Of a stretch of DNA of 36,127 nt, positions 1-36,127 are shown in pieces. This stretch comes from Verrucomicrobiia bacterium (GTDB lineage Bacteria; Verrucomicrobiota; Verrucomicrobiia; Limisphaerales; UBA8199): NCBI GenBank assembly GCA_035946615.1, contig DASYZB010000117.1, positions 1-36,127 on the forward strand, written 5' to 3'. Under the pieces are notes generated by a model. That model saw only the letters and a program-made list of their open reading frames with translations. It was not told where the DNA came from and ran no database searches. Position 1 is the stretch's first letter. Each line of letters starts with the position of its first letter. The position numbers were made by a program, and so were the translations under genes.

Positions 1-10
1 TCACAGAGGG

Positions 11-53
11 ACCCCTCTCCCCGGCCCTCTCCCCTCGAAAGGGGAGAGGGAGA
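11..53. repeat. Intergenic hairpin repeat, copy 1
   Basis: A perfect 11-bp stem (25-35 pairs with 40-50) closes a 4-nt loop (cgaa). The preceding pyrimidine-rich stretch and the stem share the CTCTCCCCGGCCCTCTCC core seen in the two copies that flank recA. No T-tract follows, so it is not a convincing intrinsic terminator. I read it as a diverged member of a dispersed palindromic family. Confidence 0.6.
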
Positions 54-134
54 ATGCCCGGCAGGTTACGGTTGCGGCGCATGGGTAGTCCGTCGCACGG
101 CCCTTCCAATAAAAAATGACTCCGTCTCTTTAAC

Positions 135-974
135 ATGAACATCCCGAAACCCGTCTCAGGCCGCGTGGCGGTATGCAGTTGGTCCCTCCAACCAGCCAGC
201 CCGGAGGAATTGGCCCTCAAATTGCGCGCTGCGGGCGTGCGGCGGGTCCAGCTTGCGTTGGATCCGTTGCGGCAGAAACCGGCTGTTTGGGGCCAAACCC
301 AGCAGGTCTTTGAGCACAATCAGATTTCCATCATCTCCGGCATGTTCGGCTGCGTTGGGGAAGACTACAGCACGCTGGAATCCATCCGCGCCACCGGCGG
401 CCTGGCCCCGGACGCCACCTGGCCCCAGAACTTAAAGAACATCATCGAGACCGTCGCATTGTCCGAAAAACTGGGGTTGAAACTGGTCACCTTCCACGCC
501 GGCTTCCTGCCCCACGACAAAGCCGACCCTGTCTTTGCCAAGATGCTGCGGCGCCTGGGCGAGACGGCTGATGCCTTCGGCGCCGCCGGTATCGACGTGG
601 CTCTCGAGACCGGCCAGGAAACGGCGCGGGATCTGGCGCGACTCCTGCTTGAACTGGACCGCCGGAACGCCGGCATCAATTTCGATCCGGCCAACATGAT
701 CCTCTACGACAAAGGCAACCCCGTAGAGGCCTTCCGCCTCCTGGGGCCCTGGGTGCGCCAGGTCCACATTAAAGACGCGCTCCGGACCAAAACCCCCGGC
801 ACGTGGGGCCAGGAGGTCCCGGCGGGTTCGGGTGAAGTGGATTGGCCAAGGTTCTTCGAGATCCTCAAGGGATTGAATTACAGCGGCCCCTTCGTTATCG
901 AGCGCGAGGCCGGCGGCCAGAGGCTCGCTGACATCGTGCGCGCCCGGGAACTGATCGAAAAGCAACTCCGTTGA
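135..974 (+). CDS. Sugar phosphate isomerase/epimerase (xylose isomerase-like TIM barrel)
   Basis: The 279-aa protein has the layout of the AP endonuclease 2/xylose isomerase-like TIM-barrel family, which isomerises or epimerises sugars and polyols using a divalent metal. Visible strand-end motifs are TFHAGF (119-124), ALETGQE (156-162, probable metal ligand E158), NFDPANM (182-188, D184), QVHIKDA (209-215, H211), GSGEVDW (231-237) and FVIERE (253-258, E256). No signal peptide is seen, so it should be cytoplasmic. It ends one base before the oxidoreductase start, and the two are probably co-translated in a sugar or inositol-type pathway. The substrate cannot be named from sequence. ATG 135 is the natural start; there is no Shine-Dalgarno. 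Confidence 0.88.
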   Translation: MNIPKPVSGRVAVCSWSLQPASPEELALKLRAAGVRRVQLALDPLRQKPAVWGQTQQVFEHNQISIISGMFGCVGEDYSTLESIRATGGLAPDATWPQNLKNIIETVALSEKLGLKLVTFHAGFLPHDKADPVFAKMLRRLGETADAFGAAGIDVALETGQETARDLARLLLELDRRNAGINFDPANMILYDKGNPVEAFRLLGPWVRQVHIKDALRTKTPGTWGQEVPAGSGEVDWPRFFEILKGLNYSGPFVIEREAGGQRLADIVRARELIEKQLR

Positions 975-975
975 A

Positions 976-2025
976 ATGAAATCCGAAGAACCTTCATCAG
1001 AGAAAATAAACGTGGCGGTGGTTGGGCTCGGCTTCATGGGGGTGACGCATCTGCGGGCCTACCTGGACAACCCTGCGGCCAACGTGGTGGCCGTGTGTGA
1101 CGCCGCGCGCCTGCCGGTCAATGGCATCCTGCAAGGGGTGGCCGGGAACGTCAAAAAAACGGCTGACATCAACCTGGGCCCCGAGGTCAAAGTGTTCCGC
1201 CAGCTTGAAGAGGTCCTCGCCGAGCCGGAGGTGGCGCTGGTCGATCTGTGCACGCCCACCCCGCTGCATCCCCAGCAAGCCGTCGCCGCGTTGAGAGCGG
1301 GCAAGAATGTGCTATGCGAGAAGCCCCTGGCCCGCACGTCGGCATTGGCGCGAGACGTTCTGAATGCGCTGGAAACAGCGCCCGGCTTTCTGATGCCGGC
1401 GATGTGCATGCGCTTTTGGCCCGGCTGGAGCTGGCTTAAGGAGGTGGTCGAGCAAAAGACCTACGGCCCCGTGCTAGCCGCCCGGTTTCGCCGGATGTCC
1501 GAGATGCCGGCCTGGAGCAAGCAAGGCACTTACTCTGCCGGCGGCGACCTCGGCGGCGCTCTTTACGACATGCATATCCATGACACCGATTTTGTTCATT
1601 ACCTCTTTGGCCGCCCAGAGGCTGTGTTCTCCACCGGCCAAAGCAAGGACGGCGGGCCGATCAACCATGTCGTCACCCAGTACGTCTATCCGGGCGGGCC
1701 GACGGTCTATGCGGAAGGGACCTGGTTGTTAACCCAAGGCTTTCACATGGCTTACACGCTCCATTGCCAAGGGGCGACGCTGGATTTCGATTTGGCCCGC
1801 GGCCCCCAGGCGATGCAGGTAACCGAACCTGGCCGGCCATCGAGAGTGGTGCTCAACGACGGACCGGATGGTTACGCCGAGGAGATTCGCTACGTCCTGG
1901 AGTGCGCCCAAAAACGCCAGAGGCCAACGGTGGTGACCGCGCGCGACGGGCTTGTGGCGCTGGAAATCTGCGAGGCCGAGGAGAAGTCGGTGCGGTCAGG
2001 GCAGGCGGTGCTGCTGGCAAAATGA
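976..2025 (+). CDS. Gfo/Idh/MocA family NAD(P)-dependent oxidoreductase
   Basis: The 349-aa protein begins with a Rossmann fold carrying GLGFMG (17-22), has the family signature CEKPLA (114-119, catalytic-type K116) and a C-terminal alpha/beta domain with the YDMHIHDTDF stretch near residue 200. That stretch supplies the usual acid and histidine of the active site. Family members oxidise or epimerise sugars and inositols. The start lies one nucleotide after the stop of the upstream TIM-barrel enzyme, and such pairs commonly act in one catabolic route through keto-sugar intermediates. No export signal is visible. The family assignment is secure, the substrate unknown. Confidence 0.9.
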   Translation: MKSEEPSSEKINVAVVGLGFMGVTHLRAYLDNPAANVVAVCDAARLPVNGILQGVAGNVKKTADINLGPEVKVFRQLEEVLAEPEVALVDLCTPTPLHPQQAVAALRAGKNVLCEKPLARTSALARDVLNALETAPGFLMPAMCMRFWPGWSWLKEVVEQKTYGPVLAARFRRMSEMPAWSKQGTYSAGGDLGGALYDMHIHDTDFVHYLFGRPEAVFSTGQSKDGGPINHVVTQYVYPGGPTVYAEGTWLLTQGFHMAYTLHCQGATLDFDLARGPQAMQVTEPGRPSRVVLNDGPDGYAEEIRYVLECAQKRQRPTVVTARDGLVALEICEAEEKSVRSGQAVLLAK

Positions 2026-2120
2026 GGGGCGCCCTCAGGCCGCGCGGAGCGAGACACTAATTTCACGAATTAACACGAATTTTTTTTGAGATCGCAGCGA
2101 GATTGTTTTGTACGCTGAAC

Positions 2121-2150
2121 GGGTGAGATGAAGGCGGGTGAGATGAAGGC
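2121..2150. repeat. Perfect 15-bp tandem duplication
   Basis: GGGTGAGATGAAGGC occurs twice with no spacer (2121-2135 and 2136-2150). It looks like a recent slippage duplication inside the recA upstream region. Confidence 0.85.
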
Positions 2151-2274
2151 ACGGAGGCGCGCAAAGATTATGAGAGGAGAGATATTGAAATTGAAAGGGA
2201 TTTGCTTTTTGGCACGCGAATTGTTTTGGCAGACGGCGGCACAGTAAAACTGCCTGAGCGCGGGGGCAGGAAAG

Positions 2275-2328
2275 GGGCCTCCTCTCCCCGGCCCTCTCCT
2301 CCAATGGAGGAGAGGGGGAAGACTGCCA
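2275..2328. repeat. 54-bp hairpin-bearing direct repeat, copy 2 (upstream of recA)
   Basis: This block matches 3552-3605 at all but the two central loop positions and lies in the same orientation. It contains a perfect 11-bp stem (2292-2302 with 2306-2316) around a 3-nt loop. Similarity fades outside the 54 bp but continues weakly on both sides. No T-tract follows the stem. Confidence 0.85.
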
Positions 2329-2368
2329 CTGGCCCTGCGGTGGCGCTGATTGCAAATTGATGATTGAT

Positions 2369-2396
2369 TTGACAAGCGTGCCGCGTTTCCGAAAAT
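2369..2396 (+). promoter_or_regulatory. Possible recA promoter
   Basis: TTGACA (2369-2374) is followed after 16 bp by GAAAAT (2391-2396, four of six matches to TATAAT). This would start transcription about 35 bp before the recA ATG. I see no clear LexA palindrome beside it. The call rests on pattern only. Confidence 0.35.
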
Positions 2397-2437
2397 GAGC
2401 TGTTGCTTGTAATCAAGAACTTCGAACACCCTGAGCT

Positions 2438-3532
2438 ATGGCTGTAAAAACTTTGGAAAAACCCGCCGAGAAAGCCGCTGATAAGGTCATAGATGGCAAG
2501 GCCGCTGAGGCCGCAAAGGTCTCGGCAGCGCGTCAGCGCGATCTGGATGCCGCCATTTCCAGCATTACCAAGGCCTACGGCGAGGGCAGCATCATGCGCC
2601 TGGGCGACGCCCGGGCGCTCAAACAAATCGAGGTCATCCCCACGGGCGCCCTGGCGGTGGACCTGGCCCTTGGCGTGGGCGGTATCCCGCGCGGGCGGGT
2701 AGTCGAGATTTTCGGCCCGGAATCCTCCGGCAAAACCACCCTGATGCTCCATGTCATTGCCAATGCCCAAAAGGCGGGCGGCCTGGCGGCCTTCATCGAT
2801 GCCGAACACGCCCTGGACCCCGGCTATGCCAAACGCCTTGGGGTCGATCTTGAAGATTTGCTCGTCTCGCAGCCCGACAGCGGCGAGGAGGCCCTGTCCA
2901 TTTGCGAAACCCTGGCGCGCTCCAACGCCCTGGACGTGATTGTAATTGACTCCGTCGCGGCCCTGGTGCCCAAGGCGGAGTTGGAAGGTGAGATGGGCAT
3001 GGCGACGATGGGCATGCAGGCCCGCCTCATGAGCCAGGCCCTCCGTAAATTGACGGCGGTTCTTGCCCGCGCCAAGACCACTTGCGTTTTTACCAACCAA
3101 ATGCGCGAGAAAGTAGGCGTGATGTTTGGCAACCCCGAGACGACCCCCGGGGGAAAGGCGCTCAAGTTCTATGCCAGCGTCCGCATTGATATCCGGCGCA
3201 AGGACACCATCAAAGACGCCGCGGGCAATGCCATTGGCAACCATGTCAAGGTCAAGATCGTCAAAAACAAAGTCGCCCCGCCCTTTGCCGAGGCCGAGTT
3301 TGATATCATTTACAATCATGGAATCAATAAGGAAGGCAGCCTGCTGGATGTCGGCATCGACGTGGGCGCCGTGGATAAGAAGGGGGCGTGGCTCCAGTTT
3401 GATGGCGAGTTGATTGGGCAAGGCAAAGAAGCAGCCCAAAAAACCCTGGCGGAAAAACCCGAGTTAGCGCAAAAGATCGTCGAGGCAATCATGGCCAAAC
3501 GCAACTCCCAAAGCGTGGCCGCTGCCGCCTGA
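2438..3532 (+). CDS. recA: Recombinase RecA
   Basis: RecA catalyses ATP-dependent strand exchange in recombinational repair and triggers LexA-type autocleavage. The 364-aa protein shows Walker A GPESSGKT (93-100), Walker B VIVID (167-171), the L1 region around [14 protein letters not shown], and L2 with [14 protein letters not shown] followed by the TPGGKALKF block (218-244). Its length is typical, with a somewhat long alanine/lysine-rich N-terminus of about 30 residues before the conserved core. The C-terminus is lysine/alanine-rich rather than strongly acidic. It is a single-gene unit between two long intergenic regions. There is no Shine-Dalgarno; ATG 2438 is chosen because it heads the conserved reading frame. 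Confidence 0.98.
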
Positions 3533-3551
3533 GCTGCGGGGGCAAGGTAAA

Positions 3552-3605
3552 GGGCCTCCTCTCCCCGGCCCTCTCCTCCACGGGAGGAGAGGGGGAAGAC
3601 TGCCA
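3552..3605. repeat. 54-bp hairpin-bearing direct repeat, copy 3 (downstream of recA)
   Basis: Near-identical to 2275-2328, differing only at the two central loop bases. The perfect 11-bp stem is 3569-3579 with 3583-3593. It begins 19 bp after the recA stop. It could form a hairpin in the recA transcript, but no U-tract follows. Confidence 0.85.
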
Positions 3606-3649
3606 GTCAGGCCAACTGGCGGCACCGCCGCAAGCGCTTGTACCGAGTT

Positions 3650-3801
3650 TATTGGCAGGAGGGCATCTTGACACTGCCACCGGAACGCCGGCTTCAGCCG
3701 GCAGCAGTGCGTAATTCACCACCCCTGCCGGCTAAAGCCGGCGTTCCGCTGCGGCTACAACAAGTTCCCGGTGGCAGTGTCAAGATGCGCTCTATTGGCA
3801 G
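3650..3801. mobile_element. MITE-like element with terminal inverted repeats and 9-bp target duplication
   Basis: The element runs 3659-3792 (134 bp). Its ends, 3659-3683 and 3768-3792, are inverted repeats of 25 bp with one mismatch (fourth base). They are flanked directly by an exact 9-bp direct repeat, TATTGGCAG (3650-3658 and 3793-3801). Inside sits a second inverted pair, 3682-3704 and 3725-3747 (22 of 23 match), each arm itself a GCCGGC-nnnn-GCCGGC palindrome of REP type. There is no transposase. Size, inverted ends and duplication fit a non-autonomous miniature element, although a REP-type palindrome cluster with chance flanks remains possible. Confidence 0.65.
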
Positions 3802-3912
3802 CCGGCGGTTTCGGAAGAGTTTGACAACTGTGGCAATTGGGGCCATTAGAGTAGCCATCATCCAAGGCGCGGTGGGTTTCTGCTGCTGGTTGTACATTGT
3901 TAAGGACCTTTT

Positions 3913-4911
3913 ATGCGCAATACCGGAAAAGCTACTCTAAAGCCAACGAGTTTAAAACCGCCTCGAAGCGGAGCAACCGCCCTATGCCCTGGATGCCTGG
4001 CCTTGGGCATGGCCGTTGTTGCCATATCGGCCACCGCCGTTTTCGGCTCCGAGGATGTGCCGCACCGGCCATTTGCGCAACTGGCTGATGTGCCCGAGCC
4101 GGGACAATTCATTGGCGGGCTGGTCTATGAGGAGTCGGAGGCCTATCACATTTTCGTTCATGGCGCTTCTCAAGACATCACTTATCATTCCGCTGACGGA
4201 GAGAAGTACGGAATCGACATCAACCAGGGTTTTTTGGCGCTGCAGTACGGGATAACCGAACGGTGGGCAGCCGATGTCAACATCGGGGGCACCACCGTCG
4301 GGTGGCGTTACTTCGATAATGGCAAGGTCCAATCGGCTACCGGGCTTATGGACTTCGATTTCGGCGTCCGCTACCAGGCCTTCAACGAAGCCAAAAGCGA
4401 TTCTCCCTGGGTGCCGACCCTTACCTTGCGCGCAGGGGCCGTCTTGCCGGGCTCTTACAACGAGAATTTTCCGTTTGCACCCGGTTTGCGCTCGGCGGCC
4501 ATCGAGCCGGAGATTTTGGCACGGAAGCATTTTGGCTGGCCGGGCCTGGGGGCATACACGGACCTGCTGTACCGCTGGAACCGCACAACGGCCAACGATC
4601 AGTACATTGCCGTGATAGGTCTGTTTCAGCAGATCAAAGGCTGGGAATTGGATGCCGGCTATCGTCACTTGCAAACCATCTCGGGTTCGGACATCTCGTT
4701 CACCTCGGGTGTGCCAACCAGCCTGGTCTATCCGCGTGACCCGCGCGAGATCAGCGAGTCCATTGAGGCCGGTTTTAGTTACACGACTTCCAAGCGTCAT
4801 ATCCGCTACGGGTTCCAGTCGCTAACGATTTTCGCCGGCAACAACGCCGACCGCGCATTCTGGGTCGGCGGTTCGATAGACGTGCCCTTTGGCGGCAGAC
4901 ACCACGAATAA
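3913..4911 (+). CDS. Putative outer-membrane beta-barrel (transporter/phenol-degradation-like) protein
   Basis: The 332-aa protein has a long basic N-region, a hydrophobic stretch (about 27-44, LALGMAVVAISATAVFG) and then alternating beta-strand segments rich in Tyr, Trp and Gly, such as AADVNIGGTTVGWRYF, FDFGVRYQAF and ELDAGYRHLQ. This is the pattern of outer-membrane barrels annotated as transporter or MetA-like (phenol degradation pathway). It does not end in the usual aromatic residue (ends RHHE), although a barrel-like strand lies just before. It has one of the few clear Shine-Dalgarno sequences here, AAGGA at 3902-3906, six bases before ATG 3913, which supports the start. Ligand unknown. 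Confidence 0.6.
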   Translation: MRNTGKATLKPTSLKPPRSGATALCPGCLALGMAVVAISATAVFGSEDVPHRPFAQLADVPEPGQFIGGLVYEESEAYHIFVHGASQDITYHSADGEKYGIDINQGFLALQYGITERWAADVNIGGTTVGWRYFDNGKVQSATGLMDFDFGVRYQAFNEAKSDSPWVPTLTLRAGAVLPGSYNENFPFAPGLRSAAIEPEILARKHFGWPGLGAYTDLLYRWNRTTANDQYIAVIGLFQQIKGWELDAGYRHLQTISGSDISFTSGVPTSLVYPRDPREISESIEAGFSYTTSKRHIRYGFQSLTIFAGNNADRAFWVGGSIDVPFGGRHHE

Positions 4912-4999
4912 AAGACGGGAGGCCGGCGGTGAAACGCGTGCGGGCCGGGCAGCGGTACATTTTCAAAATGCCCTGGGAGGGGGTGTTTCAGATCACGTC

Positions 5000-5028
5000 T
5001 TGACATTGGAAGAAGTTGTTGGTTTGAT
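5000..5028 (+). promoter_or_regulatory. Possible promoter of the restriction-modification genes
   Basis: A perfect TTGACA (5000-5005) is followed after exactly 17 bp by TTTGAT (5023-5028, four of six matches). Transcription would start about 15 bp before the methyltransferase ATG, giving a very short leader. It lies in the 138-bp gap after the barrel gene and is the best sigma-70-like match I found in the window. Confidence 0.45.
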
Positions 5029-5049
5029 TGACTAAACACGCATTTTGCC

Positions 5050-6036
5050 ATGGGATTGTTCGGACAACAGGAACGAATTGACGACACGCTTAAAGCGGAT
5101 TCCAAGATCGTGCTGGTCTGTGGGGATTCAGCAAAGACACTTCAAGCCATGCCGTCCGGTTTTGCGAAACTTATTATCTCTTCGCCTCCTTACAACATCG
5201 GAAAAGAGTATGAGGTTCAGACCAAGTTGGATGGTTACCTGGAGGGGTTAAAACCGGTGCTGGATCAACTCGCCAGAGTCCTTGCGGACGGGGGTTCGTT
5301 ATGCTGGCAGGTTGGGAATTACGTAGAGCGCAGCGAAGTTTTCCCCCTCGACATCTACTTTTACCCAATTTTTAAAAAGCTTGGATTACGACTCCGCAAT
5401 CGGATCGTGTGGCATTTCGAGCACGGCTTGCACTGCTCTTTAAGGTTCAGTGGCAGGTATGAAACCCTACTGTGGTTCACCAAAGGACAGGATTATACTT
5501 TCAACCTGGATGCTGTCAGGGTGCCGTCGAAATATCCTGGCAAAACACACTATAAACCCGGGCCAAACTACGGGAAATTCTCAGGTAATCCTCTTGGCAA
5601 AAACCCAAGCGATGTTTGGAGATTAATGGCGCACGAGTGGGAAAGCGGCCTTTGGACAATCCCCAACGTAAAAGCCAACCACCCGGAAAAAACAATTCAT
5701 CCATGCCAATTTCCCATTGAGTTGGTGGAGCGCTGCGTCCTGGCCTGCACAAATGAAGGCGATTGGGTTCTGGACCCATTTTCCGGCGTCGGAAGCGCAT
5801 TACTCGCGGCCGTGCGGCACAGCCGGAAAGCTTTCGGGATCGACAAAGACTTGGAATATATCCGCGAAGCCAAGGCCAGGATGGGCAAACTTTTTTCCGG
5901 TGAGCTGCCTTACCGTCAACTCGGCAAGCCAGTTCACCAGCCGACCGGACGTGAGAAAGTCAGCCAGGTTCCAACGGAATGGAAGAAAGAAACCCAAAAC
6001 GCCAATGATTCTTGCGGCCAGCTATTCGTTCAATAA
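5050..6036 (+). CDS. Type II DNA methyltransferase, beta class (probably N4-cytosine)
   Basis: The 328-aa protein carries motif IV SPPY (45-48, within LIISSPPYNIG) before the AdoMet-binding motif I, LDPFSGVGS (241-249). This order defines beta-class amino-methyltransferases, with the target recognition region between. SPPY rather than DPPY favours N4-cytosine methylation, though this rule is not absolute. It would protect host DNA at the site cut by the overlapping endonuclease gene. Its last 32 bases overlap the endonuclease start, so translation is probably coupled. The gene pair is visibly more AT-rich than its neighbours, which suggests horizontal acquisition. ATG 5050 lies shortly after a good promoter-like sequence and has no Shine-Dalgarno. 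Confidence 0.92.
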   Translation: MGLFGQQERIDDTLKADSKIVLVCGDSAKTLQAMPSGFAKLIISSPPYNIGKEYEVQTKLDGYLEGLKPVLDQLARVLADGGSLCWQVGNYVERSEVFPLDIYFYPIFKKLGLRLRNRIVWHFEHGLHCSLRFSGRYETLLWFTKGQDYTFNLDAVRVPSKYPGKTHYKPGPNYGKFSGNPLGKNPSDVWRLMAHEWESGLWTIPNVKANHPEKTIHPCQFPIELVERCVLACTNEGDWVLDPFSGVGSALLAAVRHSRKAFGIDKDLEYIREAKARMGKLFSGELPYRQLGKPVHQPTGREKVSQVPTEWKKETQNANDSCGQLFVQ

Positions 6037-6598
6037 CGGCGAACGCGCGGTCAAGGAGGCGTATCCGGATCTCCTGCAGGAAATTACGGACTCCATAAGC
6101 AAAGTTAATGCTCTGGATTGCAAAACCAAGAAGAGCAACGAAAAGACAATGCCGGGGGATATGCTTTACTCCCCAGTGGCTCTCAATAAACAATTCAAAA
6201 AGCAGTTGCTTCCGAAGGGGTGGAGCACAGTTCGCGTTAAATGCGAATACGCGACGGAGTATTATGCAGAGGGATATGTTCCCAAAAAGCTTCGCAAGGG
6301 CGCATTCCGAGAGATGGACTTTATTAAACGAAAGCTCGGGGTTGAAATCCAATTAGGGAAATATGCTTTCATGGTTTACAACGTTGCTGCCAAGATGACG
6401 ATCTTTCGCAACCTGGGGCACATTGACACCGGCATTGAAATAGTTCCCGTTAAAGGTTTGGCCGAGGGAATGAGTAGCGGCGTCAGTTATTTTGAGCAGT
6501 TTGTATGGGACCTTGAAAGGCGCGGAGTGGCGAATATTGACGTGCCTGTTCTAATCCTCGGGATCGACGATGTTTATTGTCCACCGGGAAATGCGTAA
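6005..6598 (+). CDS. Type II restriction endonuclease, BglII/BstYI family
   Basis: From ATG 6005 the protein is 197 aa, close to BstYI (about 203 aa as I recall). It carries D105, E114 and Q116 in MDFIKRKLGVEIQ, the same D-x8-E-x-Q spacing as the BglII active site (D84, E93, Q95). Stretches such as LYSPVALN (54-61), VEIQLGKY (113-120) and EGMSSGVSYFE (154-164) resemble BstYI as I remember it, as does the N-terminal distance to the YS pair, which supports this start over the longer open frame. BglII cuts AGATCT and BstYI RGATCY, so a GATC-cored site is likely. It begins inside the methyltransferase gene in another frame. Confidence 0.85.
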   Translation: MILAASYSFNNGERAVKEAYPDLLQEITDSISKVNALDCKTKKSNEKTMPGDMLYSPVALNKQFKKQLLPKGWSTVRVKCEYATEYYAEGYVPKKLRKGAFREMDFIKRKLGVEIQLGKYAFMVYNVAAKMTIFRNLGHIDTGIEIVPVKGLAEGMSSGVSYFEQFVWDLERRGVANIDVPVLILGIDDVYCPPGNA

Positions 6599-6672
6599 AT
6601 CGAAAGTGCACCGCTACTGCGTCCCGGGCTGGCTTGCGTTGAGGCGGGTTTGCTCTCACACTGGTTTATCGA

Positions 6673-9444
6673 GTGCATGAACTGGTGAAAAAAATTGAGG
6701 CAGACGCCGCGGCGCGGCTGCCGTTGCCCCCGGGCCGCCTGCCGACCCAGGAACTGGCGCGCTACAAGGCCTTTCTCAAACTCGAAGGACACCGGCTCAG
6801 GATGCAACACCGGGCGGGCGGGGGAGGGTTGGAGACATGCCGGGCGCGCGCGACGATGCTGGATTTGTTGCTGCGCCATTTGTGGGAGGGGGCCAGGGCC
6901 AGCCTGTCCGAGCAGGGGCAGAAGGAGTTTCCGCCGATGGCGCTGATTGCCATAGGTGGTTACGGGCGGGCGGAGTTGAACCCGCACAGCGACATCGATT
7001 TCATGTTCCTGCACGAGCGCCAGATTGCCGGGAGCCGTCCGTTGCCGCATTTGTCCAAGGTCATCGACGGCTTGCTCTACCCGTTGTGGGACCTCGGGCT
7101 GAAGGTGGGGCACTCGGTCCGAACAATCGAGGAGTCGGTGAAAGTGGCCAATACGGACATGCAATCCAAGACCTCGCTGATTGAGGCGCGGCTGATCAGC
7201 GGGGATGAGGCGATGTTCAAGAAATTTGAAAAGACGATTCGTTCCAAGTGCGTCGAGGGCTGCGAGGAGGAATACATTGCGATGCGGCTCGAGGACCAGG
7301 CCGCCCGGCGGGCCAAGTTCGGCAATTCGGCCTGCATGCAGGAACCGAACCTTAAAAATGGTTGCGGCGGCCTGCGGGATTACCAGAACCTGCTCTGGAT
7401 GGCGTTGTTCAAGTATCGCACCCGTTCGTTGAAGGATTTGCAGGGGCACCAGTTCATCACCGAGAGCGAGCGCAAACAACTCGAAGCGGCTTATGATTTT
7501 CTCCTGCGGGTGCGCACCGAGATGCATTACCATGCCAACCGGGCGATGGATGTATTGAGCAAGAGCCTCCAGCCGGCGATTGCCCATAACCTCGGCTACC
7601 GCGAGCGCTCGCCCAGCAAGCGCATCGAGCAGTTTATGCGCGCCGTTTATACCCACTCGAGGAATATCTTTCTCATCACGCGCACGCTCGAACAGCGCAT
7701 GGCTCTGTTGCCCCGCCCCAAGCGCCTTTCACTGCGCTCCTTTTTGCCCAAGGGCAAAACCCCTCCCGTCGAGCAGGTCGATGGCTTCAAATTCGTCGAT
7801 GGCGAGATTCGCGCCGCCGCCCCGCGCGTCTTCCGCGAGCAACCCCGGCGGATGATGCGGGTTTTTATATATGCGCAACAACGCGGGCTGAACCTGGACC
7901 CGGATCTTGCGCAATTGGTGCGCAACGACATCGGGCTGGTCGATCGCTCGTTTCTCTCGGACGAGCATGTGCGCGAGTCGTTCCTGATGATTCTGAGCCA
8001 GCGCGGCAACGTCGCCCGGGTTCTGCGCGCCATGCACGAATGCGATTTGTTGGGCAAGTACATCCCCGAGTTCGGCAAGTTGACCTGCCTGGTCCAGCAC
8101 GAGTTCTATCATCAATATACCGCCGACGAGCACACGCTGATGTGCATCGAGCAGCTCGACCGCATCTGGGAAGCCAAGGCGCCCCCGCAGGATGCCTACG
8201 CCCCGCTGTTCCAGAAGCTGGAACGGCCCTTTTTGCTTTATCTTGGCCTGCTTCTGCACGATGTGGGCAAGCCGGAGGGGCACGGCAATCATGCGGCGGT
8301 GAGCGCCCAATTGGCGCAGCGGGTGGCCAAACGGCTGGCGCTGGATGCCGCCTCGACGCAGAATCTGACGCTGCTCATCGAGAACCATCTTTTGATGGCC
8401 AGCACTTCCCAGCGGCGCGACCTGGACGATGAAGCCGTCATTCGCCGCTTTGCCGGCCAGGTGCAGGGCCCGGAGAATCTGGCTATGCTCACCCTGCACA
8501 CCTTCGTCGATTCGCTGGCCACCAGCGACAAACTCTGGAACGGGTTCAAGGATTCGTTGCTGTGGAACCTGCATCATAAAGCGCTCCGGCTGCTCACCGG
8601 GGCTACCGAGTTCATGCGGGCAGGCGAGAAGCAGCGCGAGCTGCTCATGAATGAAGTCCGCCGGCAGATGCCGGACCAGCTCACTGACGAAGAGTTGCAC
8701 GCTCATTTTGGCACGCTGCCCCAGCGTTATTTCCAGGTCCACTCCGCGCGGGAAATCCTCGATGACCTGGTCCTGGCGCACCGGTTCATGCGTCTCCAGG
8801 TCTCCGACGAGGAGAGCCCGCTCTCACCTGCGGTCAACTGGCATAATTACCCGGACCGCGCGTGCAACGCGGTGAAGGTGTGCACGTGGGACCGGGCGGG
8901 ATTGTTCAGGAAGATCGCCGGGTCGCTGAGCGCGGCCGGGTTGAACATTCTGAGCGCACAGATTTTCACCCGCTCTGATGGAGTCGTGCTGGACACCTTC
9001 TTCGTCAATGATCCCAGGTCGGGCAACCTGGCCGGGGTGGACCAGCGGGACTTGTTCGAATCGCTCATCGACAAGGCGCTGACAGGCGAGGAGATTGATT
9101 TTCACGCGCTCATTGCGCGCCAGAAGGTGACCCGGCCGGCCTACCAGGCCTATACCGGGGAGCGCATCCCAACCCGAATAGCCTTTGATAACGAGTCTTC
9201 CGACACCCGGACCGTCATTGAAATCGAGAACGAAGACCGGATTGGGCTGCTGTACACTATCTCGCAGGCCCTGACCGCTCTGGAGCTGGACATCTCGGCA
9301 GCCAAGATCAACACCGAGAAGGGAGCCGCCATCGATATCTTTTACGTCCGCGAGTTGGCCGGCGGCAAGGTAATGGACCCGGCCCGACAGCGAACCATCG
9401 AGAGCCAGCTCCGGCAGGCGATTCGGGTCTTGGAAAAGTTGTAG
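6673..9444 (+). CDS. glnD: [Protein-PII] uridylyltransferase / uridylyl-removing enzyme GlnD
   Basis: GlnD senses glutamine and adds UMP to, or removes it from, PII proteins, setting glutamine synthetase activity and nitrogen gene expression. The 923-aa protein has all four expected parts: a nucleotidyltransferase domain with GGYGRAELNPHSDID (95-109, catalytic D107 and D109), a central helical linker, an HD hydrolase domain with LLLHDVGK (H529, D530), and two C-terminal ACT domains (about 732-782 and 847-900). Length is slightly above the E. coli protein (890 aa). The start is GTG 6673, since no upstream in-frame ATG fits. No glnK or amtB lies nearby. It begins 74 bp after the endonuclease gene, probably under its own control. 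Confidence 0.95.
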   Translation: MHELVKKIEADAAARLPLPPGRLPTQELARYKAFLKLEGHRLRMQHRAGGGGLETCRARATMLDLLLRHLWEGARASLSEQGQKEFPPMALIAIGGYGRAELNPHSDIDFMFLHERQIAGSRPLPHLSKVIDGLLYPLWDLGLKVGHSVRTIEESVKVANTDMQSKTSLIEARLISGDEAMFKKFEKTIRSKCVEGCEEEYIAMRLEDQAARRAKFGNSACMQEPNLKNGCGGLRDYQNLLWMALFKYRTRSLKDLQGHQFITESERKQLEAAYDFLLRVRTEMHYHANRAMDVLSKSLQPAIAHNLGYRERSPSKRIEQFMRAVYTHSRNIFLITRTLEQRMALLPRPKRLSLRSFLPKGKTPPVEQVDGFKFVDGEIRAAAPRVFREQPRRMMRVFIYAQQRGLNLDPDLAQLVRNDIGLVDRSFLSDEHVRESFLMILSQRGNVARVLRAMHECDLLGKYIPEFGKLTCLVQHEFYHQYTADEHTLMCIEQLDRIWEAKAPPQDAYAPLFQKLERPFLLYLGLLLHDVGKPEGHGNHAAVSAQLAQRVAKRLALDAASTQNLTLLIENHLLMASTSQRRDLDDEAVIRRFAGQVQGPENLAMLTLHTFVDSLATSDKLWNGFKDSLLWNLHHKALRLLTGATEFMRAGEKQRELLMNEVRRQMPDQLTDEELHAHFGTLPQRYFQVHSAREILDDLVLAHRFMRLQVSDEESPLSPAVNWHNYPDRACNAVKVCTWDRAGLFRKIAGSLSAAGLNILSAQIFTRSDGVVLDTFFVNDPRSGNLAGVDQRDLFESLIDKALTGEEIDFHALIARQKVTRPAYQAYTGERIPTRIAFDNESSDTRTVIEIENEDRIGLLYTISQALTALELDISAAKINTEKGAAIDIFYVRELAGGKVMDPARQRTIESQLRQAIRVLEKL

Positions 9445-9540
9445 CGAAAACAAATCGTTTGTCAGGGCCCCTGTTGCGCCCTAAGTTGGATGAGTCGGAA
9501 AGGGCGCTGGAAGGGCAAGTCTGCGCAGCCCTTTGTAACG

Positions 9541-9882
9541 ATGCACGAATTATCGATCATGCAAAGCGCGTTGAGTGTGGCTCTGGTGCAAGCGGCCGAG
9601 GCCGGGGCCAGCCGGGTGCATCTGATCCGCCTGCGCATCGGAGCGCTCAGCGGTGTAGTGCCGGACGCCTTGCAATTTGCCTTCGAGGCCCTGGCCCCGG
9701 GCACCCCCGCCGAAGGGGCCGAGTTGGCCATCGACCATATCCCCGCGCGGTTTTGGTGCTCGACGTGCTCACGTGAATTCCAAGCCGACGACATGCTGGC
9801 CGAATGCCCTTCCTGCCACCAGCTCAGTGGAGAATTGCGCGCTGGACGCGAGTTGGAAGTAGCCTCAATGGAGATTGAATAA
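9541..9882 (+). CDS. hypA: Hydrogenase/urease nickel incorporation protein HypA
   Basis: HypA delivers nickel to [NiFe]-hydrogenase and, in some bacteria, urease. The 113-aa protein starts MHELSIMQS, where H2 is the invariant nickel ligand. This fixes the start at ATG 9541 rather than at the longer open frame. The zinc site is C73-x2-C76 and C89-x2-C92. Its stop overlaps the hypB start by one base (TAATG), so the two are coupled. No hydrogenase structural gene, hypC-F or urease gene is in the window. Confidence 0.95.
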   Translation: MHELSIMQSALSVALVQAAEAGASRVHLIRLRIGALSGVVPDALQFAFEALAPGTPAEGAELAIDHIPARFWCSTCSREFQADDMLAECPSCHQLSGELRAGRELEVASMEIE

Positions 9883-10763
9883 TGTGTAGAGATTGCGGAT
9901 GTGGATTGCCGGGCGAGAACCCGGCAGGTGTTAGCGCCGTTCACGGACATGAGCATGAGCATGACCACGAGCATGAGCATGGACCGGGACATCATCACGG
10001 TGAGGAACATGACCATTCGCATTCACACACCCACCGGCATGCTCATTCCCACGGCAGCGTGGACCATCAACCCCTCGCCCAAGAGCGGCGCGTCGTCGAG
10101 GTGCGCCAGGCTATCCTGGAAAAAAACGATCGCCTGGCCGAGCGCAACCGAGGATTCTTTCACGCTCGCGGTGTGCTCGTTCTGAACATCCTTTCCTCGC
10201 CGGGTTCCGGCAAGACGACCTTCCTGCAGGAGACCCTTCGGTCGATGGGGGGGAAACTCAAGGCGGGGTTGGTTGTAGGCGACCTGGCAACCGATAATGA
10301 CGCCCGGCGGTTGCGCGGCGCGGGGGCGCCGGTTGTGCAAATTACCACTGGCACCGTGTGCCATCTGGATTCCGAGATGGTGGCACGGGCTGTTCAGCAA
10401 CTTCCTCTAGACCATCTCGAGCTGCTTTTCATCGAGAATGTCGGCAATTTGGTTTGTCCCGCCTCCTACGATTTAGGCGAGGACCTTCGGGTCGTCCTGC
10501 TCTCGGTCACCGAAGGGGAGGACAAGCCGCTGAAATATCCGCCTATTTTCCAAGCGGCGGATGCGGTCATCATCAGCAAGAGCGACCTGGCGCAGGCCTG
10601 CGGTTATGATCGCGCCGGGGCATTGGCCAATATCCGCAGGGTGGCGCCCAAGGCGCGCATCTTCGAGCTGTCCGCCAAAACCGGGGAAGGCATGGAACCC
10701 TGGCGTCAGTTCCTGCTCGAAAAGCATCAAGCCACTAAAAGCTGCCATCCCTTGGCGTGCTGA
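9882..10763 (+). CDS. hypB: Hydrogenase nickel incorporation GTPase HypB
   Basis: HypB is a SIMIBI-class GTPase that works with HypA in nickel insertion. The 293-aa protein has an N-terminal CxxCxC nickel motif (C2, C5, C7), a histidine-rich nickel-storage stretch with 19 His between residues 21 and 62, Walker A SPGSGKTT (106-113), the G-domain metal site C160-H161 with C192 in NLVCP, and a SKSD base-recognition motif (232-235). All residues expected for GTPase and metal binding are present. The His-rich part is encoded by short CATGAGCA-like iterations and may vary in length between strains. It overlaps hypA by one base. Confidence 0.96.
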   Translation: MCRDCGCGLPGENPAGVSAVHGHEHEHDHEHEHGPGHHHGEEHDHSHSHTHRHAHSHGSVDHQPLAQERRVVEVRQAILEKNDRLAERNRGFFHARGVLVLNILSSPGSGKTTFLQETLRSMGGKLKAGLVVGDLATDNDARRLRGAGAPVVQITTGTVCHLDSEMVARAVQQLPLDHLELLFIENVGNLVCPASYDLGEDLRVVLLSVTEGEDKPLKYPPIFQAADAVIISKSDLAQACGYDRAGALANIRRVAPKARIFELSAKTGEGMEPWRQFLLEKHQATKSCHPLAC

Positions 10764-10958
10764 CTGTACCGGTGCGAATCGTGCCGGCATCACGTTCTGG
10801 ACCTGAACCCGACCCGGTTGGACGCCCAACTTGCAACCGGCGGGCTAAAGCGCTTTGATGCTCCTTGGGGAAGAAAGTACTTGCTGCTCCGCATTGATTG
10901 ACTAGCCTCGCACAGCGCTCAGCCAGAACCCAATTATTGAGAATCTTGAACGAAAATT

Positions 10959-12647
10959 ATGGGCGCCAACTACAGCATCGGACTCGATTACGGCACCAAC
11001 TCCGTGCGCACGGTCCTGGTGGACACCGCCAATGGCCGCGAAGTGGCCACTGCGGTCTGGAATTATGCCCATGGCAATGATGGAGTAATCCTCTCGCGGG
11101 ATCCGAACCTGGCGCGCCAACATCCGGCCGATTACCTCACCGGAGCGGAGTTCACGATTCGCAAAGCCCTGGCACTGGCAAAACGCAAGGTGCGCGGGTT
11201 CAAACCGGAGCAGGTTATCGGCATCGGCGTCGATACAACCGGCAGCACCCCTTTGCCGGTGGACCGCGATGGGATGGCCCTCGGATTGGACCGGAGTTTT
11301 GCCAAGAATCCCGCTGCCCTGGCATGGCTCTGGAAAGACCACACCGGCGTCAACGAGGCGGCAGACATCACAGCACTCGCGCGCAAAATCCGTCCGCAGT
11401 ATCTCGCGAAATGCGGCGGCACCTATTCGAGTGAATGGTTTTTCAGCAAAATTCTGCATTGCCTGCGGACAAGCCCGGAAGTTTTCGATGCTGCTCACTT
11501 GTGGGTCGAATGCGCCGATTGGGTTCCCGCCATGCTGACCGGGACGCAGTCTCCCAATAAGCTGGCGATTGGCATTTGCGCCGCCGGGCACAAAGCCATG
11601 TTCAGCGACGATTGGGGCGGCTACCCGGATGCTGAATTTCTTTCGCAACTGCACCCGAAGCTGGGCGAGTTGCGCGCGCGGCTGCGCCCCAAGGCATCCG
11701 CTGTTGACCGGCCGGCAGGCAGGCTCACGGCCGACTGGGCCAAACGCACCGGGCTGCCGGCCAGTATCCCGGTAGCCGTCGGCGCGTTTGACGCGCACCT
11801 GGGCGGAGTGGGCTCGGGCATCCAACCGGGAACGCTCGTCAAGATTATCGGCACCAGCACCTGCGACATGATGGTAGCGCCCCTTGAAGAAAAGCTGCCG
11901 GACATTCCGGGCCTCTGCGGGATTGTTGCGGGCAGCATCCTGCCTGGGTTTTATGGGCTGGAAGCAGGCCAATCCGCTGTAGGCGATATTTTCAACTGGT
12001 TCACCAATTACATTCAACCTGGGGGCAAAAAGGCCGGCACACATGAGGCCTTGAGCAAAACCGCAAGCCGGACCGCCCCTGGCGAATCGGGTCTGCTGGC
12101 ATTGGATTGGAACAACGGCAACCGGACAATCCTGGTTGATCAGCGTCTAACGGGCCTGCTGTTGGGACAGACGCTGTACACCACGCCCGCCGAGATTTAC
12201 CGCGCCCTGATCGAGGCTACCGCTTTTGGGGCAATGACCATCATCAACCGTTTCGAGGAATACGGGGTCAAGGTCCGGCAAATCGTCAATTGCGGCGGGA
12301 TTGCTGAGAAGAATCCATTGGTGATGCAAATCTACGCCGACGTGACAGGCCGGCCGATTAAGATATCGCGTTCAGGACAAACTTGCGCCCTGGGCGCCGC
12401 TATAGCCGGGGCAGTCGTTGCCGGCAAGGCGGGTGGAGGTTACGACAAATACGCCGAGGCTCAGAAGTCGATGACCGGCTTGAAATCGCGCGTGTTCGAG
12501 CCGAACCCGCAAGCCCACGCGGTCTATGAGCGGCTCTATGCGCTTTACCGCAAGCTCCACGACGCATTTGGCACACAGCAGGCTGACGGGGCCTTGTACG
12601 GTGTGATGAAGGAGTTGATCGAAATCCGCAACCACGCGCGAACTTAA
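10959..12647 (+). CDS. araB: Ribulokinase
   Basis: AraB phosphorylates L-ribulose to L-ribulose 5-phosphate in L-arabinose breakdown. The 562-aa protein is close to the E. coli length (566 aa). It shows the FGGY-kinase N-terminal nucleotide fold (GLDYGTNSVRTVLVD, 8-22), GVDTTGSTPLPVD, the IGTSTCDMMV stretch, and the C-terminal signature around NCGGIAEKNPLVMQIYADV (about 443-461). Its stop is 7 bp before araD, so they form an operon. ATG 10959 has no Shine-Dalgarno. The 195-bp gap upstream shows no obvious AraC-type site. L-arabinose isomerase (araA) is not in the window. Confidence 0.95.
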   Translation: MGANYSIGLDYGTNSVRTVLVDTANGREVATAVWNYAHGNDGVILSRDPNLARQHPADYLTGAEFTIRKALALAKRKVRGFKPEQVIGIGVDTTGSTPLPVDRDGMALGLDRSFAKNPAALAWLWKDHTGVNEAADITALARKIRPQYLAKCGGTYSSEWFFSKILHCLRTSPEVFDAAHLWVECADWVPAMLTGTQSPNKLAIGICAAGHKAMFSDDWGGYPDAEFLSQLHPKLGELRARLRPKASAVDRPAGRLTADWAKRTGLPASIPVAVGAFDAHLGGVGSGIQPGTLVKIIGTSTCDMMVAPLEEKLPDIPGLCGIVAGSILPGFYGLEAGQSAVGDIFNWFTNYIQPGGKKAGTHEALSKTASRTAPGESGLLALDWNNGNRTILVDQRLTGLLLGQTLYTTPAEIYRALIEATAFGAMTIINRFEEYGVKVRQIVNCGGIAEKNPLVMQIYADVTGRPIKISRSGQTCALGAAIAGAVVAGKAGGGYDKYAEAQKSMTGLKSRVFEPNPQAHAVYERLYALYRKLHDAFGTQQADGALYGVMKELIEIRNHART

Positions 12648-12654
12648 ATCCCTC

Positions 12655-13395
12655 ATGCTGGAACGACTCCGAAGAGAAGTTTATCAAGCCAATCTGCGGC
12701 TGGTCCGGGAAGGATTGGTCATTCATACCTGGGGCAATGCAAGCGGAATCGACCGCAAAAAAGGGCTGGTGGTGATTAAACCATCAGGGGTGCCTTACGG
12801 CCAGATGAAGGCGCAGGATATGGTTCTGGTCCGCCTGGAAACAGGCGAGGTGGTCCATAGCAAACTGAAGCCCAGCTCGGATACGGCAACGCACCTGGCC
12901 CTTTACCGGGCGTTCCCGGGCATCAGCGGCATCGTCCATACGCATAGTCTCTATGCCACGGCCTGGGCGCAAACCTGCCGTGCGCTGCCCGCCCTGGGCA
13001 CGACCCATGCCGATTACTTTCATGGCGCGATACCCTGCACACGCCTTTTAACACCAGCAGAAATCGCCTCTGATTACGAAGCCAACACCGGCAAGGTTAT
13101 CGTCGAGACCTTTGGCGGACGCGATCCGCTGGCTTGTCCCGGGGTGCTGGTCGCCAGCCACGGCCCCTTCGCCTGGGGCGCTTCGGTGGCCGACGCTGTT
13201 CATCACGCGGCTATTCTCGAGCACCTGGCACGATTGGCAGGCGAGACCTTGCGCCTGTTACCGGCAGCAAAACCGATGAACCAGGCCTTGCTTGATAAAC
13301 ATTTCCTGCGCAAACATGGTCCGGGCGCTTACTACGGACAAACGGCGCGCAGCGAGAGGCCGGGCCCTTCTGGCAATAAAACCCAAACAACCTAA
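12655..13395 (+). CDS. araD: L-ribulose-5-phosphate 4-epimerase
   Basis: AraD converts L-ribulose 5-phosphate to D-xylulose 5-phosphate, which feeds the pentose phosphate pathway. The 246-aa class II aldolase-like protein has the zinc ligands H95 and H97 (VHTHS) and H169 (E. coli H171), the phosphate-binding SSD (74-76), D120, and a C-terminal GPGAYYGQ (222-229) with the catalytic-type tyrosine. Positions match the E. coli enzyme almost exactly. It follows araB by 7 bp, so the pair catalyses the second and third steps of arabinose use. Confidence 0.94.
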   Translation: MLERLRREVYQANLRLVREGLVIHTWGNASGIDRKKGLVVIKPSGVPYGQMKAQDMVLVRLETGEVVHSKLKPSSDTATHLALYRAFPGISGIVHTHSLYATAWAQTCRALPALGTTHADYFHGAIPCTRLLTPAEIASDYEANTGKVIVETFGGRDPLACPGVLVASHGPFAWGASVADAVHHAAILEHLARLAGETLRLLPAAKPMNQALLDKHFLRKHGPGAYYGQTARSERPGPSGNKTQTT

Positions 13396-13503
13396 ACATG
13401 CGCGCATGGACATAACCATCACCGGAGGGTGTCGATCAGAGACTCCTTACGACGTCTCCTACATTAACAACATGCTGACTCGTTGACCAACCTAACCATC
13501 CTT

Positions 13504-14667
13504 ATGCGAAATAATCATCCTATGGTCGGAATTCTTCCGGTGGCAATTGCGGCGACAGCGTTAATGGCGCTGGCTGGTTGCCATTCGTTGTCCAGCTCGG
13601 GCTCATCAGGCCACATCCAACGGCAGCCCTGGGGCCATGCCCAGGACGGCGCGCCAGTGGACCTCTATACACTGCGCAACGGCACCGGGGCTGAGGCGCG
13701 CATTTGCAACTACGGCGGATTGCTAATCTCGCTCAAGATGCCCGATAAGAACGGGCGGCTGGGTGATGTGGTGCTTGGATATGATAAGCTGGCGGATTAC
13801 TTGAAAGACACGCCGTATTTCGGGGCGCTGGTGGGACGCTATGGCAACCGAATCGCCAAGGGCCAATTCACTCTTGATGGCCGGCAATATACATTGGCTA
13901 CCAATAATTATCCTAATTCCCTCCACGGCGGCGTGAAGGGGTTCGACAAAGTGATGTGGCAGGCCAAACCGGTCGAGACCCCCGATGGGCCCAGCCTTGA
14001 GCTAACCTACCTGAGCCATGATGGCGAAGAAGGCTACCCGGCTGACCTCACGGTCAAGGCAACCTATACCTTGACTCATGATAATGCATTGAAGCTCGAG
14101 TACACCGCCACCACAGACCGGGACACCATTCTGAACCTGACACATCACTCCTACTTTAACCTGGGCGGCAAGGGCACCATCCTCGAGCACGTCGTCCAAA
14201 TCCCCGCCGATAAGTTTACGCCTGTCGATGAGACCTTGATCCCCACCGGGGAATTGCAGCCGGTTGATGGCACGCCTTTTGACTTTCGACAACCGACCGC
14301 GATTGGGGCGCGCATCGGCCAGGATGACGAGCAGCTTAAGTTCGGCAAGGGCTACGACCATAACTGGGTCATCAACAAGCCGCTCGGCGAATTTGGCCTC
14401 ATGGCGCGCGTTTATGAGCCTTCCAGCGGACGGGTCATGGAAGTGCTCTCGACGTCACCGGGTCTGCAGTTTTACTCGGGCAACTTCCTCGATGGCACGC
14501 TCACGGGCAAGGGCGGTTGGGTCTATCAGTTCCGCGATGCATTTTGCATGGAGCCCCAGCATTACCCGGATTCAGCCAATAAGCCGCAATTCCCCAGCGT
14601 GGTGCTCCGACCGGGGGAGACCTACCACAACCTGATTGTTTATAAATTCTCTGTGGGGAGTCCGTAA
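13504..14667 (+). CDS. galM: Aldose 1-epimerase (galactose mutarotase), predicted lipoprotein
   Basis: GalM-family enzymes interconvert alpha and beta anomers of aldoses. From ATG 13504 the protein is 387 aa, with a lipoprotein signal ending in LAGC (C26). The mutarotase fold follows with GRYGNRIAKGQF, SLHGG, the NLTHHSYFNLGG active-site block, YDHNWV and the late GLQFYSGNFLDG. The lipobox implies attachment outside the cytoplasmic membrane, which is unusual for the classical cytosolic enzyme but found in Bacteroidota and Verrucomicrobiota. A TTG at 13483 would add seven residues; the ATG is preferred. It lies 108 bp after araD and 113 bp before the symporter, consistent with one sugar-use cluster. 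Confidence 0.92.
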   Translation: MRNNHPMVGILPVAIAATALMALAGCHSLSSSGSSGHIQRQPWGHAQDGAPVDLYTLRNGTGAEARICNYGGLLISLKMPDKNGRLGDVVLGYDKLADYLKDTPYFGALVGRYGNRIAKGQFTLDGRQYTLATNNYPNSLHGGVKGFDKVMWQAKPVETPDGPSLELTYLSHDGEEGYPADLTVKATYTLTHDNALKLEYTATTDRDTILNLTHHSYFNLGGKGTILEHVVQIPADKFTPVDETLIPTGELQPVDGTPFDFRQPTAIGARIGQDDEQLKFGKGYDHNWVINKPLGEFGLMARVYEPSSGRVMEVLSTSPGLQFYSGNFLDGTLTGKGGWVYQFRDAFCMEPQHYPDSANKPQFPSVVLRPGETYHNLIVYKFSVGSP

Positions 14668-14702
14668 CGTGAACTACATCTTTAATCTGCCGATACTTCC
14701 CG

Positions 14703-14728
14703 CTCTCTCCTTCCGAATGGGAGAGGGG
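14703..14728. repeat. Degenerate member of the hairpin repeat family
   Basis: CTCTCC (14705-14710) pairs with GGAGAG (14720-14725), and the right part ends in GAGAGGGG as in the copies near recA and at the left edge. It lies between galM and the symporter gene. The left half is shortened. It could act as a weak transcript hairpin. Confidence 0.4.
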
Positions 14729-14780
14729 TCCATCCCTATAGTCTATACCAGGCCCCCATGTATAACCGACACATCCTCCT

Positions 14781-16586
14781 ATGCCCTCCCTCCTTGCGAC
14801 CGTTGACCCGGCAACCTCTACGTTAACCGGCCTGGATTGGCTGGCGATTGCATTTTACTTCGGCATCCTCCTTTGCGTTGCATGGTGGGTCGTCAAGCGG
14901 CGCAAAGACACTGCGGCTGATTATTTCCTTGCCGGACGCAACCTGAGTTGGTGGATCATTGGGGCATCCATTTTCGCGTCGAACATAGGTTCGGAACACA
15001 TTGTGGGCCTGGCCGGCTCGGGCGCCAAAGACGGTGTGGCGATGGCGCATTACGAACTGCATGCCTGGTGCCTGTTGGTCCTGGCGTGGGTGTTCGTGCC
15101 TTTTTATGCGCGTTCCCTTGTCTTTACGATGCCCGAATTTCTTGAACGGCGATTCTCGACCCAATCGCGTTACGTGCTTTCCATTGTCTCACTCATCACC
15201 TTTATTGTGTCGAAGATCGCGGTCGGGATTTTCGCGGGCGGGCTTGTCTTTGCCACTCTTCTTCCGGAAATCCATCTTCACCTGGGCGGAATTGACATCA
15301 ACAGCTTTTGGCTTGGCTCGGTTGCGGTGATTTTACTGACTGGCCTCTACACCGCCCTGGGTGGAATGCGCGCGGTGGCTTACAATGACGCCGTTCAGGT
15401 TCTTGTGCTCATCAGCGGCTCTGCCTTATTAACCTTTTACGGGCTGGCTAAACTGGGCGGCTGGGGCGAACTGCGCCGCCTTTGCGGTTCGGACATGTTC
15501 AACCTTTGGAAGCCCTTAATTCCACCGGGTGTGCAGGGGACCTGGGCGCCGGTCAAAGAGAGCGGGCGGATGGCCTGGTATTTCAATGATTATTATCCCT
15601 GGTTGGGCATGCTTTTCTGCGCGCCGATTATCGGTCTGTGGTATTGGTGCACTGACCAGTATATCGTCCAGCGCGCATTAGGCGCCCCCAACGAACAGGT
15701 GGCCAGGCGCGGCAGCATCTTCGCCGGATTCCTAAAGCTTTTCCCGGTGTATCTCTTTTTGATTCCGGGGCTGATTTGCTATGCATTGGCCAAGAGCGGG
15801 AAGGTGCCCGCCTTAAGCGGCATGATTGGGCCCGACGGCAAGGTCATCTCTGACCAGGCGCAAGTGGCCTTTCCGTTGATGGTCAAATACATGCTGCCTG
15901 CCGGGTTGCGGGGGATAGTGGTGGCCGCTTTGCTCTCGGCCTTGATGGGCTCGCTGGCAGGCGTTTTTAACGCTTGCTCAACCCTTTTCACAGTGGACCT
16001 GTATCAGAAATGGCGGCCCGCGGCCAGCCAGCATCAAATCGTCCGCACAGGCCGCATCGCCACCACAACCATGGTCATCATCGCCCTGCTTTGGATACCG
16101 GTCGTGCAGGGCGCTCACAGCCTCTATAATTATCTCCAGGCTGTTCAAGGGTATTTGGCCCCGCCGATATTTGTGGTGTTTTTCTTCGGCGTCTTTTGGA
16201 AACGGCTCAACGCCGCCGGCTGTTTTTGGGCCATGGTCGTTGGCTTTAGTCTCGGCCTGTTTCGGATGCTGGTCGATACGCCGGTGACTCTCGGATTAAA
16301 GGGTTTTGAGAACGGCTACACGCCCGGCTCATTTCTGTGGATCATCAACAACACTTATTTCCAGTATTTCAGCGTTCTGATCACGATCGTTTCCGCAGTC
16401 GTCATGGTGGCAGTCAGCTATATGACAGCAGCCCCCGATTATCCGGCTATCAAGAGCCTCGCGTTCGGCACCGCCACTCATGAGGACCGCACACAAACCA
16501 GGGCCAGTTGGGATTGGCGTGACATCGCCGGCTCGGCAATTGTTCTGGGAGTTATCATAGCCGGATACCTCTATTTCCGCGGATAA
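14781..16586 (+). CDS. Sodium/solute symporter of the SSS family, SGLT-like
   Basis: The 601-aa integral membrane protein has about 14 hydrophobic segments and the SGLT-type first helix motif ASNIGSEHIVGLAGSG (66-81). Other family blocks are YFLAGRNLSWW near residue 50, GGMRAVAYNDAVQ, the WYWCTDQYIVQRAL stretch and the LSALMGSLAGVFNACSTLFT helix. vSGLT relatives take up galactose, glucose or other sugars with sodium. Context (araB, araD, mutarotase) suggests L-arabinose or a related aldose. It ends 10 bp before the repeat-protein gene, so the two are probably co-transcribed. No Shine-Dalgarno precedes ATG 14781. Confidence 0.92.
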   Translation: MPSLLATVDPATSTLTGLDWLAIAFYFGILLCVAWWVVKRRKDTAADYFLAGRNLSWWIIGASIFASNIGSEHIVGLAGSGAKDGVAMAHYELHAWCLLVLAWVFVPFYARSLVFTMPEFLERRFSTQSRYVLSIVSLITFIVSKIAVGIFAGGLVFATLLPEIHLHLGGIDINSFWLGSVAVILLTGLYTALGGMRAVAYNDAVQVLVLISGSALLTFYGLAKLGGWGELRRLCGSDMFNLWKPLIPPGVQGTWAPVKESGRMAWYFNDYYPWLGMLFCAPIIGLWYWCTDQYIVQRALGAPNEQVARRGSIFAGFLKLFPVYLFLIPGLICYALAKSGKVPALSGMIGPDGKVISDQAQVAFPLMVKYMLPAGLRGIVVAALLSALMGSLAGVFNACSTLFTVDLYQKWRPAASQHQIVRTGRIATTTMVIIALLWIPVVQGAHSLYNYLQAVQGYLAPPIFVVFFFGVFWKRLNAAGCFWAMVVGFSLGLFRMLVDTPVTLGLKGFENGYTPGSFLWIINNTYFQYFSVLITIVSAVVMVAVSYMTAAPDYPAIKSLAFGTATHEDRTQTRASWDWRDIAGSAIVLGVIIAGYLYFRG

Positions 16587-16596
16587 GGCTGTTTCC

Positions 16597-18918
16597 ATGA
16601 CTGCTCGAAATGCTGTCCTGTCTTTGCTTTTAGCTCTGACCGGCTTCAGTGCAGGCATCCTATTCGAGCAACACGTGATCAGCTCCCGAGCCAGAGGCGA
16701 AGGTTTTGGGCTGCCATCGGGCGCGACCAATGCCGCGATCACTCCAATGGATTCCCGATTTGTTGGCAACAGCCCGGCAAAAAAATCAAAAACACCCAAA
16801 TCGCGCGCGGAAATCGAGGCCGCTCTCAAGACAGCTCTCGGCACAGCCAACTCGCGCCGGTACGACGCGATGGACCATTTTGTCGAGGCACTGGACCCCG
16901 GAGCTATCCCGCAGGTGCTGGCATTAATCGAGCAGGAGGCGCCCGTCAATGAACGGGCTCAGCTCCGCAACCTGCTCTTGGGACGTTGGGCGGACACCGA
17001 CCCGCTTTCAGCCATTCAGTACGCCGCAAAATTGGCCGGCTTTCAAAACCGGAACGCAGCCGTCCTGACGGTGGTGCAGGGTTGGTCTGAGAAAGACCCC
17101 GCGGCAGCCGCCGCCTGGGTGCAGCAGTTGCCGGCGGGCCAGCTCCGCAACCAGGCCATCGGCAGTGTCAGCAGTAATCTTGCGCGCAAAGACCCGCAAG
17201 CCGCCTTGGCGTTGATGGAAAGTTGCGGCCTCAATAACCAGCGATGGGGGATAGCCCAGGGCATTTTCAGCACCTGGGCTGAGAGCGATCCCGCTGCGGC
17301 GGCGGCAAAGGCGGCTCAACTGGTGTCGGGTCAACAACGCCAGCAAGCCCTGCAGGCGGTCGCCTTTCAATGGGCAGACAAAGACCCACAGGCAGCGCTG
17401 GCCTGGGCAAATAGCTTGCCCGCAGCGCGCGACCGGAACAGCACGCTCTCGACGGTCATCGCCCAGTGGGCCAGCTCGGACCCCAAAGCTGCCGCAGCCA
17501 CAGCGCTCACCCTTTCCCCGGGGCAGGAGCGCAATAACGCCATCTCCTCGGTGGCCGCGAACTGGGCCAACACGGATTTAACAGCCGCCCTTGCCTGGGT
17601 GCAGCAGTTGCCCGAAGGCCAGGCCAAACAGAATGCTTTTTCGAGCTTGGGTTATCAATGGATTCAAGCCGACCCGCAAGCCGCATTGAGCTTCGCACAG
17701 GGCTTGCCTGAGGGCCGGATGCGCAACGATCTTCTGGCCAACTTCGTCGGGCAATTGGCCGAGAATGATCCACAAGCCGCGATGACCTGGCTTCAGGCCC
17801 TCCCGCCCGGTCCATCACGAAATCAAATCGTCGCCAGCACGGTTGGCCGGCTTGCCTGGAGTGATCCGTCCGGCATGGCCGGTTTGTTAGCGACTCTTCC
17901 GTCGAGCGAAGCAAAGAACCAAATGATTAACCAGATCGCTCAAAGCTGGGTCCAGCTTAATGCGCAGCAAGCCACTGATTGGGTGAACTCGCTCCCGGAC
18001 AGCCCGGCCCGGCGTGACGCCTTGCGGACCCTCTCTTATTCGCTTGCGGATAGCGACCCCAAAGCGGCTGCGGATTACGCGTTGAGCCTGCCTTCCGGCC
18101 AACTGCGCACCGATTTCATCAGCCAGGTCGCCGAGCGATGGAGCCAGCAGGACCTCAGCGGGGCCGTGGCCTGGGTCCAGGCGCTGCCCGACGGCAAGGC
18201 CAAAACTGAAGCCCTCAGCCGGCTCAGCTATCAATGGGTCCAAACCGACCCGCCAGGAGCGGCCACTTTTGCGCAGGGCCTCCCGGCGGGCGACGCCCAG
18301 AACCGGCTTATCGACAATATCGCCAGCCAATGGAGCTTGGCGGACCCAAACGCGGCTTTGGGCTGGGCAAATCAGCTTCCCGAAGGCGATGCGCGGAACC
18401 ATGCCTTGAGCGCAGTCATTGAGGGTTGGGCGCAAACCGCGCCTGCAGACGCTGCAGGTTACGTCGCCGGTATGTTCTCGAGTCCGACGCAGGAAAAGGC
18501 CGCGTTGTCTGTCCTGTCGCAGTGGTCACGGATTGAGCCCGACGCAGCGGCAACCTGGGCGGCGAGCTTTGGTGAAGGCCATCTGCGCGAAGAGGCCCTG
18601 AGCAATGTCATGAACTCATGGGCGAATATCGACCCGGCCGCAGCCGGACAATGGCTCCAGACCCTGCCGCCAGGCACCTCGCGCGAGGCCGCGCTGGCCG
18701 CGTATGTCAGCCAGCTTTCCAATTCATCCCCGGAACAGGCCGCCCCGTGGGCCGCAACCATCTCGGACCCAAACACCCGCCTTTCCCAAATCGAAAATAT
18801 CGCCCAACGCTGGCTGGAAACGGACCCTTCGGCAGCGAAAACCTGGCTTGGGACCCTGAACTTGCCGGCCGATGTCACGCAGCGTTTGCTGGGAGCGCGA
18901 AGCCCCCAGGAACCCTGA
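16597..18918 (+). CDS. Envelope-anchored helical-repeat protein with twenty 32-residue repeats
   Basis: I do not recognise a named family. The 773-aa protein has an N-terminal signal or anchor segment (about 5-22), a basic and variable linker to about residue 130, then 19 full and one partial 32-residue repeats (132-766). Each repeat starts around D-P-x-A-A, has W or a hydrophobic residue near position 11, L-P-x-G near 15-18, R/K-N near 21-22 and closes on a hydrophobic helix ending in W or L. This predicts two helices per repeat, giving a TPR/HEAT-like solenoid. It should lie in the periplasm or on the outer surface and may bind protein or glycan. It starts 10 bp after the symporter gene. 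Confidence 0.85.
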   Translation: MTARNAVLSLLLALTGFSAGILFEQHVISSRARGEGFGLPSGATNAAITPMDSRFVGNSPAKKSKTPKSRAEIEAALKTALGTANSRRYDAMDHFVEALDPGAIPQVLALIEQEAPVNERAQLRNLLLGRWADTDPLSAIQYAAKLAGFQNRNAAVLTVVQGWSEKDPAAAAAWVQQLPAGQLRNQAIGSVSSNLARKDPQAALALMESCGLNNQRWGIAQGIFSTWAESDPAAAAAKAAQLVSGQQRQQALQAVAFQWADKDPQAALAWANSLPAARDRNSTLSTVIAQWASSDPKAAAATALTLSPGQERNNAISSVAANWANTDLTAALAWVQQLPEGQAKQNAFSSLGYQWIQADPQAALSFAQGLPEGRMRNDLLANFVGQLAENDPQAAMTWLQALPPGPSRNQIVASTVGRLAWSDPSGMAGLLATLPSSEAKNQMINQIAQSWVQLNAQQATDWVNSLPDSPARRDALRTLSYSLADSDPKAAADYALSLPSGQLRTDFISQVAERWSQQDLSGAVAWVQALPDGKAKTEALSRLSYQWVQTDPPGAATFAQGLPAGDAQNRLIDNIASQWSLADPNAALGWANQLPEGDARNHALSAVIEGWAQTAPADAAGYVAGMFSSPTQEKAALSVLSQWSRIEPDAAATWAASFGEGHLREEALSNVMNSWANIDPAAAGQWLQTLPPGTSREAALAAYVSQLSNSSPEQAAPWAATISDPNTRLSQIENIAQRWLETDPSAAKTWLGTLNLPADVTQRLLGARSPQEP
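16990..18894 (+). repeat. Tandem 96-bp coding repeats (32 aa x 20)
   Basis: Nineteen full in-frame 96-bp units and one partial unit encode the solenoid. Periodicity is exact at the protein level (no indels between units 1 and 19), while the DNA has diverged. The array therefore looks old and under selection rather than recently expanded. Confidence 0.85.
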
Positions 18919-19174
18919 CCAAACCGGCTCTCCCCTCCTCCTCGTCCTCCTCTTTCGTCGTTCGTCCTCGGTTTGAGTTTTTGAGTTTTGGAGAAAGAGG
19001 ACGAATGGCGGCAGTTCCTTTATTAAAACACGCTGTCAGGCAATGTCGTACAAGAGAATTATACATTCCCCGACCCGAGAATTGGACCTTCCCTCATATC
19101 CCGCAGATTGAGCCCGGGTATTCTTTCAGTCCGACGGCGCCCATCGCGCGAACCCGGATTTGCTGAGATATAAA
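18919..19174. other. Intergenic region before the RND efflux operon
   Basis: A pyrimidine-rich stretch (18930-18970) leads to a 9-bp perfect inverted repeat (18961-18969, TTCGTCCTC, with 18997-19005) around a 27-bp loop. A TATACA at 19060-19065 could be a -10 element, but I find no matching -35. This gap should hold the promoter of the efflux operon. Confidence 0.4.
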
Positions 19175-20404
19175 ATGAGATTTGTACAGAAACGGATTAT
19201 TTATGCGGGGGCCAACCGGATTGCCAGGTGTGGTGTGTCCGCCCTGGCTGCCATCGGGACAAGCGGTTGCCTGTTTCTTTGCAGCTGCGGGCATTCGGAC
19301 CCCACGGCTGCGGCAGAGGCCGCCAGTTCGACGACTAATGCGGCGCAGGGCGAGGCGAGCATCGAGCTGACCACAAACCAACTGAGTGCAATCCAGATTC
19401 AGCCGGTGGGGACGTACCTGTTTCCAGAGGACAAGGAGGCGGTTGGCACGATTGATTTCGATGAGAATCGGTCGGTGCAGGTCTTTCCGCCTTACCAGGG
19501 AAAGCTCATGACGACGTTCGTGGCGATGGGCGACGAGGTCGAGAAAGGCCAGCCGCTCTATACGATCGATAGTCCCGACCTGATTCAAGCGGAGTCCGCC
19601 CTGATTACCGCCGCTGCGACTCTGGACCTCACCAGTAAAGAACTGGCGCGAGTGAAGGACCTTTACGGAACCAATGGCATTTCACAGCGAGAACTGGAAC
19701 AGGCGACCTCGGACCAGCAGGCTGCCGAGGGCGCTCTCAAGGCCGCGCATGATGCCCTGCGGGTTTTTGGGAAAATGGACAGCGAGATCGACCTCGTTGC
19801 AAAGTCCCGGCGGATAGACCGCGCGCTGGTGGTGCGCAGCCCGATCACGGGCCAAGTGACCGCTATGAACGCCCCGCCTGGCCTGCTGGTGCAGCCCGGA
19901 ACCGGTTCGGCGCCGTTTTCGGTAGCGGACTTAGGGACCAAATGGATGCTGGCCAACGTCATCGAGAGCGATAGCCCGCTCTACCGGGTTGGGCAGCCCG
20001 TCCAGGTCAAAGTGCTGGCCTACGCCGACCGCGTGTTCAAAGGCACAATCGCCAAGGTCTATCCCATCGTCGATCCCAATACCCATCGTTTCACCGTCCG
20101 GTCCGAGATCAAAGACCCCAAAGACGAGTTGCGTCCTGGCATGCTGGCCAACTTCACCATTCAGGTGCGGGCGCCGGTCGAGTCGGTGGCCATTCCGGCG
20201 GAGGGCGTGGTTCGCAATGGGGACGGAACCATGGCGTCCTGGGTGACGACGGACCGCCATCGGTTTTCGGAACGGCTCGTGAAAATTGGGCTGGAACGCG
20301 ATGGCCGGTACGAGGTCCTGGACGGCTTGCACAAAGGCGAACTGGCGGTCACAGACGGCGCGGTCTTCCTGAGCAACCTCCTCGAAGCCCCGCCCACCGA
20401 TTAA
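19175..20404 (+). CDS. RND efflux periplasmic adaptor (membrane fusion protein), CzcB/CusB-like lipoprotein
   Basis: The adaptor bridges an inner-membrane RND pump and an outer-membrane channel. From ATG 19175 (five codons inside the longest frame) the protein is 409 aa, with a signal ending LCSC (C38), a likely lipoprotein site. The core has a first barrel-sandwich half (VFPPYQGKLMTTFVAMGDEVEKG), a helical hairpin with the NGISQRELEQA motif, the second sandwich half (VVRSPITGQVTAMNAPPGLLV), a beta-barrel domain (TKWMLANVIESDSP) and a membrane-proximal end (IPAEGVVRNGDG). No extra histidine- or methionine-rich metal region is seen. The pump gene begins 9 bases after its stop codon. Confidence 0.9.
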   Translation: MRFVQKRIIYAGANRIARCGVSALAAIGTSGCLFLCSCGHSDPTAAAEAASSTTNAAQGEASIELTTNQLSAIQIQPVGTYLFPEDKEAVGTIDFDENRSVQVFPPYQGKLMTTFVAMGDEVEKGQPLYTIDSPDLIQAESALITAAATLDLTSKELARVKDLYGTNGISQRELEQATSDQQAAEGALKAAHDALRVFGKMDSEIDLVAKSRRIDRALVVRSPITGQVTAMNAPPGLLVQPGTGSAPFSVADLGTKWMLANVIESDSPLYRVGQPVQVKVLAYADRVFKGTIAKVYPIVDPNTHRFTVRSEIKDPKDELRPGMLANFTIQVRAPVESVAIPAEGVVRNGDGTMASWVTTDRHRFSERLVKIGLERDGRYEVLDGLHKGELAVTDGAVFLSNLLEAPPTD

Positions 20405-20412
20405 CCCGCAGA

Positions 20413-23400
20413 ATGCTTAAGACCATCATAGCCTTTTGCCTGAGCCGCCGGGCGATTGTTGTTTTCGCGCTGCTGGCCTTTGCCGGCGCGGGGGTCTCGG
20501 CCTACAAAAAGCTCAACATCGAGGCATACCCAAACCCAACGCCGGTGATTTTGGAAATCACGGCGCAGGCGCCCGGCCTTTCGGCCGAGGAGATGGAGCG
20601 CTACTACACGCGCCCAATCGAGATTGGGCTCTATACGACACCGGGCATCGACGTGATTCGCTCGACCTCATTCTATGGGTTGTCGTTTGTGCGCGTGGTT
20701 TTCAGGTATGGCGTCGATTTTCATTTTGCTTACGCCCAGGCGGCCATCGCGATGCAGCAAAATGTCGCGCTGCCTGGTGGCCAGGTCCCCACCATTCAAC
20801 AAAACAGCTCGACCGGTGAAATCTTCCGCTACCAGGTGGTCGGGCCGCCCCATTTCGGGTTGATCAATCTGCGGACCGTGCAGGACTGGATCGTGCGGCG
20901 CCGGCTTTTGACCATCCCCGGCATCGTTGCGGTGAACAGTTGGGGCGGGCCTACCAAGGAATTCCAGGTTGAAGTGGACCCGCGCAAGCTGGAAACTTAC
21001 AACGTAACGGTCCCCCAAATTCTCACCGCGCTGGGCAACGCGAACCTCAACGTGGGCGGGCGCGAGATTCGGATTGGGCAGCAATCGATCAATATCCGCG
21101 GGGTCGGCCTGATCAATGATGGCGGGGACGACGATCTGACCAAGGGCTATAATGTGAGCGACATCGAGAACGTGGTGTTGAGCCAATCCAATAGCGTCCC
21201 GCTGTTGGTGAAGGATGTGGCAAAAGTTTATGTCGGTTATGTGCCGCGGCTGGGGATTTTGGGGCGCGACCAGGCGGACGATGTCGTGGGGGCTATCGTG
21301 GTGATGAGCCGCGCCGAAAAGACGGCCAATATGATTCCCAAGGTCAAGGAGGAGATTGAAAAAATGAACCGCGACGGCAGCCTTCCCTCCGGGGTGCGAG
21401 TGGTCCCGTATTATGATCGGTCGTCACTGATTGCCGTCACCACTCACACCGTTTTGCACAACCTTGTTTTCGGCTGCATCCTCATCTTCTTCATCCAATG
21501 GATTTTCCTGGGAGACCTTCGCAGCGCGATCATTGTGGCAGCGAACATTCCCTTTGCGCTGTTCTTCGCCATCATCCTGCTGGTGATTCAAGGCGAAAGC
21601 GCCAACCTGCTCTCGGTGGGCGCCGTTGACCTGGGCATCATCGTGGATTTCGCCGTCATTTTCGTTGAGAATATCTTCCGGAATTTCCAAAGGCCGCCGG
21701 GAGAAAAGCACGGCCTGTTTCAACGGCTTGCGGAGGGCTTTTGGGGGGCGGACCCGACCAGGATGCCGGTGGACCACACGGCGGTGCATGGCTGGACGGA
21801 CCGCCTGCGGCTGATTTTGGTTAGCGGATTGCAGGTGGATAAGGCGGTGCTTTTTTCGGCGCTCATCACGGTGGCCGCCTTTGTGCCGTTGTTCACCATG
21901 CAAGGCATCGAGGGGCAGATCTTCGGGCCGATGGCCCGCACCTATGCCTACGCCCTGGCCGGCGCGTTGATTTCAACCTTCACCGTCACCCCTGTCCTCG
22001 CCTCATTTTTTCTCCCAAAAGAAGCGAAGGAAACCGAGACCCTCCTGGTGCGGTTGCTGCACCGGCTCTACAACCCGGTGCTGCGCTTCACCCTGGCCAA
22101 CCGCGCCAAAACCGTCGCCCTCGGCGTCGTCTTTCTTGCGATAGCCGCATTCCTTGGCTTGCGCCTTGGCAGCGAGTTCCTGCCGCAGCTTGAAGAGGGG
22201 AATTTTTGGATTCGGGCCTCGATGCCGATGACGCTGGCGCTTCAAGATGGCGAGGCGGCGGCGCGAAAAATGCGGCTCATTTTGAAGGAGCATCCCGAAG
22301 TCCTTACCGTCGTGTCGCAGCATGGCCGGCCTGATGACGGCAGCGATGCCTCCCCCTTCTCGAACGTCGAGCTATTCGCGCCCTTGAAGCCCTTCGATCA
22401 ATGGCCGGCGGGATTGACAAAGGAAAAACTGACCGAGCAAATCCAGTCCGAGTTCGAGCGGCAGTTGCCGGGCGTCACATTCAATTTCTCGCAATACATC
22501 CAGGATAACATCGAAGAGGCCATCTCGGGCGTAAAAGGCGCCAATTCGGTCAAGATCATCGGGCCGAACCTCGAAACGCTCACGAAATTAGCCAACGAGG
22601 TCAGGGACCAATTGCGCCAGGTCACAGGGATTGCCGACCTGGGCGTGTTTCCGGTCCTTGGCCAGCCCAACCTGAACATCCAGGTGGACCGCGCCAAAAC
22701 CGCCCGTTACGGCCTGAACTCGGGGGATGTGAACTCGGTGATTCAGGCGGCGCTGGGTGGGGCGGTGGCGACGACGGTGCTGGAAGGGGACCGGCAGTTT
22801 AGTGTGGCGGTGCGCTATCCGCCGGACTGCCGTGACAGCATTGAAAGAATTCGAGCCATCAAAGTGGCTTATCAGGCGGGCAGCGGGGCGAATGCCTACA
22901 TCCCTCTGAACGAGTTGGCCACTATCAGCCTCGACACCGGGGCAGCCTGGATTTATCACGAAAGCACGCAACGGTTCATCCCGATTAAGTTCAGCGTGCG
23001 CGAGCGCGACCTGGGCAGCACCGTTGCCGAGGCCCAGGCGCGCATTGCGAAATATGTCGTGCTCCCGCGCGGTTACCGGATGGTATGGTCCGGCGAGTTC
23101 GGAGACCTTCAGGAGGCCAAAAAACGGCTCGAACTGGTTGTCCCGGTGAGCCTGCTGCTGATTTTTGGACTGCTCTACAGCCTATTCAATTCCCTTGTGG
23201 AATGTTTGCTGACCCTCTCCGGGATTACCTTCGCGATTGCCGGCGGCGCGTTGGCCCTCTACGTCTCGGGCCTCAATTTCAGCATCTCGGCTGCCATCGG
23301 TTTCATCTCGCTCTTTGGCGTTTCAGTAATGAATGGGATTTTGCTGATGACTTACTACAACCAGGCAAAACTTCGCGGCATGAACGCGATGGACACCATG

Positions 23401-23643
23401 TTTCATGCCGCCTCAACCCGGATGCGCCCGCTACTGATGACCAGCCTCTCGGCGTGCATCGGCCTGCTCCCGGCGGCGGTTTCAACCGGCATCGGCAGCC
23501 AGGTCCAACGCCCTCTGGCCACGGTCATCGTGGGGGGCATGTTCATCGGGCCCATCATGCTGCTCATCGTCGTGCCGGCGCTCAAGATGATCGTTTTGGG
23601 CGGGGCCCATGCTGGAGCCGAAACCAAAGCGCCGCCGGGATAA
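20413..23643 (+). CDS. RND efflux pump, CzcA/CusA-like (heavy-metal type)
   Basis: The 1076-aa pump has the classic RND layout: TM1 near residues 13-31, two large periplasmic loops, and TM clusters near 340-540 and 900-1060. TM4 reads GAVDLGIIVDFAVIFVEN (403-420) and keeps D406, D412 and E419 with the spacing of CzcA D402, D408 and E415, the proton-relay signature of heavy-metal exporters. Some family members with this signature export other substrates, so the metal is not proven. The stretch FLPQLEEGNFWIRASMPMTL is also typical of the CzcA class. It should form a trimer with the adaptor and the outer-membrane lipoprotein encoded downstream. Confidence 0.93.
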   Translation: MLKTIIAFCLSRRAIVVFALLAFAGAGVSAYKKLNIEAYPNPTPVILEITAQAPGLSAEEMERYYTRPIEIGLYTTPGIDVIRSTSFYGLSFVRVVFRYGVDFHFAYAQAAIAMQQNVALPGGQVPTIQQNSSTGEIFRYQVVGPPHFGLINLRTVQDWIVRRRLLTIPGIVAVNSWGGPTKEFQVEVDPRKLETYNVTVPQILTALGNANLNVGGREIRIGQQSINIRGVGLINDGGDDDLTKGYNVSDIENVVLSQSNSVPLLVKDVAKVYVGYVPRLGILGRDQADDVVGAIVVMSRAEKTANMIPKVKEEIEKMNRDGSLPSGVRVVPYYDRSSLIAVTTHTVLHNLVFGCILIFFIQWIFLGDLRSAIIVAANIPFALFFAIILLVIQGESANLLSVGAVDLGIIVDFAVIFVENIFRNFQRPPGEKHGLFQRLAEGFWGADPTRMPVDHTAVHGWTDRLRLILVSGLQVDKAVLFSALITVAAFVPLFTMQGIEGQIFGPMARTYAYALAGALISTFTVTPVLASFFLPKEAKETETLLVRLLHRLYNPVLRFTLANRAKTVALGVVFLAIAAFLGLRLGSEFLPQLEEGNFWIRASMPMTLALQDGEAAARKMRLILKEHPEVLTVVSQHGRPDDGSDASPFSNVELFAPLKPFDQWPAGLTKEKLTEQIQSEFERQLPGVTFNFSQYIQDNIEEAISGVKGANSVKIIGPNLETLTKLANEVRDQLRQVTGIADLGVFPVLGQPNLNIQVDRAKTARYGLNSGDVNSVIQAALGGAVATTVLEGDRQFSVAVRYPPDCRDSIERIRAIKVAYQAGSGANAYIPLNELATISLDTGAAWIYHESTQRFIPIKFSVRERDLGSTVAEAQARIAKYVVLPRGYRMVWSGEFGDLQEAKKRLELVVPVSLLLIFGLLYSLFNSLVECLLTLSGITFAIAGGALALYVSGLNFSISAAIGFISLFGVSVMNGILLMTYYNQAKLRGMNAMDTMFHAASTRMRPLLMTSLSACIGLLPAAVSTGIGSQVQRPLATVIVGGMFIGPIMLLIVVPALKMIVLGGAHAGAETKAPPG

Positions 23644-23648
23644 TTCCA

Positions 23649-24260
23649 ATGTCTCTTGCAAATTCAACTGGAATCCCTCGCCGCTTCCTGACGGTTTTGG
23701 GAGCATTCGCCCTCGGAACAGCTTTTGCCGGGGGGCCTTCGCGCACGCCCCTTGAGCCGGCAAACAGCCACGTCCCGGGTTCAATTCCTCAAGCTCCTGG
23801 GACCAAACCTGAAGCCCGGCGCCATTCCAACATCCCGGAAACCCCCGAAGCCGCAGGACACTCCCCCAATGAGAGCCCTCTCGCCCCTCGAAACCCTGTC
23901 CCCGAAAACAGAGCACGGACACCGCATCCAGCCCTTCCCCTCTCGCAGCGGCTGTTTGGAAATGGCGGGCACCCTGTTGAGCCGCTTTCCGGCAAAACGC
24001 AGAACAAGAGCTTTTCGGCGAATATCGGAAGGCCTCCCCAACCCCGCTTGGATTTGCCTCTGAAAGCGGCAAGCCTTGGGGCGCCCCTTCATAAAATGAC
24101 CAGTTCGCCCCGGCCAGTGGCCACTTTACCCGAAGCCCAATCGCCCAACCTGTTGGCGCCTCATCATGGGCCTGGCGCCGCAACGGTAGGTGGGCCAGCC
24201 ACATCCTGGGCAAGGAACAATTCAGTCCTCAATGGCACGGGAATGAAAAGAAGACCATGA
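23649..24260 (+). CDS. Proline-rich secreted protein of unknown function within the efflux operon
   Basis: I do not recognise a family. From ATG 23649 the protein is 203 aa, with a probable signal peptide (RRFLTVLGAFALGTAFA, cleavage near 27). The rest is low-complexity, rich in Pro, Ser, Asn, Arg and Gly, and predicted to be mostly disordered. The open frame runs much further upstream inside the pump gene, so the frame alone is weak evidence. The start 5 bp after the pump stop and the 4-bp ATGA overlap with the next gene make a real gene likely. It could be a periplasmic or wall-associated accessory. Few His and no Cys occur, so metal storage is not obvious. Confidence 0.6.
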   Translation: MSLANSTGIPRRFLTVLGAFALGTAFAGGPSRTPLEPANSHVPGSIPQAPGTKPEARRHSNIPETPEAAGHSPNESPLAPRNPVPENRARTPHPALPLSQRLFGNGGHPVEPLSGKTQNKSFSANIGRPPQPRLDLPLKAASLGAPLHKMTSSPRPVATLPEAQSPNLLAPHHGPGAATVGGPATSWARNNSVLNGTGMKRRP

Positions 24261-25807
24261 AACGGAATTCTACCATTTGCCGTCTGCCATTTGCCGCCTT
24301 TGGTTGCGGTTCCGCCGCGCTGCAATCCCTATTGGGGTTTGGGATTTCTGGATTCGCTGTAGCTGTTCTAGGAGCGTTGCTCCTGACCGGTTGTGCCGTG
24401 GGGCCGAACTTCAAGAAACCGGCTCCTCCCGATGTTAGCACCTACACCGCCAGCCCGCTGTTGCAAACCAGTGGCACAACAAACGTCGCCGGCGGCGAAC
24501 CGCAGCGGTTTGTCAATGGAATCGATATCCCTGGAGAGTGGTGGGAGTTGTTTCACTCGAAACCGCTCAATGATTTAATCGAGCGGTCGCTGACGAACAA
24601 TCCCAGCATCCAGGCTGCCCAGGCGGCTTTGACAGCCGCCCGCGAAGCTGTGCTCGCCCAAAAGGGCGCTTATTATCCCAGCGCCTCAGCAAGCTTCTCG
24701 GCCACCCGCCAGAAAACGGCCCGGGAACTGTCCTCCATACCCAACTCCGGCGCGCTCTATTTCAGTCTTTATACGCCACAGCTCAGCGTGTCTTATGTGC
24801 CGGATGTTTTTGGCCTGAACCGGCGGACGGTCGAGTCGTTGCAGGCGCAAGCTGAACAGGCCCGCTTCGTCCTGGCGGCGACGCACATTACTTTAAGCGC
24901 CAATGTAGCGGCTGCGGCCATTCAAGAAGCTTCGTTACGGGCGCAAATTGCCGCAACGCACCAGCTTCTGGCGATTAACACGAACCTGCTTCAAATCCTG
25001 CGCAACCAGTTTGCAAAGGGGTATGTCAGCCGGTTTGAAGTCGCCGCGCAGGAATCGCAACTGGCGCAGGAGGCCGCCACCCTGCCTCCGCTGCTCAGGC
25101 AACTGGCCCAACAACGCGATCTCCTGGCAGCGCTCTCGGGGAGTTTTCCCAGCCAGGGACCGTCTGAGCAATTCGAGCTTTCGAGTTTGCAACTTCCCAA
25201 GGAATTGCCTTTGAGTCTTCCATCGCAACTCGTGGCCCAGCGACCGGATGTGCGCCAGGCCGAAGAGAACATGCACGCCGCCTGCGCGCAGGTCGGCATT
25301 GCCGCTGCCAACCGCCTCCCGAACATCGCGCTGACAGCCGATGCCGGGAGCATGGCCCTTGAGGCCAGCCAGATATTCGCCAACGGCAGCGGCTTTTGGA
25401 CTTTGGCGGGAGCCGTCACGCAGCCTCTTTTCCAGGGCGGCGCCTTGTTGCACAAACAACGGGCTGCCCGCGCCGCTTTTATCCAGGCTGCCGCCCAATA
25501 CCGCAGCACGGTGGTCACTGCCTTCCAGAATGTAGCCGATACCCTGAATGCGCTGGAACAGGATGCCAATGCCCTCAATACCGCTGCGGCTGCCGAAGAG
25601 GCCGCCGGCACAACACTTAATCTGGCCCGAAGCCAATGGCAAACCGGCTATGCCAATTACCTCGGCCTGCTCAGTGCCCAGCAGGCCTACGAGCAGGCTG
25701 TGATTAATCTCGTGCAGGCCCAGGCCAATCGTTATGCTGATTCCGCAGCGCTCTTCCAAGCCCTCGGAGGGGGCTGGTGGAACCGCGCCGATTTGACAAA
25801 AAACTAA
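24257..25807 (+). CDS. Outer-membrane efflux lipoprotein, TolC/NodT family
   Basis: The 516-aa protein has a lipoprotein signal ending LLTGC (C46) followed by AVGPNFKKP, the hallmark of NodT-type RND channels. Two repeated TolC-like halves follow. The first includes WWELFHSKPLNDLIERSLTNN, typical of these channels. The second includes LPSQLVAQRPDVRQAEENMHAA, the usual conserved block, and the late QWQTGYANYLGLLSAQQ. It should form the trimeric exit duct for the CzcA-like pump. The signal peptide is unusually long, with a Cys- and Gly-rich n-region. Translation is probably coupled to the proline-rich protein through the ATGA overlap. Confidence 0.92.
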   Translation: MKRNSTICRLPFAAFGCGSAALQSLLGFGISGFAVAVLGALLLTGCAVGPNFKKPAPPDVSTYTASPLLQTSGTTNVAGGEPQRFVNGIDIPGEWWELFHSKPLNDLIERSLTNNPSIQAAQAALTAAREAVLAQKGAYYPSASASFSATRQKTARELSSIPNSGALYFSLYTPQLSVSYVPDVFGLNRRTVESLQAQAEQARFVLAATHITLSANVAAAAIQEASLRAQIAATHQLLAINTNLLQILRNQFAKGYVSRFEVAAQESQLAQEAATLPPLLRQLAQQRDLLAALSGSFPSQGPSEQFELSSLQLPKELPLSLPSQLVAQRPDVRQAEENMHAACAQVGIAAANRLPNIALTADAGSMALEASQIFANGSGFWTLAGAVTQPLFQGGALLHKQRAARAAFIQAAAQYRSTVVTAFQNVADTLNALEQDANALNTAAAAEEAAGTTLNLARSQWQTGYANYLGLLSAQQAYEQAVINLVQAQANRYADSAALFQALGGGWWNRADLTKN

Positions 25808-25816
25808 TTACTCATT

Positions 25817-26488
25817 ATGAAAAAGTTCCTTACTCGCCGGCTGACTGCGGGTCAGGCTGTTGTGGTCATTGTTCTGGCCCTGATTTTGGCGGGGTTGGGG
25901 TATCTCGGCTATAATCTCGTCAGCGCAGCGATACTCGAGGCCCGGGTGAAAGCGGCATTGCCTCAAGTCTGCTCGGCTATCCGCAATCAGCGCAAGGTCC
26001 TTCTCAGCGCCATTGAGGCCTACAAGTCCCATTTTGGGGTGTATCCGCCCGACCATCTGCTCAGCCGCCAGCCCCTGGTGGTGGACGCGGTCACCAATAC
26101 GCTGCTCTATGAACTGGCTGGTGTGGTCTATAATCCAACCAACAAAGCGTACCGCCTTGACCGCATGGAAGAAGCTGATGCGGATTTCGTAAAGAGGTTC
26201 TTCGGGTGTGATTTTAAAAACTGCTCCACAAACCCCGCAGCGGTGCAGAATTTTCTGGGCGAATTCCCCCCGTTCCGCCAGGTCCATGATGATCCGGACA
26301 CATACCTCTTAAGTTTTGCTCTCTACTCGGAACCGGTCGAACCGGAACTACTTTATCAAATGGATTCCAGTCCATGGCGTTATGTCTCTTCTGCCCCGAC
26401 CAACAATCCGGGCCGATTCGATTTGTGGATGGAGGTGTGGACAAAAACCCGCAAGGTGACGATAGGGAACTGGAAAGAGGTCGAGTAA
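25817..26488 (+). CDS. Pseudopilin-like single-pass membrane protein
   Basis: The 223-aa protein has one N-terminal hydrophobic helix (about 13-33), then IEAYKSHFGVYPPD (about 66-79), which is the shape of type II secretion major pseudopilins and the many Verrucomicrobiota pilin-like proteins. The canonical prepilin cleavage motif (G-F-T-x-x-E) is absent, so processing by a prepilin peptidase is doubtful. Two cysteines (FGCDFKNC) could form a disulphide. It starts 9 bp after the efflux lipoprotein and lies 22 bp before the histidine kinase, so it probably belongs to the same transcript. It could be an extracytoplasmic sensor-side partner, but that is only inference. Confidence 0.55.
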   Translation: MKKFLTRRLTAGQAVVVIVLALILAGLGYLGYNLVSAAILEARVKAALPQVCSAIRNQRKVLLSAIEAYKSHFGVYPPDHLLSRQPLVVDAVTNTLLYELAGVVYNPTNKAYRLDRMEEADADFVKRFFGCDFKNCSTNPAAVQNFLGEFPPFRQVHDDPDTYLLSFALYSEPVEPELLYQMDSSPWRYVSSAPTNNPGRFDLWMEVWTKTRKVTIGNWKEVE

Positions 26489-26510
26489 TCAATTGACAAA
26501 GCGGTTCCCC

Positions 26511-27581
26511 ATGAACCGGTTACTGGAGAGGCTTGAGCGCTACTCGCGTGGCTCTCTGATAGCCGCTGGTTTGGTGTTGTTGGTCTTGATTGGCCTGGTG
26601 GACTACCTCACCGGCTTCGAGATCATGTTCTCGGTCTTTTACCTGCTCGAAGTCGGGCTGGCGGCCTGGTTTGTCGGGCGCGGGTTTGGCTTGTTAATGG
26701 CCGTCCTAAGCATCGCCGCCTGGATTGGCGGTGACGTCGCCGCCGGCGCCCATTACTCCACTCCGCTCATACCGATCTGGAATGCACTCATCCTGTTGGT
26801 GCTCTATTTAATCGTGGTGCTGTTGCTGACCAGCTTGCATTCGCTGCACCAGGAGCTGGAAATCCGCGTGCAACAGCGCACCGAGGCATTGACTCGCGAG
26901 ATGGCTCGGCGCCAGCGGCTCGAAGAAGAAATCCTCCACGTCAGTGAACGGGAACAGCGGCGGATTGCCCACGATTTGCATGATAACCTCTGCCAGCATC
27001 TCACCGCTACCGCCTTGGCGGGCCAAGTCCTCGACGAGCGCCTGACAGCCAAATCCCTCCCGGAAGCCGCCGATGCGGCCAAAATCATCGAGTTGGTTGA
27101 GCAAGGCATCGTCCTGGCTCGCAACCTGGCACGCGGCCTGCACCCGGTCGAGATGGAAGCCGAGGGCCTTATGGCGGCCTTCGAGGGACTGGCCGGCAAT
27201 ATCACCAAAGCGACAAAAACCCTTTGCGTCTTCGAGTGCGAAGCTCCCGTCCTGGTTAACGATGACACCGCCGCGACGCATCTCTACCGCATTGCCCAGG
27301 AAGCAGTCCATAACTCCATTCGCCACGGCAAACCCAAGCGCATCGGCATCAACCTCTCCGAACACAACGGCCTGGTCGCCCTTCGGGTCGAGGATGACGG
27401 TATCGGTCTGCCTGAGAGTGGGCCGGAAAGCCAGGGTCTGGGGGTTCGGATCATGGCGCATCGCGCGGCAATGATTGGAGGAACCTTTTCAATCGAGCCC
27501 GCCCCAACCGGTGGAACGATCGTCACTTGCACATTCCCAAAACCGGCCGCCGCTCGTCCCAACGCTCCCGATGAATCCTGA
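26511..27581 (+). CDS. Sensor histidine kinase, NarL-partner (HPK7) type
   Basis: From ATG 26511 the protein is 356 aa. Three to four membrane helices (15-33, 38-56, 59-76, 92-108) are followed by a coiled linker, a HisKA_3 dimerisation domain with IAHDLHDNLCQ (phospho-acceptor H157), LARGLHPVEME (206-215), and a HATPase domain with N-box N268, G1 DDGIGL (295-300) and G2 GLG (309-311). There is no large periplasmic domain, so it probably senses within or near the membrane. The response regulator start overlaps its end by 11 bp. A TTG at 26493 is a less likely start. Confidence 0.92.
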   Translation: MNRLLERLERYSRGSLIAAGLVLLVLIGLVDYLTGFEIMFSVFYLLEVGLAAWFVGRGFGLLMAVLSIAAWIGGDVAAGAHYSTPLIPIWNALILLVLYLIVVLLLTSLHSLHQELEIRVQQRTEALTREMARRQRLEEEILHVSEREQRRIAHDLHDNLCQHLTATALAGQVLDERLTAKSLPEAADAAKIIELVEQGIVLARNLARGLHPVEMEAEGLMAAFEGLAGNITKATKTLCVFECEAPVLVNDDTAATHLYRIAQEAVHNSIRHGKPKRIGINLSEHNGLVALRVEDDGIGLPESGPESQGLGVRIMAHRAAMIGGTFSIEPAPTGGTIVTCTFPKPAAARPNAPDES

Positions 27582-28245
27582 GACCTCACTGCAGAAAGGA
27601 AGCATTTTTCTGGTGGACGACCACCCCCTGGTGCGCGAATGGCTGACCAACCTGATTAACCAACAATCGGGCCTTGCGGTCTGTGGCGAAGCAGAGAGCG
27701 GGCCGCAGGCCCTGCGGAGCATTGTCGATCTCAAGCCGGATGTCGCGATTGTGGATATCTCGTTGAAAGAGTCTTCGGGCATCGAGTTGATCAAGAACCT
27801 CAAGCAGAGCTGCCCCTCGGTAGCCGTGCTGGTCCTCTCGATGCACGAGGAAAGCCATTACGCCGAACGGGCCCTGCGCGCCGGCGCCCGCGGTTACATT
27901 ATGAAACGGGAAACTTCCCGCAAAATCATTGGCGCTATCCGCCAGGTTTTAGAGGGCAAAATGTACCTCAGCGAAACAATTGCCACCGCCATGGCGACCC
28001 AATTTGTCCATGGCCGCACTCTGACCACTCAATCGCCTCAAGCGCTCTTGAGTGATCGGGAACTCGAGGTGTTCCAACTGCTCGGCCAGGGACGTGGCAC
28101 GCGCCAAATCGCCGAACTGCTCCGGGTCAGCGTCAAGACCGTTCAGGCCTACTGTGCGCGCATCAAAGAAAAATTGAACCTGACCAGCGCCACCGAGTTG
28201 CTGCGGGAAGCCGTGCGGTGGCATGAGAGCACGCACCAGCAGTGA
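27571..28245 (+). CDS. Response regulator, NarL/FixJ family
   Basis: From ATG 27571 the protein is 224 aa. The receiver domain has D16-D17, phospho-acceptor D62 (VDISL), S90 and K112. A LuxR-type helix-turn-helix lies at about 160-215 (LSDRELEVFQLLGQGRGTRQIAELL). The open frame extends 32 codons upstream, but those residues read across the kinase HATPase domain and do not look like a receiver. The 11-bp overlap with the kinase gene indicates a cognate pair. It probably controls the efflux operon, of which it may be the last gene. Confidence 0.93.
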   Translation: MNPETSLQKGSIFLVDDHPLVREWLTNLINQQSGLAVCGEAESGPQALRSIVDLKPDVAIVDISLKESSGIELIKNLKQSCPSVAVLVLSMHEESHYAERALRAGARGYIMKRETSRKIIGAIRQVLEGKMYLSETIATAMATQFVHGRTLTTQSPQALLSDRELEVFQLLGQGRGTRQIAELLRVSVKTVQAYCARIKEKLNLTSATELLREAVRWHESTHQQ

Positions 28246-28310
28246 GCGTTTGGCGCCCGCCTTCCGCTTTGGAGTGGCTTTTTTGAATCAAAGCTGGTTA
28301 TAGTAGAGTC

Positions 28311-29708
28311 ATGGCAGAAAAGAGCTTGAATGACCTGCCGCGCGACCTGCGCGTGCTTTTCACCAGGGGCACCGATGCCTTGCAGCGGGACAACTTCAGT
28401 TACGCCATCGAGCTTTTCAACCAGGTGCTCGCGCGCGACCCGGCATTGTATGATTGCCGCAAGGCCTTGCGAACCGCCCAATTGAAAAAGGCTGGCAGCG
28501 GTGGCGGTTTTATGAAGAAGATGTGGAATAGCGCCAGCTCCCAGCCCATGGTCGCCAAGGGCGAGATTGCCTTGCACAGAGACCCGGCCGAGGCCTTGAA
28601 AATCGCCGAGGAGATTCTCAATAGCGACCCAAACAATCCCGGCGCCCACCGAATCATTGTCAAGGCGGCCCAAGCCCTCGAAATGCCCAAAACAGCCGTG
28701 TTGTCGCTCGAAGTTCTGTCCCGCAATTCACCGAAAGACAAAGACGTCGCCATTCAGTACGCAAACGCTTTGGCTGCAATTGGGCAGCCCAAACGCGGCG
28801 AGCAGGTCCTTGCCAGCCTTCATGACGCCTTCCCCGCTGATAACGAAATCCACCAGGCGCTCAAGGACCTTTCCGCCCGCAAGACCCTCGATGAGGGCGG
28901 TTACGACGCCCTGGCCGACGGCAGTGGGTCCTATCGCGATATCCTCAAGGACAAAGCCGAGGCCGTCGCCTTGGAACAGCAAAATCGGCAGGTCAAGAGC
29001 GAGGACCTTACCGAAAATCTGATCAAGGAATATGAGGGACGGCTGACCACCGAGCCCGCCAATCTCAAGCTGTTGAAACAATTGGCCGAGCTTTACAGCC
29101 AGAAAAAACAGTTCGACAAAGCCCTGGGCTATTATGAAAAACTCAAGGCCTCGGACGTGGGGAACGACCCATCGCTGGACAAAGGCATTGCTGAAACCAT
29201 CAACCGCAGATTCGAACATCAGATTTCCCAATTGGACCCCAATGCTGCGGATTACCAGGATTCCGTCGCCAAATTGCAGAACGAAAAGCAGACATTCCAG
29301 TTAAGCGAGTGCCAGAAACGCCTCGAGCGCTATCCCAATGACCTGCAGATTCGTTTCGAGCTGGGGCAGCTTTATTTCCAGGCGGGCCGCATCAGCGAGG
29401 CCATCGGTGAATTCCAAAAGGCCCAGGCCAACCCGCATCGGAAGGTGGCTGCGATGAATTACCTGGCGCAGTCTTTTGCAAAAGGAAACAAGCTCGATAT
29501 GGCAGCTCGCACCCTCCAGAACGCGATCAAAGAAAAACCAGTGTTGGACGAAGAAAAAAAGGAGTTGATATATAATCTAGGCTCCGTCCTCGAGCGCATG
29601 GGCAAAAAGAACGAAGCCCTCGACCAGTTCAAGGTGATTTACGAAGTCGATATCGCCTACAAAGACGTCGCCGCCAAGGTGGACGCCTTTTACGCCGGAC
29701 AGTCCTGA
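28311..29708 (+). CDS. Tetratricopeptide-repeat protein
   Basis: The 465-aa protein has no signal peptide and is made of scattered TPR units: about 14-47 (ALQRDNFSYAIELFNQVLAR), 95-125, 130-165, 258-290 (LAELYSQKKQFDKALGYYEKL) and 350-440 (LGQLYFQAGRISEAIGEFQKA, LGSVLERMGKKNEALDQFK). The middle (about 190-240) is charged and less regular. It is a cytoplasmic scaffold of unknown partner. A TATAGT lies at 28299-28304, just six bases before the ATG, so a leaderless transcript is conceivable, but no -35 supports it. Confidence 0.85.
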   Translation: MAEKSLNDLPRDLRVLFTRGTDALQRDNFSYAIELFNQVLARDPALYDCRKALRTAQLKKAGSGGGFMKKMWNSASSQPMVAKGEIALHRDPAEALKIAEEILNSDPNNPGAHRIIVKAAQALEMPKTAVLSLEVLSRNSPKDKDVAIQYANALAAIGQPKRGEQVLASLHDAFPADNEIHQALKDLSARKTLDEGGYDALADGSGSYRDILKDKAEAVALEQQNRQVKSEDLTENLIKEYEGRLTTEPANLKLLKQLAELYSQKKQFDKALGYYEKLKASDVGNDPSLDKGIAETINRRFEHQISQLDPNAADYQDSVAKLQNEKQTFQLSECQKRLERYPNDLQIRFELGQLYFQAGRISEAIGEFQKAQANPHRKVAAMNYLAQSFAKGNKLDMAARTLQNAIKEKPVLDEEKKELIYNLGSVLERMGKKNEALDQFKVIYEVDIAYKDVAAKVDAFYAGQS

Positions 29709-29785
29709 TTCTTCAACCACGACCGCGCCCAGTCCGGGGCAAATACCCCATTTACCGGGGCAGCCCTCTGGCAAATGCTAAGGCC

Positions 29786-30046
29786 ATGTCAGAAACAAGC
29801 GAAAATGGACAAAGCGCCGCAGTGGAGCGGTTGGTGGAAGACATCAAGGTGGTCGTGCGCGACGGGCAGGACCTGCTCAGGGCGGGTGTAGCCAACATGC
29901 GAGAAGTGGCGCGCACGCGCGCCGAAATGGCAGCCCAACGCGTCAGGGAACGGCCCTATCAGAGCCTGAGCCTGGTTTTTGGAATCGGACTCGCGCTCGG
30001 CGCCATGGTTGTCGCATTTTGGAAGCGCCGGGGGGATGACGACTGA
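29786..30046 (+). CDS. DUF883/ElaB-YqjD-like membrane-anchored protein
   Basis: The 86-aa protein has an amphipathic helical N-terminal part (ERLVEDIKVVVRDGQDLLR) and one C-terminal hydrophobic segment (about 61-80, SLSLVFGIGLALGAMVVAFW) followed by KRRGDDD. This is the layout of the ElaB/YqjD/DUF883 family, whose members tether ribosomes to the inner membrane in stationary phase in E. coli. It lies 77 bp after the TPR gene. The family call is by architecture. Confidence 0.72.
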   Translation: MSETSENGQSAAVERLVEDIKVVVRDGQDLLRAGVANMREVARTRAEMAAQRVRERPYQSLSLVFGIGLALGAMVVAFWKRRGDDD

Positions 30047-30281
30047 AGCGCTGCGCTGAGCCTCTGTGCTTTTGCCGGCGCTTACCTTCCCCTTCGGGTA
30101 AATGCGGGTCTCCCCCGACTTCTCCTTTAGCATTCAGCCCTTAGCCTTCAGCCTTTCTTTGCGTTTCTCTTTGTTCTTTCGCGGCGATTCCTGCCCCATC
30201 TGCCTTTGTGGGGATCAACCAGCCTCTTAGCAAACGCTGCGTTTTGATTGCGCCCAGGCGCAACAATTGCGAAAGTCGGCC
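30047..30281. other. Intergenic region with AT/pyrimidine repeat words
   Basis: No gene is supported. The stretch 30125-30190 is a string of near-repeated words (CAGCCCTTAGCCTTCAGCC, then TTTGCGTTTCTCTTTGTTC and TTTCGCGGCG). It resembles the fragmentary dispersed repeats also seen before recA. Confidence 0.4.
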
Positions 30282-33200
30282 ATGCAAAAACGCCTCACTT
30301 GGATTGTGCTTTGCGTGCTGGTCCTGGTTGCGGCAATTGTTTTGTGGACAAGATCGAAAGGGGCAGGCGACCCATTCATTCGCTCGATGACGATGGGCCA
30401 GGGTTATTTCGAGAAGGGAGACGCTGCCGACGCGATAACGGCCTACCAACGAGCGGTCAAGCTGGCGCCCGAGAGTCTCTACGCGCACTTGAATCTGGCC
30501 AACGCATACCTCCTGGGTGGGCAGAGCCAGGAGGTAATCGCCCAGTGCCAGGAAGCCCTGAACCTGGACCATAATAATCCAGCGGCCTACTACCTCATGG
30601 GTTGCGCTTATTTGCGTCTCGACCAGGCCGACAAAGCCGTCCAGGCCCTCCAGGAATCTCAGAAGATTGACCCGGCTATCACCGCCCTTAATTTCCAACT
30701 CGGCCTGGCCCAGGAACGGCTCGGCCACATCGACGATGCCATTCAGGAATTCGAGACCGTCGCCCAGTTCCAGCCTGACCACCCCTCAGTCCATTATCAG
30801 CTCAGCCGTCTTTACCAGCAGACTGGCCAAACCCAAAAGGCCGCTGAAGAACTGGCCAAACATCAGCAAATCCTGGCCAAAAATCCCAATGTCTCCAGCG
30901 GGCCCGCGACCTTCGAGCGTTGCAAATATACGCAACCCGCCGGCCCCTTTGCCCTCGACCAGCCCGAGCGCCACGGCGCGGCGGTCCATTTTTCAGATGC
31001 CACGAGCGCCGCTTTCGGCCAGCAGGCAAACCTGTATCACGGCCCACTCGGCGTTTTGGATTACAACCATGATGGACGCGACAGCTTGTTCGTAACCGAA
31101 GCAGATGGCTTCCGGCTTCTGGAAAATTCAGCAGGACACTTTACGCCGCTGGGTCCCAAGGCGCCAGGGACGCCGGGCGCAGTCTATCAGCGTTGTCTGG
31201 TGGGTGATTTGAACAACGACAGGGTCGATGATGTGTTGATCCTTGGGGAGCAGGCCTCCCACGCCTTCAAATTCGCCACCAACGGGCAATTCCGCGAAAT
31301 GACCGCTGCGGCGGGACTGAAAAACCTCAAGGCAAAAGGCGGTTTGCTGGCCGACCTGGATTTTACAGGCAAACTCGATCTGCTGGCCGTGCAGCCGGCA
31401 GGCGAAGGGTTGCTGGTGTATCGCAACCTGGGCAATGGTTATTTCCTGGCGAACACCAATTCCGGGTTGCCTGCCGTCTTTCCAGGCCTCGAGCAGGTCG
31501 CCGTTGAGGATTGGCGGGATGAAGATGTGCCCGGCGTTTTCGCCACCAGGGCCGGCCAGCCTCCGGTCTATTTCGCCAAACAACGGGCCGGCTTATTCGT
31601 GCAGACCAATCTGGATGGCGCCTGGCCCGCCGGCAGCATCCTGGCCATTGGCGATCTGAATAACGATTTGCGCCTGGACGCCGTGGTGGCCGATTCACGG
31701 GAACTTCATGTCATTTACGGCGGAATGCACGAGAGCCTGACGCTGCCCCTAAACGGATTTCAAACCAAAGGCCTTTTGCTGATCGATTATGACAACGACG
31801 GCTGGCTGGACGTTCTGGCCTACGGCGACGGCCTGCGCCTGTGGCGCAACCTGGGCAAAAAGGGGTTCAAAGATGTGACTGCCGAGCTTGGCCTCGATAA
31901 GCTAGGGCCGGTTGATTCGGTAGCCGCAGCAGATTTTGATCAGGATGGCGATACCGATTTGGTTGTCAGTTCGCCCAAGGGGCTGCAGTTCTTGCGAAAT
32001 GATGGAGGCAACGCCAATAAACAATTGAAGCTCCAATTGGCCGGCAACCGCTCTAATCCCAGCGCCCTGGGGGTTCGCGTCGAGTTGGTTTCGGGCCATT
32101 GGCACACAATCCGAACGCGCAACCAGTTCCCGCTCGAAATCGGCGTGGGGAAACATGATAAAATCGAGGTGCTCAAGGTTCGTTGGTTCGATTTGGCGAC
32201 CGCTTTGGTGGATGTGCCTGTGCAAAAGCAGCCCCTGGCCTTGGCTGAACTCACCCTGCCAACCGGCTCCTGTCCCTACCTTTACGCATGGGATGGACGG
32301 CGGTTCCGGTTTGTGACGGATGTCTTGGGCGCGTCGCCCTTGGGTCTGCCTGCAAGTCAAACGCGCTATATCGACGCCGATCCGCAAGAACTCCTCGAAT
32401 TGGGCGACGATGCCCAGTTTCCACCGAACAATGGCTTTTACGAAGTGCGCCTGACTGAAGAACTCCGCGAGGTGCTCTATCTGGACGTGGCTACATTGAT
32501 CGCGGTGGATCACCCGGCGGGCACCCTGGTCCATCCCACGAGCAAAATGCTCCCCGCCAAACCCTTTTTGCCCCATGAACTCTGGACCTTACGCCCGGTC
32601 GCTGCGCTTCAACAGGCCGTGCGCAGCGATGGGTGCGACGTCACCCGCGCCCTGGCCGCAGCCGATGGCGACATGGTCTCGCCCGTCCGGCTGCGCGAGC
32701 CGCAACTGCGCGGTCTGGCAGAGCCTTTCTCCGTTACAATGGATTTTGGGGAACTGCCGGTCAATCGCCCGCTGGTTTTGGTCATACGCGGATGGCTGCG
32801 GTTTGGGGGTGGCATGGCCAATGTGGCTGCTTCGCTGGACCCGGCTCTGCCATTTCCCTTCCCAACTTTGGAAGCGCAGTTGCCGGACGGCTCCTGGCAG
32901 GCCATTAAAACGCCCGTCGGCGCGCCTGCGGGCAAGACCAAAACCATCCTCATCGATTTGGAGGGCAAATTGCCTCCTGGGGCTCGACGCCTTCGACTAA
33001 GCACCGCCTTCGAAATCTATTGGGACTATGCCTCGCTTTGTGAAAAAGCCCAGGCGGCTCGAAACCGGGTCTTCCATTTGCATCCCGTGCGCGCAGACCT
33101 GCATTGGCACGGCTTCGGTCAATTCGAGGCACTGCCCGAATGGCTGCCCTTGACGCCGATCTACGATAAAGCGCAGTTCAACCCGCCCTGGCGGCGCACG

Positions 33201-33587
33201 CCTTCAGGTTGGTGTACCAGGTACGGACCGGTGGGTGAATTGGCCGAGCGCCAGGATAACGAGCTGGTCCTCTTGAATGGAGGCGATGAATTAGCCTTGT
33301 CTTTTTCTGCCGCAGCCCTGCCGCCTAAACCCGAGGGTTTTGCGCGCGATTTCTTTTTATACGTTGTGGGGTGGGATAAAGACGCCGATTTTCATGTCGG
33401 CCAAGGCTGGCGTGTGGACCCGCTGCCGTTTGTTGGGCTGGATGACCAGGCCTATGGACACCAGGCGCGCCCCGGGAATCTAAGCGATGCCTGGATTTCC
33501 AAATACAACACTCGCTGGGTTGGGCCACTGATTCTGGCCCGCAACCCCGGCACACTCCGGAACCTGCGGCAATCCAAACGCCAATAG
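30282..33587 (+). CDS. Exported TPR / FG-GAP / UnbV-like protein
   Basis: From ATG 30282 the protein is 1101 aa. An N-terminal hydrophobic segment (LTWIVLCVLVLVAAIVLW) acts as signal or anchor. About five TPR units span 30-200. A beta-propeller of FG-GAP/VCBS repeats follows (about 255-575), each marked by a Ca-binding-like loop such as DYNHDGRDSL, DLNNDRVDDV, DYDNDGWLDV and DFDQDGDTDL. An ASPIC/UnbV-like segment lies at about 579-626 (GNRSNPSALGVRVEL). A large C-terminal region starts near 660 (SCPYLYAWDGRRFRFVTDV) and is shared, from memory, with CRTAC1-like proteins of Planctomycetota, Acidobacteriota and Verrucomicrobiota. It is probably an extracellular scaffold. A TTG at 30267 is a less likely start. 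Confidence 0.85.
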   Translation: MQKRLTWIVLCVLVLVAAIVLWTRSKGAGDPFIRSMTMGQGYFEKGDAADAITAYQRAVKLAPESLYAHLNLANAYLLGGQSQEVIAQCQEALNLDHNNPAAYYLMGCAYLRLDQADKAVQALQESQKIDPAITALNFQLGLAQERLGHIDDAIQEFETVAQFQPDHPSVHYQLSRLYQQTGQTQKAAEELAKHQQILAKNPNVSSGPATFERCKYTQPAGPFALDQPERHGAAVHFSDATSAAFGQQANLYHGPLGVLDYNHDGRDSLFVTEADGFRLLENSAGHFTPLGPKAPGTPGAVYQRCLVGDLNNDRVDDVLILGEQASHAFKFATNGQFREMTAAAGLKNLKAKGGLLADLDFTGKLDLLAVQPAGEGLLVYRNLGNGYFLANTNSGLPAVFPGLEQVAVEDWRDEDVPGVFATRAGQPPVYFAKQRAGLFVQTNLDGAWPAGSILAIGDLNNDLRLDAVVADSRELHVIYGGMHESLTLPLNGFQTKGLLLIDYDNDGWLDVLAYGDGLRLWRNLGKKGFKDVTAELGLDKLGPVDSVAAADFDQDGDTDLVVSSPKGLQFLRNDGGNANKQLKLQLAGNRSNPSALGVRVELVSGHWHTIRTRNQFPLEIGVGKHDKIEVLKVRWFDLATALVDVPVQKQPLALAELTLPTGSCPYLYAWDGRRFRFVTDVLGASPLGLPASQTRYIDADPQELLELGDDAQFPPNNGFYEVRLTEELREVLYLDVATLIAVDHPAGTLVHPTSKMLPAKPFLPHELWTLRPVAALQQAVRSDGCDVTRALAAADGDMVSPVRLREPQLRGLAEPFSVTMDFGELPVNRPLVLVIRGWLRFGGGMANVAASLDPALPFPFPTLEAQLPDGSWQAIKTPVGAPAGKTKTILIDLEGKLPPGARRLRLSTAFEIYWDYASLCEKAQAARNRVFHLHPVRADLHWHGFGQFEALPEWLPLTPIYDKAQFNPPWRRTPSGWCTRYGPVGELAERQDNELVLLNGGDELALSFSAAALPPKPEGFARDFFLYVVGWDKDADFHVGQGWRVDPLPFVGLDDQAYGHQARPGNLSDAWISKYNTRWVGPLILARNPGTLRNLRQSKRQ

Positions 33588-33735
33588 CAACCCCCGCGCG
33601 CCGAGCCAGCGCCTGCTGCCGGCACATCAGATTACTGAGGAGTTCGTAACATGATCTACATCGCTTCGTTGGTCCTGACGCAGTCAATTGGGCGAATTAA
33701 ATTGTTCCCCTTCCAAGGCCGTATCCAAGCCGGTT

Positions 33736-33930
33736 TCAGCTCTCTGAGCAGCCTGTTGATGAAGATCGGGTCGATGCTCCGGCCCTTTTTGCCTTCGTGG
33801 CCATTCGAATGATCAGGGAAATGATGCCTGCCAGCACCGCAGCAACGGCGATCAAGATGAAGAGCATGGTCAGAACCAGGATGATCTCGCCACCGCCCAG
33901 ATTAAACAAACCAAACATTGTATTTGTCAT
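33736..33930 (-). CDS. Small membrane protein with TatA-like N-terminus
   Basis: The 64-aa minus-strand protein begins with FGLFNLGGGEIILVL, which resembles the start of Verrucomicrobiota TatA/TatE proteins. It then carries a second, continuous hydrophobic stretch (to about residue 43) and a short basic, Ser-rich tail. The hinge and amphipathic helix motif of true TatA (FG-x-KK-L-P) is absent, so it is probably not a functional Tat translocase subunit. A GGGA lies about 5-8 bases before its ATG at 33930. It is divergent from the secreted hypothetical gene at 34047, with a shared 116-bp gap. Confidence 0.6.
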   Translation of the reverse strand: MTNTMFGLFNLGGGEIILVLTMLFILIAVAAVLAGIISLIIRMATKAKRAGASTRSSSTGCSES

Positions 33931-34006
33931 TTCGTTCCCTTCTCAGTTTCACGACCCGTGCTCACTCGTGCCGGGCCAATGACATGTTTCGCCGCGAATT
34001 TCCGCT

Positions 34007-34035
34007 TTGACTGAGACGGCAATTTCGTTTACCCT
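34007..34035 (+). promoter_or_regulatory. Possible promoter for the secreted hypothetical gene
   Basis: TTGACT (34007-34012, five of six matches) is followed after 17 bp by TACCCT (34030-34035, three of six), placing a start about at the ATG of the downstream gene. It sits in the divergent 116-bp gap. The match is weak. Confidence 0.28.
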
Positions 34036-34046
34036 GAGGGCCTGAA

Positions 34047-35072
34047 ATGAGCTTCATGCTGATGCGCTCCAATTATTGGCTTTCGGCCCTGGTAGGCCTG
34101 AGTGGCTTGCTCGCCGTCCAGTTGCGGGCGCAGGATAAATTCCCGCGCCGCGAGTTGGAGCTGTCGGAAACCAACAGCCTTGAAGTATTCACGAATCTGA
34201 ACGAGTTGGGCAGCCGTTTGGATGGCTTGCGCCAGGATTTTGAGGATGAATTGAACAACATTCGGCATCCATCCAGGAGTTCGCTCGATGGCGTGCTGGT
34301 CCCCTCCTATTATCCGCCGGCTGCCCGGACTGCCCCTTCCAACAAGTCCAAGGACGAATTGGACCTGCAAAGCTTCTTGTTCCAAGACATGCTCCCGGGC
34401 GGCCAGGACGATATGAGCCAGGGGAATACCGGCGGGCGTCCAAAAACCCAGAAAGAGAAAACAGACCTGTATTACGAAATGTTGGGCGTGGGCAACCTCA
34501 ACCCCAACGCTTCCGTTTTCGGGGATGCGTTCAATTCGCTCAATGCCAAGACGCCGCCGCAGAGCCCTCAAACCGACGACGACCCGATGCGCCCCAGCGA
34601 CTTGAGCGGTACCCAGCAAAGTTTCAAAAACTTCCTGGGAGAAAACTCTGACAGCGTGTTCACCCGCAGTTCGAGCAGAGGCGCTCTGAGTGGGTTCCTG
34701 GGCACAGTGGCGCCGATGACTGCGCAGCAGGTCGAGGCCCGTAAAAACTACATGGATGACTACCGCAAGATATTGGATGACTCCAGCCCGGACGCTGTTA
34801 TCAATCCGCTATATGCCCCTGTAAATTCCGCCCTTCCGCAATCGACCAACTACGGAATTTTGGGCGCTTTGCCCTCCAGTACTCGTGATGGACTTACCAC
34901 CATCCCGGCCGCCCCTCCTCCGGTCAGGGCCCTAACCACTGTGCCAGATTTGAATTCGACCGTCCTCAACCAGTGGAACCCGATGTATGTGGCGCCTGCA
35001 CCGCAGCCGGCCAAGCCAAGCCCAAGCTCCTTTTACGTCCCCATGATGGAGACCCCCCGCCGAAAGTTCTAA
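34047..35072 (+). CDS. Secreted hypothetical protein
   Basis: I do not recognise a family. The 341-aa protein has a signal peptide (WLSALVGLSGLLAVQLRAQD, cleavage after about residue 28), then a charged helical stretch (LNELGSRLDGLRQDFEDELNN, about 50-71) and a long region rich in Pro, Ser, Asn and Asp, with little predicted fold. The C-terminal 60 residues are Pro-rich (AAPPPVRALT, APAPQPAKPSPSSF). The coiled-coil-like start and disordered tail suggest an envelope scaffold or linker. It is convergent with moeA, with only 11 bp between stops, and divergent from the TatA-like gene. Confidence 0.7.
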   Translation: MSFMLMRSNYWLSALVGLSGLLAVQLRAQDKFPRRELELSETNSLEVFTNLNELGSRLDGLRQDFEDELNNIRHPSRSSLDGVLVPSYYPPAARTAPSNKSKDELDLQSFLFQDMLPGGQDDMSQGNTGGRPKTQKEKTDLYYEMLGVGNLNPNASVFGDAFNSLNAKTPPQSPQTDDDPMRPSDLSGTQQSFKNFLGENSDSVFTRSSSRGALSGFLGTVAPMTAQQVEARKNYMDDYRKILDDSSPDAVINPLYAPVNSALPQSTNYGILGALPSSTRDGLTTIPAAPPPVRALTTVPDLNSTVLNQWNPMYVAPAPQPAKPSPSSFYVPMMETPRRKF

Positions 35073-35083
35073 GAGCTGCCGGC

Positions 35084-36127
35084 TCACCCCCACAGGAGCA
35101 CATGCACGCCGGCGCCCGCCGGCAAGGTTACTCCCGGGGGCGCCTCGACCAGGCCATTGGATGCCGCCAACGAACTCAAGACGTGCGCGGCCTGAACACC
35201 GGCCGAGGACACCTTCCCGGATGCATCCACGACGACCCGCAAGAAATGAGGGCGCTCGCCGGAATTGGACAGCGCCTCGGCTAAAACACCAGGGTGGCCG
35301 GGCAAATTCACTTCGGAGGCCCCTTGCCAGCGCAACAATGCTGGCCGCACCAAAAACAGGAATGTCACCAGAGCCGAAACAGGGTTGCCAGGCAAACCAA
35401 ACAGAAACTTTCCCGCGCAACGCCCAAACACAAAAGGGCGCCCCGGTTTGATGGCGACTTTCCAAAACTCAAGCTCCCCTCCGGCATCGGCCAATGCGCG
35501 CTTAACAAAGTCCATCTCGCCCACCGAAACGCCGCCGCAAGTGACCACAGCATCACACTGGGCCAAGGCCGCATCTAACGCCGCGCGAGTGGCCGCGCGA
35601 TTGTCCTGCACAAGAGGCAGAACTACCGGGCATCCGCCTGCGCGAGCGATGAGCGCGCCGAGCCCGGCCCGATTGCTTTCATAAATCTGGCCCGGCCCCA
35701 GCCGTTCCCCGGCCTCTTTCAATTCAGAACCTGTGGCCAGCAGTCCGATAACAGGTTGTGCGCCGACAACGACTTCGCCCAGACCGGTGGCAGCCAGCAG
35801 ACTCAGTTGCCCGGGGTTCAAAATTGTGCCCGCCTCCATCAATGTCGTTCCCGCTTTGATGTCTTCGCCGCGCAATCGCACATTTTCCCATGGACGCGCC
35901 TGTTCCAGAATCCATACCGCCTCGGGACTTGCAGGGTCCAGCCGGGTGTCCTCCTGCATCACGACGGCATCGGCTCCCCCTGGCAAAGGCGACCCTGTAA
36001 AAAGCCGGATGCAACTCCCAGGGGCCAGGTCACCGGAGAAGTTTTCGCCTGCCGGGACGCGTCCGCTGAGGTGGAGGCAGACAGGCGTTTCCGGGCGGGC
36101 TAAGGCGACATCGGCCGCACGAACGGC
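35084..36127 (-). CDS. moeA: Molybdopterin molybdotransferase MoeA (5' end cut by window edge)
   Basis: MoeA inserts molybdate into adenylylated molybdopterin, the last step of molybdenum cofactor synthesis. The minus-strand frame stays open to the last base and begins within AVRAAD, the end of the usual DGYAVRAAD active-site motif, so only about 60-70 N-terminal residues lie outside. Further blocks are FTGSPLPGGADAVVMQED, LLATGSEL, the MPT-binding CGGVSVGEMDFV, KVAIKPGRP and GLPGNPVSALVTF, then a small C-terminal beta domain. The TTG-headed reading frame that starts at 35986 is internal and not the true start. No other cofactor genes are visible. Confidence 0.95.
   Translation of the reverse strand, partial: AVRAADVALARPETPVCLHLSGRVPAGENFSGDLAPGSCIRLFTGSPLPGGADAVVMQEDTRLDPASPEAVWILEQARPWENVRLRGEDIKAGTTLMEAGTILNPGQLSLLAATGLGEVVVGAQPVIGLLATGSELKEAGERLGPGQIYESNRAGLGALIARAGGCPVVLPLVQDNRAATRAALDAALAQCDAVVTCGGVSVGEMDFVKRALADAGGELEFWKVAIKPGRPFVFGRCAGKFLFGLPGNPVSALVTFLFLVRPALLRWQGASEVNLPGHPGVLAEALSNSGERPHFLRVVVDASGKVSSAGVQAAHVLSSLAASNGLVEAPPGVTLPAGAGVHVLLWG

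Follow-up and report, generated by a model that had tools for sequence, protein, structure and literature searches.

The window, that is, the whole stretch of 36,127 nucleotides that was analysed, contains close to recA a set of hairpins enclosed by longer inverted ends, and the question raised by this locus is whether such a nested structure is a transposable element, a member of a REP system, or a combination of both. The 25-bp inverted ends with one mismatch and the abutting exact 9-bp direct repeat, which the initial annotation had claimed, were confirmed base for base, and the region is organized as follows:

2438..3532, + strand: recA, the upstream neighbour, outside the element (RecA, E 6.3e-130; RecA_C)
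3650..3658: left target-site duplication TATTGGCAG, an exact 9-bp direct repeat with 3793-3801
3659..3683, + strand: left terminal inverted repeat (TIR), an ISKra4-type end, GAGGGCATCTTGACACTGCCACCGG (end motif GRGCGCATCTTGACACTGCCACC)
3682..3704, + strand: REP unit 1, GGAACGCCGGCTTCAGCCGGCAG, with the hairpin GCCGGC-TTCA-GCCGGC, the 5' tag GGAAC and the 3' tail AG
3705..3724: 20-bp spacer separating the inverted REPs, kept in other copies
3725..3747, - strand: REP unit 2, inverted, GGAACGCCGGCTTTAGCCGGCAG
3748..3767: 20-bp one-sided spacer that sets REP unit 2 apart from the right TIR and belongs to the element in other copies
3768..3792, - strand: right TIR, identical to the left one at 24 of 25 positions, the mismatch being base 4
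3793..3801: right target-site duplication TATTGGCAG

The element downstream of recA and its copies

The element lies 126 bp past the recA stop codon. With a length of 134 bp, no coding sequence and 25-bp TIRs differing by one mismatch, it has the make-up of a MITE, and nowhere else in the window do 25-bp inverted repeats with no more than one mismatch lie within 150 bp of each other. The TIRs are abutted on both sides by the direct repeat, which has a length of exactly 9 bp. As single-stranded DNA the element is predicted to fold with -60 kcal/mol, against a mean of -23.8 for shuffled sequences (z -13.3). Between recA and the MITE, at 3553-3596, there is also a free-standing palindrome, CCTCTCCCCGGCCCTCTCCTCC-ACG-GGAGGAGAGGGGG, of the kind that forms the cargo of ISKra4-type shells in the related genomes G098, G080 and G111.

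In the source genome (G000, a verrucomicrobial draft of 5.6 Mb in 161 contigs) five full-length copies were found, which have the boundaries 3659/3792 in common and are each surrounded by a different flank. Four are unbroken, namely that of the window and those at C105:62260-62393, C60 (ending at 25670) and C81:6923-7054, and the fifth is split, one half lying at an end of contig C13 and the other at an end of contig C108. The two flanks match at 9, 8, 8, 9 and 9 of 9 positions (three exact duplications and two of 8/9), the duplications being TATTGGCAG, AGCAGAAGG/AGCAGAGGG, AAAAACCTC/AAAAACCTT, GGTTCACAC and GGTCATGTT, in contrast to 1-4 of 9 in cross-copy flank controls; other duplication lengths gave nothing comparable. 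Constant ends together with 9-bp flank matches at five loci therefore point to repeated insertion with 9-bp duplications. The mobility proposed from the window copy, and the suggestion that other copies with different 9-bp flanks be sought, are both borne out by these loci. The "asymmetric 20-bp insert" described at 3748-3767 does exist as a spacer, but it is not a later insertion into the window copy; it is present in all G000 copies spanning that part and therefore belongs to the element.

The ISKra4-type parent

Two further places in G000 matched the end pattern, C134:13556 and C79:6865. Each is the 5' part of an IS of this type, in which the end is followed by about 190 bp that encode, as read from the sequence, a stretch resembling a transposase N-terminus (LREIEMEVLEEGREWTRRRLE). 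One of these two fragments was used as query against 293 genomes of the order, and the matches were scanned for both ends. The elements of relatives recovered in this way are about 1.3-1.4 kb long and display the end GGGCGCATCTTGACACTGCCCCC, or close variants of it, on both sides. Their ORFs of 398-420 aa match the NCBIfam ISKra4 transposase family NF033572 with E values from 1e-48 to 1.5e-53 and scores of 166-182 bits, which are under the curated cut-off of 205 bits, and the next-best family is weaker by thirty or more orders of magnitude. A transposase gene within matching ends, which the initial annotation had suggested as a further check, is thus found in related genomes. One full-length IS, L136, carries an exact 9-bp duplication, TAGGGCGTC, on both sides, and no clear target duplication was seen in the other full-length ISKra4 copies; the duplication length of 9 bp common to parent and MITE refers, on the side of the parent, to this one clear case. 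In the G000 draft no intact ISKra4 parent with exactly these ends was found. An intact ISKra4 ORF at C160 was considered as parent and rejected on account of its different ends (GGGTGGACGAGATAAAAGT), and the draft thus shows no autonomous copy that matches.

As far as can be judged from sequence, the 134-bp element is an ISKra4-derived non-autonomous MITE, because of its copies and their duplications, the occurrence of the same ends on ISKra4 transposons and the two IS fragments in G000. It resembles ISKra4-family ISs and IS-derived MITEs in having 25-bp TIRs in common with the ISKra4 transposons of relatives, a 9-bp duplication, a non-coding sequence of about 130 bp and several copies. Unlike IS-derived MITEs generally, its interior is a foreign inverted REP doublet and not an IS remnant.

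REP units, shells and cargos

The consensus of the interior unit is GGAACG-CCGnn-TTYA-nnCGG-CAG, and it was searched as GGAACGCCG-nn-TTYA-nn-CGGCAG, a pattern in which S is fixed at the outer variable pair and complementarity is not demanded. It occurs at 124 places in G000 (65 forward and 59 reverse) versus 1 for the reversed control, and at 13-73 places in each of four other genomes of the order versus none for the control. Most REP clusters in G000 are inverted pairs (among the matches listed, which cover 100 of the 124 places). The stems are of the types GGC/GCC, CCT/AGG, GCA/TGC and GGA/TCC, among others, with tag, loop and tail constant; GGA/TCC is dominant in G008, and GGC/GCC and CCT/AGG are dominant in G000. 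Pairing is found in 96.9% of stem cells, with a covariation score of 0.421, and none of 500 shuffles (0/500) reached either value. RAYT genes (NF047646, Y1_Tnp) with the REP on both sides are present in G017 (C27, E 3.6e-24) and in G008 (C813, E 1.8e-20, a match to NF047646 slightly under its cut-off), and in G000 a REP unit at C21 is adjoined by a truncated RAYT of 115 aa that has 74% identity to the G008 protein. Because the stems are compensatory, RAYTs of G017 and G008 are flanked by the unit and the C21 remnant adjoins it, the interior unit is, by its sequence associations, assigned as a true REP of a RAYT system, with the tag GGAACG. The description of a REP-type cruciform nested in a transposon-like shell was therefore literally right, the inner hairpins being the REPs of a RAYT. 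Present-day mobilisation of the REPs in G000 is doubtful, since its RAYT is truncated.

The seven Y1 (IS200/RAYT) genes of G000 were also considered as the source of the REPs, and the only one that is REP-flanked is a fragment close to a GTAAT element; the true RAYT remnant, at C21, came to light only by tracing the REP. At L153 (G000 C49, ~29610) another hairpin family, CCCAACGC-TTYA/TRAA-GCGTTGGG followed by GCTATTCTC, has copies on either side of a Y1 transposase gene, and its loop is that of the GGAACG REPs.

We then surveyed the surroundings of about 60 G000 clusters of REPs, among the 100 of 124 places listed, and nearly all of these clusters sit within terminal-repeat shells, the clearest shell-free exception being the REP doublet adjoining the RAYT remnant at C21. 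The possibility that these are free REPs with no more than a likeness to the interior of the element was rejected, as nearly all the clusters surveyed are inside recognisable shells. The doublet was found in at least three shells unrelated to that of the window, so that G000 holds at least four shell types. The commonest, of about 101 bp, has GTAAT-type ends, GTAATnnnTnAGTGAC, and is bordered by exact 8-bp duplications in 36 of the 41 copies scored, no other length giving any. A shell with ends of the TTTCACAC type occurs at three places, and another, with ends of the type CAGCAATTC..., is found at L190 with the 9-bp repeat TTTTAGCTA and in related form at L184. Moreover, two chimeras, each joined at a REP, were seen: L161 has a GTAAT left end and a TTTCACAC right end, and L023 combines a GTAAT left end with a second REP and a right end of the L184/L190 type. 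Both are devoid of matching flanks, as expected of recombination products. The 8-bp duplication and GTAA ends of the commonest shell resemble those of IS66, which may be its parent, but neither of the two IS66 fragments of G000 has GTAAT...AGTGAC ends around it.

When all the loci collected were scanned for paired ISKra4-type ends, such pairs were found around elements 119-209 bp in length, many of which have flanks that match at 8-9 of 9 positions, and the interiors comprise at least five different palindromic cargos:

GGAACG REPs: G000, G008 and G020
GGAGCGCGGCATTTATGCCGC: G009
GTAGGCCGCGTGCCCTCACGCGGC, a GTAG-tagged hairpin (GTAGGCC tag): G074
GGAGCGCCGGTCTCCGACCCGGCAGG: G097
CCCTCTCCCC-type palindromes: G098, G080 and G111

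In several ISKra4-type elements, that of the window included, the REP lies 0-5 bp from one end and about 17-26 bp from the other, and the one-sided spacers of different genomes are unrelated in sequence. This recurrent one-sided spacing may reflect a subterminal stretch that is needed at one of the ends.

The element shares with the REPINs, or REP doublets, of RAYT systems (Bertels and Rainey 2011, PMC3116915) the inverted hairpin pair, the presence of the same hairpin on the flanks of a RAYT gene and an order-wide family with compensatory stems. It differs from them in its tag, GGAACG and neither GTAG nor CGTC, which are described in PMC3733652 as the tags of two large REP super-families. A further difference is that nearly all the copies surveyed in G000 lie in shells with TIRs and target-site duplications, and that spread is evidenced by DDE-type duplications.

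Proposed capture of REP doublets by transposon shells

Taking together copies, boundaries, duplications, parent IS, REP identity, RAYT association, sharing of cargo and chimeras, all of which are read from sequence, positions 3659-3792 very probably constitute a non-autonomous MITE with ISKra4-family (DDE-type) ends that carries as cargo a REP doublet of a RAYT (Y1/HUH) system. We hypothesize that an ISKra4 transposase supplied in trans would recognise the 25-bp ends and that insertion by this enzyme would create the 9-bp target duplication, the shell now taking the REP doublet along to new sites. The doublets may first have entered the shells through RAYT-mediated insertion or through template switching at hairpins, copying between hairpins during replication or repair being the second route of capture, and different MITE shells would recombine at the REPs they have in common, which serve as blocks of homology. 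RAYT insertion into a hairpin-forming MITE and hairpin-to-hairpin copying appear similarly probable as routes, and the chimeras favour the latter for at least some cases; we infer that shells captured REP doublets repeatedly.

Other explanations must be weighed against this reading. The outer inverted repeat could be no transposon shell, only the palindromic target of a REP dimer in a REPIN or BIME driven by a RAYT alone. This we regard as highly improbable, given that HUH transposition is not known to leave a target duplication, and that the outer repeat is a real IS end, repeated at unrelated loci with 9-bp duplications. The precedent for it comes from Anabaena variabilis and Halothiobacillus neapolitanus, in which, according to section 7 of PMC3733652, REP dimers are regularly embedded in longer palindromes that are not found without the REP; that section calls these palindromes targets and draws no relation to transposon ends. 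The present element is alike in that its REP dimer lies within a longer palindrome, as is regularly so in those two species, and unlike in that duplications and IS parents mark the palindrome as a MITE shell and that one REP type occupies several shells. A much more serious contender, to which we give somewhat less than an even chance, concerns only the manner of capture and leaves the MITE identity unaffected: REP doublets would have entered the shells by recombination or template switching between hairpins, with the RAYT responsible for the original dispersal of the REPs only. The chimeras L161 and L023, which join two shells at REPs, and the stem types largely common within a genome, as in G008 and G000, are in line with it; however, the chimeras are few (two in about 60 REP clusters) and immobile, and a single shell with wholly different cargos across genomes needs repeated capture by some route.

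It is also conceivable, and we consider it unlikely, that the hairpins are kept independently of any RAYT by selection for an RNA-level function, such as a bidirectional terminator or an mRNA stabiliser near recA, or for replication of the MITE. The very stable fold, the position shortly past the recA stop codon and the convergence of different MITEs on hairpin-rich interiors would fit such a role, but no U-tract terminator is apparent, an Rfam search of the window matched no family, specific tags and loop of the REP are conserved and not stability alone, and the GGAACG unit also flanks RAYTs. Chance inverted repeats or an artefact of assembly have a negligible probability, in spite of the fifth copy having its halves at contig ends, where assembly breaks, because five G000 copies show clean duplications, homologous elements exist in several independent genomes and only one such inverted pair occurs in the window. 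A chance palindrome or terminator was likewise rejected on the basis of the copies and duplications and of the Rfam result.

MITEs, ISKra4 elements, REPs, REPINs and RAYTs are already known (PMC3116915, PMC3733652); the novelty lies in the evidence that the palindromes are shells of transposons, in the identification of the parent and in the many-to-many way in which shells and cargos are paired. In the open-licence literature we found no paper on ISKra4-derived MITEs or on REPs inside MITEs beyond the palindrome remark in PMC3733652, and none tying REP-bearing palindromes to transposon ends and duplications. A broader proposal, which we hold to be evenly balanced between right and wrong, returns to the MITE reading and states that in this order REP doublets of RAYT (HUH) systems are cargo of many unrelated DDE-type MITEs, with a spread that no longer depends on the RAYT, and that shared hairpins act as joints for swaps of terminal repeats, new MITE families thus forming by shuffling of shells and cargos. 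The spread of REPs has so far been argued from distribution and from excision reads, which are rare, because transposition by RAYTs is not known to leave a duplication that could be read; REP doublets inside shells that do leave duplications would make individual REP movements traceable, and a second class of transposase is implicated in spreading REPs. We suggest that the "target palindromes" around REP dimers in other bacteria are worth checking for transposon ends and duplications.

Finally, more complex arrangements of these elements were observed. At L046 (G008 C390:17034-17313) ISKra4-type MITEs with GGA/TCC REPs form a head-to-tail tandem array in which ends are shared. At L296, positions 430-5462 (G000 C10:1829-6861) form a 5-kb stretch bounded by the outward GTAAT ends of two MITEs, with an identical 8-base sequence, TCGACAGT, on the outer side of each; its genes, named by eye, encode a TPR protein, a HAD-type phosphatase and two 2-oxoacid:ferredoxin oxidoreductase-like proteins, and it possibly represents a composite transposition of chromosomal genes by the MITE pair.
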